Source of the DNA: Tahibacter amnicola
GTDB taxonomy: Bacteria; Pseudomonadota; Gammaproteobacteria; Xanthomonadales; Rhodanobacteraceae
Length of the DNA stretch: 64,000 bases
Assembly (NCBI RefSeq): GCF_025398735.1
Contig: NZ_CP104694.1
Coordinates: forward strand, 5,979,465-6,043,464
Reading direction: 5' to 3'
Position numbers and translations under genes: made by a program. The notes below the pieces were generated by a model. It was not told where the DNA came from. It worked only from the letters and a program-made list of their open reading frames with translations, and did not search any database. Positions within the stretch are counted from its first letter, which is position 1; every line of letters begins with the position of its first letter. Of this stretch, positions 1 to 64,000 are shown one piece after another.

Positions 1-1940
1 TCGCACTCCTGATCCCGCTTGCCTGGGCCGCCTATGCGCCCGGACTGAGCGGCGACTTCCTGTTTGACGATTTCGTCAACCTGTCGGCCCTGTCCGCCAA
101 CGGGCGTGTCGACAACTGGCCCGCGTTCTGGCGCTACATCACGTCGGGGATTGCCGATCCGACAGGTCGTCCGCTGTCGTTGCTGAGCTTCCTCATCGAC
201 GCGCAAACCTGGCCTGCCGATCCTTACCCGTTCAAGCGCACGAATCTCCTTCTGCACCTCTTCAATGGTGCGCTGCTGTTTGCGCTGCTGTCCCGGATCG
301 GCGCGATTCGCGGCATGCCCGCCGGCCGCCACCGGACCGCGGCGGCGATTGCCGCGGGATGCTGGCTGCTGCACCCGCTGCTGGTGTCGACGACGCTCTA
401 CGTGGTGCAGCGCGAAGCCATGCTGCCGGCCACCTTTACCCTGCTCGGGCTGCTGGCCTACGTGCACGGCGATCATCAGGTCAGTCTCGGGCACGTGCGC
501 CGGGGCCTGCTGTGGATTGCCGGCGGCATCGGCCTTGGCACGTTCCTCGCGGTGCTATGCAAGGCCAACGGCGCGCTGTTGCCACTCCTGGCGCTTGCCC
601 TTCGCTTCACCCTGCTGGAGCACCGCGAAGCGGTTTCCAATCCCGTCGCACGCCGGCGTGCGGACTGGATTTTCCTCATCCTGCCGTCGCTGGGACTTGT
701 GGCGCTGCTGCTTGCACAAATTCCCTCGGCAATACGCATCGCCGAATCGGTTCGCCCGTGGTCGATGGATGAGCGCCTGCTCACCGAATGTCGCATCCTG
801 TTTGATTACCTGGCAAAGCTCGTGGTGCCGCGGCCGTTCACGGCCGGTCTCTACAACGACGACATCCTCGTATCCACCGGCTGGACAACACCGTGGCAGA
901 CGTTACCCGCGGTTGCCGGCATCGTCGGCCTGATCGGCGGGGCCATCTACGCGCGAAAGACGTATCCGGCACTTGCTGGCGCCGTGCTCTTCTTCTTTGC
1001 CGGTCACGCGATGGAATCGTCGGTGCTGGCCCTGGAGCTGTATTTCGAGCACCGCAACTATCTCTCGGCGCTGCTGCTGTTCTGGCCATTGGCCTGCCTG
1101 CTCACCGAACCGTCCCGCTGGTGGGGCCGCGGCGCCTGGTTCGCACTACCCCTGCTGGCGATGCTGGCGTGGATGACGCACGAACGGGCGACGCTGTGGG
1201 GTAATCCCCGCGAGCAGGTGCTGGTCTGGGCCAGGCTCAATCCGGATTCGCCACGCGCCCAGGTGACAGCCGCCATCGTCGAGATGAAACGTCATCGCTA
1301 TGAGCTCGCCGAAGCGCGCCTTTCGAAGGTGATGCAGAAATATCCCGACGATCCGCAGATCCTGTTCAATCTGGTGGGCGCGCGGTGTGGACTGGGTACG
1401 GTGGCACCTTCGGATATCGACGCCGCCGCGCGCGCCGTTGCACGCACCAAGACCAGCACCATGATGACGTTCCATTGGATCGAAAGCATGGTTTCCGTGG
1501 CGACATCCGGACAATGCGCCGGCCTCGACCTGGCGGTCCTCACGCGACTGGTCGAGGCCTCGCGCCAGAACCCGCGCGTGATGGCGGTAGCGGGACGCCG
1601 CCAGGAGCTCCACTATCTCGACGCACGCATCGCCCTGGGCAATGGCGACGGCGACGCCGCGCTGGCCTCGTTCAATGCCGCACTCGACGAGGATTTTCGC
1701 CTGGAGGTCGCCATCAAGCAGGCCGCCCTGCTGGGCGAAGCCGGTTTTCCCGACCAGGGCCTGGCGCACCTCGCCCACTACGACAAAGGGCCCCGAACGC
1801 CACCCAGGCAGCGAATGCTCATGGCGCGCATCCATGCATGGGTGCTGGAACGCCAGGGCTATCTCACCGGCGAGCTGGCACGTATTCGCGCCACGCTTGA
1901 GCAGGACAGCATCGCCAAAGCGAAACATCCTGCCACCTGA
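1..1940 (+). CDS. Multi-pass membrane GT-C-like glycosyltransferase with TPR-type tail (5' partial)
   Basis: The frame is open from the left edge (first full codon at base 3), so the true start lies outside the window; at least 645 residues are present. The first two thirds are hydrophobic segments broken by short loops. An acidic FLFDDF motif near the visible N-terminus resembles the catalytic Asp-containing first external loop of GT-C glycosyltransferases (TMTC/ArnT-like). The last ~250 residues are soluble and helical, with TPR-like A/L periodicity. Family knowledge suggests a polyprenyl-linked sugar donor and transfer outside the inner membrane, but substrate and target are not visible. 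It converges on the UPF0104 gene with only 22 bases between stops. Nearby pil genes make pilin glycosylation possible. An alternative is a polysaccharide polymerase-like protein. Confidence 0.6.
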   Translation, partial: ALLIPLAWAAYAPGLSGDFLFDDFVNLSALSANGRVDNWPAFWRYITSGIADPTGRPLSLLSFLIDAQTWPADPYPFKRTNLLLHLFNGALLFALLSRIGAIRGMPAGRHRTAAAIAAGCWLLHPLLVSTTLYVVQREAMLPATFTLLGLLAYVHGDHQVSLGHVRRGLLWIAGGIGLGTFLAVLCKANGALLPLLALALRFTLLEHREAVSNPVARRRADWIFLILPSLGLVALLLAQIPSAIRIAESVRPWSMDERLLTECRILFDYLAKLVVPRPFTAGLYNDDILVSTGWTTPWQTLPAVAGIVGLIGGAIYARKTYPALAGAVLFFFAGHAMESSVLALELYFEHRNYLSALLLFWPLACLLTEPSRWWGRGAWFALPLLAMLAWMTHERATLWGNPREQVLVWARLNPDSPRAQVTAAIVEMKRHRYELAEARLSKVMQKYPDDPQILFNLVGARCGLGTVAPSDIDAAARAVARTKTSTMMTFHWIESMVSVATSGQCAGLDLAVLTRLVEASRQNPRVMAVAGRRQELHYLDARIALGNGDGDAALASFNAALDEDFRLEVAIKQAALLGEAGFPDQGLAHLAHYDKGPRTPPRQRMLMARIHAWVLERQGYLTGELARIRATLEQDSIAKAKHPAT

Positions 1941-1962
1941 TCGATCGCTTCGGTCGAAGAAC

Positions 1963-2880
1963 TCAGGCCGTAGGCGGGCGGTGCGCGAGGCGGTGCCGCA
2001 GCGCCATCCACACGCCATAGCCCATCAGATCGCCCGCCATCGAACTCAGGCGGAAAAGCAGGAAAACCGCCAGTACCGCGTGTAACGGCATGTCCCGGCA
2101 ATTGATCAGGTTGAACGATGCCTCGGCAACGCCCCAGCCCTGGGGCGCAAAGACGGCGAGGTTGCCGAGCACCGCGGAGATCAGATACACCGCTCCCAGA
2201 TCACCGGGGCCGCAGGCCCTGGCTGTACCGAGCACGGCAACCGCCTCGCCACACCACTGGAAGATCACCGCCGCGCTGCTCCAGACCAGCACGTAACCGC
2301 AACCTGCCAGCAGCACCTGCTGGCGCTGCGGCCGCGCAAGCCGTCCCAGCAGAAGGACGGCGCTTCCGACACCGGCAACCCCCATCGCCAGTGCAGCGCG
2401 ATGCGCCAGACTGCCCGCCGGCAGCAGCAACGCACCGAAGAGGCAGGCGCACATGCCCGCCGTCGCAACGAGCAGGACCTCGGCAACGAACAGCTTTCGC
2501 ACATCCTGCAACTGGGCGTTACCCTGGACGGTGAGATCAGCGAAGCGGGCCGCGGTGTGCCAGATACCACCCGGAATAAAACGGGCCGGAATCCGGCGCA
2601 TATACACCGCCAGGCTATCCACCAGCGGCATTTGCAGCCCGAGTGCACGGTGAAGCCGGAACAGCGACAGCCCGACCACGACGTGGATCAACGCAAATCC
2701 CACGCTCGCCAGCACGCCGATCCCGACCGTGGTTGGTGTCAGCAGCGCTCCCAGCGCCACACGATGGCGGTACAAGTACACCGCAATGACGACCAGCGCG
2801 GTCAGCAGGAAGAGCCGTTGCGCACGCGCCAGGATCACCGGCCCGTGCTGTTTGATCCGGTCGATCAGGGAATGGTCCAT
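1963..2880 (-). CDS. UPF0104 / lysylphosphatidylglycerol synthase-type membrane protein
   Basis: A 305-residue protein with about seven or eight hydrophobic segments. It carries the two short signatures of the family: an R-FIPGG-W stretch near residue 100 and an APQGWGVAE stretch near residue 250, matching the PGG-G-xE pattern of the membrane half of MprF-like proteins and of archaeal AglD-like proteins. It lacks the soluble aminoacyl transferase domain of MprF. In glycan clusters such proteins are suspected of lipid-linked sugar handling; that role is inferred here. It is the last gene of a leftward cluster, 3 bases after the methyltransferase stop. Confidence 0.65.
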   Translation of the reverse strand: MDHSLIDRIKQHGPVILARAQRLFLLTALVVIAVYLYRHRVALGALLTPTTVGIGVLASVGFALIHVVVGLSLFRLHRALGLQMPLVDSLAVYMRRIPARFIPGGIWHTAARFADLTVQGNAQLQDVRKLFVAEVLLVATAGMCACLFGALLLPAGSLAHRAALAMGVAGVGSAVLLLGRLARPQRQQVLLAGCGYVLVWSSAAVIFQWCGEAVAVLGTARACGPGDLGAVYLISAVLGNLAVFAPQGWGVAEASFNLINCRDMPLHAVLAVFLLFRLSSMAGDLMGYGVWMALRHRLAHRPPTA

Positions 2881-2883
2881 GCG

Positions 2884-3627
2884 TCAGCCGCGCCATTGCG
2901 CGTGCAGGACATAGCCGTCGCCCACATCCGCGCCAAAGGTGGCGCGCTGGAGGACGAAGAATGGCCACAGCATCCAGGGGCGCATGAAGCGGCTCAGGCG
3001 AACGACGGTCGCCGATTGTTGAGTGCCGCTGTCGATGCTGCGCTCGACACTGTCGGATGTGGAAGGCGCCGTCCCGCCCTCCAGCCAGTCACCGACAATG
3101 CGGCCTATGTTCCCCAGGGGGAAGCCATAGCACTGGATATTGACGCGATCGAAACCGCAGGACTGTGCCAGTTCGCGCAACTGCGCGCGCTCGTAGCGAC
3201 GCACGTGCCCTACGCGGTGGTCGCCCGGGCCGAACTTGCGCTGATGTGCCGGCACCGTGGCAAGCAGACGGCCGTCCGGCTTCAGCTTTCGTGTCCAGGA
3301 CGCCAGCGCGCCGCGATCATCCACGATGTGCTCGAGCACCTCGAAAGCTATCAGATAGTCGACCGACGCGTCGGCAATGTCGTCCAGCGAATCGACCACC
3401 GTGACGCAGGGATTGTCCGCAAAACGCACGCGCAACGCCGCACGCGTGTCGTCACCCAGGTCATAGAGGATGCCTCTGTGCCCGGCCTGCAGGAAGCGCT
3501 GCGTCATTTCGCCGGTGCCTGCGCCGACTTCCAGGAACGTGCCCTGTGGCCATTGGCGGATCACCGGCGCAATGGCGTCGGCGCGCAGGTGAAATTTTGG
3601 CGACCTGCCCCACTTTTCCGTTTGCAT
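2884..3627 (-). CDS. Class I SAM-dependent methyltransferase
   Basis: The chosen ATG (3627-3625) overlaps the asnB stop as TGATG, which implies translational coupling and gives 247 residues. A longer in-frame extension would lie inside asnB and looks like noise. Motif I is FLEVGAGTGEM (residues ~30-40), followed by an acidic YDLGDD stretch and a FEVLEHI motif typical of Methyltransf_11/12 proteins. A C-terminal hydrophobic segment could touch the membrane. The target is unknown; within this cluster a sugar, lipid-linked glycan or polyketide-like group is plausible. Confidence 0.75.
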   Translation of the reverse strand: MQTEKWGRSPKFHLRADAIAPVIRQWPQGTFLEVGAGTGEMTQRFLQAGHRGILYDLGDDTRAALRVRFADNPCVTVVDSLDDIADASVDYLIAFEVLEHIVDDRGALASWTRKLKPDGRLLATVPAHQRKFGPGDHRVGHVRRYERAQLRELAQSCGFDRVNIQCYGFPLGNIGRIVGDWLEGGTAPSTSDSVERSIDSGTQQSATVVRLSRFMRPWMLWPFFVLQRATFGADVGDGYVLHAQWRG

Positions 3628-5537
3628 CAGGCGCGATTTCCACTGAGATACGGCGCCGGGACCGGCTCGGCCTGTGCCGCTGCTGTCTCCTGCAACCCGG
3701 TCTGCCAGATCGCACAGGTCCACAGGAGCCACAAACGCTGCCCGTGGTCGACATCCCCTTTGCGGTGCTCTTCGACAAGACGGGTGACGTGCGCCGGATC
3801 GAGCAGCCACTGCTCCGCACGGCGACTTTCGCGCAATAACGCATCACCCATCTCACCGCGGAACCAGGTGCCCAACGGCACGGCGAAGCCCTGCTTGCGC
3901 CGGCGCCACAACCAGGACGGCGCCAGCGCGCGTACCGATTCCCGCAACAGCGCCTTGCCGCGAAGACCGCGAAAATGGCGGCCCGAATCCTGCGACAAGG
4001 CGAGCTCCACCAACCGGTAGTCCAGGAACGGCGAACGCTGTTCCAGCGAGTACGCCATTGACGCCCGGTCGGTTTTCACGAGGATGTCCTGCGGCAGGTA
4101 TACCAGCGCGTCGCGCATCATCATCTGCAGCAGATCGTCGCCATTGGCCCGCTCCGGCAGCGCGGGGGTGCGGTGGCCGCGTCCGGCGACATCGGGCGCC
4201 AGTCGCGCAATTTCCGCGTCACTGAAGATGCGCGGCGCAACATAGCCCGTCTCTCCCTCGTGCCGCGACAGCGCCGCCGAGCGCGCAAAAAGTTTTGCTT
4301 TTTTTAGATAACTGGAACTGTGGTGATGTAGCGGTTCCGGCAAGGCGCCCAGCAGCCTCTCCGCTGTTTTCTGCAGGCCAATGGGCAAGCGCGAGTACCA
4401 GCGCAACAACAGACGCCCCAGGTAGCGCTGATAACCGGCAAAGAGTTCATCGGCGCCATCCCCTGACAGCGCCACCTTCACGCGCCCGGCGGCCAACGCC
4501 GACACGGCCGCCGTGGGCAACAGCGATGCGTCACCGAAGGGCATGCCGATGTGCCCCACGACCAGCCGCGCCATGTGCGCGACTTCCGGCGCGGCGAACA
4601 CCTGGCTTTCGTGCCGCGTACCCAGGTATTCGGCCATGCGGCGGGCATGCGCGGTTTCGTCGAAACTCGCCTCGGAAAACCCGATGGAAAACGTCCGCAA
4701 CGGATGATCGCAATGTCGCGCGGCGATCGCACTGACCAGGGATGAATCGATGCCGCCGGAAAGAAATGCGCCGACCTCCACGTCTGCGACCAGGCGGTAC
4801 TTCACGGCGCTGGTCAGCAGCTCCAGCACGTCGTGCCCGGTAGCGGGTGCCGCGACCAGCGTTGAAAGCGACCAGTACGATGCCTGCTCGACCGCTCTTC
4901 CCGGCGACCAGTGCAGAACATGTCCCGGCAGCACTTCCCCGACGTCTTCCTGGACGGTGCGTCCCGGCATGGCAAATCCGTAACGGAGGATGTCGGCCAT
5001 GCTGTCGCGATCGACACGGCGTTGCCGTGCCGGCAGGAGTTTCTGCAATGCAGGCAGTTCCGAGGCGCACGCAAACTGCGTTGGGCCGGCCTGGAAATAG
5101 AGGGGTTTCTTGCCGAGGCGGTCACGCGCCAGCAACAGCGTACGTTCGCAAGTGTCCCAGAGCGCCAGCGCCCACATGCCGTTCAACCGGCGCAAAAACG
5201 AAGCCCCCTCGAGAATCAAGCCGGCGAGGACAACCTCGGTGTCGCTTTGGGTGCGGAAGGTCCAGCGCGCCCCGAGCTCTGCGCGAACTTCCTTGTAGTT
5301 GTAGACCTCGCCGTTGTAGGTCAGCCACCAGCGGCCGGAGGGATCCGCCATGGGTTGCTGGCCGTCGACCAGGCCGATGATCGCCAGGCGCGCCTGCCCC
5401 ATGTACCAGGTGTCGCCGTCGTGGAACCCGATTTCGTCCGGTCCGCGGTAAGCCATTGCCGCTATCGCGGAACGCGACCGGACACTGCCGCGCTCGGGAA
5501 CAGGGGATGGGTCGTAGAGGAAACTGATGCCACACAC
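3627..5537 (-). CDS. asnB: AsnB-type glutamine-dependent asparagine synthetase / amidotransferase
   Basis: A 636-residue two-domain protein. The start is GTG (5537-5535) directly before TGT, so the mature N-terminus is Cys, the glutaminase nucleophile. The N-terminal class II glutamine amidotransferase domain shows RGPDE and YNGEVYN motifs. The synthetase domain has the ATP-pyrophosphatase loop SGGIDSS and a downstream SGDGADELF motif. All key residues look intact. It reads left within a set of glycosyltransferases and a methyltransferase, so it may amidate a carboxylate on a surface glycan rather than make free asparagine; that is inference from context. It is 137 bases from the upstream GT4 gene and overlaps the methyltransferase start. 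Confidence 0.85.
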   Translation of the reverse strand: MCGISFLYDPSPVPERGSVRSRSAIAAMAYRGPDEIGFHDGDTWYMGQARLAIIGLVDGQQPMADPSGRWWLTYNGEVYNYKEVRAELGARWTFRTQSDTEVVLAGLILEGASFLRRLNGMWALALWDTCERTLLLARDRLGKKPLYFQAGPTQFACASELPALQKLLPARQRRVDRDSMADILRYGFAMPGRTVQEDVGEVLPGHVLHWSPGRAVEQASYWSLSTLVAAPATGHDVLELLTSAVKYRLVADVEVGAFLSGGIDSSLVSAIAARHCDHPLRTFSIGFSEASFDETAHARRMAEYLGTRHESQVFAAPEVAHMARLVVGHIGMPFGDASLLPTAAVSALAAGRVKVALSGDGADELFAGYQRYLGRLLLRWYSRLPIGLQKTAERLLGALPEPLHHHSSSYLKKAKLFARSAALSRHEGETGYVAPRIFSDAEIARLAPDVAGRGHRTPALPERANGDDLLQMMMRDALVYLPQDILVKTDRASMAYSLEQRSPFLDYRLVELALSQDSGRHFRGLRGKALLRESVRALAPSWLWRRRKQGFAVPLGTWFRGEMGDALLRESRRAEQWLLDPAHVTRLVEEHRKGDVDHGQRLWLLWTCAIWQTGLQETAAAQAEPVPAPYLSGNRA

Positions 5538-5674
5538 GATGTTGTCGCCCTTCGTTCAACCGGCGCCCGGGCCACCGACCGGTGCCGTCCAGTCTAGCAG
5601 GCTGCCGGGGTGCGGCCTGCGCAGCTATCCCGGTAATTCGGGCGACGGAACAGCAACGCGGCGACCGAAACCGG

Positions 5675-6883
5675 CTAGGGATCTCGCGCCGCAGCGACCT
5701 CACGCATTACACGATCGAACAGACCGGCATAGACCTCCGCCGTCGCCGCCCAGGTCCACCCCCGGTGCCCGACTTCCCGACGCGCCGCCTCTGCGCGCCG
5801 CTGGCGCTCGCCCGGTTCCGCCAGTGCCTGCGCCAGCGCCCGGGCCAGCGCATCGGCATCCCCCGCCGGAAACAACCAGGCATGCGTGCCGTCGCGCACG
5901 GTGTCGATGACGCCCGGAATTGCCGTGGCAATGATCGCCCGGCCCGCTGCCATGGCCTCCAGCAGCACATTCGGTCGCCCTTCACTGTAACTGGGGAGGA
6001 CAAAGATATCGCTGGCCGCCAGCCATCGCGGAACCTCGTCGGGAGCGACCGCTCCCTGGAACACTACCTGTTCCGATAGACCCAACGCATTCGCCAGCAC
6101 CTGCAATCGACCACGCTCAGGCCCTTCACCAACCAGACGGACACGAAGGTCCTGCCGATTCAGCTGCGCCACTGCACGCAACAGGACATCGACGCCTTTG
6201 CGCGCAATCAGGCTGCCCACGCAGATCAGCTCGATGTTCGCATCCGCTGGACGCGCTGCAGCCGCTGCCTCGACACTGTCCACGCCATTGAGTGCGACGT
6301 GGATCTTGTGACTGATTTCGGGCATGCGTTCGCGCAACGCGACGGCCATGGTTTCCGCCACGCAGACCACGCGCGATGCACGGGTGACGGCCAGACGCAA
6401 CAGCATCCGGTGGAGCGAAGATCGCGCCGCCAAGGTCACGTCATCGCCACGCAGCGTAACCACGATCGGCTTGCGGTGCGCGAATCGAAGCACGCCCGCC
6501 AGTGCGCCACAGATCGCCCAGTTCGCATGAATGAGATCCGCCCGCCGTGCCAGGCGTACCAACGACCAGGCCAGGCTGCCGAGAAAGAACGGCACCAGGG
6601 CCAGCAGCGCCGGCATGGCCTTGATGGACGGAATCACACCGCCGGGCGTCTGCGCCAGCAACTGCCACCGGCGCGGTGCATAGCGATACGCGTGCAGTGC
6701 TACGCCTGGCGTCGTAGACGGTGCCTGCGTTGCCGCGTCCGCCGGGCAGAGCACGGCCATGTCGAATCGTTCGCGCAGGGCGTCGACCAGTCTTCGCACG
6801 AAGATGCCGGACGAGGCGTCAGCGCCCAGGGGATACGAGGTGCTCAATACAAGAACACGCCGCCGCACCTGCGTTGCCTGCAC
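5675..6883 (-). CDS. Glycosyltransferase family 4
   Basis: 402 residues starting at GTG (6883-6881), 1 base after the GT2 stop, so the two are co-transcribed. The fold is GT-B: an N-terminal glycine-containing acceptor domain and a C-terminal nucleotide-sugar domain. The retaining-GT signature SEGRPNVLLEAMAAG gives the expected E-x7-E pair, and a CVGSLIARKG stretch fits the donor-binding loop. A short hydrophobic patch near residues 110-125 may attach it to the inner face of the membrane. Donor and acceptor sugars cannot be read from sequence. Confidence 0.85.
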   Translation of the reverse strand: MQATQVRRRVLVLSTSYPLGADASSGIFVRRLVDALRERFDMAVLCPADAATQAPSTTPGVALHAYRYAPRRWQLLAQTPGGVIPSIKAMPALLALVPFFLGSLAWSLVRLARRADLIHANWAICGALAGVLRFAHRKPIVVTLRGDDVTLAARSSLHRMLLRLAVTRASRVVCVAETMAVALRERMPEISHKIHVALNGVDSVEAAAAARPADANIELICVGSLIARKGVDVLLRAVAQLNRQDLRVRLVGEGPERGRLQVLANALGLSEQVVFQGAVAPDEVPRWLAASDIFVLPSYSEGRPNVLLEAMAAGRAIIATAIPGVIDTVRDGTHAWLFPAGDADALARALAQALAEPGERQRRAEAARREVGHRGWTWAATAEVYAGLFDRVMREVAAARDP

Positions 6884-6884
6884 G

Positions 6885-7739
6885 TCAATCCTGGCCTGGG
6901 CGGTAGGTCAGCGACGTGATCTGCTCGGAGATCAGGCCGATGAGAAAGACAATGACCGCCGCGCTGAGCAGCAGCGCGCTCATGTTGGTGAATCGGTGGT
7001 ACTCGTAGAACGTGTACCCGTAGTAGCCGAGGCCGGTAAACAGGAACAGCATCGATATCGGCATGAACAGCTTGAGCGGCGAGTACAACGTCGCGATCTT
7101 GAAAATGATCAGGAGGAAGCGCAGCCCGTCGCGGATCGGCCGGATATGGCTCTTGCCGACACGCCGCGCCACCGGGATAGGCACGTAGGCCACCGGGTAG
7201 GCGCTGCGGAAAAACGCCATGGTTATCGTCGTCGGATAGGAAAACCCGTTCGGCAGCAGGTGCAGGAACTCGCGGAATTTATCCGCGCGCACGACACGAA
7301 AGCCCGAGGTGAGGTCGTGAATGGTGTGCTCGGTCATCCACGAGGACAGCCGGTTGTAGACGGTATTGGCGATGCCGCGTCCGACTCCCGCCTGCCCGGA
7401 CCAGTCACGGGCACCCACGACCATGTCAAACCCGTCGTCCAGCCGGGCGAGCAGCCGCTCGATCAGGGCCGGGTCGTGCTGGCCATCGCCATCCATGAAG
7501 ACCAGGATATCGCCACTTGCCGCGCGGGCGCCGCGCTTGATCGCCGCGCCATTGCCCATCGAATAGGGACTGCTGATGACCTTCACGGCACTCGCCTGGC
7601 AGACCTCGCGAGTATCGTCGGTGGACCCGTCGTCGACAACGATGATTTCGTCGTCCGGTCGTGCCTGGCGCAACTTCGGCAGCAAATGGCGAAGTGCGGC
7701 CGCCTCATTCTTCGCGGGAAGGACTATGCTGATGGACAT
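6885..7739 (-). CDS. Polyprenyl-phosphate-type GT2 glycosyltransferase
   Basis: 284 residues from ATG 7739-7737; a longer frame upstream adds an unlikely basic N-terminus. The GT-A domain has VVDDGSTDDT and FMDGDGQHDP motifs, the latter being the metal-binding DxD region of DPM1/ArnC-like enzymes. After residue ~215 come two hydrophobic helices, as in GT2 enzymes that load a sugar onto a polyprenyl phosphate. Such a product would suit a GT-C acceptor enzyme like the partial one at the left edge. It is the first gene of the leftward cluster and is divergent from pilB. Confidence 0.82.
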   Translation of the reverse strand: MSISIVLPAKNEAAALRHLLPKLRQARPDDEIIVVDDGSTDDTREVCQASAVKVISSPYSMGNGAAIKRGARAASGDILVFMDGDGQHDPALIERLLARLDDGFDMVVGARDWSGQAGVGRGIANTVYNRLSSWMTEHTIHDLTSGFRVVRADKFREFLHLLPNGFSYPTTITMAFFRSAYPVAYVPIPVARRVGKSHIRPIRDGLRFLLIIFKIATLYSPLKLFMPISMLFLFTGLGYYGYTFYEYHRFTNMSALLLSAAVIVFLIGLISEQITSLTYRPGQD

Positions 7740-7915
7740 GAGGTGGTGGTATCCGGACCAGATGCGATCATACGCGAAGGCCAGCCCCCGCTGCCGTCGA
7801 CTCCGCCACGCCACGGCGCGGCGGCGGCCGCGCGCGGAGCCTCCGCCGGGTCGAGCTTCAACAGTTTGATTCGAAAGGGTTCTTGCAACTGCGTCACAGA
7901 TTCGTTCAGCCGGTT

Positions 7916-7943
7916 TTGAGCCCTGCCGGATTTGGAGTACATT
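7916..7943 (+). promoter_or_regulatory. Possible sigma-70 promoter for pilB
   Basis: A TTGAGC (7916-7921) and a TACATT (7938-7943) lie 16 bases apart, about 33 bases before the pilB ATG. The match to consensus is partial. The divergent gap 7740-7976 holds nothing else I can assign, and I see no convincing GG/GC sigma-54 pair. Only a weak call. Confidence 0.3.
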
Positions 7944-7976
7944 CTCCGTAGTTTCGGGGGTTTACGCGGAATTCCT

Positions 7977-9710
7977 ATGGCCACGATCAACGCTGCATCG
8001 CTCGCCGGACTGACAGGCGTCGCACGACGCCTGGTCACCGAAGGGTCGCTGTCGGAAGCCGACGCGCGTCGCGCGACGGAAACCTCGAGCAAGCAGAAGA
8101 TTCCACTGGGAACCTTCCTGATCGAAAACGGACTGGTCGACAGCCGCACCGTCGCCATTGCCGCTTCCGCCGAGTTCGGCGTTCCGCTGTATGACGCTGG
8201 CGCAATCGATTTCGCGCAGCTGCCGACCAAGCTGGTCAGCGAGGAGCTGATCACCAAGCATCGCGCGCTGCCCTTGTTCAAGCGCGGCAACCGGCTGTTC
8301 GTCGGCGTTTCCGACCCCACCAACCTGCGCGCCCTCGACGATATCAAGTTCGCCTCCAATCACACGGTGGAGCCGATCCTGCTCGACGAACAGGGCCTCG
8401 CACGTGCGATCGACCAGGCGCTGAGCCAGGGCGGGACCGTCGCCGACATGGAGGCCGACGCCGGACTGGAATCGCTGGACATGAATGCCGGCGATGAAGT
8501 CGACGATTCCGCCAGCAGCGGTGGTGGCGGTGTCGATGCTTCCGGCACTGACGACACGCCCATCGTCCGTTTCGTCAACAAGGTGCTCGTCGACGCGATC
8601 AAGCGCGGCGCCTCGGACATCCATTTCGAACCCTACGAATTCGAGTACCGGGTGCGTCTGCGCATGGACGGCATCCTGCGCAAGGTGGCCTCGCCGCCGG
8701 CCAAGCTGAGCCCGCGTATTTCTTCCCGACTGAAAGTCATGTCGGGACTGGATATCGCCGAGCGGCGCGTTCCGCAGGACGGCCGCATCAAGCTCAACCT
8801 GTCAAAGGGCAAAGCAATCGACTTCCGCGTCAGCACCTGCCCGACGCTGTTCGGCGAAAAGGTGGTGCTGCGTATTCTCGACGCATCGGCCGCCAAGCTG
8901 GGCATCGAAAAGCTCGGTTACGAGGAAGACCAGAAAAAGCTCTTCCTCGACGCTATCGAGAAACCCTACGGCATGGTCCTGGTCACCGGCCCCACGGGCT
9001 CGGGCAAGACAGTATCACTGTATACAGCGCTCAATATTCTCAACACCGAAGGACGCAATATCTCCACTGTCGAAGATCCGGTGGAAATCCGCGTCCCCGG
9101 CATCAACCAGGTCCAGCAGAACCAGAAGCGCGGCATGACCTTCGCCGCCGCGTTGCGCTCGTTCCTCCGCCAGGATCCGGACGTCATCATGGTGGGCGAG
9201 ATCCGCGACCTGGAAACCGCCGAGATCGCGGTGAAAGCGGCGCAGACCGGCCACATGGTGCTCTCGACGCTGCACACCAATGATGCCCCGCAGACGATTT
9301 CGCGCCTGATGAACATGGGCATTGCGCCCTACAACATCACCTCGTCGGTCACCCTGGTGATCGCCCAGCGTCTGGCGCGGCGCCTGCACGACTGCAAGGC
9401 ACCGCTGGTTCTGCCCCCCGCGGCACTGCTGGCGGAAGGTTTTACCCAGGAAGAACTTACCGGATTGCAGATCTTTGATGCAGTCGGTTGTTCTGGCTGC
9501 AACGATGGGTATAAAGGCCGGGTCGGCGTGTACCAGGTCATGCCGCTGGCCGAGGAGATCACCCGAATCATCCTGGCCGGGGGAAATGCCATGCAGATCG
9601 CCGACGCGGCCCGCGCGGCGGGCATCCGGGACTTGCGCGCATCCGCAATGCTCAAGGTGAAGCAGGGCGTCACCAGCCTTGCCGAGATCAACCGCGTCAC
9701 CAAGGACTAA
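7977..9710 (+). CDS. pilB: Type IV pilus assembly ATPase PilB
   Basis: 577 residues from ATG 7977; an upstream in-frame TTG at 7932 adds 15 residues that do not look like PilB. It is the hexameric ATPase that drives pilus extension at the inner membrane. Residues ~1-150 are the MshEN-type N-domain. The C-terminal ATPase has Walker A GPTGSGKT, an Asp box, Walker B-type VGEIRDLETAE and the His box LSTLHTNDA. A four-Cys zinc-binding set is expected near residues 455-520 (HDCKAP, CSGC visible). It is 6 bases from pilC, which receives the force. No pilin gene is in the window. Confidence 0.95.
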   Translation: MATINAASLAGLTGVARRLVTEGSLSEADARRATETSSKQKIPLGTFLIENGLVDSRTVAIAASAEFGVPLYDAGAIDFAQLPTKLVSEELITKHRALPLFKRGNRLFVGVSDPTNLRALDDIKFASNHTVEPILLDEQGLARAIDQALSQGGTVADMEADAGLESLDMNAGDEVDDSASSGGGGVDASGTDDTPIVRFVNKVLVDAIKRGASDIHFEPYEFEYRVRLRMDGILRKVASPPAKLSPRISSRLKVMSGLDIAERRVPQDGRIKLNLSKGKAIDFRVSTCPTLFGEKVVLRILDASAAKLGIEKLGYEEDQKKLFLDAIEKPYGMVLVTGPTGSGKTVSLYTALNILNTEGRNISTVEDPVEIRVPGINQVQQNQKRGMTFAAALRSFLRQDPDVIMVGEIRDLETAEIAVKAAQTGHMVLSTLHTNDAPQTISRLMNMGIAPYNITSSVTLVIAQRLARRLHDCKAPLVLPPAALLAEGFTQEELTGLQIFDAVGCSGCNDGYKGRVGVYQVMPLAEEITRIILAGGNAMQIADAARAAGIRDLRASAMLKVKQGVTSLAEINRVTKD

Positions 9711-9716
9711 GCAGCT

Positions 9717-10988
9717 ATGGCTACCGCAACGGCAACCAGCAAGATGACGGCAGCGCAGAAGGGTCGCGCGCGCGCCGAGGTCAGCCAACTGCAGACATTT
9801 GTCTGGGTCGGTGTGGACAAGCGTGGCTCGAAGATCAAGGGCGAGTACGCGGCCAAGAACGCCAGCATGGTCAAGGCCGAGCTGCGCCGCCAGGGCATCA
9901 ATCCGCAGTCGGTCAAGACCAAGCCCAAGGCGCTTTTCGGCTCCAGTGGCCGCACCATCTCGGCGCGCGAAATCGCCGTGTTCAGCCGCCAGATCGCCGT
10001 CATGATGACCGCCGGTGTTCCGCTGGTGCAGGGCTTCGACATCATCGCGGGCGGCCAGTCGAACCCGCGCATGAAAAACATGCTGCTGGCCATCAAGACC
10101 GATATCGAAGGCGGTTCCACGTTGTATGAAGCACTCGGCAAGTTCCCGGTGCAGTTCGATGAACTCTATTGCAACCTGGTCAAGGCGGGCGAGTCGGCCG
10201 GTGTGCTCGACACGGTGCTCGACACCGTCGCCAACTACAAAGAGAACATCGAAGCCCTGAAGGGCAAGATCAAGAAAGCCCTGTTCTATCCGGCACTGGT
10301 TATCGCAGTCGCCATTCTCGTGTCGTCGATCCTGCTGATCTTCGTGGTTCCGCAGTTTGAAGCGGTCTTCGCCAATTTCGGCGCGGAACTGCCGGCATTC
10401 ACGCAGATGATCGTCAACGCGTCGAAATTCATGACGACCTATTGGTGGGCCGCCCTGCTCATAGCAGGCGGCACCGTCGGCGGCCTGATCATGCTGTACA
10501 AGCGCTCCAAGCCGTTCTCCCGCTTCATGGCGCGCGCCGTGCTCAAGCTGCCGGTCATCGGACAGATCCTGCACCAGTCCGCGGTGGCCCGCTTCGCCCG
10601 CACCCTGGGCGTCACCTTCCGCGCCGGCGTGCCACTGGTCGAAGCACTGGACTCCGTCGCTGGCGCCACCGGCAGTCCGGTCTACAACGAAGCGGTCAAG
10701 CGGATCCGCGAGGACGTTGCCATCGGCCACCAGCTGCAGCTGGCGATGCGCCAGGTCAACCTGTTCCCGAACATGGTCGTGCAGATGGTCGCGATCGGCG
10801 AGGAATCCGGTGCCCTCGACACAATGCTCTTCAAGGTCGCCGACTTCTACGAACAGGAAGTCAACAACGCCGTCGACGCACTGTCCAGTCTGCTCGAACC
10901 GTTCATCATGGTGATCATCGGCACACTCGTCGGCGGCATGGTCGTCGGCATGTACCTGCCGATTTTCAAACTCGCCTCCGTCGTCTGA
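9717..10988 (+). CDS. pilC: Type IV pilus inner-membrane platform protein PilC
   Basis: 423 residues with the two repeated T2SSF/GspF-type helical domains (about residues 85-210 and 290-410), each followed by hydrophobic segments; total length matches PilC. It forms the inner-membrane base on which PilB acts during pilin polymerisation. The N-terminal ~70 residues are soluble, with a VWVGVDKRGSKIKGEY stretch typical of the family. It lies between pilB (6-base gap) and pilD (5-base gap), so the three form one operon. Confidence 0.95.
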   Translation: MATATATSKMTAAQKGRARAEVSQLQTFVWVGVDKRGSKIKGEYAAKNASMVKAELRRQGINPQSVKTKPKALFGSSGRTISAREIAVFSRQIAVMMTAGVPLVQGFDIIAGGQSNPRMKNMLLAIKTDIEGGSTLYEALGKFPVQFDELYCNLVKAGESAGVLDTVLDTVANYKENIEALKGKIKKALFYPALVIAVAILVSSILLIFVVPQFEAVFANFGAELPAFTQMIVNASKFMTTYWWAALLIAGGTVGGLIMLYKRSKPFSRFMARAVLKLPVIGQILHQSAVARFARTLGVTFRAGVPLVEALDSVAGATGSPVYNEAVKRIREDVAIGHQLQLAMRQVNLFPNMVVQMVAIGEESGALDTMLFKVADFYEQEVNNAVDALSSLLEPFIMVIIGTLVGGMVVGMYLPIFKLASVV

Positions 10989-10993
10989 TCGAC

Positions 10994-11932
10994 GTGGGGG
11001 ATCTGTATCTGGAAGGCTGGCCACTGCTTGCGGTGGCCAGCTTGTTCGGGCTTATCGTCGGCAGCTTCCTCAACGTCGTGATCCTGCGGCTGCCGCCGCG
11101 GCTGATGCACGAATGGCGTGCCCAGAGTCGCGAATTCCTGGGGCTGGGCACCGCCCCTGCCGAAGCGCAGCCATCGTCCGAGGCGACCACCACCCCGGAT
11201 CCGTCGGCAAGCGATAACAGCCCGGCACCGGCGGAAACGCCACCGCCAGACATCGTGTTCGTCTCGTCGCATTGCCCGGTCTGCAAGCACGCGCTGTCGC
11301 CGCTGGACAATATCCCCCTGGTCAGCTGGCTGGTGCTGGGCGGGCGATGCCGCTACTGCAAGACGCCGATCTCCATTCAATACCCGCTGATCGAAGCGCT
11401 GAGTGCATTCGCTGCCTTCGTCGTCGTGTGGCAGTTCGGCTTCACGCTGCAGGCCGCTGCCGCGCTAGCGCTGACCTTCTGCCTCATTGCGCTGGCCGGG
11501 ATCGACTTCCACACCCAGCTATTGCCGGACAACATCACCGTTCCCCTGCTGTGGGTCGGCCTGCTGCTCTCGCTCATTCCCGTCTTTGCGACGCCTTCCA
11601 GCGCCATCCTGGGCGCGGTGATCGGCTATCTGAGCCTGTGGTCCGTGTATTGGGCGTTCAAGCTCCTGACCGGCAAGGAAGGGATGGGCTATGGCGACTT
11701 CAAGCTGCTCGCGGCCCTGGGCGCCTGGCTGGGGCCGGTAAGCCTGCTGCCAATCATCCTGATCTCCTCGCTGGTCGGTGCCATCCTGGGCATGCTCATC
11801 CTCTACTTCCGGGGCCAGGACCGCTCGACGCCGATTCCCTTCGGGCCCTTCATTGCCATCGCCGGATGGATCTACCTGGTCGCCGGCCAGCGGCTGACGG
11901 CAACGTTCCTGCAGTACGGCCCGACATGGTGA
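10994..11932 (+). CDS. pilD: Prepilin peptidase / N-methyltransferase PilD
   Basis: GTG start at 10994, five bases after pilC, giving 312 residues. It cleaves the type IV prepilin leader and N-methylates the new first residue in the inner membrane. The GSFLNVVILRLP N-terminal motif is present. The cytoplasmic domain has the two CxxC pairs (CPVC and CRYC), and the aspartic protease residues sit in GIDFHTQLLPD and GYGDFK. Between the first helix and the zinc pairs is a Ser/Thr/Pro-rich stretch of about 30 residues, which makes that loop longer than I expect for PilD. The stop overlaps coaE by 7 bases. Confidence 0.95.
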   Translation: MGDLYLEGWPLLAVASLFGLIVGSFLNVVILRLPPRLMHEWRAQSREFLGLGTAPAEAQPSSEATTTPDPSASDNSPAPAETPPPDIVFVSSHCPVCKHALSPLDNIPLVSWLVLGGRCRYCKTPISIQYPLIEALSAFAAFVVVWQFGFTLQAAAALALTFCLIALAGIDFHTQLLPDNITVPLLWVGLLLSLIPVFATPSSAILGAVIGYLSLWSVYWAFKLLTGKEGMGYGDFKLLAALGAWLGPVSLLPIILISSLVGAILGMLILYFRGQDRSTPIPFGPFIAIAGWIYLVAGQRLTATFLQYGPTW

Positions 11933-12576
11933 ATGGTGGCGCAGCCACTGCGCCACGCCGGTTCGTCGTGGCGGTGACCGGTGGCATTGCCTGCGGCAAA
12001 ACAGCCGTCACCGATGCCTTTGTGCGTCGCGGGGTGAACTGCTACGACGCCGATGCGGCTGCACGCGCGGTCGTCGCACCGGGGCAGGCGGCCCTGGCGC
12101 AGATCGCGGAGCGCTTCGGCCCCCTGATGCTCGCAGCCGATGGCACGCTCGATCGGGCGGCGCTGCGTCGGCACGTGTTCTCCGACACCGATGCCCGGCG
12201 CGATCTGGAGGCCATCATCCATCCGCAAGTGCGCCGTTGGCTGCGTGAGCATGTTGACCGCGACGGCGGGCTTTACAGTCTGCTCGCCATTCCGCTCCTC
12301 GCCGAAACCTGGCCGGCCTATGCCTGGGCCGACCGGGTGCTGGTCGTCGACGCCGACCCCCAGCTCCAGCTGGCGCGGCTGCTGGCGCGTGACGCCATCA
12401 CGCCGGAACTCGCGCGCCAGATGATTAAAGCCCAGGCGACACGCGAGCAAAGGCTGGCCATCGCCAACGATGTCATCGAGAACAGCGGCTCTCTGGAGCA
12501 GCTCGACGAGGCGGTCGCAGCACTGCACCAGCGGTACTGCGAGCTGGCGGTTACGAAGCAGAAGACGGCGCCCTGA
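11926..12576 (+). CDS. coaE: Dephospho-CoA kinase
   Basis: 216 residues from ATG 11926, overlapping the pilD end in another frame. It phosphorylates the ribose 3'-OH of dephospho-CoA, the last step of CoA synthesis, in the cytoplasm. The P-loop GGIACGKT lies near residue 20, with the CoaE-typical DADAAAR motif after it and a lid region with basic residues. The pilD-coaE pairing is common in gammaproteobacteria. It ends 12 bases from the converging Nudix/ThiE gene. Confidence 0.93.
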   Translation: MVNGGAATAPRRFVVAVTGGIACGKTAVTDAFVRRGVNCYDADAAARAVVAPGQAALAQIAERFGPLMLAADGTLDRAALRRHVFSDTDARRDLEAIIHPQVRRWLREHVDRDGGLYSLLAIPLLAETWPAYAWADRVLVVDADPQLQLARLLARDAITPELARQMIKAQATREQRLAIANDVIENSGSLEQLDEAVAALHQRYCELAVTKQKTAP

Positions 12577-12588
12577 GGGCGGCAGGGA

Positions 12589-13554
12589 TCAGAAACCGGA
12601 AATACCGGCGATGCCCTGGCCACCGTACCGGCGGGCGGATTCCAGGTCGTCCAGATGCATTCCGCCCAGGGCGTAGACCGGCATCAGGCTCTGCGCGCAC
12701 AGCGCCTCGAACTGCGCCCACCCGAGGGGAGCGGCATCCGGATGGCTGGGCGTGTATCGCACCGGTCCAAGCACCGCGAAGTCGACGCCTAGTTCCCGGG
12801 CCGCTGTCAGTTCGGCAGTATCGTGGCACGAGGCGCCTACCAGGAAGCGCGACGGCAGCGGTCGCTCCTTGCAGGATTTCAGCTGGGCCGAAGTCAGGTG
12901 GACGCCATCGAGCCCCAGCGATTCGGCCAGATCGATGCGGCTGTTGATCAACAGCCTTCCCCCCGCCGCACGCACATGGCGCTGGGCGACCTCGGCCAGC
13001 GCCGCCAGGGCGCTTTCATCATAGCCCTTGGCGCGAAGCTGGATCAGGCGGATGCCGCGCTCCAGCGCAGCGTCGATCTGGGCGACAGCCGCTTCGATGT
13101 CCGCGGCCGGCTGTGGGGTGATCCAGTAACGATCCGGCAGGCGCAGGGCGTTGATGACCGGGTGATCCGCGGGCGGCATCTCGTGAATGTCCAGCGCGGC
13201 CGTCGGTACCCATTTCAGCGGCTGGCCCTCGCAGGAGCGGGGTTCGCCGTGGAATTCCCGGACCCGGTAGACATCGAGCAGGATGGATTTTCCGGGGTAA
13301 TGCCAGGGGATGCGGATCAGGGATTCCGCCGTTCCGATTTCCACCCCGATCTCTTCGAGAATCTCGCGACGGAGCGCCTGCAGGGGCGGCTCGTCGGGCT
13401 CCACCTTGCCGCCCGGAAACTCCCAATAGCCAGCCAGGTGCTTGCCGACAGGTCGCTGAGCCAGCAACACGCGCCCCTCGGCGTCCACCAGGGCGGCGGC
13501 GACCACATGAATCATCGGCGTCGTCATCGTGAGCGCTGGATCCTGTGCAGTCAT
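12589..13554 (-). CDS. MutT-type Nudix hydrolase fused to ThiE/TenI-like domain
   Basis: 321 residues from ATG 13554-13552; ATGs at 13527 and 13515 are possible alternatives. Residues ~15-140 are a MutT-like Nudix domain with box GKVEPDEPPLQALRREILEEIG, expected to remove oxidised nucleotides such as 8-oxo-dGTP. Residues ~145-320 form a TIM barrel like thiamine-phosphate synthase/TenI, with LIQLRAKG, GVHLTS and LGPVRYTPSH stretches. This fusion is known beside secA in gammaproteobacteria, and the barrel is usually thought not to be the housekeeping ThiE. It sits downstream of secA across a 111-base gap that holds a strong hairpin. Confidence 0.88.
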   Translation of the reverse strand: MTAQDPALTMTTPMIHVVAAALVDAEGRVLLAQRPVGKHLAGYWEFPGGKVEPDEPPLQALRREILEEIGVEIGTAESLIRIPWHYPGKSILLDVYRVREFHGEPRSCEGQPLKWVPTAALDIHEMPPADHPVINALRLPDRYWITPQPAADIEAAVAQIDAALERGIRLIQLRAKGYDESALAALAEVAQRHVRAAGGRLLINSRIDLAESLGLDGVHLTSAQLKSCKERPLPSRFLVGASCHDTAELTAARELGVDFAVLGPVRYTPSHPDAAPLGWAQFEALCAQSLMPVYALGGMHLDDLESARRYGGQGIAGISGF

Positions 13555-13605
13555 CAGACGACCCGCCGGGACGGCCGGGCACCAATGCCGCCATCGCACC
13601 GCGGC

Positions 13606-13631
13606 CCCGGCGCGGCGGACGCCGCGCGGGG
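13606..13631 (-). terminator. Stem-loop downstream of secA
   Basis: Arms GCGCGGCG (13610-13617) and CGCCGCGC (13620-13627) pair perfectly around a 2-base centre and, after one mismatch, extend by three more C:G pairs. It lies 35 bases after the secA stop. No T-run follows on the minus strand, so it may only slow transcription or protect the 3' end. Confidence 0.4.
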
Positions 13632-13665
13632 CATGGGCAACCGGGAACTCAAGCCAGGTCGACCG

Positions 13666-16389
<2,724 letters not shown>

Positions 16390-16600
16390 GGAAATCCAGT
16401 CGCTCAGAAAAGGTGAAAGCACCCGCGCGGTCGCATGAGACCCCGCCGGGACGCTCGGGAAGACCGACGATGATAAGCCGCCAGCCGTGTTCGGAAAAGG
16501 ATGGTGGGTCGCCGGTGGGCCGATTCAAGTGGCCGGGGCGTCGCGCGTGCCAGGACGGCAGAGGCAGGATGGGCCGCGGCTCGACCGGCCGGCGGCCAGA

Positions 16601-16624
16601 CCGGACCGTCTGTCGACGGCCCGG
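16601..16624 (-). terminator. Stem-loop downstream of the M23 peptidase gene
   Basis: Arms CCGGACCGTC (16601-16610) and GACGGCCCGG (16615-16624) form a 10-bp stem with one wobble and a 4-base loop, 12 bases after the peptidase stop. There is no T-tract, so termination is uncertain. The rest of the gap to secA (16390-16636) shows only GC-rich sequence with no gene I can support. Confidence 0.4.
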
Positions 16625-16636
16625 CCGGAACGTGGA

Positions 16637-17575
16637 TCAACCTTTGCGCTGGCTACGCACGTACGCGATGGGATTGACCGCGCGACCGTTGAGCCAGACT
16701 TCAAAATGCACATGAGAACCGGTGGACCGGCCCGTCGAACCGACCTTGGCAATCACGTCGCCTACGCGGACGCGCTGGCCGACTGCGGCGATATTGCGCG
16801 AATTGTGGGCATAACGCGTCATGTAGCCGTTGCCGTGGTCGACCTCGACCACATTGCCGTAGCCCGGGCGCTGGCCGGACCAGCTCACTACACCCTCGGC
16901 GACCGAGTGGATGTCCGCCCCGGCGGCGGCGTCGAAGTCGATACCGGAATGGAAGGCACTGGCGCCGCTGAACGGGTCGGGGCGGCCACCAAAATACGAG
17001 GAGATATAGCCGGATTCGACCGGCATGCCGCTGGGCAGGAGATCCGACTCGACCTTGCGGTCCAGCAACAGGTTTTCGAGGACTTCCAGCTGGGCCTGCT
17101 GACGCGAGAAGCGGTCACGCAGTTCGTCGATGGAGCCTTCCAGGGCGGGTGCGCTGGCGTGGCCGATCGGCAGGTTTTCTTCCGGGCCACCGACGCTGGG
17201 CGCTTCGGCGAAATTGAACTCTCCGTCGTCGAGCTTGCCGGCACGGGTAAGGCGTTCGCCCAGGGCGTTGAGCCGGGTCGCGTGGGCCTGCAGCTCGCCC
17301 AGCTTGACCGCCAGCGCATCGAGATCGCGCTGCGTCTTGATCTTGACCTGCTCGAGTTCCTTGAGCTGCGTGGCCGTGGCGTCACGCAGATCCTGCACTT
17401 CTGCCAGGGCGCGGCTCTTCGGGCCGGCGATGGTATAGGCCACGCTCACGCCGAGCAGGGCACAGGCAATCGCGGCGGTGCCGAGTGCCGCGGCACACTT
17501 GATTCGGGTCCGCCAGCAGCCGAGATCGATAGATTTCGGTACGGCGTGCGGCTTCGCGACGATTATGATGTTCAT
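16637..17575 (-). CDS. Membrane-anchored M23 (LytM) zinc metallopeptidase
   Basis: 312 residues from ATG 17575-17573. One hydrophobic helix lies near residues 25-50, followed by a coiled-coil stretch (~60-160) rich in Glu/Gln/Leu, then a LytM domain. Zinc ligands are visible: His209 and Asp213 in HSGIDFD, and the His288-x-His290 of SHVHFE. So unlike EnvC/NlpD it looks catalytically competent, probably cutting peptidoglycan cross-links in the periplasm. Its place between dciA/lpxC and secA is conserved in Pseudomonas-type genomes. Its start is 28 bases from the divergent dciA start. Confidence 0.88.
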   Translation of the reverse strand: MNIIIVAKPHAVPKSIDLGCWRTRIKCAAALGTAAIACALLGVSVAYTIAGPKSRALAEVQDLRDATATQLKELEQVKIKTQRDLDALAVKLGELQAHATRLNALGERLTRAGKLDDGEFNFAEAPSVGGPEENLPIGHASAPALEGSIDELRDRFSRQQAQLEVLENLLLDRKVESDLLPSGMPVESGYISSYFGGRPDPFSGASAFHSGIDFDAAAGADIHSVAEGVVSWSGQRPGYGNVVEVDHGNGYMTRYAHNSRNIAAVGQRVRVGDVIAKVGSTGRSTGSHVHFEVWLNGRAVNPIAYVRSQRKG

Positions 17576-17603
17576 GCCCAATTCGTTCTGCCTGGTTTCC
17601 GTG

Positions 17604-18059
17604 ATGCAAGCAAAAAAACCCGCTTCCGCACGACGCTCCACGGATGGCCTGAAAGCCATCGGGGAGACGTCCCCTGTCGCTGCCCTCATCGAGCGCGCGC
17701 GAGCACTGGAAGCGCTGGATCTTCGATTGCGCCTGACACTTCCCCCGGCCATCCGCCCGCATTGCTGCCTGGCCGACGCCCGTTCCGGTCGTGTTGTTTT
17801 TCTGGCGAACACCTCGACGTGGGCGGCGAAGCTTCGGCTTCACCAGGCGCCCATCCTTGCCGAGGCGCAAAAAGCGCTGGGCAAGCCGTTCAAGACATTC
17901 ACCGTCAAAGTGGCACCCTTGCCGTCCGTTCCCCCGGAACCGTCAAGGCGGAAGCCGCTTTCCCGCACCACTGCCGAGCATCTGAGCAAGGCGGCGGTCA
18001 CACTGGCAGACCCGGAATTACGGGCCCTATTTCTACGTATGGCATCCCTTGCCGAGTAG
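17604..18059 (+). CDS. dciA: DciA-like replicative helicase loader (DUF721)
   Basis: 151 residues from ATG 17604. The body (residues ~20-100) matches the DUF721 fold in outline: an N-terminal helical part, then short strands around HCCLADARSGRVVFLANTSTWAAKLR with the conserved W-A-K-L-R core. A disordered, Pro/Ser/Arg-rich linker and a short C-terminal helix follow. DciA loads DnaB in bacteria that lack DnaC. The position between lpxC and secA matches the locus in Pseudomonas, which supports the call. It is the only rightward gene in this section and converges on lpxC. Confidence 0.8.
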   Translation: MQAKKPASARRSTDGLKAIGETSPVAALIERARALEALDLRLRLTLPPAIRPHCCLADARSGRVVFLANTSTWAAKLRLHQAPILAEAQKALGKPFKTFTVKVAPLPSVPPEPSRRKPLSRTTAEHLSKAAVTLADPELRALFLRMASLAE

Positions 18060-18085
18060 TTTTTGTTTCCTTTACGTACCAGAAC

Positions 18086-18110
18086 CCTGCGGCGTGGCTG
18101 CCGCCGCAGG
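18086..18110. terminator. Stem-loop between converging dciA and lpxC
   Basis: CCTGCGGCG (18086-18094) and CGCCGCAGG (18102-18110) pair perfectly over 9 bp with a 7-base loop, placed between the two stops. Neither side has a good T-run, but position and strength fit a shared terminator. Confidence 0.55.
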
Positions 18111-18116
18111 TGACTC

Positions 18117-19028
18117 CTACAGCGCCTGGGCAGGGTGGGCGTAGGAAATCGGCGCTGTGGCAGGATCGTCGAAGCAGACTTCCTCCCACGCCGATACATC
18201 GGCAAGCAGCGTACGAAGCAGCTGGTTGTTCAATTGGTGTCCCGACTTGTGGCCGTAGAACGCGCCAATAAGGCTGTGTCCGAGCAGATACAGGTCGCCG
18301 ATCGCGTCGAGGATCTTGTGTTTGACGAATTCGTCCTCGTAGCGCAGACCGTCTTCGTTGAGCACCCGATAATCGTCGAGGACGATGGCGTTGTCCATCG
18401 ACCCACCGAGAACCAGGTTCCGTTCCCGCAACATTTCGATGTCGCGCATAAACCCGAAGGTACGGGCACGCGAGACTTCCTTCACAAAAGAGGTGGTCGA
18501 GAAGTCGATCTCGGCGACCGACGTCTTCTTGGTGAAGATCGGATGGTTGAAATCGATGGAGAAGCCGACCTTGAAGCCGTCGAACGGCTCGAAGCGGGCC
18601 CACTTGTCGCCATCCTGGACCTTGACCGGCTTCTTGATGCGGATGAACCGCTTGGCCTTGGACTGTTCTTCAATCCCTGCCGACTGGAGCAGGAAGACGA
18701 ACGGACCGGCACTGCCGTCCATGATGGGCACTTCCGACGCCGACAGATCGACATAGGCGTTGTCGATGCCCAGTCCCGCCATCGCGGACAGCAGATGTTC
18801 GACTGTCGATACGCGTGTCGTTCCCTTGGTCAGGGTGCTGGACAGGCTGGTGTCACCGACATTCTCGGCACGGGCATGGATTTCCACGGGATCGGTCAGG
18901 TCGACCCGGCGGAAAACAATGCCGGTGTCCACCGCCGCCGGACGAAGGGTCATGTAGACCTTTTCGCCGGTGTGGATGCCTACGCCCGTCGCTCGAATGA
19001 CGTTCTTGAGCGTGCGTTGTCTGATCAT
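18117..19028 (-). CDS. lpxC: UDP-3-O-acyl-N-acetylglucosamine deacetylase LpxC
   Basis: 303 residues, the normal LpxC length. This zinc enzyme carries out the first committed step of lipid A synthesis. It shows the [16 protein letters not shown] motif with a zinc His, the [15 protein letters not shown] motif with the second His and Asp, and GHKSGH near the C-terminus. It lies downstream of ftsZ but has its own promoter-like site and is separated by a strong terminator, so it is probably a separate transcript. Confidence 0.97.
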
Positions 19029-19071
19029 TCTTTAGAGGTCCCCTGGGGCAGGAGCCAACAAAACGGTCCGG

Positions 19072-19100
19072 ATGCTAGCACAGGGCTTTATGACAGAAAA
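19072..19100 (-). promoter_or_regulatory. Probable extended -10 promoter of lpxC
   Basis: On the minus strand a TGC-TAGCAT element (-10 at 19077-19072) lies about 45 bases before the lpxC ATG. The -35 position, 17 bases upstream, is TTTTCT, a poor match, so the TG extension would matter. The site falls after the ftsZ terminator, as expected for an independent lpxC promoter. Confidence 0.4.
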
Positions 19101-19165
19101 GCAAAACGACGCGCCAGGCCCACAATCTGTTGCGTCAACGCAACACTACCTGTGACTTAGGGCAC

Positions 19166-19196
19166 AAAAAAGGCGGTGTGCAGACCGCACACCGCC
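19166..19196 (-). terminator. Intrinsic terminator after ftsZ
   Basis: Read on the minus strand, a perfect 10-bp stem (GGCGGTGTGC / GCACACCGCC, 19187-19196 and 19172-19181) with a 5-base loop is followed at once by six T (19171-19166). This is a textbook Rho-independent terminator, about 150 bases after the ftsZ stop, closing the dcw operon. Confidence 0.9.
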
Positions 19197-19289
19197 CACC
19201 AAAGGACAGAGTCAGGACGATGACGGCGCCTGTCGCCATCGCCGCGTTTTTGCGTTTTCCACGCCCGGCCGTCACGGACACGGTGCCGG

Positions 19290-19309
19290 CCGCATCCGGG
19301 AGGATGCGG
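19290..19309 (-). other. Extra stem-loop in the ftsZ 3' untranslated region
   Basis: CCGCATCC (19290-19297) and GGATGCGG (19302-19309) form a perfect 8-bp stem with a 4-base loop, 40 bases after the ftsZ stop and well before the terminator. A 12-bp GC palindrome (19322-19333) is nearer still to the stop. Possible mRNA-stability elements; no T-tract. Confidence 0.45.
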
Positions 19310-19349
19310 GTCGGGGCACTCGCCGCCGGCGGCTGGAGCCGTGGTTCGA

Positions 19350-20537
19350 TCAGTCCGCCTGGCGACGCAGGAAGGCCGGGATATCCAGGTAGTCCATGGC
19401 CGGTTCCGCAGCCGTCTGCGTTTCCGCCATCGTCACGTGGCGGGCCGCGGGACCGGCCACACGTGTCGCGGGCTGCTGCGCGTAGTCGACCACTTCGTTG
19501 CCGGTGCCGGTACGCAGCACCAGGCGCGGACGCACCGCCGCTTCTTCCTTGCGCACCACCTGCCGGGCGGCCGCACGGTTGAGGCCCGTCGCCACGACCG
19601 TCACGCGCACTTCGTCCTGGAGTTCCGGATCAAGCGCGGTGCCGATGACGACCGTGGCGTCCTCGCTGGCAAATCCGTGGATGACCTGGCCAATCTCGTC
19701 GAACTCGCGCATCGTGAGGTTCGGGCCGGCCGTGACGTTCACCAGGATGCCGCAGGCCCCGGCGAGGTTGACGTCTTCCAGCAGGGGGTTGTTGATCGCT
19801 GCTTCCGCGGCCGCGACCGCACGGTCGTCACCGCGCGCCGCGCCAGTGCCCATCATCGCCATGCCCATCTCGGACATGACCGTGCGCACGTCGGCGAAGT
19901 CGACGTTGATCAGGCCCGGGCGCGTAATCAGATCCGCAATGCCCTGCACCGCGCCCAGCAGCACGTCGTTGGCCTGCTTGAACGCTGACAGCAAGGTCAC
20001 GTCGCGCCCGAGCACCGTCAGCAGCTTTTCGTTCGGCACGGTGATCAGCGAGTCGACGTGCTGACTCAGATCCTCGATGCCCTTGAGCGCCACCTGCATG
20101 CGCCGGCGGCCTTCGAACGGGAAGGGCTTGGTCACCACCGCGACCGTCAGGATGCCCATTTCCTTGGCCAGCTGCGCCACCACGGGCGCGGCGCCCGTGC
20201 CAGTACCACCGCCCATGCCGGCGGTGATGAAGACCATGTCCGCACCCTGCAGCATCTCCACGATGCGCTCGCGGTCTTCCAGGGCGGCCTGGCGGCCGAC
20301 TTCCGGATTCGCGCCGGCCCCCAGGCCCTTGGTCACGTTGCCGCCCAGCTGCAGCGCCAGCTTCGCGCCGCTGTTCTTGATCGCCTGGGCGTCCGTGTTG
20401 GCACAGACAAAATCCACGCCCTCGACGTGCTGTTGAACCATGTGCGCCACGGCATTGCCACCGCCGCCGCCCACGCCGATCACCTTGATCACCGCATTGG
20501 GTGCCAGTCGTTCTACGAGTTCAAACATGTCTCCCAT
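19350..20537 (-). CDS. ftsZ: Cell division GTPase FtsZ
   Basis: 395 residues. The tubulin homologue that forms the division ring. GTP-binding loop T3 GGGTGTGAAP, the N-terminal GVGGGGGNAV loop and the T7-loop NVDFADVRT are complete. A variable linker (~320-380) leads to the conserved C-terminal peptide DYLDIPAFLRRQ, which binds FtsA and ZipA. A GGAGG ribosome site lies just before the ATG. It is the last dcw gene, separated from ftsA by an unusual 289-base hairpin-rich leader. Confidence 0.98.
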   Translation of the reverse strand: MGDMFELVERLAPNAVIKVIGVGGGGGNAVAHMVQQHVEGVDFVCANTDAQAIKNSGAKLALQLGGNVTKGLGAGANPEVGRQAALEDRERIVEMLQGADMVFITAGMGGGTGTGAAPVVAQLAKEMGILTVAVVTKPFPFEGRRRMQVALKGIEDLSQHVDSLITVPNEKLLTVLGRDVTLLSAFKQANDVLLGAVQGIADLITRPGLINVDFADVRTVMSEMGMAMMGTGAARGDDRAVAAAEAAINNPLLEDVNLAGACGILVNVTAGPNLTMREFDEIGQVIHGFASEDATVVIGTALDPELQDEVRVTVVATGLNRAAARQVVRKEEAAVRPRLVLRTGTGNEVVDYAQQPATRVAGPAARHVTMAETQTAAEPAMDYLDIPAFLRRQAD

Positions 20538-20826
20538 CCTCCGGTGTTATTACGAGCTAATGGTTCGCGCCGCGCGGAACACGTGTTCCACCGACGCCAC
20601 GGAGAACAGGCGCGTTCTCCGGTTGCCGGACGTCTCATCCGGCTCCACGGCCTCCTGCCGTGGCCTTTCCGACCCTTGCCGGCCCAGCCGGCTCCTTCCG
20701 CTCGTTCAGGGGCGAACGGAAGCGACGTCCCTGCCTGGTCCCACACTTCACCGGCTCCCTGCCCTTTCCGGTCGTCCTGACCCTGCTCTTCCAGCGCCGC
20801 GCTGATGCGCGTCGCCGATAACGTCT
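20538..20826 (-). other. Hairpin-rich ftsA-ftsZ intergenic leader
   Basis: No gene is supported here. Distinct inverted repeats follow one another: a 14-bp perfect palindrome GGAACACGTGTTCC (20576-20589); GGAGAAC/GTTCTCC (20601-20607, 20614-20620); GCCGGA/TCCGGC (20625-20630, 20638-20643); CCACGGC/GCCGTGG (20645-20651, 20657-20663); GCCGGC twice (20678-20683, 20687-20692); CGTTC/GAACG (20703-20707, 20714-20718), flanked by a TTCCG (20696-20700) that offers an alternative pairing with CGGAA (20717-20721). All lie upstream of the ftsZ ribosome site, so they would form in the 5' leader of an ftsZ transcript or between cistrons of an ftsAZ mRNA. Their arm sequences differ, so they are not copies of one REP unit. 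Confidence 0.6.
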
Positions 20827-22062
20827 TCAGAAATTGCCCTTGAACCAGTTCATCACCTTGCCCCACAGGCCACCGACCCGCGCCACTCCCGCGCCCGCCG
20901 GCCGACGCACGGCTTCGCGGCCCGCGCCGTACAGCAGCAAGCCGACGCCACTGGCGTGAATCTGGTTGGAAACGACATCAGCCAGGCCGCTGACGTGCTG
21001 CGGCACGCCCAGGCGTACCGGCATGTGGAACAGCTCTTCGGCGAGCTCGACGACGCCTTCCATCTTGGCGCCGCCGCCGGTCAGCACGATGCCGGCGCGG
21101 GTCAGCTCCTCCAGGCCCGAGCGGCGCAGCTCCGCCTGGGCCATCTCGAAGATTTCCTCGTAGCGCGGCTGCACGGCTTCGGCCAGGGTCTGGCGCGCGA
21201 GCCGCCGCGGCGGACGGTCGCCCACGCTGGGCACCTGGATGGTTTCCTCCGCCGTCGCCAGCTGCGCGAGGGCGCACGCGTAGCGGATCTTGATCTCTTC
21301 GGCATTCGCCGTCGGCGTGCGCACGAACTGGGCGATATCGTTGGTGACCTGGTCGCCACCGATCGGCAGCACCGCCGTGTGACGGATCGCGCCCTGGGTG
21401 TAGATCGCCATGTCGGTGGTGCCCGCGCCGATGTCGACCAGGCATACGCCCAGCTCGCGCTCGTCGGAAGTGAGCACCGCACGCGCGGAGGCAATGGCCG
21501 AGGGCACCAGCTCGTCGACGGTCAGCCCGCAGCGCTGGATCGACTTCATGATGTTCTGCGCCGCGCTCGCCGCACCGGTGACCAGGTGCACATTGGCCTC
21601 CAGGCGCACGCCGGACATGCCGACGGGACGACGGATCCCTTCCTGGCCGTCGATCAGATACTCCTGCGGCTCCTTGTAGAGCACCCACCGGTCGCCCGGT
21701 ATCGCCAGCGCGCTGGCCGCGTTGAGTACGGCATCCAGGTCGGCCGGGGTGACCTCCTTGTCACGGATCGGCGCCGTGCCGTGCGAGTTCTCATCTTTTA
21801 TATGGCTGCCGGAAATCGACGCGTAGACCGAGCGAATCTCGCAGCCGGCCATCAGCTCGGCTTCCTCGATCGCGCGCTGGATCGACTGCACCGTCGATTC
21901 GATATCCACCACCACGCCGCGCTTGAGCCCGCGCGAGGCATGCGAGCCGACGCCAATGATCTCCACCGGCTCGCCCGGCTGGAATTCGCCGACGATGGCC
22001 ACCGTCTTGGACGTGCCGATGTCCAGGCCGACGATCAACGATTTCTCGCTCTTGCGATTCAT
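20827..22062 (-). CDS. ftsA: Cell division protein FtsA
   Basis: 411 residues of actin-like ATPase fold: phosphate-1 motif VGLDIGTSKT at the N-terminus, DIGAGTTDM in the middle, and TGGGAKMEG near residue 330. The C-terminal amphipathic helix (VMNWFKGNF) is the membrane-targeting sequence that ties FtsZ filaments to the inner membrane. Starts 3 bases after the ftsQ stop. Confidence 0.97.
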   Translation of the reverse strand: MNRKSEKSLIVGLDIGTSKTVAIVGEFQPGEPVEIIGVGSHASRGLKRGVVVDIESTVQSIQRAIEEAELMAGCEIRSVYASISGSHIKDENSHGTAPIRDKEVTPADLDAVLNAASALAIPGDRWVLYKEPQEYLIDGQEGIRRPVGMSGVRLEANVHLVTGAASAAQNIMKSIQRCGLTVDELVPSAIASARAVLTSDERELGVCLVDIGAGTTDMAIYTQGAIRHTAVLPIGGDQVTNDIAQFVRTPTANAEEIKIRYACALAQLATAEETIQVPSVGDRPPRRLARQTLAEAVQPRYEEIFEMAQAELRRSGLEELTRAGIVLTGGGAKMEGVVELAEELFHMPVRLGVPQHVSGLADVVSNQIHASGVGLLLYGAGREAVRRPAGAGVARVGGLWGKVMNWFKGNF

Positions 22063-22065
22063 GGG

Positions 22066-22812
22066 TCAGGCGTCTCCCGCGGGGCTGAGCGTCACCGCCG
22101 GCGGCGGTGCGGCATCGGGCCACTTCATGGCGAAACCATTGCTGTAGCGAAGGTCGGCGTACTCGAACGCGCCGGGATTGAGCGCAGCCACGCGTGGATA
22201 GATGTCAACGAAACGGCTGAGGCGCTCCTGCACCTGCTCGCGACCGACCACCACGCGCGCGCCGCTGTCGAGCACCAGCGTCCAGCTGCCGCGGGCACTG
22301 AGCTCCACGCCGGTGATCGTCAGTCCCGAGCCGGTCAGGCGCGATGCGGCGTCGGTGTAAAACCGCACCACATCCGGCATGCGTTCGTCGGGGCCAGACA
22401 GCTTGGGCAGGCCCTGGATGTCGGCCGAACCCGGTACTTCAAACAGACGGCCGTCGCGACTGATCAGGCGGTTCTCGCCCCAATGGGCGAAGGGATGCTG
22501 TTCGAACACCCTCAGCACCAGGGTATCGGGCCAGCGCTTGCGCGCCTCGACCCGCTCCACCCACGGCAATTGCGCCACGTTGCGCTGCACGCTCGCAAGA
22601 TCGACCGCGAAAAAGCCGGTGCCAATGGCCGGCGACGCCGCGGCACGGATCTGCTCGGCGCTCACATTGGCGAACTCGGCATGCAGCTCCAGCTGGCGCA
22701 CCGGCCAGCGGTCGGCGGCGTACCAGCCATTGAGCAACCCGACCACGGGGAGCGCGACCAGCGTCAGCGCAATACCCCAGGCCAGCAGCCGTTGCAGCGC
22801 CTGTCCGCTCAT
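22066..22812 (-). CDS. ftsQ: Cell division protein FtsQ
   Basis: 248 residues from ATG 22812-22810, overlapping the ddlB stop as ATGA. It has a short cytoplasmic start, one membrane helix (~15-35), a POTRA domain (~45-115, containing [14 protein letters not shown]) and a periplasmic beta domain with [21 protein letters not shown]. FtsQ links early and late divisome proteins through FtsB and FtsL. Sequence similarity in the family is low, so operon place supports the call. Confidence 0.93.
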
Positions 22813-23738
22813 GCATCCTCCGCCAGGCTGGTTTCGAGGATGCGCCAGCACAGGGTTTCGAAATCCACGCCGGCAGCACGCGCTGCCTTGGGAACCAGCG
22901 AATGGCTGGTCATGCCGGGCGTGGTGTTGACCTCCAGCAGCCAGTTGCGGCCATCGCGGTCGCGCATGATGTCCACGCGTCCCCAGCCCGACGCCCCCAC
23001 CGCGCGGAAGGCATCAAGCGCCAGCGCACGGATCTGCGTTTCCGCAGCGCCTTCCAGGCCCGGGCACAGGTACTGCGTGTCCTCCGCAATATACTTTGCG
23101 TGGTAATCGTAGAATTCGCCTTTGGGAACAATCTGAATTGACGGCAGCGCCGAGTCGTCAAGGATACCCACGGTGAATTCGCCGCCCTCGATCAGCTGCT
23201 CGATCACCAGCTCGCCGTCGTAGCGCGTGGCCAGCTCGATCGCAGCGGGCAGGTCGGCCTCGGCGCGCACGCGCGTGATGCCGACACTCGATCCTTCATG
23301 CGAGGGCTTGACGATTACCGGATAACCCAGCGCGGTGATCGCGGCCGCGAGGTCGTCGCCACGGCGGTAGGCGCGGAACGCCGGCGTGGGCAAGCCGCGC
23401 GCGATCCACACCTCCTTGGTGCGTACCTTATCCATCGTCAGCGCCGATCCCAGCACGCCTGATCCGGTGAACGGCACGCCCAATGCGCGCAGCGCGCCCT
23501 GCAGCATGCCGTCCTCACCACCGCGGCCATGCAGGATGTTGAACACGCGCGCGAAATGGCCTGCGCGCAGTGCATCCAGCAAGGCCGGAATTCCGTCGAC
23601 CGGGTGCGCATCCACCCCGCGGGCACGCAGGGCTTCGAGCACATTGCGGCCCGAATCCAGCGACACCTCGCGCTCGGCCGAATTGCCGCCCAGGGCAACC
23701 GCAACGCGGCCGAACAGTTTGGGATCCTTGATACGCAT
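22809..23738 (-). CDS. ddlB: D-alanine--D-alanine ligase
   Basis: 309 residues, ATP-grasp fold. It joins two D-Ala for the peptidoglycan stem. Visible: [11 protein letters not shown]-terminal motif, HGRGGEDG, the [10 protein letters not shown] loop, and the metal-binding [11 protein letters not shown]. Overlaps both neighbours (TGATG with murC, ATGA with ftsQ). No murB lies between murC and ddlB. Confidence 0.96.
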
Positions 23739-25180
23739 CAGCCCACCTTTGTCTTCAGTTCACCCAGGCCCGCCAGCTCCACTGCCGCGGCGCCAATGTC
23801 ACCCGCGCCCATCAGGAGCAGCAGGTCGCCGTCGCGCAGCAGCGCCGGCAGCGCATTTTTCAGATCCCGCGGATGGGCGATCAGTACCGGATCGACCTTG
23901 CCGCGCGCGCGTACCGCCCGCGCCAGGGCGCGCGCATCCGCGTTGGGGATCGGCGCTTCGCCGGCCGGATACACCTCGGTCAGGATCAGCACATCCGCAT
24001 CGGCCAGCACGTGCGCGAAATCGTCGAGCAGGTCGCGCGTGCGCGAGTAGCGGTGCGGCTGGAACGCCACCACCAGCCGCCGCTGCGGCCAGCCGCCGCG
24101 TGCCGCCGCAAATACTGCCGCCAGCTCGCGCGGGTGATGGCCGTAGTCATCCACCAGCATCGCGCTGCCAGCGTCCAGCGCGATCTCGCCGCGTTTCTGG
24201 AAACGCCGTCCGACCCCCTGAAACTGGGCCAGCGCGCGCCCGATGGCGTCACCGCTGATGCCGAGCTGCCAGGCCACGGAGGCCGCCGCCAGCGCGTTGA
24301 GGACGTTGTGCCGTCCCGGCAGGTTCAGTGTCACCGGCAGCGGACCGTCCGCGCCCGGCAGGTTCAGGTCAAACCGCATCTGCCCGCCGTCCTGGCGCAC
24401 GTTGCTGGCACGCACGTCGGCGGAATCGTTCTCGATCGCATAGGTGATCGTCGTGCGCAGGGTGCGCCGCGCCAGTTCTGCCACTTCAGGATCATCGATG
24501 CACAGCACCGCCAGGCCATAGAACGGCAAACGGTGCAGGAAGGCGTCAAAGGCACGCTTGACCTTGGCGAAATCGCCTTCGTAGTTCTCCAGGTGATCGG
24601 CATCGATATTGGTGACGATGGCGATCATCGGCGACAGCATCAGGAACGAGCCGTCCGATTCGTCCGCTTCGGCCACCAGGTACTCGCCGGTTCCCAGGCG
24701 CGCATTGGCGCCAGCGGCAGTGAGCTGGCCGCCTATGACAAAGGTCGGGTCCATGCCGGCTTCGGCCAGGACGCTGGCCATCAGGCTGGTCGTCGTGGTC
24801 TTGCCATGCGTGCCGGCGATGGCGATGCCGCGCCGGAAACGCATCAGCTCGCCCAGCATCTCGGCACGGGGTACCACCGGAATACGACGCTCGCGTGCGG
24901 CGAGGAGCTCCGGATTGTCGGGCCTGATCGCGCTGGAAACCACGATCGCATCGGCATCCGCCACATTCTGCGCCGCGTGCTCGCGGTCGATGCGAATACC
25001 CAGTGCCGCCAGACGCCGCGTCGTGCCCGAGTCGGCCTTGTCCGAGCCGGAAATGTCGTAGCCGAGGTTGTGCAGCACCTCGGCAATGCCGCTCATGCCC
25101 ACGCCGCCGATGCCGACGAAATGGACGCGACGGAACGCCTGCATGACGTCCTCATGGGGAGCAAGACGACGCGGCGTCAT
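23738..25180 (-). CDS. murC: UDP-N-acetylmuramate--L-alanine ligase
   Basis: 480 residues from ATG 25180-25178, chosen because it forms an ATGA overlap with murG; a later ATG at 25144 would give a start nearer the usual MurC N-terminus ([14 protein letters not shown]). It adds the first amino acid of the stem peptide. The ATP loop [11 protein letters not shown], the [10 protein letters not shown] motif and [10 protein letters not shown] are all present. Cytoplasmic. Confidence 0.96.
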
Positions 25181-26262
25181 GCGGCCACCTCCAGGCAATG
25201 GTCGGCGATGGTGGCGGCCGCATCCGGCTTGGCCAGGGAGCGCGCAGCCACCGCCATGGCGATGAGCTGCTGGCGACTGCGTAGCAGGTCACCGAGCGTG
25301 CCGGCGAGCACCTGTGCGGAAGCCTGCGACTCCGGCAGCAGAACAGCGGCACCCGCGGCGACAAAGGACTCCGCGTTACGCGTCTGGTGATCGTCCACCG
25401 CGTGCGGAAACGGAACCAGGACGGAACCGACGCCGGCAGCCGCGATCTCGGCCAGGGTCAACGCGCCGGCACGGCAGACCACCAGGTCCGCCCACGCGTA
25501 GGCCTCCGCCATGTCTTCGATGAAGGAATCCACCTGCGCGGACACACCGGCGGCGGCGTAGGCTTCACGCGCCGCGTCCAGATGCCGCGCACCGCACTGG
25601 TGGCGAACCTGAGGACAAATGTCCGCATCCAACGCGGCCAGCGCCTGCGGCAGCCGCGTGTTCAGCGCCTGCGCGCCGAGACTGCCGCCCAGCACCAGCA
25701 GGCGCAGGCTCCCCGTGCGCTGTGCCAGACGCTCCTGTGGCGGAGCCAGCGCGCTGATCGCCGCACGCACCGGATTTCCGACCCAGCGCAGTTTTCCACT
25801 TTGCGCGAAAGCGTCCGAAAAACCGCTCAGGGTCAGGCGCGCCAGGCGCGACAACACCCGATTGGTCATGCCGGGAACACGATTCTGCTCGTGCACGAGC
25901 AAGGGGCGGCGCAGCATCCAGGCGGCAAGCCCACCGGGGCCGGCGGCAAATCCGCCCATCGACAGGACACTGCGCGGATCCACGCGCCGCAGGATGGCGC
26001 GCGCGGCCAGCACCGCCTTGATGATGCGCAGGACACTGGTGAGCTTGACCATCAGTCCCTTGCCGCGCACGCCGCCGATATCCAGGGTTTCCAGTGCAAT
26101 CCCGGCCTTGGGCACGATCTGCGTCTCCAGTCCGCCCTGCGATCCCAGCCATACGACCGGTATACCGCGACGGCGCAGTTCGTCGGCCACGGCGACGCCG
26201 GGGAAGATGTGACCGCCGGTTCCACCGGCCATGATCAGCACGGGCTGTGCGCTGCCACTCAT
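25177..26262 (-). CDS. murG: UDP-GlcNAc:lipid I transferase MurG
   Basis: 361 residues from ATG 26262-26260, overlapping the ftsW stop as ATGA; a longer open frame upstream is ftsW sequence in the wrong frame. GT-B enzyme that turns lipid I into lipid II at the inner face of the membrane. Motif [10 protein letters not shown], second loop GGSLGAQ, and the donor-site [15 protein letters not shown] are visible. Confidence 0.96.
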
Positions 26263-27455
26263 GCCCACACCCCCGCTTCCGTGCGCTCGCGCGACGCCGA
26301 CTGTGCTTCCTCGCGCGTGAGCTCGTAGCTCACCCGCAGCAGCACGCCGACCATGGCGCAGGTCATCAGTACCGACGAGCCGCCCGAGCTGATCAGCGGC
26401 AGGGTCAGGCCCTTCGTCGGCAGCACGCCCAGATTCACGCCCACGGAAACCAGCGCCTGCAACGCAATGAACAGCGAGATGCCGAAGGCGACGTAACCCT
26501 GGTAGTACAGGCCAGCCTGCACGGCGCGGGCGCCAATCATGAGACCACGGCCGCACAGCCAGGCGAACAGGCCGAGCACGAGTACGACGCCGAACAGGCC
26601 CAGCTCTTCGGCGATCACGGCCAGGATGAAATCGGTATGCGCTTCGGGCAGGTAGAACAGCTTCTGTACCGATCCGCCCAGGCCCACCCCAAACCATTCG
26701 CCGCGACCGATGGCGATCAGCGCCTGGGTCAGCTGGAAGCCGTCATTGAACGGATCAGCCCAGGGATCCAGGAACGAGGTCAGGCGCTTGACGCGGTAGT
26801 CCTCGGTCATCGCCGCCCATGCCAGCGCCGGCATCAAGGGCAGGGCCAGGGCGAAGAGGTTGCGCATGCGGGCGCCGCCGAGCCAGATCATGCCGATCGT
26901 GGTCGCCACGATCAGCGCGGCGGAACCGAAATCCGGTTGCAGCAGAAGCAGGCCCACGATCAGGCCGGATACCAGCACCGGCTTGATCACGCCCAGCAGT
27001 TGGCGCTGTACGCCTTCGCGGTGTCGCACCAGGTAACTGGAGAGATAGGCCACCAGCATCAGCTTGACCGCTTCGACCGGCTGGAATCCGGAAATGCCCA
27101 GGTGAATCCAGCGCCGCGCACCGTTGATGCGCATGCCGAGCCCCGGCACGAAAACCGACAGCAGCAGGACGATCGCCAGCATCAGCAACACGAAGCTGTA
27201 GCGCTCGACATGCTCCAGCTCGACGCGGGTGGCGATGAACGCGATCAGCAGGCCGCCCGCCAGGAACATCAGGTGGCGGGTCATGTAGTAGAACGGACCG
27301 ATGTGCTGGTTGTCCGCCACCGGGATGGAACTGGATGCCACCATCACCACCCCGAGACCGGCCAGTCCGAGCGCGGCCAGCAGCAGGCCGCGGTCGAAAC
27401 GACCGGGCAGCTCGCTGCGGCGCGTGGCCTGGCTGGTGGCGTCGGTGTGGGCCAT
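26259..27455 (-). CDS. ftsW: Septal peptidoglycan glycosyltransferase FtsW (SEDS)
   Basis: 398 residues from ATG 27455-27453 (TGATG overlap with mraY). About ten membrane segments. The conserved SEDS features are present: NGARRWIHLG, the LLLLQPDFGSA loop, FQLTQALIAIGRGEWFG, AHTDFILAVIAEELG, and the C-terminal PLISSGGSS. It polymerises lipid II together with FtsI at the septum. Confidence 0.96.
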   Translation of the reverse strand: MAHTDATSQATRRSELPGRFDRGLLLAALGLAGLGVVMVASSSIPVADNQHIGPFYYMTRHLMFLAGGLLIAFIATRVELEHVERYSFVLLMLAIVLLLSVFVPGLGMRINGARRWIHLGISGFQPVEAVKLMLVAYLSSYLVRHREGVQRQLLGVIKPVLVSGLIVGLLLLQPDFGSAALIVATTIGMIWLGGARMRNLFALALPLMPALAWAAMTEDYRVKRLTSFLDPWADPFNDGFQLTQALIAIGRGEWFGVGLGGSVQKLFYLPEAHTDFILAVIAEELGLFGVVLVLGLFAWLCGRGLMIGARAVQAGLYYQGYVAFGISLFIALQALVSVGVNLGVLPTKGLTLPLISSGGSSVLMTCAMVGVLLRVSYELTREEAQSASRERTEAGVWA

Positions 27456-28543
27456 CAACGCACCTTCAGGGTCGCAAGACCGATCAGCACCAGCACCACG
27501 CTGATGATCCAGAAACGCACGATCACACGCGGCTCGGGCCAACCCTTCAGTTCAAAGTGATGGTGGATCGGCGCCATGCGGAACAAGCGCTTGCCCGTGA
27601 GCTTGAAGCTGGCGACCTGCAGCATCACCGAGGCCGTTTCCATCACGAACACGCCGCCCATGATCAGCAGCGCCACTTCCTGGCGCACGATCACGGCAAT
27701 CAGGCCCAGTGCGGCGCCGATGGCGAGGGCCCCGATATCGCCCATGAATACCTGGGCCGGATAGGTGTTGAACCACAGGAAGCCCAGGCCCGCGCCGGCC
27801 AGTGCGCCGCAATAGATCGTCAGTTCGCCCGCGCCGGGAATGGCCGGAATCTGCAGGTAACTGGAGAAGACCGCGTTGCCCGACAGATAGGCAAAGACGC
27901 CCAGGGCGCAGGCGACCAGCACGCTCGGCATGATCGCCAGGCCGTCCAGGCCGTCCGTGAGATTCACCGCGTTGGAGAAGCCCACGATCATCAGGTAACC
28001 CAGGAGCACGAACCCGATGCCCAGCGGCAGTGCCACCTGCTTGAAGAACGGCAGGTACAGCGCGGTAGCGGCGGGAAGTTCCGGATACGAGGTATAGAAC
28101 AGGAACAGCGCCGCGCCGATGCCGCCGACCGACTGCCAGAAGTACTTCCAGCGCGCGGCCAGGCCGCGGCTGTCCTTGAGCACGAGCTTCTTGTAGTCAT
28201 CGTAGAAGCCGATGCCACCGAAGCCCGCGGTGACCGCAAGAACGAGCCAGACGTAGCGGTTCTGCAGATCCGCCCAGAGCAGGGTCGACAGAATGATCGC
28301 CGCCAGGATCAGTGCGCCGCCCATGGTCGGCGTACCCGCCTTGGACAGGTGGGTTTGCGGCCCGTCCTGGCGGATTACCTGCCCCGCCTTGAGCGCCGCC
28401 AGGCGCCGGATCATTCCCGGCCCGAGCAGCAGCGACACGGCCAGCGCCGTGAGCGTGGCCATGATTGCGCGGAACGTCAGGTATTGGAAAAGGTGGAAAC
28501 CGCTGAACAGCTTTTCCAGCCATTGGCCCAGTTCAAGAAACAT
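27455..28543 (-). CDS. mraY: Phospho-MurNAc-pentapeptide transferase MraY (internal start within the fused frame)
   Basis: The MraY part is complete with 362 residues from ATG 28543-28541. An AGGGGG ribosome-site-like run lies 5 bases upstream, so separate initiation is credible. Ten membrane helices are expected. Catalytic features are intact: DDYKK near residue 115, [19 protein letters not shown], and the [16 protein letters not shown] loop. It transfers phospho-MurNAc-pentapeptide to undecaprenyl phosphate, making lipid I. Overlaps ftsW as TGATG. Confidence 0.9.
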
Positions 28544-29893
28544 GCGTGCCCCCTGCATGTCGCGCAGCGCCGCGACGACGCGATCCATCGCGGACGAACG
28601 CGAGCCCTTCACGAGGCAGCACACGCCGGCCGCAAGATCGCGGCGCAGCGCGTCGATCAAGGATGATTGTTGGTCGAAATGGTGAGCGCCTTCGCCGAAG
28701 GCACGCGCGGCGGCCTGGCTGAGCGGGCCGACGGTGTACAGGCGGCGGATGCCGCTGTCGCGCGCCAGCGTGCCAATCCCGGCGTGCAGCTCGGCCGCCT
28801 CGGAACCGAGTTCCTTCATGTCCCCCAGCACGAGCCAGGTTTCACCCGGCTGCAGCGCGAGCGTGGCGATGGCCGCGGCCGTGGAACCGGGATTGGCGTT
28901 GTAGCTGTCGTCGATCAGTACCCAGCCCTGGGCCGATTCATGACGGACCAGACGACCGGCTACCCCGGGCGCGTTTTCCAGACCGGCGCGGATCGTGTCC
29001 AGCGGCACATCCAGCGCGTGGGCGATCGCGGCCGCCGCCAGGGCATTGGCCACGTTGTGGCGTCCGGCCAGCGGCAGGTCGATCGTCGTTTCACCCGCGG
29101 GAGTCACCAGCACGAAGCGCGAGCGTTGGCCCAGTTCAATGTCCCGGGCGAAGATGTCAGCGGCGTTGTCGATGCCGAAGTGCACGACGCGGCGCGTTCC
29201 GGCCAGGCCGGCGAAGAAGCGGGCAAAGGCGTCATCGGCGTTGATGACCGCCACGCCATCCGCCGGCAGGTTGGCGTAGATGGCGCCCTTGGTTTCGGCC
29301 ACGCCCTCCAGGCTCAGCATACGTTCGAGGTGGGCTGGGGCGATGTTGTTGACCAGGCCGATATCCGGCCGCGCAATCGCCGCCAGGTAGTCGATATCAC
29401 CCGGCTTGCCCGCGCCCATCTCCAGCACGGCGTACTGCGTGTCAGCCGGCATCGCCAGGAGGGTCAGCGGCAGGCCGATCTCGTTGTTGAGATTGCCCGG
29501 ATTGACGTGCGTACGGCCGTGTCGCCCGAGAATCGCGGCGGTCAGCGTCTTCACCGTCGTCTTGCCGTTGGAACCGGTGATGCCCACCACGCGGGCCGCG
29601 CTCGGCGCCCGCACGGCGCTGGCGAGGTCACCCAGGGCAGCCAGCGTGTCCGTGACGACAATCTGCGCAATGTCCGCTGTCACGCGACGGCTCACCATCA
29701 CCGCGGCGGCACCGGCCGCCTGGGCGGCATCGACGAAATCGTGGCCGTCGTGCTGCTCGCCGACCAGGGCGACGAAGAGCGCGCCCGGCGCGAGCTTGCG
29801 TGAGTCGGTCACTACGGTATCAATAGCGGCATCGCTGCCGACCAGACGTCCGCGGGTCCACAGCGCGATTTCCGACAGGCGCAGCGGCGTCAT
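27455..29893 (-). CDS. murF: MurF-MraY continuous open frame (murF lacks its own stop)
   Basis: Starts at ATG 29893-29891 (ATGA overlap with murE) and stays open for 812 codons. Codons 1-450 are a full MurF: ATP loop [31 protein letters not shown], and the usual C-terminal [15 protein letters not shown]. Instead of stopping a few residues later, the frame continues through DMQGAR into the first ATG of mraY. MurF adds D-Ala-D-Ala to the UDP-MurNAc-tripeptide in the cytoplasm; MraY then moves the pentapeptide to undecaprenyl phosphate. Two consecutive steps in one chain is attractive, but the known MraY N-terminus is periplasmic, so a working fusion would need an altered topology. A lost stop codon, a sequencing error, or independent mraY initiation are alternatives. 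I read the junction base by base and found no stop. Confidence 0.85.
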
Positions 29894-31362
29894 GCGGTCG
29901 CCTCCAGGATCTGGCGTGCGACGATGAGATCGTCGAACGGATACTTCTGCCCGCCGACTTCCTGGTAGGGCTCGTGGCCTTTGCCGGCAATCAGAACGAT
30001 ATCGCCCGGCCGTGCCTGCGCGATGGCCAGGCGGATCGCCCGGGCGCGGTCGCGCTCGACCAGGGCGCGCGCCGGCTCGGCGAACCCTTCGCGCACTGCC
30101 GCGACGATGGCATCGCCATCTTCGCCGCGGGGATTGTCGTCGGTCACGATCGCCACATCCGCCAGGCGTTCGGCAATCGCGCCCATCACGGGGCGCTTGC
30201 CCGCGTCCCGCTCGCCACCGCAACCGAACACGCAGATCAGGCGGCCGTCGCAGTGCGCGCGGAGTGTCGCAAGCGCCTGCTCCAGCGCATCGGGCGTATG
30301 GGCGTAGTCGACCACCACGAGTGGCTCGCCCGACTCGCCGCCCAGTCGATTCATGCGTCCGTTGACCGGAGTGAGGTCGCGCACGGTGCGGATGATGGCG
30401 TCGAAATTCATGCCCTGGACGCCCAGCACCGCGATCACACCCAGCAGGTTCGCCACGTTGAAACGTCCCAGCAACGGCGTCGCGACGACGGCGCGACCCC
30501 ACGGTGTCACCAGGCGGAAACGGATACCGGCCGCATCCAGGACCAGATCGGACGCGACCACGTCGGCGGCCGGATTGTCGATGCCGGTGCGGACGCAGGC
30601 GATCGTACCCGCGATGCGCGCTGCCAGTTCGCGGCCGAAGGCATCGTCGATATTGACGACGGCATGGCGCAGTGCCGGCCAACGGAACAGCCGCTCCTTG
30701 GCCGCGGCGTAGGCGTCCATCGTGCCGTGATAATCGAGGTGATCGCGCGTCAGGTTGGTGAAGACGGCCGTATCGAAATGCACGGCGTTCACGCGTCCCT
30801 GTTCCAACGCATGCGACGACACTTCCATCGCCACGTGCGTCGCGCCCGCTCGGCGGAATTCGTCGAACAGACGCTGCAGGCTGATCGCATCCGGCGTGGT
30901 GCGCTCACCCGCCGTGATGTGCCCGTGCAGGCCGGCACCCAGCGTTCCGATGCTCGCGGCCGGGTGCCCCAGCGCGGTCAGCGCCTGGGCCAGCAGCTGC
31001 ACGGTGGAGGTTTTTCCATTGGTGCCGGTGACGCCGACGACCTGCAGGGCCGCCGTCGGTTCACCGTGGAATCGGGCGGCGATGGAGCCGATCTGCGTGC
31101 GCAGGTCGTCGATCCAGAGGGTCGGAACACCCTGCGTCACGGCCGGCCCCGCTGTGCCTTCGGCAAGGATGGCCACCGCGCCGCGCTCGATGGCCACGGC
31201 CGCGAAGTCGATACCGTGCGAGCGGCCGCCCTGGAGCGCGACAAACGCATCGCCCCGCGCAACCGCGCGCGAATCGAGGGTGAGCCCACTCACGAGCACG
31301 TCGCCGTGCGGACCGGCCACGGGGCCCAGGAGCTCGGACAGGCGCATCGCGCGGGACGTCAT
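29890..31362 (-). CDS. murE: UDP-MurNAc-tripeptide synthetase MurE (meso-DAP adding)
   Basis: 490 residues from ATG 31362-31360 (ATGA overlap with ftsI). It adds the third stem residue. ATP loop [27 protein letters not shown], and the DDNPR motif, which in this family indicates meso-diaminopimelate rather than lysine. Cytoplasmic. Confidence 0.96.
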
Positions 31363-33176
31363 TGCGGGACGCCCTCCTCATAGTTGGTCTGGCCCGGCGC
31401 GTAGTCCGGCGCGGCATTGCCGGCCTGGATCGGCGCCCAGTTGCCGGCGCCGTCGGCGTACCACTTCTGCACGTTGTCCGGCGCCACATCGAGCAGGCGC
31501 AACGCGCCGTCCATCACCTTGCTGAAGACCGGCGCGGAAACCAGGCCGCCGTAATAGACGCCCTTGGGGTCATGGATCACCACGACGCCCACCAGCCGCG
31601 GATTCGATGCGGGCACGAAACCGGCGAACGTAGAGATGTAGCGGCTTTCGTAGCCACCGGCGACGGCCTTGCGCGAGGTGCCGGTCTTGCCGGCGACGCG
31701 ATAGTTGCGGACAGCGGCCTTGAGCGCCGAGCCCTGCGGCGTCACCACCGTTTCGAGCATGCCGGTGATGGTGCGGGCCAGGGTCGGATCCAGCACGGCT
31801 GATTCCGGATTCTGTGCACCCTTCACGAAGGTCGGCGCGCGCAACCGGCCGCCGTTGGCCAGGCCGCCGTAGGCCTGGGCCAGTTGCAACGGCGTGACGG
31901 ACAGCCCGTAGCCATAGGACATGGTGGCCTTCTCCACCGGGCCCCACTTGTTCGGCGGCGCCAGCACACCGGCGGCCTCGCCGGGAAATCCGCTGCCGGT
32001 GCTCTCGCCGAAGCCAAACCGCTTGAACAGATCGTAGAGATGGTCGTTGGGCAGGGTCAGGGCAATCTTGGCCGCACCGATGTTGCTCGAGTGCGTGATC
32101 ACGCCGGTGACGTCGAGCAGCCCCTTGTTCGTGGTGTCGCGGATCAGGTGACCGGCCAGGGTCATCGTTCCGGGGTTGGCGTCAACCGGTGTTTCCGGCT
32201 TCCACTTGCCGCTCTCCAGCGCGGCCGCCACGGTGAAGGCCTTCATCGTCGAGCCGGGCTCGATCAGGTCCGTCATCGCTCGGTTGCGGCGGCTCGATGT
32301 ATCCACGCCGTTGAGCGCGTTGGAGTTGTACGAAGGCAGGTTCACCATCGCCAGCACTTCGCCTGTCGGCGCATCGAGCACCACCATCGAACCTGAGCTC
32401 GCACCGTGCTCGAGCAAGCCTTCCTTGAGCTCGCGATAGGCCAGGTACTGGATGCGTCGATCGATCGAGAGCATGAGGTCGCGGCCCTGCTGCGGTTCAC
32501 TGAGCAGTTCCACGTCTTCCACGATATGCCCGAGCCGGTCGCGGATAACGCGCTTGGCGCCGGGCTTGCCGGCCAGCCACTCGTCGAAGGCCAGCTCCAG
32601 GCCTTCCTGGCCGCGATCGTCGATGTTGGTGAATCCCAGGACGTGCGCCGTCACCTCGCCACTGGGGTAGTAGCGGCGGAACTCGCGCTGCGAATTCACG
32701 CCCGGAATCTTCAGCGCGAGGATCGAGGCCGCGTCATCCGGGTTCAGGTGACGCTTCAGATAGATGAATTCCTTGTCCGCCCGTTGCCGCAGGCGGTCCT
32801 TGAGCGCGTCGCCTTCCATGCCCAGCGCACGGGCGAGGTCGGGCACGCGCTCGGGGTGCTGCAGCAGTTCCTGCGGATTCGCCCAGATCGACTCCACGGG
32901 CGTCGACACCGCCAGCGGCTCTCCGTTGCGATCCAGGACGCTGCCACGCGAGACGGGAATCGGTACTTCGCGCAGGTACCGGGCGTCGCCCTGGCCCTGG
33001 TAGAACTCCTTGCGGACGACCTGCAGGTCGACCGCGCGCACGACCAGGCCGGTTGACGCCAGCGTCAGCAGCATCAGCACCACGGACAGGCGCGACTTGA
33101 GGTTTACCGGCCGCACGCGCGTGGCGACACGCATCGCGGCCGCAGTGGAACTGCGGCCCTGCGATTCGTTCGACAT
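31359..33176 (-). CDS. ftsI: Septal transpeptidase FtsI (PBP3)
   Basis: 605 residues if it starts at ATG 33176; an in-frame ATG at 33200 adds 8 residues and neither has a good ribosome site. One membrane helix (~28-50), a PBP dimerisation domain with RGSVLDRNGEPLAVST, then the transpeptidase domain: Ser309-Thr-Met-Lys312 (active site), SSN, and Lys497-Thr-Gly. It cross-links septal peptidoglycan in the periplasm with FtsW and is a beta-lactam target. Confidence 0.96.
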   Translation of the reverse strand: MSNESQGRSSTAAAMRVATRVRPVNLKSRLSVVLMLLTLASTGLVVRAVDLQVVRKEFYQGQGDARYLREVPIPVSRGSVLDRNGEPLAVSTPVESIWANPQELLQHPERVPDLARALGMEGDALKDRLRQRADKEFIYLKRHLNPDDAASILALKIPGVNSQREFRRYYPSGEVTAHVLGFTNIDDRGQEGLELAFDEWLAGKPGAKRVIRDRLGHIVEDVELLSEPQQGRDLMLSIDRRIQYLAYRELKEGLLEHGASSGSMVVLDAPTGEVLAMVNLPSYNSNALNGVDTSSRRNRAMTDLIEPGSTMKAFTVAAALESGKWKPETPVDANPGTMTLAGHLIRDTTNKGLLDVTGVITHSSNIGAAKIALTLPNDHLYDLFKRFGFGESTGSGFPGEAAGVLAPPNKWGPVEKATMSYGYGLSVTPLQLAQAYGGLANGGRLRAPTFVKGAQNPESAVLDPTLARTITGMLETVVTPQGSALKAAVRNYRVAGKTGTSRKAVAGGYESRYISTFAGFVPASNPRLVGVVVIHDPKGVYYGGLVSAPVFSKVMDGALRLLDVAPDNVQKWYADGAGNWAPIQAGNAAPDYAPGQTNYEEGVPQ

Positions 33177-33205
33177 GCGTGGTGTAACCGGTAGCAACAT
33201 CGCCG

Positions 33206-33478
33206 TCAGCGCCGAATGATGACAACCGCCGCGGGCGGCGCGGCGTCCATGCCGAGCTGGCCGCGGGCGACCTGCTCGATGCGGTTGGGTTCGGCCAGCG
33301 TGGATTGCTCCAGCTGCAGCCGGCCATATTCGAAATTCATTTCGTCCCGTTCGCGCGTCAGCCGCGTCAGCTCGGCAAACAGCACGCGCCCCTGATGGCG
33401 TTCGTAGACGACGCCAATGCCGCTGGCGATGACCGCCAGGGTGAGGAGAGCGAACAGGAAATAGCCGACCTGGGTCAT
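33206..33478 (-). CDS. ftsL: Cell division protein FtsL
   Basis: 90 residues, overlapping rsmH as ATGA. A single membrane helix (~5-25) followed by a leucine-zipper-like periplasmic coiled coil ([20 protein letters not shown]). Size, topology and place between rsmH and ftsI identify it. It forms the FtsQLB complex. Confidence 0.93.
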
Positions 33479-34413
33479 CCCAATTTCTCCGCCACGCGAA
33501 GCACGGCGCTGCGGGCGCGCGGATTGGCTTCCACTTCGGCATCGCTCGGGAACCGGGCCGAGCCGACAGCGCGCAGGCTCAGCGGCGCATCGACTGGCGG
33601 CGGCAGGCCGCGCCGCGCCGGGGCTTGCTGGGAATGGGTGCGGATGTACTGCTTGACGATGCGGTCTTCGAGCGAGTGGAAGCTGATCACCGCCAGGCGT
33701 CCGCCGGGCTTCAGGCGGCGACGTGCGCCTTCCAGCCCCTGCTCCAGCGCGTCGAGTTCACCGTTGACAGCGATCCGCAGCGCCTGGAACGTGCGCGTTG
33801 CCGGATGCTTGCCTGGTTCGCGCCGGCCGATCGCACGGGCAACGAGGTCAGCCAGCTCCGCGGTGGTGCGCACCGGTTCAGTCGCGCGGCGTTCGACGAT
33901 CTGGCGGGCAATGCGGCGGCTCATGCGTTCTTCGCCGTACTGGAAAAGCACATCGGCGATCCGCGTCTCGTCGGCGCGGGCCAGGAATTCGGCGGCGCTT
34001 TCGCCCTGGGTGGTGTCCATGCGCATGTCCAGCGGCGCATCGGCCTGAAAGCTGAAGCCGCGCTGCGGATCATCCAGCTGCGGCGAGGACACGCCGAGGT
34101 CGAGCAGTACACCGTCCACGCCTTTCTCCGTCTCCACCCAATCGCCGAGCGCGGCAAAGCTGCCATGGCACACGGCGACGCGAGGGTCATTTCCGAATTC
34201 CGCGCGGGCGGCAGCGATCGCAAGAGGGTCGCGATCCATCAGCAGCAGGCGCCCCTCCGGGCCCAGCCGCCTGAGCACCTCCCGCGCGTGCCCGCCACGC
34301 CCGAAGGTGCCATCGAGATAGGTTCCATCCTGCTTTACGGCGAGCGCATCCACTGCCTCTGCCAGCATTACCGGGACGTGCTTGAGCGTGTCTTGCTTCA
34401 CCCTTGGCCCCAC
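33475..34413 (-). CDS. rsmH: 16S rRNA (cytosine1402-N4)-methyltransferase RsmH
   Basis: 312 residues. SAM-binding motif [14 protein letters not shown] near the N-terminus, [10 protein letters not shown], and the C-terminal [10 protein letters not shown] typical of RsmH (MraW). Methylates C1402 in the ribosomal decoding centre. It begins 19 bases after mraZ. Confidence 0.96.
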
Positions 34414-34432
34414 CCCGTTTCCTTGCGTCTTG

Positions 34433-34879
34433 CTATAACTTCAGATCCAGCATCGCATCAGTGATCTCGTCTTCGCCGATGGTCTGGCGGATCTTCGCCA
34501 GGTGTGCCTGCTCGCTCCACAACTCGAATTTCGAGCCCATACCGAGCAGCACTGCTTTTTTCTCGATCCCGGCCGCCGTGCGTTGACTCGCCGGCACCAG
34601 GACCCGCCCGGCTCCATCGGGCTCGACGTGGGCGGCCGCGCCCACCAGTTTCATCTGCAACGCCCGGTGCACCGCCTTGACGCTTGGCAGCGCGTTGACC
34701 TGGTCGCGCACCTTCTCCCATTCGTCCAAGGGGAACAGCCAGAGGCAGCCATGCTCGAACGGGTTGTACGTGAAAACCATTCGCCCGCCCGACGCCGCCG
34801 CGATCAACTCGCGATAAGCCGTGGGCACCGCAAGCCGGCCCTTGTCGTCAATCGAGATGGCGGTTTCGCCTTGGAACAT
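34433..34879 (-). CDS. mraZ: Transcriptional regulator MraZ
   Basis: 148 residues with two AbrB-like halves: [17 protein letters not shown] at the start and [15 protein letters not shown] in the second half. MraZ is the DNA-binding regulator of the dcw operon and forms rings. First gene of the operon; its binding boxes lie directly upstream. Confidence 0.96.
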
Positions 34880-34888
34880 GACGTGCCG

Positions 34889-34928
34889 GGCTTCCCACGT
34901 TTTCCCACGATTTCACACCGGCGCCCAC
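34889..34928 (-). promoter_or_regulatory. Four MraZ boxes upstream of mraZ
   Basis: On the minus strand four direct repeats follow with an exact 10-base period: GTGGGCGCCG, GTGTGAAATC, GTGGGAAAAC, GTGGGAAGCC. The GTGGGA-type core is the known MraZ target in E. coli, Mycoplasma and others. The array runs from the -10 into the mraZ leader, so binding would block transcription start, giving autorepression. Confidence 0.85.
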
Positions 34929-34955
34929 ACTAGTCTCACCCCCTGAGACTGTCAA
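34927..34955 (-). promoter_or_regulatory. Main promoter of the dcw operon (Pmra)
   Basis: A perfect -35 TTGACA (34955-34950), a 17-base spacer, and -10 TAGTGT (34932-34927). The spacer, plus one base of each hexamer, is a perfect inverted repeat AGTCTCA-ccccc-TGAGACT (34932-34938 and 34944-34950 on the plus strand). The first MraZ box overlaps the -10. Confidence 0.8.
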
Positions 34956-35353
34956 GGAAATTTTCCGTTACGGATCAATGGGGTTGTGTCATTCCGAGGG
35001 CATTTTTCAGGTTCTTTCGAGAAAACTGGCGACAGCCCGTTGAAGTGGAAGCCTTTTTTGGCATTTGGCTTTGCCAAGAGCGCGTGAAATCGCCCAACGG
35101 AGGGAATGAGACGGCCGCCACGAAACCCGAAAAGAGGGGCGGCGGTGTCAGTCCGGGGCTCACCTTCAGCCCCCGCTTTTCCCACTCGGGCACACTGGAA
35201 TGTCTATCGGTTTCCGGATTACCGGCAAACCACGCCATTGAGTCATTCAATGATGGCGAATTGCCACCACTGCTATGGCATTCAAATGGAAAGGACAACC
35301 ACCGAGCAGGCGACGGCGTCCTGCGGGTGAGCCAGGCATTGCCGGCGGATGGC
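34956..35353. other. 398-base gap without a convincing gene
   Basis: The stretch between the mra promoter and the glycosyltransferase stop is visibly richer in A/T than its flanks. It contains CATTGA-gtcat-TCAATG (35236-35252) and GGGGCT/AGCCCC (35155-35160, 35168-35173) followed by CCGCTTTTC on the plus strand, weakly terminator-like. Short open frames on both strands have no recognisable protein and no ribosome site, so I call none. Confidence 0.4.
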
Positions 35354-36451
35354 TCAGCCGCACACTGCCAGGTTTCCGGCCACCCGCGGCCGCTCCGCCA
35401 TCGGTAGCAAGGGACTTTGCAGCAAACCCCGGCAGATCCGTGCGCATTCGTCGCGATGCCCCAGGTGCCAGGCCGCCAGCGCCTGTTCGTCCCACGCGCG
35501 CCAGCGATAGACGGATTGATCGACGAACAGCAGGTCTGGCGGAGCTGGCGTCGACGCGGCCTGTGCGGCCGCCCGGTGTGCATCCACGAATTCGCAGCGC
35601 ATGCGCAGGTATCGCGCCAGCTCGCACAGCGGTTCCGCACGACAGATCCGCGCGGCGTAGGCCGCTCGATACGCCGCAACCACCTCCGGGCCTGGTGCAT
35701 CCAGCCGTTCCAGCAGCACGGCGACCTGGAACGCGGCGTACCAGGCCTCCTCGTCCCAGCCGCCACCGGCGGCACGCGTCCGATACGTTTCCAGCGCGCC
35801 GACGGTATCGCCGGCATCGCGCAGGCTTTGCGCGAGGTAAAAGCGGTAACGCAGATTGTGCGGATCCCGCGCCAGTGCGCGCTCGAGCACGCGGGCGTCG
35901 TCGCGGTATTTTTCACGCGCCGGTCGCCGGCTCCGCGCGCCGTCGGCATAGCTGCGCACGGAAAGTCCGTCGAGCGGGTACAAGGCCGCGTCACCCGCGA
36001 CCGGATATTCGTGGAGGACCCCGTGCCAGCGCCAACCGGCATCGCACCGCAACAGCCGCGCGGCGCGGTATTCCAACTCACTGCCATCCGGGCGCTGCCG
36101 CAGGAAATAGCCGGGCGCCTGCAGGCGTCGCGGGAACCGGACAGAGGGCTCCGTCTCCAGCACCTCGTCGGCATCCAGAATCAACGCATAAGGTGCCTGA
36201 CGACCCGCCAGATCCAGTGCCTGGTTGCGATTGGTGGAAAAATCCACCCATGGCCGCTGCACCAGCTGGCCGGGAAGCGCTCGCAATGCATGGCGGATCA
36301 ACGAAGGCGTCGCATCGCTCGACCCGGTGTCGACGACCGCCCAGGCCGCTATGTGGCCGCGAACCGACGCAAGGCATCGTTCGATGACCGCCGCTTCGTC
36401 CCTGACGATCATGCACAGGCAGATCTGTGTGGCGAACGGCAAGGACGTCAT
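35354..36451 (-). CDS. GT2 glycosyltransferase with C-terminal helical repeats
   Basis: 365 residues from ATG 36451-36449. The N-terminal ~200 residues are a GT-A domain of the type that starts CMIVRDEAAVIERCLASV and carries DTGSSD and the metal-binding ILDADEVLE. The rest is alpha-helical with TPR-like units (ARDPHNLRYRFYLAQSLRDAGDTVGALETYR). Similar bacterial proteins glycosylate proteins or glycans in the cytoplasm; the target here is unknown. Stands alone, 73 bases from the RhtB gene. Confidence 0.75.
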   Translation of the reverse strand: MTSLPFATQICLCMIVRDEAAVIERCLASVRGHIAAWAVVDTGSSDATPSLIRHALRALPGQLVQRPWVDFSTNRNQALDLAGRQAPYALILDADEVLETEPSVRFPRRLQAPGYFLRQRPDGSELEYRAARLLRCDAGWRWHGVLHEYPVAGDAALYPLDGLSVRSYADGARSRRPAREKYRDDARVLERALARDPHNLRYRFYLAQSLRDAGDTVGALETYRTRAAGGGWDEEAWYAAFQVAVLLERLDAPGPEVVAAYRAAYAARICRAEPLCELARYLRMRCEFVDAHRAAAQAASTPAPPDLLFVDQSVYRWRAWDEQALAAWHLGHRDECARICRGLLQSPLLPMAERPRVAGNLAVCG

Positions 36452-36524
36452 GCTGATGCGCCCCAGCGGCAACCGGCACGCGTGTTGTAGCGCGCCGCTG
36501 CCCGCGCGTCCACGCCTTTGGTGG

Positions 36525-37139
36525 CTAGCGGATGGCGGCGGCCAGCAGCAAGGCGCTGCACGCCAGCAAACCTGCACCACTGAACCGGTCGAGCTGTGCC
36601 ACCGACCACGTTGCCGCCGAACGCCGCAGCATGACCACCACCCCGATGACGCCCAGGAAATACAGCAGGTTGAAGACCTCGAAAAGCGCAGCCAGAGTGG
36701 TCCATGTCAGCACCCAGGAGGGCGCCGAGCTGCTGATGAACGAGGGAAAGAACACGGCGAAGAAGAGCAGCGGCTTGGGATTGGTCAGGGTGATACCCAG
36801 GGCTTTCCAGAAGCCGCCACGCGCTGTCGATGCGCCTGCAGCCGCGGCGCCATCCCGCGGGCGCCGCAGCAGGCCGATACCCAGCCAGCCGATGTATGCG
36901 GCACCGGCGAACTTCATCACCACCAGCAACGTCGGCCAGCGCGCCAGCACGGCCGCCATGCCCACGGCGGACGCCACCATCAGCACCACATCGCCCAGAA
37001 CGATGCCGGCGACGGCACGCAGCGCAGTTGCCGTCGATCGCGGCGCAAGCCCTGCAACGTAGACGGTCGCCGGTCCCGGCGACAGGATCACGAGCGTGGC
37101 AGCCGTCACGAAGGCCACCCAGTTCTCCACGCCGTTCAT
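36525..37139 (-). CDS. LysE/RhtB-family amino acid exporter
   Basis: 204 residues from ATG 37139-37137, overlapping the epimerase stop as ATGA. Five or six membrane helices; family signatures are the N-terminal SPGPATVYVAG motif and the LTNPKPLLFFAVFFP segment. Exports a small amino acid or metabolite; substrate unknown. Forms an operon with the upstream SDR gene and is divergent from a LysR gene that may control it. Confidence 0.85.
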   Translation of the reverse strand: MNGVENWVAFVTAATLVILSPGPATVYVAGLAPRSTATALRAVAGIVLGDVVLMVASAVGMAAVLARWPTLLVVMKFAGAAYIGWLGIGLLRRPRDGAAAAGASTARGGFWKALGITLTNPKPLLFFAVFFPSFISSSAPSWVLTWTTLAALFEVFNLLYFLGVIGVVVMLRRSAATWSVAQLDRFSGAGLLACSALLLAAAIR

Positions 37140-38083
37140 TGCAGGACTTCCTCCTGAATAGCGGCCCCGGATGCGGCAATGGACTGCCGGACCAGATCGT
37201 CCAGACACTCAAATCCGCTATCGAATCGATAGCCAAGCGCCATGGCACGGCTGCCATCCATGACGTAGGACTGGGCGTAATCGAACGGGCTCCACCGCCC
37301 CGGTTCGTCGGCGGGGCACGGCAGGCGATGACCTGTCGCCCCCAGCACCCGCGCAATGCGGGCGAACAGTTGCTCAGCCGACATCGCACCGGCCGTGACA
37401 TTGACCGGACCGAGGAAATCCCTGTCACCCGACCACGCGAGGAAGGCGGCGATATCGTCCGCATCGATGAACGATGTCGGCGAGGCCGGGCACGAATGCC
37501 GCAATGCGCGCCCCTCGCGCGCCAGCTCGACGTAGTACGCCAAGCGCCCCGTGAAATCATCGGCGCCCAGCACATGCGCGATTCGCGCACTGACGAAGGG
37601 CAACTGCGGCTGCCGCGTGAATACAGCTTCCGCCATGCGCTTGCCCAGACCATAGTGATCGTCAGCCCAGGCCGGATCGTCCCAGGGCGCACCGGTATCC
37701 ACCGCGACGTTGTCCAGGTCGAGATCCGATTCCTTGAAGGGCGTCTGCTGCCGGCCGTAAAGATCGCGATACACCTCGATCGTCGACGCCATCACATAGC
37801 GCCCGACGCGACCGGCAAACAGATCAGCCGCGACGGCCGCGTCACGCGGGCTGTAGCACATCTGGTCGAACACCACGTCCAGATCGCCGGCGCCGGCGAA
37901 GGCGCGTCGCATGGCGGCGGCGTCACGCCGGTCGACCCGGATACGCGACACCCGGGTTCCGAACGCATCCGGCGCGAGCCCCCGCGTCGCCACAGTGACG
38001 CGGTGCCCCGCCCCCAGCAGTTGAAGCACCAGTCGGCGGCCGAAATAGCGGGTGCCACCGATGACCAAGATCTTCTTTCCCAT
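37136..38083 (-). CDS. NAD-dependent epimerase/dehydratase-like protein (extended SDR)
   Basis: 315 residues from ATG 38083-38081, which has a GAGGG ribosome site 4 bases upstream; an in-frame ATG at 38098 is the alternative. Rossmann motif GGTRYFG is at the very N-terminus and the YGLGK (YxxxK) pair near residue 160. It resembles the group of short sugar-nucleotide-like SDRs with GGTRFxG starts. The reaction is unknown. Confidence 0.75.
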   Translation of the reverse strand: MGKKILVIGGTRYFGRRLVLQLLGAGHRVTVATRGLAPDAFGTRVSRIRVDRRDAAAMRRAFAGAGDLDVVFDQMCYSPRDAAVAADLFAGRVGRYVMASTIEVYRDLYGRQQTPFKESDLDLDNVAVDTGAPWDDPAWADDHYGLGKRMAEAVFTRQPQLPFVSARIAHVLGADDFTGRLAYYVELAREGRALRHSCPASPTSFIDADDIAAFLAWSGDRDFLGPVNVTAGAMSAEQLFARIARVLGATGHRLPCPADEPGRWSPFDYAQSYVMDGSRAMALGYRFDSGFECLDDLVRQSIAASGAAIQEEVLQ

Positions 38084-38201
38084 GTCGCCCTCGCTCATTG
38101 GCCCGTGATCGTGCGGCGGCCGGGCCGGACGGACAAACGAGGATCCGTTGGCCTATGGCCAATAAATCGTTACGCTTCCGGCGCCACCCTGAGGAACCAC
38201 C

Positions 38202-39116
38202 ATGGCGGGCGCGCTACGAACCCTTTCCGGCCTTATCGACTTCGAATGCGCGGCGCGCTGGAAGAGTTTCCGCCTGGCGGCGCGTGAGCTGCACAAGACT
38301 GCGGCCGGCGTCAGCCAGCAGATCAAGCAACTGGAAACCGCCCTGGGCTTTGCCTTGTTCACCCGCAAGGCGCGCGGCGTCGTCCTGACCGAGAAAGGCC
38401 GCGCACTGGCCCAGACGCTCACGCCGCTCCTGGCCAGCCTGCAGGAAACCGTCAGCCGGCTCCAGCGCGATGACGACGCCCAGGTGCTGCGCATCAGCAC
38501 CACCCATTCCTTCGCCATGAAGTGGCTGGTCCCGCGGCTGCACCGCTTCACGCAGCAGTTTCCACAACTGGATATCCGGATTGAATCGACCGACCGCGCA
38601 GCCAACCTCGACGATGGCAGCTGCGATGTCGCGCTGCGTTACGCGCCGGCCGCATCGCTGCCACCGGCGGATCTGATCCATCCTGAAATGGCCGTGGTCG
38701 TCTACAGTCCGACCCTGCCCGGCCTCCCGCGGCGGAAATCCCGCCCCGAGCTGGCCGACCTGGCGCGACACCCGCTCCTGTTCGAAGGCACGCCGCAGCG
38801 CTGGCAGTCGCTGCTGGCTGCCCAGGGCGTCCGGCGCAGTCACCTGGACTTCTCGCGCAGCTACAGTCATTCCGGCCTCCTGGTACAGGCCGCCGTGGCG
38901 GGGCATGGCGTTGCCCTGGTGCCGTACTCGCTGGCTTTCGAAGACCTGGCGCAGGGGCGCCTGCTCCGGGCCGCCGCGGCCCCCGTGCCGATGACGTACG
39001 CCTATTTCCTGCTCTGCGGAACAGGTCGGCGCGGGCTACCAAAAGTGCAGCAATTCAGCCAGTGGATCCGTCACGAGATTGCCCTGATGACGCACCAGTT
39101 CGACGCCGGCCTGTAG
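38202..39116 (+). CDS. LysR-family transcriptional regulator
   Basis: 304 residues with a GAGGAA ribosome site. N-terminal winged helix (SFRLAARELHKTAAGVSQQIKQLE, TRKARGVVLTEKG), then a periplasmic-binding-like effector domain, GcvA/AmpR-like in style. Divergent from the SDR-RhtB operon across 118 bases, so it probably controls that pair. Its stop is 11 bases from the converging deacetylase. Confidence 0.9.
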   Translation: MAGALRTLSGLIDFECAARWKSFRLAARELHKTAAGVSQQIKQLETALGFALFTRKARGVVLTEKGRALAQTLTPLLASLQETVSRLQRDDDAQVLRISTTHSFAMKWLVPRLHRFTQQFPQLDIRIESTDRAANLDDGSCDVALRYAPAASLPPADLIHPEMAVVVYSPTLPGLPRRKSRPELADLARHPLLFEGTPQRWQSLLAAQGVRRSHLDFSRSYSHSGLLVQAAVAGHGVALVPYSLAFEDLAQGRLLRAAAAPVPMTYAYFLLCGTGRRGLPKVQQFSQWIRHEIALMTHQFDAGL

Positions 39117-39127
39117 CTGGAGGCACC

Positions 39128-40009
39128 TCACGTCGTCGGCGTTCCCGTGACAGTGCCCTCGTGTGCACTGGATGCCTTCGCGTCTGCGGTCGCGGCAGAT
39201 TCCGGCAGCACACAGCGATAGCCCTTTGCCGACAGGTGATCCAGCACCGCCGCAATCGCCTCGACACTGCGCCCGTGGGGTGAACGCTCGTGCATCAGGA
39301 GGATGGCGCCAGGAGCCAGCCGGCGGTCGAGGCGGACGATGACTTCCTGCGGGTCGGCGCAGCGGGTGTCGAACGCGCGAGCGGACCAGGCCACACGCGC
39401 CAGTCCGTGTCGGCGCAACACGGCGGCGACAAACGGATTGGCCATGCCGACGACGGCGCGAAACCAACGCGGACGCTGTCCCGTCAGGTGCGCCAGGGTG
39501 TCCTGCGCCAGGCCGATCTGGTGGGCAATCGCCCAGGGTGGCAAGGCCCAGAAAACCCGCTCCGGGTGGTCGTAGCTGTGATTGCCAACGAGGTGGCCGC
39601 GGTGGACTATTTCACGCAACACGTCCGGTCGCGCCGCGGCGCGCTCGCCCACGACGAAGAATCCCGCCTTGGCGGCGTGGCGATCGAGCAGGTCGAGAAT
39701 GGCCAGCGTGTCGTCGGAGGGACCATCGTCGATCGTCAGCCATACCACCCGCTCGTCCGTGGGCAACCGGCACAGGACCGGACTGAGCATGCGCGACGTC
39801 GGCCACAGCGTGCCCCAGAACAGCAACCCCTGTGCGGACAGCAGGACCGCGGTGCCTGCCAGCCACTGCCCGACGACGATCATGCATATGCCAGCCAGGT
39901 GCGTCGCCGCGAGGAACGCCAGCCAGGCATGCGGAAACCGCGGAACGCGGTGCAGACTCACCGCCTTGTCCCGGTGGACGGTATCAGCGGCGTGGCCAGA
40001 TTGTTCCAT
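39128..40009 (-). CDS. Polysaccharide deacetylase family protein (CE4)
   Basis: 293 residues from ATG 40009-40007. Two hydrophobic helices lie near residues 28-70, so it is membrane anchored. The NodB-like domain has LTIDDGPSDDT (catalytic and metal Asp), GNHSYDHPE (the metal-binding His-x3-His) and a late LLMHERS motif. Deacetylates an N-acetylated surface glycan, probably peptidoglycan or exopolysaccharide; substrate unproven. The same frame stays open far upstream, but that part is antisense to the M36 gene. Confidence 0.85.
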   Translation of the reverse strand: MEQSGHAADTVHRDKAVSLHRVPRFPHAWLAFLAATHLAGICMIVVGQWLAGTAVLLSAQGLLFWGTLWPTSRMLSPVLCRLPTDERVVWLTIDDGPSDDTLAILDLLDRHAAKAGFFVVGERAAARPDVLREIVHRGHLVGNHSYDHPERVFWALPPWAIAHQIGLAQDTLAHLTGQRPRWFRAVVGMANPFVAAVLRRHGLARVAWSARAFDTRCADPQEVIVRLDRRLAPGAILLMHERSPHGRSVEAIAAVLDHLSAKGYRCVLPESAATADAKASSAHEGTVTGTPTT

Positions 40010-40309
40010 TGCATCAGCGGTCAGCCTGCTCGCGTTTCCAGGCCTGCCATCGTATCGCAAGGAACGGTCCGCGGTCCGTGAGCAACGCCCGGCCAGTCTC
40101 GGGACGTAGTGACGGCACGACCTTGTTGCGGCCTCTCCAATGCTATCTATAGCGTAGCTGACCGACGGGCAGCACCGACACCGCCGGCGAACGAACGGAC
40201 CTGGAAAGTGGTCCAGCCGGCACGTCGAACCACGCGGACCAATATACGAAGAATGGCGTACGTAATGGTTAGTTGATACGCTCGAACCTCCCTGGATCGG
40301 AGTCCACCT
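40010..40309. other. 300-base divergent gap between deacetylase and M36 peptidase genes
   Basis: Expected to hold both promoters. The only promoter-like element I see is TTGTTG followed about 15 bases later by TATCTATAG near 40123-40150 on the plus strand. A good GGAG ribosome site precedes the M36 ATG. No gene is supported. Confidence 0.4.
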
Positions 40310-43300
40310 ATGCGGTATGCGGCGTTGTGGCTTCTTGCAGTCCCTTTTGTCGTCCTTCCGACCGCCGGCGCGGGCGAGATGGCACCCGCCCTGCAACGCC
40401 GCCTGACCTGGCTGGATCCCGCTGCCAATGCCGCCGCGGCGCCGGCCAGCGGCACGGCGGCACGGAAGGCGGCGCCGTCCGCCGGACTGGCGAAGGTTCA
40501 CCGGCGCCCGCAGGAAATCGCGGGCATCGAAGTCGTCGACGCGACGACCAGCATCCTGGTCGACGCCAGGCACCAGCAGCGCGCCGTGTTCGCCAGCCTG
40601 GGCGCCGGCCCGGTCACCACCGGGCTGCCGGCGTTTGTCTTGGACAGCGAGGCGGCCGCGCAGAAGGCCCTGGACGCCGTCGCGCCGGGCAGCCAGGCCC
40701 GCGTCGGCGGACGGGTCGCAACCACCGCGCCGCGCTATGCGCGGTTCACCCTGGCCGATACACCGACGTTCCAGGCGCTGCGTCCACTGCGTATCAAACC
40801 CGTCTGGTTTCCCACTTCTACAGGGCTGGAGCCGGCCTACTATGCGGAGGTGACCGGCGTCGGCCGATCGCAGCAACGGCCGTTGGCAGCCGGCGTGATC
40901 GTCTCCGCCCAGGACGGGCGGGTACTGCGCAAACGCAACCTGATCCACGACGCGGTGGCATTCCAGTACCGCGTCCTCGCCGACGAGAGCGGCACGCCGT
41001 ACCACGATCCCTACGGATTCGTGAACCCGCATCCGACCGGGGTCCCCGACGCCTGGGCCCCCGCCACGCCGGCACCCATGCGACTGTTGACCCGGCCCGT
41101 CGGCGCGCCGGCGGATCCTTGGCTGCCCGACAGCGCAACGCAGACCGTCGGCAACAACGTCGATGCGTTCTTCAACGCCGATGCGCCCGGTGCCGACTGC
41201 GGATCCGGCTGGGGGCCGGCATTCAACGCGGCTGAAGGGGATTTCCGCGCCAGCGTGAGCAGCGCGGGCGTGTTCGACTACACCTACAACGTGGCCAATG
41301 CGCGCACCGACTACTTCCAGTGCCTGAATCCGGACGCGCCCATCCCTACCAGTTCGGCGCAGCTCAATGCCAAGATCGTACAGAGCTTCTACACCGCCAA
41401 CTGGTTGCATGACCTGCTCTACCGTGCCGGCTACGACGAAGCCAGCGGTAATGCACAAATGGATAACTACGGGCGCGGCGGCATCGGCGGCGATCCGCTG
41501 CTGGTACACGTTGCCCAGCTGGGTACCTTCGCCTACGGCCCCGAAGACGGCGAAAGCGCCTCGCTGACCCTGGGCGTGAACACGTCGAGCACATCCAACC
41601 GCGACGTATCCGGTTTCGACTTCCCGGTCTTCGCGCACGAATGGATGCATACGGTGTTCGCCCGCCTGGCCGACATGGACCACGCCGGGCAGCAAAGCGC
41701 CCTCAACGAAGGCACGGCGGACTTTCTGGGCTTCTTCCTCACGGTGCGCGAACAGGACCGCTTCGCCACCCCGCGCACGCCCGCCTTCGGCGGCGCGTAC
41801 GCCGTAGGCGCGTACATGAACCGCGACTACGATTTCCGCGCGGACATGCTGCCGGCCGCCGGCAGCCCGGGGCATCCGGACAACACCTACTACCACGGCA
41901 TCCGCCGGTTCCCGACGACGATCGACCTGCGCAAGAACCCCCTGACCTTCAAGCACATCAGCCTGGACCACCCGCTGCCCGCCGAATGGCAGGCCTTCGA
42001 CTGGAAGGCCCGCTCGCGCCAGAACGCGGAAGTGCATTCCGCCGGCGAAATCTGGACGGCTTCCCTGTGGCAGTGCGCGCGCAACATTCTCGCGGCGGCC
42101 CCCTCTGCGCAATTCCAGTCGACACGCGACCGCTTCCTGCACCAGTTGGTGCAGGGTCTGAAACTGATGCCGCCCGACGCGACCTTCACCGAGGCGCGCA
42201 CCGCGCTGCTCCTGACGATCCGTGCCGACAGCGAAACCGACTACGCCCTGTGCCGGAACGGGTTCGCCGCGCGCGGCATGGGCGCCGGCGCGGTTTCGCC
42301 GGCCCGGTATTCCGATGCGCTGCGCGGCGTCCGCGAAAGCTTCCGCATCAGCGACGCTGCTCTCTCCCTGATCGCCATTACGCTGCGTGAAATCGGTGGC
42401 GATGGTGACGGCGTCCTCGACCAGGGCGAATCGGGCGAACTGGTCATCACACTCCAGAACAGCGGCTACGTGCCGCTGGCGAACATCACCGTCACTGCAC
42501 CCAATGTGCCCGGCATCTATAACTACCCTTCAGGTAGCACGCGAACCGGCGTTGCGCTGCAGCCCGCCGAAGACATGGACATCGTCTTCCCGGTACGGCT
42601 CCTGACAAACCTCGGTCCGATCCCCCTGCCCTTCCCGGTGGTGGCCGCCGATCAGACCCAGCGTGACGCCGTCACAGCCACCATCGCCACGACCTTGGTC
42701 AACAGCGATATCAGGACCGATGCCCACGCCGATCGCCTCAGCGCGTCGCAGACTTTCGCGGCGGACTGGCAAGCCGACTACACGGGCAACCACGGCTGCG
42801 TACAGTTCCTGTGCCTGGGCCGCGAGACACCCGACTATGCGGAGATCTTCCCCTGGCGCCGCCTGGTTCACCGCGGTGAAATGGCCTACTACCTCGGCGA
42901 CAGCGACATGACGCTGGAGTCCACGCTCGCCACGCGTCCGTTCCCGGTCAGCGCCGGTGCGAACCTGCAGCTCACGCTGCGCCACGACTACGACTTTGCG
43001 CGTGTCGGCGCCGGGCCCGGCCGGGCCGTCATCGAGATCCAGCGCGACGGCGGCGAGTGGGAGGCTGCAGCGCCGTATGTCACATCCGGCCAGGCGCAGT
43101 TCAGCGGTGTTTCCAATGGCTGGCAGACGACGACGCTGCGGTTCACCGAATCCCTGGGCGGGCGGACCGTGCGCCTGCGCCTGTCGGTGGTCAGCGACAG
43201 CGGCCGCGCGACTGACGCTGCGCACTGGGCGATATCGCAGGTACAGATTACCGGTGCGGCCGCACCGATGTTCAGTACCTTGCGTGCGGATACGCCCTGA
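40310..43300 (+). CDS. Secreted M36 (fungalysin-like) zinc metallopeptidase
   Basis: 996 residues. A clear signal peptide (about residues 1-22), a propeptide region up to ~270, then the catalytic domain with His443-Glu-x-x-His447 (AHEWMH) and the third ligand Glu467 in ALNEGTAD, 20 residues on. After ~680 come beta-rich domains, including DGVLDQGESGELVITLQN, typical of a CARDB-like accessory domain. Bacterial M36 enzymes degrade external protein for nutrition or virulence. Its stop abuts that of the converging gene with no gap (TGATCA). Confidence 0.88.
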   Translation: MRYAALWLLAVPFVVLPTAGAGEMAPALQRRLTWLDPAANAAAAPASGTAARKAAPSAGLAKVHRRPQEIAGIEVVDATTSILVDARHQQRAVFASLGAGPVTTGLPAFVLDSEAAAQKALDAVAPGSQARVGGRVATTAPRYARFTLADTPTFQALRPLRIKPVWFPTSTGLEPAYYAEVTGVGRSQQRPLAAGVIVSAQDGRVLRKRNLIHDAVAFQYRVLADESGTPYHDPYGFVNPHPTGVPDAWAPATPAPMRLLTRPVGAPADPWLPDSATQTVGNNVDAFFNADAPGADCGSGWGPAFNAAEGDFRASVSSAGVFDYTYNVANARTDYFQCLNPDAPIPTSSAQLNAKIVQSFYTANWLHDLLYRAGYDEASGNAQMDNYGRGGIGGDPLLVHVAQLGTFAYGPEDGESASLTLGVNTSSTSNRDVSGFDFPVFAHEWMHTVFARLADMDHAGQQSALNEGTADFLGFFLTVREQDRFATPRTPAFGGAYAVGAYMNRDYDFRADMLPAAGSPGHPDNTYYHGIRRFPTTIDLRKNPLTFKHISLDHPLPAEWQAFDWKARSRQNAEVHSAGEIWTASLWQCARNILAAAPSAQFQSTRDRFLHQLVQGLKLMPPDATFTEARTALLLTIRADSETDYALCRNGFAARGMGAGAVSPARYSDALRGVRESFRISDAALSLIAITLREIGGDGDGVLDQGESGELVITLQNSGYVPLANITVTAPNVPGIYNYPSGSTRTGVALQPAEDMDIVFPVRLLTNLGPIPLPFPVVAADQTQRDAVTATIATTLVNSDIRTDAHADRLSASQTFAADWQADYTGNHGCVQFLCLGRETPDYAEIFPWRRLVHRGEMAYYLGDSDMTLESTLATRPFPVSAGANLQLTLRHDYDFARVGAGPGRAVIEIQRDGGEWEAAAPYVTSGQAQFSGVSNGWQTTTLRFTESLGGRTVRLRLSVVSDSGRATDAAHWAISQVQITGAAAPMFSTLRADTP

Positions 43301-43861
43301 TCAGGTGAGTGCCAGCAGGTGCCGCTCGATCGCGTACACGTGCGGATCGTCGGCGCCGAGCTGGCGCAGGGCATCGGCAAGGCCAATGAGATAGTCGCGG
43401 TTCGGACCGCTCGGGCCGCAGGCCCGGGCGATGTGACGCGCGATGGCTTCTTCGGTGTCCGGGCCCAGGTAGGCCTCGTTGTCCTCGGCGGCAATGTAGA
43501 CCAGCCCCTCCGACGCGCTGCCGTCGTCGAAATGCAGCGCTGTTTCGACGCGCACGTAGCCGTTCTTCTCGCGATGGTCGAGGTGCGCGAAGACGTCCGG
43601 ACGGACGTGATAAGCCATGCCGACACAGACGGCTCCGGCCTCCGCGACCAGCGTGACCACGCGCCCCGGCGCCTCCGGCGTGCCGCGGTGATCGTGCGAC
43701 CCTTGCCAGAAGCGGCGATGCCAGCCGCTGATATGCGCCGGACGCCGTTCCAGATAGGGAAAGTCCACCTTGTAGATGAGCGAGCCGTAGCCGAATACCC
43801 ACACCGGCGTATCGGTTTCGCTGCCCGTCGACAGTCCGTGCGATGACAGCGGGGCGTTCAT
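43301..43861 (-). CDS. ChaC-like gamma-glutamylcyclotransferase
   Basis: 186 residues from ATG 43861-43859 (ATGA overlap with the TfoX-like gene). The substrate loop VFGYGSLIY is at the start and the general-acid Glu sits in DHREKNGY. ChaC-type enzymes split glutathione into 5-oxoproline and Cys-Gly in the cytoplasm. Confidence 0.85.
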   Translation of the reverse strand: MNAPLSSHGLSTGSETDTPVWVFGYGSLIYKVDFPYLERRPAHISGWHRRFWQGSHDHRGTPEAPGRVVTLVAEAGAVCVGMAYHVRPDVFAHLDHREKNGYVRVETALHFDDGSASEGLVYIAAEDNEAYLGPDTEEAIARHIARACGPSGPNRDYLIGLADALRQLGADDPHVYAIERHLLALT

Positions 43862-44397
43862 GGCTTGCGGCGCGTGCGTCCGGCTGCCGGTCGGGCTGCG
43901 GTGCTCGTGCGGGATGCAGCGCCAGTGGAAGGCGGGGCTGCGCGCCTGGTCGCTTCTGGCTTTTCCGTCGTGGACTTTCCCGCGGCGGGCTTGCGTGCCG
44001 GGGCCTTCTTCGTCGCCGCTTTCTTCACCGCGGCGCCGGTGACTTTCTTGCGCCCCGCCGCTCGCGCCTTGAGCGGTTTTCGCAGCGCCGCTTCGTAGGC
44101 CAGGCGCGCCCACGGGGTCATTTCCTCGGTGCTGTCCATGGCCTCGTCCGGAACCGACCAGTAGTTGGTCTGAATCGGCGGTTCGCGGCCGGTGTAGATC
44201 CAGCGCTGGCCGCCGGCCGCGGCGAAACGGTCCCGGGTGAGGTCGTCGACCTTGAAATACAGGCGATCGTCGACGAGCACCGCAATCAGCACGCCGTCGT
44301 AGTAGGCGCCATGACCGCCGAAATACTTGCGGAAAACCGTCCTGCCCAGGCCGCTGAGCAGGTCGCGCAGGTATTCCAGGTAATCATCATCTGCCAT
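43858..44397 (-). CDS. TfoX N-terminal domain protein with histone-H1-like tail
   Basis: 179 residues. Residues 1-~95 match the TfoX N-domain (LGRTVFRKYFGGHGAYYDGVLIAVLVDDRLYFK). Residues ~110-179 are a low-complexity Lys/Ala/Pro/Arg tail (e.g. KKAATKKAPARKPAAGK), like histone H1 or AlgP-type tails, and may bind DNA. The TfoX C-terminal domain is missing. A role in competence is unproven. Confidence 0.75.
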   Translation of the reverse strand: MADDDYLEYLRDLLSGLGRTVFRKYFGGHGAYYDGVLIAVLVDDRLYFKVDDLTRDRFAAAGGQRWIYTGREPPIQTNYWSVPDEAMDSTEEMTPWARLAYEAALRKPLKARAAGRKKVTGAAVKKAATKKAPARKPAAGKSTTEKPEATRRAAPPSTGAASRTSTAARPAAGRTRRKP

Positions 44398-44432
44398 GGT
44401 GGTCGTTCGGGTTTGGCGTGAGGTGTCGAACG

Positions 44433-44972
44433 CTACTGCGTGGGCGACTGGGCCACAAGCGTCTGCGGATCGCGCAGCGGCAGGTGATAGTGCGTCGCCG
44501 CGTGGTGTACGAAACCCATGCGGGAGAACAGCCGGATTGAACGCCTATTCGGTGCGTCGATGTCGGCGATGAGGGTGTCCAGGGGCCATTGCCGGGCGAA
44601 CGCCAGGACCGCACCCAGCGCCTCGCTCATCAGGCCACGTCCCCAGTGGCCACGGGCCAGCAAGCAGCCGACCTCCGCGGCACGACGGGGCCAATCGAAG
44701 GAATGCAGTCCGCAGGTGCCGATGACCACGCCCGAATCATTGGCGACGACGGCCCACTCCAACGACACACCCTCGCACCGACACCGTTCCACGCTCTCAA
44801 GCAATGTGCCTACGTCCGAACGCCTGGCCATCGGCGGGTCGCTCGCGTATCGCATCACCTCCGCGTCACTGTAGATGGCGAAGAGGTCGTCGACATCCGT
44901 CGCGGCCATGGACCGCAGCGTTATGCGCGGCGTCGTGAGTTGCGGTGGCTGTGGAAGTGGGATTGCCTTCAA
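44433..44972 (-). CDS. GNAT-family N-acetyltransferase (RimJ/RimL-like)
   Basis: 179 residues. The start is TTG (44972-44970) with a strong GGAGGA ribosome site 8 bases upstream and an in-frame stop just before it. Acetyl-CoA-binding region around LLARGHWGRGLMSEAL and the RITLRSM start are typical of the Acetyltransf_3 group that modifies protein N-termini or small molecules. Substrate unknown. Confidence 0.85.
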   Translation of the reverse strand: MKAIPLPQPPQLTTPRITLRSMAATDVDDLFAIYSDAEVMRYASDPPMARRSDVGTLLESVERCRCEGVSLEWAVVANDSGVVIGTCGLHSFDWPRRAAEVGCLLARGHWGRGLMSEALGAVLAFARQWPLDTLIADIDAPNRRSIRLFSRMGFVHHAATHYHLPLRDPQTLVAQSPTQ

Positions 44973-45086
44973 ATCAATGTCCTCCGAGAGCAGGCATCAG
45001 GATGGAAGCCGTGCACCTTAACGTCAATCCGACGTAGTGGTGGACAATGGTGAGGTGATTCCCCTTCCAAACACCAGGAGCTGATC

Positions 45087-45646
45087 ATGACCCGCTGGAT
45101 GATGCCTGCGTCGTTGTTCTTGTTGCTGGCCGGCGGCCTGGCTGCCGACCCGGGCGACTTCGACGCCCTGGTCCGTACGACCGCCGAACGCCTGGACCTC
45201 GCCGACGACGTCGCACGCAGCAAGTTCGTCCGCGGGCAACCCGTACTGGACGCCGCCCGCGAGGCAATCGTCCTTGACGACGCAGTGCGCAAGGCCGGCA
45301 CGAAAGCCCTTTCAGCCGATGACGTCCGCCGCGTGATGACCGACCAGATGGAGGCCAGCAAATGGATCCAATATGCGCTGATCGCCCGCTGGCGGGTCGA
45401 AAATGCGCAGAGCATCATCGCGCCGGACCTTGCGAAGGAGGTCCGGCCGCGTCTGGACGCCCTGCAGGGCGATCTGCTACAGAATCTGGAGCAGGCGCGC
45501 ACCGCGCGCGCCACCCCGATTGCGCACCGCGACTCGACCGCGCGGCCTTCCGCTATGCCGACGAGCACCGCTGGGATGAACTTCACCGCACCGCCCTCGT
45601 TCGAGCACTGGCCAGCGTGTGCACCGTCGGGGCCGCACCGCGGTAA
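45087..45646 (+). pseudogene. Secreted gamma-class chorismate mutase, apparently frameshifted
   Basis: ATG 45087 has a good AGGAG site and encodes a signal peptide plus the AroQ-gamma helices (ERLDLADDVARSKF, DQMEASKWIQYALIARWR). The expected C-terminal helix (LDRAAFRYADEHRWDELHRTALVRALASVC) lies in another frame and ends with TAA at 45644-45646. Joining them needs one inserted base, or two deleted, near 45490-45535. Without repair the first frame runs on to 45719, over the end of the ABC permease. The joined length (~186 residues) is normal for the family, which makes chorismate-to-prephenate conversion in the periplasm likely in the intact ancestor. Real mutation or sequencing error cannot be told apart here. 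Confidence 0.7.
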
Positions 45647-45654
45647 TGCCGTGA

Positions 45655-46412
45655 TCAACTCTTCAGGCGGTATCCGGTACGGAACACGTAGGCGATGGCG
45701 CCGATACAGGCCAGCATGAACAGCGCGGTCATGCCAAAGCTCAGCACCACGCCGACATCGGCGATGCCATAGAAGCTCCAGCGGAAGCCGCTGACCAGGT
45801 AGACGACCGGATTGAACAACGCGATCTTCTGCCACACCGGCGGCAGCATCGCAATCGAATAGAAGCTGCCGCCGAGGAAGGTCAGCGGCGTGACCACCAT
45901 CAACGGAACCACCTGCAGCTTCTCGAAGCTGTCCGCCCAGATGCCCAGGAGAAATCCGAACAGACTGAAGGTGACTGCGGTCAGCACGAGGAAACCGGCC
46001 ATCCAGAACGGATGCACGATCTCGTAGTCGACGAAACAGCGCGCCGTGATGAGGATCAGCACACCGAGCATCACTGACTTGGTCGCCGCCGCCCCGACGT
46101 AGCCCAGGATCACTTCCACGAACGAAACCGGTGCCGACAGCAGTTCGAAGATCGTGCCCGACCATTTCGGCAGGTAGATGCCGAACGAGGCATTGGAGAT
46201 GCTCTCGGTCAGCAGCGTGAGCATGATCAGGCCCGGAATGATGAAGGCACCATAGGTGACGCCGTCGACATCGCCCATGCGCCCGCCGATCGCGGCGCCG
46301 AAAACGACGAAGTACAGCGAGGTGGAAAGTACCGGCGATGCGATGCTCTGCATCAGCGTGCGGAAGGTGCGCGCCATCTCGAACCGGTAGATAGCGCGAA
46401 CGGCGTGGAAAT

Positions 46413-46416
<4 letters not shown>
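45655..46416 (-). CDS. ABC-2 type transporter permease (YadH-like)
   Basis: 253 residues with six membrane helices, and the family loop [19 protein letters not shown] near residue 180. Partner of the upstream ATPase (ATGA overlap). Such YadGH pairs export lipids, polysaccharide or drugs; the substrate is unknown. Confidence 0.88.
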
Positions 46417-47339
<923 letters not shown>

Positions 47340-47350
47340 GTAGGGGCTTC

Positions 47351-47362
47351 CTTGTATACAAG
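47351..47362. promoter_or_regulatory. 12-bp palindrome at the ABC operon ribosome site
   Basis: CTTGTATACAAG is a perfect dyad that overlaps the AAGGAAG ribosome site of the ABC ATPase gene. It resembles small GntR/MarR-type operators, but a 12-bp palindrome is expected by chance several times in a window of this size. Confidence 0.3.
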
Positions 47363-47553
47363 ATCAGGCATCGTACCCCGACCCCGGTGTCGGCCCGCAA
47401 GGTCAGGATCCGACAGTCACGACAGCCCGGCAGAGGCGCGCCGGCCAGGCCCGTGCCTCGCCGTCGCAGTGCGTATCGTTTGTTTACACGCACCGCGACA
47501 GCGCTGCGCACAGACCTTGCAGTAGCGCCACCAGGCACTACAGGGGGAACACC

Positions 47554-47952
47554 ATGAAGATTCTGTTGGCAGACGACCATCGTGCGGTGGCCGACATGTT
47601 GGCCGAGGCGCTGAGCGCCGTCGGCTACGAGGTGGCGGTGGCGTACGACGGGGGCCAGGCGCTCAAGAAGGCAGCCGAATTCCAGCCGGATGCGGCGATC
47701 CTGGATATCGACATGCCGGTCATGAACGGCCACGCGGTCGCCCGCAAGCTCAAGGAAAACAAGGACCAGCATGCCATCAGCACGCTGATTGCCATTACCG
47801 GCCGCGACACGGAAGCCGACCGTCGCGCGTCCGCCGACGCCGGGTTCGATCTGCATCTGGTCAAGCCGGTGCCGCTGGCGATCGTGCTGCGCCTGATGGC
47901 CAAGGCCAAGGCCCAATTGCCGAACACAGCCTCCGAAAGCCACGCCGCCTAG
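47554..47952 (+). CDS. Stand-alone response regulator receiver protein
   Basis: 132 residues, a CheY-like domain with nothing after it. Acidic pair Asp7-Asp8, phosphoacceptor Asp51 in LDIDMP, the conserved Thr in AITGR and Lys in LVKP are present. No histidine kinase is nearby, so its partner and output are unknown; it may pass phosphate to a hybrid kinase. Confidence 0.88.
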   Translation: MKILLADDHRAVADMLAEALSAVGYEVAVAYDGGQALKKAAEFQPDAAILDIDMPVMNGHAVARKLKENKDQHAISTLIAITGRDTEADRRASADAGFDLHLVKPVPLAIVLRLMAKAKAQLPNTASESHAA

Positions 47953-47964
47953 GACGCCGACTGA

Positions 47965-47984
47965 CGAGGGCGGTACCACCCTCG
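47965..47984. terminator. Stem-loop between converging receiver and SDR genes
   Basis: CGAGGG and CCCTCG arms (47965-47970, 47979-47984) with an inner GGTACC dyad, lying between the two stops. No T-run; a weak terminator call. Confidence 0.35.
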
Positions 47985-48012
47985 CCGCAGGACATCCGAC
48001 AGAACCTTCCGC

Positions 48013-48648
48013 TCAGAGCACCTTGTACACCTGCCCGGTCTGGGCACCTTCCACGCTACGGCCGTACGCCAACGCGACACGCGCCGCCGGCACTGCTTCA
48101 TATCCCCTGAAATACGGCCCGTAATCCGGCATCGATTCCTGCAGCACGCTCGGGCTGACCACATTGATGCGAAGACCGCGTGGCAATTCGATCGCAGCGG
48201 CGCGCACGAACGATTCCAGGGCCCCGTTGACCAGCGAGGCGCTGCTGCCGCCACGAACCGGCTGCTCGGCCAGGCTGCCGGCACTGAGCGTGATCGAGCC
48301 ACCGTCGCGAAGGTGTCCGGCACCGATCATCGCCAGGGTCACCTGCCCCATCAGCTTGCTCTGCAGGCCGACCTGCCACTGCGCGGGCGTCATTTCCGCC
48401 AGCGGCCCGAAGTGGACATTGCCGGCGGTCGAAACGATGGCGTCGAGCGTTCCGGCGCGCGCGAGGCCGGCGCGAATGCTGGCCTCCTCGCCCATATCGA
48501 TGACGATATCGCCGCTCGTACGACCTGCCGTGATCACCTCGTAACGCGGTGACAGCTCGGCGGCGACCGCACGACCGATAGTGCCGGCCGCACCGACCAG
48601 GAGCAGACGGGGACGCCGGGTGGAAGTAAGAGACGCGGTCTGGTTCAT
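48013..48648 (-). CDS. Short-chain dehydrogenase-like protein lacking the YxxxK pair
   Basis: 211 residues from ATG 48648-48646. Cofactor loop GAAGTIG, then a STAGNVHFG stretch (NAG-like) and the SITLSAG Ser. Where classical SDRs have YxxxK the sequence reads SSASLVNGA, so Tyr and Lys are missing although the fold looks whole. Divergent from a LysR gene (98 bases), which probably regulates it. Confidence 0.82.
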   Translation of the reverse strand: MNQTASLTSTRRPRLLLVGAAGTIGRAVAAELSPRYEVITAGRTSGDIVIDMGEEASIRAGLARAGTLDAIVSTAGNVHFGPLAEMTPAQWQVGLQSKLMGQVTLAMIGAGHLRDGGSITLSAGSLAEQPVRGGSSASLVNGALESFVRAAAIELPRGLRINVVSPSVLQESMPDYGPYFRGYEAVPAARVALAYGRSVEGAQTGQVYKVL

Positions 48649-48746
48649 GGTGATTCCAATGGGTACCGCCCATCTGGCGGCGTGGCGATACAATGCCGCT
48701 ACCCGGCGCCGCGAAAAATGCCGTTCTGCGGATTCTTTGTTTCCTG

Positions 48747-49667
48747 ATGAAAACAATCCTGGGCCGCACTGACCAGACGCTCTGCTTCGTTGCCGTGGCC
48801 GACAATGGCAGCTTCACAGCCGCCGCCGAGCAGCTGGGCTGCTCCAAGGCGCATGTCAGCAAACAGGTCGCCGCGCTGGAACGCGCACTGGGCGCGCATC
48901 TGATTCACCGGACCACGCGGCGCCTGACGCTCACCGAATCCGGCCGCCTCTACCTGGCGTGCTGCCGGCCGCTGGCGGAGATCCTGGACGAAGCCAACCG
49001 CGCCGTTTCCGCCCTGCGATCGGACGTCAGCGGCTGCCTGCGGATCAGCGCGCCGACATCCTTCGGGGATTCCTTCCTGGCGGAGCTGGTCATCCGCTTC
49101 CGGGAGCGCTATCCGGCGGTCCAGGTCGACCTCGACATGAGCGTGCTGCGTCGTGACCTGGTTGCCGACGGCTACGACTTCGCCATCCGTTCGGTCCGCA
49201 CGCTGGAAGAACATCTGGTCGCGCGTCCGCTCGGCGTGATCCGCGAGGTGGCGGCGGCGGCGCCCGCATTTCTCGCCACGGTGACCGAACCGGCGCATCC
49301 GCAGGACCTGGCCCGGCTGCCCTGCGTCATCAACAGCCATTTCAGCGACGACCGCCTATGGGTATTCGGCCACGGCGACCGCACCGAAACCGTCACGGTC
49401 GACGGCCCGGTGCGGGTGAACAACTACCCGACCATCCGGCGCCTGGGCCTGGCCGGCGCGGGCGTGATCCGGCTGCCGCTGTACCTGATCGGCGAAGACA
49501 TCCAGGCCGGCCGGCTGCGCCACCTGTGCGCACCCTGGCAACTGCTTCCCGCACCGCTGCACCTGGTGTATCCGGCACGGCGCCACCAGCCCCTGCGAAC
49601 GCGTGTTTTCATGGATTTCCTGCTCGACTGGTTTGCCCAACCGGCGCAAGCAGCCCTGTTTCGTTAA
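48747..49667 (+). CDS. LysR-family transcriptional regulator
   Basis: 306 residues from ATG 48747; longer in-frame starts lack LysR features. Winged helix with GSFTAAAEQLGCSKAHVSKQVAALE and TRRLTLTESG, then an effector-binding domain of the CrgA-like group. Divergent from the SDR gene, its likely target. Confidence 0.9.
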   Translation: MKTILGRTDQTLCFVAVADNGSFTAAAEQLGCSKAHVSKQVAALERALGAHLIHRTTRRLTLTESGRLYLACCRPLAEILDEANRAVSALRSDVSGCLRISAPTSFGDSFLAELVIRFRERYPAVQVDLDMSVLRRDLVADGYDFAIRSVRTLEEHLVARPLGVIREVAAAAPAFLATVTEPAHPQDLARLPCVINSHFSDDRLWVFGHGDRTETVTVDGPVRVNNYPTIRRLGLAGAGVIRLPLYLIGEDIQAGRLRHLCAPWQLLPAPLHLVYPARRHQPLRTRVFMDFLLDWFAQPAQAALFR

Positions 49668-49745
49668 CACCTGACAGCAACGGTTGCGGCCGGCTCAACG
49701 CCGACCTCGTTTGACGATAACCGTCGCTATGGCGCATCAATTGAC

Positions 49746-50213
49746 CTATTCGCTCTCCAAATTCAGCGGTCGCCGACCATGAAGCCGGCAGTCCTCCAGG
49801 TACGCCGCCCGCTGCGTCGCCGCACTGATCCGACGCGTGACGCGCCCCTCGACATCCAGGTAGTGCACCTCACCCGTCACCACGAGGAAAATCGTCACGG
49901 GCTCGTCGCCGTAGGTGGCCCAACTGTCCGTATTGCCCACCGGTTCGTGGACGTAGTGGCCAGGACCAATCACCTCGCCCGTGCCCAGCTGGCGCCGGCC
50001 GGAAAGGGTGAAGGCATGCACCTCGCCGGTATGCCGGTGCAAGGGAATCCGGATACCGGGGTCCAGTCGCATCAACTCCACGAAACCGCGGTCGCCGGCG
50101 AGGAATCGCAGCGGCTTGAACGCGTTGCCCGGCGCACTCTGCACCCAGGGATTGGCGTCATGACCGGACATCGCGCCCAGTGCGGGCGCCAGGTGATCGG
50201 GCAGGGTATTCAT
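49746..50213 (-). CDS. ChrR-type cupin (2,4'-dihydroxyacetophenone dioxygenase-like)
   Basis: 155 residues from ATG 50213-50211, 10 bases after the GST stop. The metal-binding motif LHRHTGEVHAFTLSG gives the His-x-His and Glu ligands of a cupin, and FKPLRFLAGDRGFVELMRLDPG is typical of the DHAP-dioxygenase-like family. Reaction not known. Co-transcribed with the GST gene. Confidence 0.8.
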   Translation of the reverse strand: MNTLPDHLAPALGAMSGHDANPWVQSAPGNAFKPLRFLAGDRGFVELMRLDPGIRIPLHRHTGEVHAFTLSGRRQLGTGEVIGPGHYVHEPVGNTDSWATYGDEPVTIFLVVTGEVHYLDVEGRVTRRISAATQRAAYLEDCRLHGRRPLNLESE

Positions 50214-50223
50214 GCGGTCTCCC

Positions 50224-50934
50224 TCAGGCGGTTGCGACAACGGAGCGGGCGGGCGTTCCGAACAGCACGCGGCGCGCTTCGTCCGTCAGGGCATCGCTGC
50301 GGCTGGAATAGGGATCGAGGCTGCCGGCGTAAGTGCGTTGCGTGGCGGGACGGGCGCGGATGGCCTCGAACCAGCGCTGCAGGTGCGGGAAAAGCGCCAG
50401 ATCCTGCCCATGCGCCGCATGGGGCACGATCCACGGATAGCAGGCCATGTCGGCAATGCTGTACTGCCCGGCGATGAATTCACGACCCGCCAGCTGCTTG
50501 TCGAGTACGCCGTAAAGGCGCGCCGTCTCACGCTGGTAGCGCTCGATTGCATAGGGCACCTTTTCCGGCGCGTAGACGGCGAAATGCCCCATCTGCCCGG
50601 CCATCGGCCCAAGTCCGCCAACCTGCCAGAACAGCCACTTCAGCACTTCCTGGCGGCCCCGGAAATCGTCAGGAATGAATTGTCCGATCTTGTCGGCCAG
50701 GTACAGCAGCATCGCGCCCGATTCGAACAGGCTGACCGGCTCGCCACCATCCGCCGGATCGTGGTCGACCAGGGCCGGAATCCGGTTGTTCGGCGAGATG
50801 GCCAGGAACTCCGGCGCAAATTGTTCACCTTTTCCGATGTTCACCGGAACCAGCCGGTAGGCCAGCTCCGCTTCCTCCAGGAACAGGCGCAGCTTCTGTC
50901 CGTTCGGCGTCGCCCAGTAGTACAGCTCGATCAT
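50224..50934 (-). CDS. Glutathione S-transferase (YfcG/Nu-class-like)
   Basis: 236 residues. N-terminal thioredoxin-like domain starting ELYYWATPNGQKLRLFLEE, with NNRIPALVDHD and the glutathione-site LFESGAMLLYLA; an all-helical C-domain has YSIADMACYPWI. Nu-class enzymes use Thr/Asn rather than Cys or Tyr and have disulfide reductase activity. First gene of a pair with the cupin; divergent from a MocR regulator by 84 bases. Confidence 0.88.
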   Translation of the reverse strand: MIELYYWATPNGQKLRLFLEEAELAYRLVPVNIGKGEQFAPEFLAISPNNRIPALVDHDPADGGEPVSLFESGAMLLYLADKIGQFIPDDFRGRQEVLKWLFWQVGGLGPMAGQMGHFAVYAPEKVPYAIERYQRETARLYGVLDKQLAGREFIAGQYSIADMACYPWIVPHAAHGQDLALFPHLQRWFEAIRARPATQRTYAGSLDPYSSRSDALTDEARRVLFGTPARSVVATA

Positions 50935-51018
50935 GACATCGTCCCTTGTGAAAGCCGCCGGATGCTGGCGTCGACAGGCAGGATACGGTCATCATCTGGC
51001 TCCTGAAGAGCACCAGCC

Positions 51019-52479
51019 ATGGCGAATTTCATGGATCCAGTCCTGCAGCTTTCGCTTGATCTTCCGCCACCGCATTCGCGCCGACTGCTGCACAGCCTGC
51101 ATACGCAGCTGCGCTGCGCGATACTCGAAGGCCGCCTGAAAACCGGCGTGCGCCTGCCGTCCACGCGCGCGCTGGCGGCCAGCCTGGGGATTTCACGCAA
51201 CACCGCGATCGCAGCCTATGACCGGCTCTTGAGTGAGGGCTACCTGCGTACACGCCCGGCTGCCGGCGTGTTTGTCTGCCACGTGCCGGCCCGCTCGCCG
51301 CGGTCGCGCAAGGCCTCCACCGCCAGCGGCGACCGGCGCCTCCATGCCACGTGGCGCCAGCTGCCGCCACTGGATGCCCCGCACTATCAGCCGCGCCCGC
51401 GGCTGGATTTCCGCCTCGGCGAACCCGATGGGTCCGCGCTGCCGCAGGCCATCTGGCAACGCCTGTCGGCGCGCGCGCTGCGCCAGCAGATGCGCGAAGG
51501 GCTGGTGCCGCTGCAACCCCGCGGACGACCGGCGTTGCGCAACGCCATCGCCGGGCATGTGTCATTCACCCGCGCAGTGGCGTGCACCGCCGATGACGTC
51601 TTCGTGACCAGTGGCGCCCAGCAGGCGTTCTACCTGCTGGCGCGCATCCTGGTCACACCCGGGCGCAGCGTAGTGGCGATGGAAGATCCCGGCTATGCTC
51701 CCGCCCGTGCCGCCTTCCTCGCCGCCGGTGCGCGCATTGCGCCGGTTCCGGTCGATGACGAGGGGCTCATCGTCGAGCGGCTGCCGCGGCGGGTGGACGC
51801 GATCTATGTCACGCCTTCGCACCAGTTTCCCCTTGGCCAGGCGATGTCGCTCGCGCGCCGGACCGCCCTGATCGAATATGCCCGGCGCACCGGCGCCGTC
51901 ATCCTGGAGGACGACTACGACGGAGAGTTCCGCTTCGGTGACCGCCCGCTCGATGCCCTGCAGACGCTGGACGACGGCGACAGCGTTTTCTACATCGGCA
52001 CATTTTCCAAAAGCCTATTCACCTCGCTGCGACTGGGATTCATCGTCGCGCCGGCCTGGGCCCACCAGACGCTGGAAACCGCCAAACGCTTCATGGACGC
52101 CCAGTGCAACGTCCACGTCCAGGAAACCCTCGCCGCCTTTATCCGCGAGGGCCATCTGGCGCGTCACGTCCGGCGCGTGCGCGGCGTTTACCAGGAGCGG
52201 CGCAATGCCCTGCTCGAGGGACTGGGCCGGCTCGGCTGGCTGCACGCGGTGCCGGCCAGCGCCGGCCTGCACCTGTGCGCACGGCTGGATCCGACCATCG
52301 ACCGGGAACGGCTGCTGGCCCGCGCCCGCGAAAAGGAAGTCGGGCTGTATGCCGGCGACAGCTACTTCATCAAACGCCCCGTACTGCCGTCGCTGCTTTT
52401 CGGCTATGGCGTGATTGATCGTGCCGGCGTCGACGAAGCGATGCAGCGGCTGCGCAAGATCCAGCCACCGCGCCGCTGA
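51019..52479 (+). CDS. MocR/PdxR-like regulator (GntR winged helix plus aminotransferase domain)
   Basis: 486 residues. GntR-type HTH at ~15-85 (LPSTRALAASLGISRNTAIAAYDRLLSEGYL), a linker, then a fold-type I aminotransferase domain with EDDYDGEFRF and the PLP-binding Lys in GTFSKSLFTSLRLGF. Such regulators respond to PLP, GABA or other amino compounds. It may act on the divergent GST-cupin pair. Confidence 0.9.
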   Translation: MANFMDPVLQLSLDLPPPHSRRLLHSLHTQLRCAILEGRLKTGVRLPSTRALAASLGISRNTAIAAYDRLLSEGYLRTRPAAGVFVCHVPARSPRSRKASTASGDRRLHATWRQLPPLDAPHYQPRPRLDFRLGEPDGSALPQAIWQRLSARALRQQMREGLVPLQPRGRPALRNAIAGHVSFTRAVACTADDVFVTSGAQQAFYLLARILVTPGRSVVAMEDPGYAPARAAFLAAGARIAPVPVDDEGLIVERLPRRVDAIYVTPSHQFPLGQAMSLARRTALIEYARRTGAVILEDDYDGEFRFGDRPLDALQTLDDGDSVFYIGTFSKSLFTSLRLGFIVAPAWAHQTLETAKRFMDAQCNVHVQETLAAFIREGHLARHVRRVRGVYQERRNALLEGLGRLGWLHAVPASAGLHLCARLDPTIDRERLLARAREKEVGLYAGDSYFIKRPVLPSLLFGYGVIDRAGVDEAMQRLRKIQPPRR

Positions 52480-52485
52480 CCCCGT

Positions 52486-53271
52486 TCAGGCGAACACCAC
52501 CATCGACTGCCGGCTCAGCGCCACGGCTTCACCACCGGGTGCATACAGGATGGTCGACTGGCTGGTGTAGCCGTCCCGCGCCGCCACCATGTCCGACTCC
52601 GCCTGCCAGCCTTCCAGCGGAAGGCCGTCGAGCGTATCGACCAGCAATTCCAGCATCCAGGTCAGCGAACTGCCCGGCGACGGCGATGCCAGCAGGGACA
52701 GCGCCACCGGCGGCACGAAATCGGCCAGCGCCAGCACGTGTGCCTCGGTGCTTGCGCCCTGGTCGCGCAGCGCGAGGGTGTAGGCCTGTCGCGGCTCCCG
52801 GCTGCCGCTGAAGGGAAAACCGCCCTGGCGCAGGCGCGCCTGGAAATGCTGCATGAAGCGCGGCGTCAGTCCTTCAATATAGGGAAACAGCCGCCCTTCG
52901 CCATTGACTGCCGATACCGGCGCGACGTCGCGCCGCACGCTCGAGGCACGAGCCTGGCCGAACACGCCGATCACATGAGCCAGCACTTCGCCGTCGCGCT
53001 CCAGCCGCGCTTCGACATGCGTAGCACTCTTGCCCTGCCGCAGTACTGTCGCGCTGGCTGACACGGCACCCGCCGGCACCGGCGCGATGAAGGTCATCTG
53101 CAGCGTGCGCAGCGGTACCGGATCCGGCAGGGCCCGGCGCATCGCGGCGACAGCCACCGCAGCCTGCAATCCGCCGAAGACGCTGCGGCCCTGCAGCCAG
53201 GTATCCGGCACGTCGATGGTCACGCCCGTGGCATCGCCCTGCGCTGCCGCCATCAGTTCACTCAATTGCAT
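52486..53271 (-). CDS. TesB-like double-hotdog acyl-CoA thioesterase family protein
   Basis: 261 residues in two hotdog halves; the first has GRSVFGGLQAA, where TesB-like proteins have FGGQ, and the second ends with YAPGGEAVALSRQSMVVF. Probably hydrolyses an acyl-CoA in the cytoplasm. It converges on the MocR gene with 6 bases between stops. The 239-base gap to the next gene (53272-53510) shows no feature I can name. Confidence 0.8.
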   Translation of the reverse strand: MQLSELMAAAQGDATGVTIDVPDTWLQGRSVFGGLQAAVAVAAMRRALPDPVPLRTLQMTFIAPVPAGAVSASATVLRQGKSATHVEARLERDGEVLAHVIGVFGQARASSVRRDVAPVSAVNGEGRLFPYIEGLTPRFMQHFQARLRQGGFPFSGSREPRQAYTLALRDQGASTEAHVLALADFVPPVALSLLASPSPGSSLTWMLELLVDTLDGLPLEGWQAESDMVAARDGYTSQSTILYAPGGEAVALSRQSMVVFA

Positions 53272-53510
53272 GGATGTCTTTCCCGTTCTGGAGTTCGCAG
53301 CTTAGGGCCGTGGAGTACGGCAGAACGGAGCCAGAACCGCCACTGCGGCAGGTGGCGGCGCCAGGACGTCCGAACTCGCCGTGTCGGCCCCCGAGGCGTG
53401 ATCCGCCAGCAGATGGCATAAACTGTCCGCTGTTGGTCCATCACTGGCCTATCGGGGTTCACGCATGCGGCGGAAGATAGTCACACCCTCCACCCGCAAG
53501 GACTGATGCA

Positions 53511-54074
53511 ATGAGTACCGATACCGCCCTGGTCGTCATCGATGTGCAGGAATCCTTCCGCCACCGCCCGTACTGGTCGGACGCCGACGTCCCGGCGTTT
53601 ATTGACCGCTTGCAGCGCCTCGTCGACGCCGCGAAAACCGCCGGCGTACCCATCTTGCAGGTCTTTCACGTGGATCCGGAAGGGGCGTTCTCGCTCGAAT
53701 CCGGCCACGTGCGCACGCTGGCGCCGCTGGTCATCACACCGCGGGCGGTCTTTCACAAGAGCCGCCACAGCGCGCTCGTCGGGAGCGGCCTGGGCGTGTG
53801 GCTGACCGAGCACGGCATCCGCAACCTGCTCATCACCGGCATCCGCGCCGAGCAATGCTGCGAGACCACGACACGACACGCCTCCGACAGTGGCTATGCA
53901 GTCGACTTCGTCAGCGACGCGACGCTCACCTTTGCCATGACGGACCGCACCGGACGCGAATGGTCGGCCGCCGAGATCAAGGCACGCACCGAGCTGGTGC
54001 TGGAAGGTCGCTTCGCGCGCATCATCGACGCCGACACCGCCATCGCGTCCCTGTCCCTGCGCAAGGCGGCATGA
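53511..54074 (+). CDS. Isochorismatase-family cysteine hydrolase
   Basis: 187 residues. The catalytic triad is visible: Asp11 in VVIDVQESF, Lys in FHKSRHSAL and Cys in RAEQCCETT. Members hydrolyse amides such as nicotinamide or isochorismate-type substrates; the exact one is unknown. Overlaps the GlxA-type regulator as ATGA. Confidence 0.88.
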   Translation: MSTDTALVVIDVQESFRHRPYWSDADVPAFIDRLQRLVDAAKTAGVPILQVFHVDPEGAFSLESGHVRTLAPLVITPRAVFHKSRHSALVGSGLGVWLTEHGIRNLLITGIRAEQCCETTTRHASDSGYAVDFVSDATLTFAMTDRTGREWSAAEIKARTELVLEGRFARIIDADTAIASLSLRKAA

Positions 54075-55072
54075 CGGCACCTTCACCGCGCGTCGTCACT
54101 GTGTGCGTGGTGCTGCCACCCCGCGCACTGCTGCTGGATATTGCCGGGCCTGTCGAGGTGCTGCGACAGGCCAATCGCGAACAGTCCGCGGTACGGTTCG
54201 ACGTGAGCTACGCCGGCCCGCAGGCGACGGTAATGAGCTCGATTGCACTGCCGTTGGCCGGCATCGGCCCGCTGCCGTCGCAGTTGCCCGTCGATGCCGT
54301 GATCCTGGTGACCGGAAATGTCAGTCAGCTGGGTTTTGATGCCACCAGTGACCGCGCCCAGGATCTGCGCGACGAGTCCGTGATCGTCGAATGGCTGCGC
54401 AGGAATGCGACCGGATCGCGCCGTGTGATCTGCATTTGCTCCGGAGCCTTGCTCGCCGCGCGCGCCGGGCTCATGGACGGCCGCAGCTGCACCACGCATT
54501 TCAGTTGCCAGGACCAGCTGGCCGCGCTCGCGCCGGCGTCGCGACCGCAGGCCAATCGCCTGTTCGTCGAGGACGGTCCGATCTGGAGCAGCGCCGGGGT
54601 CACCGCCGGTATTGACCTCATGCTGCACTTCGTCACGCGCGAGGCCGGGTCGGCGTGCGCGCAGGCCGTCGCGCGGGAGCTGGTGGTGTATCTGCGCCGT
54701 GCTGGCGCCGATCCCCAGTTCTCACCCTGGCTCACCGGCCGCAATCACATACACCCGGTCATCCATCGCGTGCAGGACGCCATCGCCCAGGCACCGCAGC
54801 GGCGCTGGACGCTCGGCGAGCTGGCCCGCCACGGCCGCACCAGCGCACGCCATCTGTCGCGCCTGTTCAACGAACACGCCGGCATGGGACTGCCCGAGTA
54901 CATCAATCGCCTGCGTGTCGGCGTCGCCAAGGAATTGCTGGCCAATACGCGACTGGACATCGATCGCGTCGCCGAGCACAGCGGATTTGCGTCCGCCCGG
55001 CAACTGCGCCGCGCGTGGTCGCTGAGCGAGTCCGGTTCGCCGCGAAGCGCGCGGGGCAATTCGTCGCCATAG
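54071..55072 (+). CDS. GlxA-family AraC regulator (DJ-1/PfpI-like sensor plus AraC HTH)
   Basis: 333 residues from ATG 54071. The N-domain has the DJ-1-like elbow CICSGALLAARAGLMDGR and TTHFS, and the C-terminal ~100 residues are an AraC double HTH (TLGELARHGRTSARHLSRLFNEHAG). Translationally coupled to the hydrolase, suggesting it controls that gene and senses its substrate or product. Confidence 0.88.
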   Translation: MTAPSPRVVTVCVVLPPRALLLDIAGPVEVLRQANREQSAVRFDVSYAGPQATVMSSIALPLAGIGPLPSQLPVDAVILVTGNVSQLGFDATSDRAQDLRDESVIVEWLRRNATGSRRVICICSGALLAARAGLMDGRSCTTHFSCQDQLAALAPASRPQANRLFVEDGPIWSSAGVTAGIDLMLHFVTREAGSACAQAVARELVVYLRRAGADPQFSPWLTGRNHIHPVIHRVQDAIAQAPQRRWTLGELARHGRTSARHLSRLFNEHAGMGLPEYINRLRVGVAKELLANTRLDIDRVAEHSGFASARQLRRAWSLSESGSPRSARGNSSP

Positions 55073-55107
55073 CGCCCTGCTGGCGTGCAGCCGGATTGGC
55101 CGTGGCA

Positions 55108-56307
55108 CTACGGCTCGATGTGCAGCGTTGCCGGTGCGTCGCAGCGAATCCAGCCGATCGTACGCCGGTGTCCCGCGCGCAGGACGGGCGGCGGCGTCAT
55201 CCGGAGGTGGAATCGTTCCGGCGTGAACTGGTAGCCATTGACCCCGTCGCCGCCTGCACAGCGGCCGTTGATGACGACCACGCCGGGCATCACGCCATCC
55301 CGGTTGCCGTTGTTGGTCACGACGACATCGCCGGCGCCGTTGGCCACCGGATGCAACGCGACGTCCAGCCGGATGGCCAGTGGCTTCCGCTCGATCACCG
55401 CGCGCAAAGTACGCAGCGACCAGGCGCGCTGATCCGTGCGCCGGGGCAGACGGAACCACACGATTTCCCGCAGGGCCTGGACGGGTCGTCGCTGCAGCGT
55501 TTCCAGCAGCCGGGCGACCGCAACGGGGTCGGCAACCAGTTCTCTGCCCTGCGCCGTGCGTGGAAGATCCTGCTCGCCGTCGACGCGGATCGGCTTGCCG
55601 GTGTCGTCCACTTCGACGCGTACGCCATAGGCCGGCAGCGCGACATCGAAGGGGCGTGAACCGGTGCGCACAGCCCATTCGTCAATCCATTGCCGCGCCA
55701 GCTCCGCATCGAACAAGCCTTCTTCGGGGCGACGCACGGCGTGGACCTGCAGCACCGAGTAGTCAACCGCCTGCAGCACGCCATCCAGTTCCGTCGCAGT
55801 GCGCCAGGTCGGCAATGCGGTGATGCCGATCGGCATCGCCTCCGGCAGGGATGCGCGCACCGTGCGCAGCCATTGGGCATAGACCGTCAGTTGCGACGTG
55901 GCGCAGTCATGGTCGAACTCGATGCCACTGACCCGGATCCCGGCAATGCGCCATTCGGCCAGGAGCGCGCGGAGCTGGCCGGCGGCGTCTGCCGCGATGG
56001 CGAGGGGCGCCGTCCCTTCGATGCGCATGACAACAGCGACCGCCCGTTTCGACGCCGCCAAGGTGGCCAGATCTGCGCGCGATTTCACCCATCGCCCGTC
56101 GGAGCCCCACTGCAGGCCCAGAACACGGTACTGGTGAAACAGGTCCCGCGAAGGGGCAACGGCCGCGGTCGTTTCCGCATCCCATTGGCGTTGCCAGACG
56201 TAGACCGCCTGGGGCAAGGGCGGCCCTGCCATCGTCCAGTGACGCGCCAGGGCCAGCGCAGCGAGCAGGCCAGCCAACGCAAACGCGGCAAAACCAATAC
56301 GACGCAT
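55108..56307 (-). CDS. DUF3142-type secreted or membrane-tethered protein
   Basis: 399 residues with an N-terminal hydrophobic helix (~5-22), so probably periplasmic. The body looks like a TIM-barrel glycosidase-like fold: AVYVWQRQW start, the GIEFDHDCA acidic motif near residue 130, and a C-terminal beta domain (~300-399). I recognise the DUF3142 pattern, but no activity is established. Confidence 0.7.
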   Translation of the reverse strand: MRRIGFAAFALAGLLAALALARHWTMAGPPLPQAVYVWQRQWDAETTAAVAPSRDLFHQYRVLGLQWGSDGRWVKSRADLATLAASKRAVAVVMRIEGTAPLAIAADAAGQLRALLAEWRIAGIRVSGIEFDHDCATSQLTVYAQWLRTVRASLPEAMPIGITALPTWRTATELDGVLQAVDYSVLQVHAVRRPEEGLFDAELARQWIDEWAVRTGSRPFDVALPAYGVRVEVDDTGKPIRVDGEQDLPRTAQGRELVADPVAVARLLETLQRRPVQALREIVWFRLPRRTDQRAWSLRTLRAVIERKPLAIRLDVALHPVANGAGDVVVTNNGNRDGVMPGVVVINGRCAGGDGVNGYQFTPERFHLRMTPPPVLRAGHRRTIGWIRCDAPATLHIEP

Positions 56308-56639
56308 GAGGTCCCGCTGATGGAGGAAGCGGCCGGCACTCTAGCGAAGTCGGTCACCGCGGGAAATGCGCGCGGACCACGCAAAGTACGACACACTTCG
56401 TTGCAGAAATGATCAGCTACATGCAAATCGTTGCGCCTGCCAATCCTTTCCTAACATCGCTGCCCCCGGCGCGGCCTATGCTTGGCTCACCCTGACGACA
56501 AAGGCCAGGGCCAGCCATTCACGGCCCAGCTGCGGGCGCGACGGAGCACCGCCCGCCATCGTCCGGTAGAGGCCGTGGATTCCGGCACGGGCCGGCTATT
56601 CACTAACCGCAGCTTGGCATTGGTGCAAGGGCTGACCGA
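56308..56639. other. 332-base gap without a visible gene
   Basis: Between the divergent DUF3142 and ferritin-like genes. Promoters are expected here, but I find no convincing -35/-10 pair, iron box, hairpin or reading frame. Confidence 0.4.
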
Positions 56640-57398
56640 GTGAGTTTCTATCAGCGTTGTCGTGAAGCGTGGACAGGTATCTGGTCGCTGCCAGCTGGCG
56701 AGGCGACCGTCGAACTGACAGCGCCGGCGACCACCGACGGCGCGCTCGGTCGCGCGTGGCTGCGCGACGGCATTGTGGATCTTGCCAGTATCGCGGCTTT
56801 TTCCCGTTTGTCGATGCAGCTGATGCGACACGGCGCTCCCCCGCATCTGATCGAGGGCTGCCATCGCGCAGCGCTGGACGAAGTGCGCCACGCCCAGCAC
56901 TGCTTCGCACTGGCCCGCCGCCACGGCACCGGAACCATCGAGGCAGGCGTTTTTCCGGCACTCGACGGTACGCGTGTACCGCGCATCTCCAAGGCGGATC
57001 TTGCCGTTGATTCCTTTGTCGAAGGCGGACTTTGGGAATCGTTTGCCGCCACGCTGCACGCCGCCGGCGCGCGCGCGGCGGAGGAACCGGAGCTTGCCGC
57101 ACTGCTGGCCCAGATTTCCACGGCCGAACGCGCCCATGTCGAACTGGCATGGGACATCGTGGCCTGGAGTCTTTCCAGTGATACCGATTCCGTAGCACCG
57201 AAGCTTCGCGCTGCCGCGGCGAAGCTGCCGCTGGAACCCGACATAGACATGCGCCACGCCCCGGACAGCTGGCTGCGCCACGGCAGGCCGGGCGCCAGCG
57301 CGCAGCGCGAGCTGTTCACGAAAGTGCGCGAAACCGCGCGGCGCCGCGTCGAGCAGATCCTGCGCAGCCAGGGCGTCCCGGCCGAGCGGTCGGCGTAG
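56640..57398 (+). CDS. Ferritin-like domain protein
   Basis: 252 residues from GTG 56640. Helical, with DEVRHAQHCFALA near residue 80 and AERAHVELAWDIVAW near residue 165, two of the usual metal-ligand helices. Where relatives I recall have EHASIAAF the sequence reads DLASIAAF, so one ligand helix may be changed. Function in iron or oxidative chemistry is possible, not shown. Converges on a hypothetical gene. Confidence 0.7.
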   Translation: MSFYQRCREAWTGIWSLPAGEATVELTAPATTDGALGRAWLRDGIVDLASIAAFSRLSMQLMRHGAPPHLIEGCHRAALDEVRHAQHCFALARRHGTGTIEAGVFPALDGTRVPRISKADLAVDSFVEGGLWESFAATLHAAGARAAEEPELAALLAQISTAERAHVELAWDIVAWSLSSDTDSVAPKLRAAAAKLPLEPDIDMRHAPDSWLRHGRPGASAQRELFTKVRETARRRVEQILRSQGVPAERSA

Positions 57399-57454
57399 CA
57401 CCCGCCCGGAAGCGCCGCGCCCGGCGCACTCGGCCACGTCATAGCGCGTGACAG

Positions 57455-57952
57455 CTATTGCCACGGCCGCGCACCGGTTGCCGCTTCCAGGTACTTGGTC
57501 GCCGTTTCAATATTCAGCTCCACTGTCGATACACCCGCGCTCGGGCGAAAGGGCACCGGCGCCCCCAGGCCGGTCAGCCCGAACAGCAGCTGCGACACCG
57601 CCCTGTGGTGGACCAGCAGTTCGCGCAGGTGCTCGCCCAACCACGCAGTCAACAGTGGCACAAGCCGCGGATCGGCCAGGCGGGTGAGCGCGTAGACCAC
57701 CGTAGGCACCTGCGCTGTCGTGCACAGGCCGCATTCCACGAGGCGGACCATGGCGCAGCGCACGTCGTTGAGCGTATCTTCCGTGATGGTTTCACAGGCC
57801 ATCGCCTCGCCGAGGCCGAAGATCTCCGCCAACTCCAGCGACCCTCGCCGCGCGTGCTCGATGTAGGCCACGGCAAGGCGCAAGGCCTGGTCACTCACCG
57901 GCCCCTCGCCCGCCAGTGATGCCATCAGTTCGTCGTAGATCACGGAAGGCAT
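57455..57952 (-). CDS. Hypothetical helical protein
   Basis: 165 residues, mainly alpha-helical, no signal peptide or membrane helix. Not recognised. It contains several Cys (CETIT, RCAM, ECGLC) and many Leu/Ala. Coding bias matches its neighbours. Divergent from the Ada-dioxygenase gene by 120 bases. Confidence 0.6.
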   Translation of the reverse strand: MPSVIYDELMASLAGEGPVSDQALRLAVAYIEHARRGSLELAEIFGLGEAMACETITEDTLNDVRCAMVRLVECGLCTTAQVPTVVYALTRLADPRLVPLLTAWLGEHLRELLVHHRAVSQLLFGLTGLGAPVPFRPSAGVSTVELNIETATKYLEAATGARPWQ

Positions 57953-58072
57953 GGTGGATGTCCCTGTTGCCCCTGGTACTTGCCGGAACCTAGCGATGCC
58001 TGCGCAAGTTCCGGAGTGCCGTCCGTCACTGGTCCACCTATCGTGGCGCGAAACCCGCTGGAGACTTTACCG

Positions 58073-59038
58073 ATGAGCGACACGATGATTCCGGGCGCCG
58101 CCGACGATGACCGGCGCTGGCAGGCGGTCCACTCGCGCGACGCCACGCAGGACGGCCAATTTGTCTACGCGGTCCGTACGACAGGCGTGTACTGCCGCCC
58201 ATCGTGCGCGGCACGCCCGCAGCGCGAGAACGTCCAGTATTTCGATTCGGCCGAGCTGGCACGTCAGGCCGGATTCCGCGCCTGCCTGCGCTGCCGCCCG
58301 GACGAGGACGCAACGCTAATGGTCGACACCAGCGTCTTGGCCGCACGCATCGCCGGTGCGGACTGGACGACCCTCCTGACAACCCTCAATGACGAAGGCC
58401 ACGCCCTGCTGCCCGGGCTCCTCGATGCCCGCCACTGCCACGAGCTGCGCGCCGGCTACGCAGACGCCACGCAGTTTCGCAGCCGCGTGATCATGCAGCG
58501 CCACGGTTTCGGACGCGGCGAGTACCAGTATTTCAAGTATCCGCTGCCGCCCCTTGTGCAGTACTTGCGCACCACCTTGTATCGCCCGCTGGTCGCCGTG
58601 GCCAATCATTGGAGCGCGGCCATGGGCAGCGACGTGCGCTACCCCGATGAGCACGATGCGTTCACCGCCCGCTGCCATGCGGCCGGCCAGACCCAGCCCA
58701 CCCCACTGCAACTGCGTTACGGCGTGGGCGACTACAACTGCCTGCACCAGGATCTCTACGGCGAACACGTCTTTCCACTGCAGGTCGCAGTGTTGCTGTC
58801 GCAGCCCGGCGAGGATTTCACCGGAGGCGAATTCGTCCTGACCGAGCAGCGGCCGCGCGGCCAATCACGCCCCGAAGTCGTGCCCTTGCAGCGGGGAGAC
58901 GCGGTGGTATTCGCGGTCAACCAGCGCCCGGCTTCCGGCAGCCGAGGGATCTATCGCGTAGCCTTGAGGCACGGCGTCAGCCGCGTTCGGACGGGACGCC
59001 GGCAGACACTGGGCATCCTCTTCCACGACGCTCCGTAA
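58073..59038 (+). CDS. Ada zinc-domain / Fe(II)-2-oxoglutarate dioxygenase fusion
   Basis: 321 residues from ATG 58073, with a GGAGA site. Residues ~10-80 are the Ada N-terminal domain, with four zinc Cys at 41, 45, 71 and 74, matching E. coli Ada 38/42/69/72; the first would accept a methyl group from phosphotriesters. Residues ~95-321 are a 2OG dioxygenase: Fe ligands His225-x-Asp227 and His300, and Arg309 or Arg310 for 2-oxoglutarate. The AraC HTH and Ogt domains of Ada are absent. The dioxygenase half alone resembles a family common in related bacteria. Role in alkylation repair is a reasonable inference. Confidence 0.85.
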   Translation: MSDTMIPGAADDDRRWQAVHSRDATQDGQFVYAVRTTGVYCRPSCAARPQRENVQYFDSAELARQAGFRACLRCRPDEDATLMVDTSVLAARIAGADWTTLLTTLNDEGHALLPGLLDARHCHELRAGYADATQFRSRVIMQRHGFGRGEYQYFKYPLPPLVQYLRTTLYRPLVAVANHWSAAMGSDVRYPDEHDAFTARCHAAGQTQPTPLQLRYGVGDYNCLHQDLYGEHVFPLQVAVLLSQPGEDFTGGEFVLTEQRPRGQSRPEVVPLQRGDAVVFAVNQRPASGSRGIYRVALRHGVSRVRTGRRQTLGILFHDAP

Positions 59039-59102
59039 CCGCCCCGCGCCGCTGCGTATACTTCGTTCCGACCAGACCAACTGCCGGCGGGCGGAGGGCG
59101 GC

Positions 59103-61643
59103 ATGCGCGAGGGACCGAGGGATCACTGCGGCACCTGGCGCCCGTGGGCCGCCGGGTGGCTCGTGATCGCGGCGGGCATCGCAGCAGCCGTGGAACCGGT
59201 TCCCCTGCGCCATCCGCTGGAGGCGCGCGCCCTGACCCAGCCCGAGTCGGTGCTTTCTGCACTTCCGGCAGAAATCGACCAGGCCAAGGAGCGTGGTGAC
59301 CTCGCGACGGTTGCACTGCTCTACCTGAGCCAGGCCAACGCCTGCCGCGTCGTCGCCAACTGGACCTGCCAGCGCGACGCCGGCCTTGCAGCCCGCGAAG
59401 CGGCCAATGCGGCGAGCCAGCCGCTGCTCTCCGTCCGTGGCCTGATCGCGGAAAGTCGCGGCCGCATCGCGCTGCAGGATTTCATCACCGGCGAACACCT
59501 CCTCGCCGACGCAGAAACGCTGCTGCGCGCCAATCCCCACCCCGAGCTCCTTGCGGACGTCTACCTGGCGTATTCGTCGCTGAGCTATTCGCTGGGAAAG
59601 CACAAGACGGCGGCCGAATACGCCGAGCGCGGCCTGAACGCCATCGCGACGCGAACCGCCCCGGCGATGCAGGCGCGCCTTCTGCGAAACCGGGCCCGCG
59701 CGCAGGCACAGCTGGGCCAGACGGCCCAGGCCGAGCAGACCCTCCAGGAAGCACTGCCGATCGCCGAGCATGTGGACGATCCCAAGTTGAACGCGGAAAT
59801 CGCCCTGGAACTGGCGCGCATCGCACACCTGCGTGGCGATATACCGACCCAGCGGGAACAGGGCCGGCGCGTGCTGGAACTGGCCCAGATGCTGCGCAAC
59901 ACCCAGTTGAATGGCCAGGGGCATGAAGTGCTGGGCATCGCCGCGCGCGCGGCCGGCGACGGCGCAACGGCACTGGCGGAGCTTCGCACGGCGCACGCGT
60001 CGTTCCACCAGCTCAACATGGGCCGCGACGAACTGCGCGTGCTACGCGAACTGGTGCAGACCAGCATCGATCAGTCCGTGCCGCTGGCGGAACTGAAGTC
60101 GCTGATGACGCACTACCTGCAATTGCAGAGCACGGTCGACCAGACCGAACGCGCAAAAGCCGCGGACGACTTCGAGGCGCGCCTGCGCTACATCGAGCAG
60201 GACATGGATCTGATGCGCCTGCGCAGCGAAGCCGACCTTGCGCGTCAACGCGAAGAAGCGCTGATCGAACGGCAACGCTTCGTGCTCATCGGCAGCCTGC
60301 TCTCGTTGATGCTCGTGCTCGTGCTGGCCGCGACCTACCTGCTGCAGCGGCGCTCGAACCGCCGCCTGCGTTCGGCGTTGACGCGCCTGGGTGAAAGCGA
60401 GTCGCGCTACCGCATCCTGGCCGACAACTCGCGCGACCTGGTCGTGCGCATGCGCCTGGACGGCCAGCGGCTGTACATCTCGCCGTCCGCGCAGGACATG
60501 CTCGGCTGGAAACCATCCGAACTGATGCAGCCGCGCTGGGAACTGGTGCATCCGGATGACGTACCGCGCCTGACCCAGACGCTCAGTGCGCTCGCAGCCG
60601 ACGGGGGCTCGGCGACAGTGAGTTACCGGGTGCGCCACAAGAACGGTGACTACATCTGGATCGAGGCCATCGCCCAGGTACTGCCCAGCCCGTCGGGCGA
60701 CGGCACCCGGGAAATCATCTATTCCGGACGCGACATCAGCAAGCGGGTCGTCGCCGAAGAGGCGCGCGACCGCAGCGAAGCCCGGCTGCGTGCCGTCAGC
60801 GACAATATTCCCGCGCTGATCTCGCACCTGGATGCCGATGAACGCTACACGTTCGCCAATGCCTTCATCGAGCGCTTGTTCGGTATTCGCCCGGAAGCCA
60901 TCGTCGGGCGCACGCTGCGCGAGGTCATCGGCGAAACGACCTATGCGGACATCAAGCCGCACGTGGACGCCGCGCTCCAGGGCGAGCCGCAGCTGTTCGA
61001 CGGCAGCGCGACAATCCGGGGCCGCCTGTTCCACTACCAGTCCAGCTACGTGCCGGACGTGGGCGTCGATGGCGCGGTGCGCGGCTTCTTCTCCCTCACG
61101 TTCGACATCACGCCACTCAAGCGCGCGGAACAGGAACTGGAGAGACTGGCGCGTTTCGATGCCCTGACCGGCATCGCCAATCGGCGGTATTTCGAGGAGC
61201 GTCTCACGATCGCCATCGCCCGCGCCCAACGACACGCCATGGACCTGGCCTTGCTGTACCTGGACATCGACCGCTTCAAGGCGATCAACGATTCCCGCGG
61301 CCACCTGACCGGCGATGCGGTGATCCGCGAATTCGCCATTCGACTGCAGTCCTGCCTGCGCACCGACGATCTCGTTGCACGCCTTGGCGGCGACGAGTTC
61401 GTGGTCCTGATTGAAAACCCTTCCAGCGCAGACGATATCGAAAGCGTAGCGAAGAAGATTGTCTGCGCCATGCGGGTTCCGCTGGTGATCGATGGATCAT
61501 CGCTGCAAGTGACCACCAGCGTCGGCATCGCGTACCTGCACGCCCCCGAATCGGCCGAGACGCTGCTCGCCGTCGCCGACAAGGCCTTGTATGCGGCCAA
61601 GGATGCAGGCCGCAACGACTACCGGCTGCTGGGTCAAAGCTGA
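59103..61643 (+). CDS. Diguanylate cyclase with TPR-like periplasmic region and two PAS domains
   Basis: 846 residues with a GGAGGG site. Signal/anchor helix (~15-30), TPR-like repeats (~40-350), a coiled coil, a membrane helix (~395-415), PAS-1 (~440-555), PAS-2 (~565-680) and a GGDEF domain. The active site GGDEF is at 762-766, and the inhibitory site Arg753-x-x-Asp756 is five residues upstream, so product inhibition by c-di-GMP is expected. Senses something outside or by PAS ligand and makes c-di-GMP. The gap after it (61644-61808) shows only a TATAAA-like run. Confidence 0.92.
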   Translation: MREGPRDHCGTWRPWAAGWLVIAAGIAAAVEPVPLRHPLEARALTQPESVLSALPAEIDQAKERGDLATVALLYLSQANACRVVANWTCQRDAGLAAREAANAASQPLLSVRGLIAESRGRIALQDFITGEHLLADAETLLRANPHPELLADVYLAYSSLSYSLGKHKTAAEYAERGLNAIATRTAPAMQARLLRNRARAQAQLGQTAQAEQTLQEALPIAEHVDDPKLNAEIALELARIAHLRGDIPTQREQGRRVLELAQMLRNTQLNGQGHEVLGIAARAAGDGATALAELRTAHASFHQLNMGRDELRVLRELVQTSIDQSVPLAELKSLMTHYLQLQSTVDQTERAKAADDFEARLRYIEQDMDLMRLRSEADLARQREEALIERQRFVLIGSLLSLMLVLVLAATYLLQRRSNRRLRSALTRLGESESRYRILADNSRDLVVRMRLDGQRLYISPSAQDMLGWKPSELMQPRWELVHPDDVPRLTQTLSALAADGGSATVSYRVRHKNGDYIWIEAIAQVLPSPSGDGTREIIYSGRDISKRVVAEEARDRSEARLRAVSDNIPALISHLDADERYTFANAFIERLFGIRPEAIVGRTLREVIGETTYADIKPHVDAALQGEPQLFDGSATIRGRLFHYQSSYVPDVGVDGAVRGFFSLTFDITPLKRAEQELERLARFDALTGIANRRYFEERLTIAIARAQRHAMDLALLYLDIDRFKAINDSRGHLTGDAVIREFAIRLQSCLRTDDLVARLGGDEFVVLIENPSSADDIESVAKKIVCAMRVPLVIDGSSLQVTTSVGIAYLHAPESAETLLAVADKALYAAKDAGRNDYRLLGQS

Positions 61644-61808
61644 CCCGCCCCACCAAAAAAGGGACTATAAAATACTTCCACCTTGATGATCCCTGCGCGG
61701 TGTGTACTGCGTACGTCTGGATGCCGATGTGATTGGCGCGCCGGACGGGTCGATACCGGGCCGGAGTGATGATCCGGCAATCCCAAACTCTTCCAAAGGT
61801 ATACGACC

Positions 61809-62648
61809 ATGATTTCCCGTATTCTCTCTTCGGCCCTGACCCTGGCGATGATGGCGATCGGTACGGCCCAGGCCGGCAATGTCGACTACCGCGTGTGGTA
61901 CTTCGACGACGACGGCTTCCATCAGGAAGGCGATATTTCCTACGGGCCGGGACCGGCACTGGTGCGGCCGAGCTGGGCCTGCGGCCGGCGCGTCGGCAGC
62001 CCGGACTACTACCGCTGGGTGGATGGATACGGCAATACGATGTCGAGCGCGAACCTGAGCCAGGACGTACACGTCTGGCTGCCCGGCAAGGGCTGTCCCT
62101 ACAACGCGCTGACGATCAAGTACCGCGACGGCAGCCAGACCTTCGCACACCAGCCTGGCGCCAGCTATATGGAAATCTCCACCAGTTCCGGCGGCGGCTG
62201 GATCGATGCCCAGGGCAAGATTCCTGCCTGCAACTGCCTGCCGAATTTTCCGATCAAGGTTTCGGCCAACTGGAAGCTCGTGCCGTCGATCAGCAGCAGC
62301 CTGAAGGCCGACCTGGCCGATCCGCGCCGTCAGACGCGCGTGTTGGCGGCGCTGCGTGACCTGCAGTACCGCATGGACGAGCTCGGGACTAGCCTGGGCG
62401 AGCGCATCGCGCAACGTCGCCGCTCGCCGCTGGGTGATCGCGAGCAGTCCGTGCAATCGGTTGAAAATGCCGCGACGGATGCACTGGCGCTGGCCGCACG
62501 CGAAGCCTCCCTGTGCACCGATGCGGCCGGAAGCCGCCAGTACACCCTCGCCTACGCCGCGTGTGGGCGGGCCGAGGCTGCGGTGGCCGTCGCCGATCGG
62601 CTGGCCGAAGAAGTTCAGTCGGTGATCGCGCCGCAACCGGGTGAGTGA
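61809..62648 (+). CDS. Secreted hypothetical protein with six cysteines
   Basis: 279 residues with a signal peptide ending near QAG (residue ~23). The first ~150 residues are beta-like and aromatic/Gly-rich with four Cys (ACGRR, KGCPY, ACNCL); the rest is helical with two more (SLCTD, AACGR). No family recognised. Likely periplasmic or extracellular with disulfides. Confidence 0.6.
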   Translation: MISRILSSALTLAMMAIGTAQAGNVDYRVWYFDDDGFHQEGDISYGPGPALVRPSWACGRRVGSPDYYRWVDGYGNTMSSANLSQDVHVWLPGKGCPYNALTIKYRDGSQTFAHQPGASYMEISTSSGGGWIDAQGKIPACNCLPNFPIKVSANWKLVPSISSSLKADLADPRRQTRVLAALRDLQYRMDELGTSLGERIAQRRRSPLGDREQSVQSVENAATDALALAAREASLCTDAAGSRQYTLAYAACGRAEAAVAVADRLAEEVQSVIAPQPGE

Positions 62649-62768
62649 TCGGCAGCAGTTCGGTGACGACGACGGAAACGAGCGGTTCGCCCGGAGCGGC
62701 GGATCGCTCGTGACGGCATGCGCTACACTGGCCGCCGGTTTGCCGGCGGTTCCGTGTGCGGAGTTACC

Positions 62769-63062
62769 ATGCCCCGAATCGTTCTTGCCTCAGGATTGTC
62801 ACGCTGGCTGCGCAGCGCCGCGGCCAGCGGACCGGCGGAGTTCCAGACGATCGTCACCAGCCAGCGGCTCGATCAGGCCCTGGACGCCTTGTTCCAGCAG
62901 CATCCCCAGCTGCGCGGCTATGTCGTCGACGAACACGGCACTGTGCGCCGTCATGTCGCGATATTTATCGACGGCCAGTCCATCACGGATAAGTCGGCGC
63001 TCGCCGTCCCGCTGCGCGAATCCTCGGAAATATACATTTTGCAGGCTCTCTCGGGAGGTTGA
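62769..63062 (+). CDS. MoaD/ThiS-like small protein with C-terminal Gly-Gly
   Basis: 97 residues from ATG 62769. Pattern of a beta-grasp (ubiquitin-like) protein: VTSQRLDQALDALFQQHPQLRGYVVDEHG, then HVAIFIDGQSI, ending LSGG. The Gly-Gly tail is needed for adenylation or thiocarboxylate formation. No moa or thi genes are near; instead it is 2 bases from a beta-propeller gene, suggesting a joint role. Confidence 0.75.
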   Translation: MPRIVLASGLSRWLRSAAASGPAEFQTIVTSQRLDQALDALFQQHPQLRGYVVDEHGTVRRHVAIFIDGQSITDKSALAVPLRESSEIYILQALSGG

Positions 63063-63064
63063 TC

Positions 63065-64000
63065 ATGTCCGACCGGCTGCTTGTCAGCACACGCAAGGGC
63101 TTGTTCGCGCTGGCGCGCGAGCCGGCCGGCTGGGTGATCGAACGCGTCAGCTTCCTGGGCGACAACGTCACGCTGGCGATGGCAGATCCGCGCGACGGCA
63201 GCTGGTATGCCGCGCTGAACCTGGGGCACTTCGGGGTGAAGCTGCACCGCTCGGTCGATGGCGGACGCGAATGGCAGGAAATCGCGGTTCCTGCCTACGC
63301 CGAAGGCGACGAAGCCAGGACCGGCGACGGCAAGCCACCGCGGCCGGCCACGCTGTCGCTGCTGTGGTCGCTCGCGGCCGGCGGCGCGGATCAACCCGGG
63401 CGCCTGTGGGCCGGGACGATTCCGGGCGGCCTGTTCCGCTCCGACGACCACGGGGCCACCTGGGAGCTGGTGCGCCCGCTCTGGGACAAACCCGAGCGCG
63501 CGGGCTGGTTCGGCGGCGGCTACGACGATCCGGGCATCCATTCGGTGTGCGTGGATCCCCGCGACGCACGCACCGTGCGTATCGCTATCTCCTGCGGCGG
63601 GGTGTGGCAGACCGCCGACGACGGCGTCACCTGGAAGCTGACGGCAAAGGGGCTGCGTGCCGCCTACATGCCGCCCGAATCGCAGTTTGAGGAAAACGTG
63701 CAGGACGCCCATCGCATGGTCCAGTGCACCAGCGCACCGGACCACCTGTGGATCCAGCACCATAACGGCGTGTTCCGCTCCACCGACGGTGCCAACACCT
63801 GGGAGGAGATCGAGAACGTGCCGCCGTCGGTCTTCGGCTTTGCCGTGGCAGTGCATCCTACGGATCCGGCCACCGCCTGGTTCGTGCCGGCAGTGAAGGA
63901 CGAACGTCGCGTGCCAGTCGACGCGCGCCTGGTCGTGGCGCGCACGCGCGACGGCGGCCGGCGTTTCGAGGTGCTCGACCAGGGCCTGCCCACAGCCGCC
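63065..64000 (+). CDS. BNR/sialidase-like beta-propeller protein (3' partial)
   Basis: From ATG 63065, which has a GGAGG site 6 bases upstream, open to the window edge (312 codons). At least four Asp-box repeats are visible (SVDGGREW, SDDHGATW, ADDGVTW, STDGANTW), as in sialidase/exo-alpha propellers. No signal peptide, so probably cytoplasmic. Conserved WD40/BNR-like proteins of this type sit beside small MoaD-like genes in several genomes, as I recall; activity unknown. Confidence 0.8.
   Translation, partial: MSDRLLVSTRKGLFALAREPAGWVIERVSFLGDNVTLAMADPRDGSWYAALNLGHFGVKLHRSVDGGREWQEIAVPAYAEGDEARTGDGKPPRPATLSLLWSLAAGGADQPGRLWAGTIPGGLFRSDDHGATWELVRPLWDKPERAGWFGGGYDDPGIHSVCVDPRDARTVRIAISCGGVWQTADDGVTWKLTAKGLRAAYMPPESQFEENVQDAHRMVQCTSAPDHLWIQHHNGVFRSTDGANTWEEIENVPPSVFGFAVAVHPTDPATAWFVPAVKDERRVPVDARLVVARTRDGGRRFEVLDQGLPTAA

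Follow-up and report, generated by a model that had tools for sequence, protein, structure and literature searches.

A covarying hairpin array between ftsA and ftsZ in one gammaproteobacterial family, a candidate CsrA/RsmA-binding leader

Leaders of the glgC type combine a CsrA site in a hairpin with a second site over the Shine-Dalgarno sequence (PMC7652899; PMC5694010), and one CsrA dimer bridges sites lying 10-63 nt apart (PMC7652899). In CsrB the loop repeats read CAGGA(U/A/C)G, the loops recognised by RsmE read ANGGAN, and most of the selected CsrA ligands had stems no longer than 4 bp (PMC7652899). Control of ftsZ at the RNA level is described for E. coli StfZ, an antisense transcript for which a hairpin array has not been described (PMC9628754). 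In a 2026 preprint on modelled CsrA/RsmA regulons of 16 gammaproteobacteria, ftsZ is named in passing among conserved CsrA/RsmA-linked core functions (PMC12889724); this is a thermodynamic prediction in other species, and the available part of its text names no Xanthomonas and does not mention the array described here. The main texts of the E. coli CsrA CLIP-seq and Legionella RIP-seq papers do not mention ftsZ, and no account of a hairpin array between ftsA and ftsZ was found in the open-access papers searched.

The ftsZ leader described here resembles the CsrA-repressed leader of E. coli glgC (PMC7652899) in having a GGA in an upstream hairpin loop, a GGA overlapping the Shine-Dalgarno sequence and, in most of the family but not in the window, several sites at dimer-bridging spacing. 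Unlike glgC, its target is an essential division gene in an operon-internal gap, its stems are longer, it is conserved in the majority of genera of a single family, and it is known here from sequence. With the sponge RNAs CsrB, RsmZ and RsmW it shares successive hairpins whose loops read CAGGA or ANGGA, but it lies within an mRNA leader, is without a terminator or a called promoter, scores below the Rfam gathering thresholds and has fewer repeats than CsrB. As with StfZ, the candidate RNA-level control of ftsZ would come from the same intergenic position, but in the leader it is sense-strand loops that are conserved. A CsrA-type leader is a known kind of element, of which the ftsZ member and target would be new.

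The ftsA-ftsZ gap and its hairpins

In the window, that is the whole 64 kb stretch of DNA analysed, ftsA (20827..22062, minus strand) is an ORF of 411 aa whose stop codon is at 20827-20829 on the minus strand; an FtsA alignment has matches in 297/299 genomes of the order. The gene served by the leader, ftsZ, is the minus-strand ORF 19350..20528 and is 92-94% identical across 7 genomes of the window genus. Its conserved start MFELVE corresponds to the ATG at 20528, which is the likely ftsZ start because a second in-frame ATG, at 20537, lies right at the Shine-Dalgarno sequence. Measured to the first possible ATG, the gap is 290 nt on the minus strand. The Shine-Dalgarno sequence GGAGG (20538..20542, minus strand) contains a GGA that is itself a candidate CsrA site, and a GGAGG close to the ftsZ start is found in 94/95 gaps of the family, a count for which almost any Shine-Dalgarno sequence would qualify. 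A consensus scan, which can miss promoters, called nothing promoter-like or terminator-like in the gap. Intrinsic terminators within the array were considered and rejected, since a U-tract follows none of the stems and none was called in the gap. Between ftsZ and lpxC, at 19171-19197 on the minus strand, there is a strong intrinsic terminator-like hairpin with a U-tract, which suggests an end of the division-gene transcript at this point.

Six distinct hairpins lie on the mRNA (minus) strand at 20574-20722, inside the gap, bearing out the claim of an earlier note that at least five distinct inverted repeats occupy 20576-20721. They form the densest such cluster in the window: its five stems of 7 bp or longer in 156 nt are the highest count in the 64 kb, and more than three are reached only by segments overlapping the array, in a ranking within the 64 kb. 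The same note had suggested a comparison with shuffled sequence, and in this comparison both folding and stem density exceed the shuffles. The fold of 20570-20725 reaches -82.5 kcal/mol, where dinucleotide shuffles give -70.4±4.1 (z -2.9; equalled by 0/200), and z is likewise -2.9 for the whole gap.

In mRNA order, with loops in square brackets and all on the minus strand, the array begins with Ha (CUUCCGUUCG[CCCCUGAA]CGAGCGGAAG, 20695..20722), of which no counterpart was seen in other genomes of the window genus, and Hb (GCCGGC[UGG]GCCGGC, 20678..20692), which like Ha is not conserved within the genus. H1 (CCACGGC[AGGAG]GCCGUGG, 20645..20663) is the best candidate CsrA/RsmA site; its loop CAGGA is invariant in 8/8 genus genomes, and its distance to the ATG is 125-129 nt in all of them, while the gap ranges from 140 to 298 nt. 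H2 (GCCGGAUG[AGA]CGUCCGGC, 20625..20643) has a purine-rich loop. The loop of H3 (CGGAGAAC[GCGCCU]GUUCUCCG, 20600..20621) is invariant in the genus and is related to the ACGCCA of sister genera. H4 (GUGGAAC[ACGU]GUUCCGC, 20574..20591) stands at a position that varies between genomes; the window's H4 has no GGA loop, whereas in two other gaps (L012 and L149) H4 is a GGA hairpin (GGCGC[GGA]GCGCC and GCCGC[AGGAA]GCGGU). Upstream of the array, a short hairpin with a GGA loop, G0 (GGUC[AGGAC]GACC, 20770..20782), could be read from the sequence; it is specific to the window at its position and is missing from the minimum free energy fold of the whole gap.

A possible pseudoknot was seen by eye between the H3 loop segment CGCGCC (20607-20612) and GGCGCG at about 20566-20575, after H4 on the minus strand. 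The pairing is GC-only and was not seen in sister genera; similar GCGCG segments follow in other genus genomes. Kissing between the loops of H1 (CAGG) and H3 (CCUG) is possible in the window genus and was rejected as a conserved feature, because H3 reads CGCCAG elsewhere.

Covariation and distribution of the array

Searches with FtsZ and FtsA yielded 233 loci that include the gap, and the window's GTDB family accounts for 95 distinct loci. Alignments were made of 8 genus genomes and of 17-49 sequences from sister genera. In the genus, H1-H2-H3 align nearly gapless by sequence alone, RNAalifold recovers the same three hairpins unaided, and 97.8% of cells in the named structure are paired, compared to 32-50% in controls with slid partners. 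Double changes occupy 16 cells versus 4.6 in shuffled alignments, and 0/500 shuffles reach the observed number; the strongest covariation is in H2, where both sides have changed in 5/8 pairs. The sequence-based alignment of sister genera gives a three-hairpin array of H1, H2 and a two-part H3, with double changes in 16/28 pairs (47 cells versus 17.0 shuffled, 0/500), and the 49-sequence alignment agrees on covariation. The shuffles do not keep relatedness and these figures are for that reason not probabilities, but the slid-partner control does keep it and agrees with the shuffle result. One 16-row alignment of clade A (A3) was left out of the pair counts because its H1 and H2 arms fell in different registers. 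The conservation of pairing in relatives, raised in the earlier note as a check, is thereby confirmed with compensatory changes. Comparison between genomes shows that the gap encodes a predicted structured mRNA leader, whose GC-rich hairpins have been maintained by selection for pairing and which ends at the ftsZ ribosome site.

The array is present across one GTDB family, whose named members include Luteibacter, Dyella, Rhodanobacter and Fulvimonas, and its architecture differs between genera. The metagenome-assembled 'Lysobacteraceae bacterium SCN 69-320' belongs to the window genus. With a covariance model built on the sister-genus array, matches were obtained in 50/299 genomes of the order, 49 of them in the window's family with one site each; the sites that were checked against ftsA positions lie between ftsA and ftsZ. 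The genus model finds a single strong site in the window genome (E 3e-12; next best 3.8), and on this ground REP-like repeats were rejected. The array is absent from Xanthomonadaceae and the other gammaproteobacteria examined, and neither the gaps of Xanthomonadaceae (22) nor those of 62 other gammaproteobacteria fold beyond expectation (mean z -0.2 and -0.5, respectively). Covariation, confinement to the ftsA-ftsZ gap and the lack of a match at the gathering score to any of 4227 Rfam families support the suggestion, made in the earlier note, of a hitherto undescribed structured leader RNA.

Some Xanthomonadaceae gaps (L219, L222, L225, L227-L230) hold short tandem stretches, e.g. CAACACCCGCAACACCCG, with a GGCAGGAYGCC-like segment and no hairpin array. 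The gap of Chiayiivirga flava (L043/L180) is 489 nt, its extra length coming from an inverted repeat whose ends read TCATTCCCGCGAATGCGG and which looks like an intergenic mobile repeat.

GGA loops and the function of the leader

Among the 95 distinct gaps of the family, GGA is found in 223/330 predicted hairpin loops, and its reverse complement TCC in 2. Shuffles of these gaps give 28.3±4.1 GGA loops (maximum 37) and 4.7 TCC loops. Control hairpins elsewhere in the window are not biased in this way (13 GGA and 15 TCC among 194), and there is no excess of GGA loops in Xanthomonadaceae or in the 62 other gammaproteobacteria. The earlier description of the repeats as different in sequence holds for the stems; the loops have a motif in common across relatives. 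At three successive hairpins of the 49 sister-genus sequences GGA is held in 44/49, 48/49 and 47/49 loops while the stems covary. The flanks are dominated by CAGGA or ANGGA, with a variable base before GGA, a context in agreement with the CsrB and RsmE sites, and the commonest loop is CAGGAGG. At least one GGA loop was counted in 23/26 genera and at least two in 20/26; three genera of the family have zero by the same count. In Luteibacter, Dyella and Rhodanobacter H1, H2 and H3 all carry GGA loops. Among the conserved hairpins of the window genus GGA loops are confined to H1 (8/8) and H2 (2/8), and the excess there is modest (12 loops versus 2.9±1.8 shuffled). Sister genera in the window clade have AAA at the H2 loop and ACGCCA at the H3 loop; the conserved non-GGA loops of this clade are AAA/AGA in H2 and CGCCWG in H3.

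These observations favour loops of the CsrA/RsmA type, a candidate that the earlier note did not name, over the functions which it listed (transcriptional pausing, mRNA stability or setting the ratio of ftsZ to ftsA). We consider the ftsZ leader a candidate binding platform for CsrA/RsmA, with a probability of roughly two in three. The GGA loops, H1 in the window genus and H1, H2 and H3 in Luteibacter, Dyella and Rhodanobacter, would tether the small dimeric CsrA/RsmA; tethered dimers could then extend to the Shine-Dalgarno GGA and keep the 30S subunit from binding. High free CsrA would accordingly mean less FtsZ synthesis relative to FtsA, and sponge RNAs titrating CsrA would release ftsZ. 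The sign could reverse if CsrA chiefly shields the mRNA from RNase E. Binding and repression by CsrA we infer from the motif and from the known leaders. The gene csrA was found in 78/78 family genomes searched, and the CsrA of the window genome has the usual core sequence. Median spacing in the family is 28 nt from one GGA loop to the next and 42.5 nt to the Shine-Dalgarno GGA; in the window, the distance from H1 to the latter is about 113 nt, which exceeds the linear bridging range of 10-63 nt. Many stems are 7-9 bp and the loops are mostly of 4-5 nt rather than 6. The family's predicted stems are stronger than those of selected CsrA ligands, which counts against binding by CsrA.

Matching FtsZ supply to nutrient state is a long-standing question. 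The array suggests that the amount of FtsZ may be tied to growth state, a link that we infer by analogy. If true, a covarying leader of CsrA type present family-wide just ahead of ftsZ would connect division in bacteria such as Dyella, Luteibacter and Rhodanobacter directly with the global Csr/Rsm switch; it would also represent an undescribed RNA family, one that makes a simple, testable prediction.

An unlikely alternative, and one still deserving some weight, is an element for mRNA processing or stability, in which the hairpins define where the ftsA-ftsZ transcript is cleaved and protect the 5′ end of its ftsZ portion, raising FtsZ over FtsA, with loop sequence being of minor importance. 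The stems are strong, have no U-tract and stand between two genes whose expected outputs differ widely; this, the gap without promoter-like or terminator-like sites, and H2 and H3 mostly lacking GGA in the window genus are all consistent with such an element, but the restriction of GGA to loops of the sense strand (223 vs 2) while the stems drift is left unexplained. The non-GGA loops of the window clade could also, in a rather doubtful extension of the CsrA/RsmA platform, indicate a composite RNA in which GGA hairpins have been partly replaced by hairpins with AAA/AGA and CGCCWG loops that recruit a second partner; as part of an abundant essential mRNA such a leader could in addition be a CsrA sponge, so that division-gene transcription would feed back on the Csr network.

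That AGGAG-like loops serve as extra Shine-Dalgarno sequences, holding the 30S subunit near ftsZ as ribosome standby or decoy sites, appears improbable. The commonest loop, CAGGAGG, is indeed Shine-Dalgarno-like, but it is GGA and not Shine-Dalgarno complementarity that is kept: 76/142 distinct GGA hairpins match the anti-Shine-Dalgarno complement over 4 nt or less, and H2 loops vary between AUGGAU, AAGGAC and GGGACA. It is very improbable that the GGA loops form part of the core of a ligand-binding riboswitch, or of a site through which a division-cluster protein regulates its own synthesis. The position fixed relative to the ATG and the conserved non-GGA loops of the window clade would fit such a role, but the hairpins are independent, without a shared junction or conserved core, their architecture varies between genera, and no alternative terminator or anti-Shine-Dalgarno helix was seen. 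Neutral debris of decayed repeats or chance GC-rich palindromes, to which the GC-rich genome and the lack of conservation of Ha and Hb in the genus might point, is scarcely credible, being contradicted by compensatory changes in both alignments (0/500 shuffles), the fold z of -2.9 and the single site per genome.

CsrB searches of 37 genomes gave no match. Two families of the CsrA-sponge clan CL00106 resemble the array weakly: PrrB_RsmZ scores 15.6 of the 44 bits of its gathering threshold against the window array, and RsmW, the only Rfam match at E up to 1 among the tested sister-genus loci, scores 25.7 of 52 bits inside the sister-genus array. These sub-threshold matches count little because RsmZ gives similar hits elsewhere in these genomes and in control genomes. 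Outside the ftsZ region, sub-threshold PrrB_RsmZ matches were observed at 348-487 in L249, 1501-1647 in L248 and 1501-1625 in L250 (E about 1e-4 to 3e-5 per genome), and these are candidates for the family's own CsrA-sponge RNAs.
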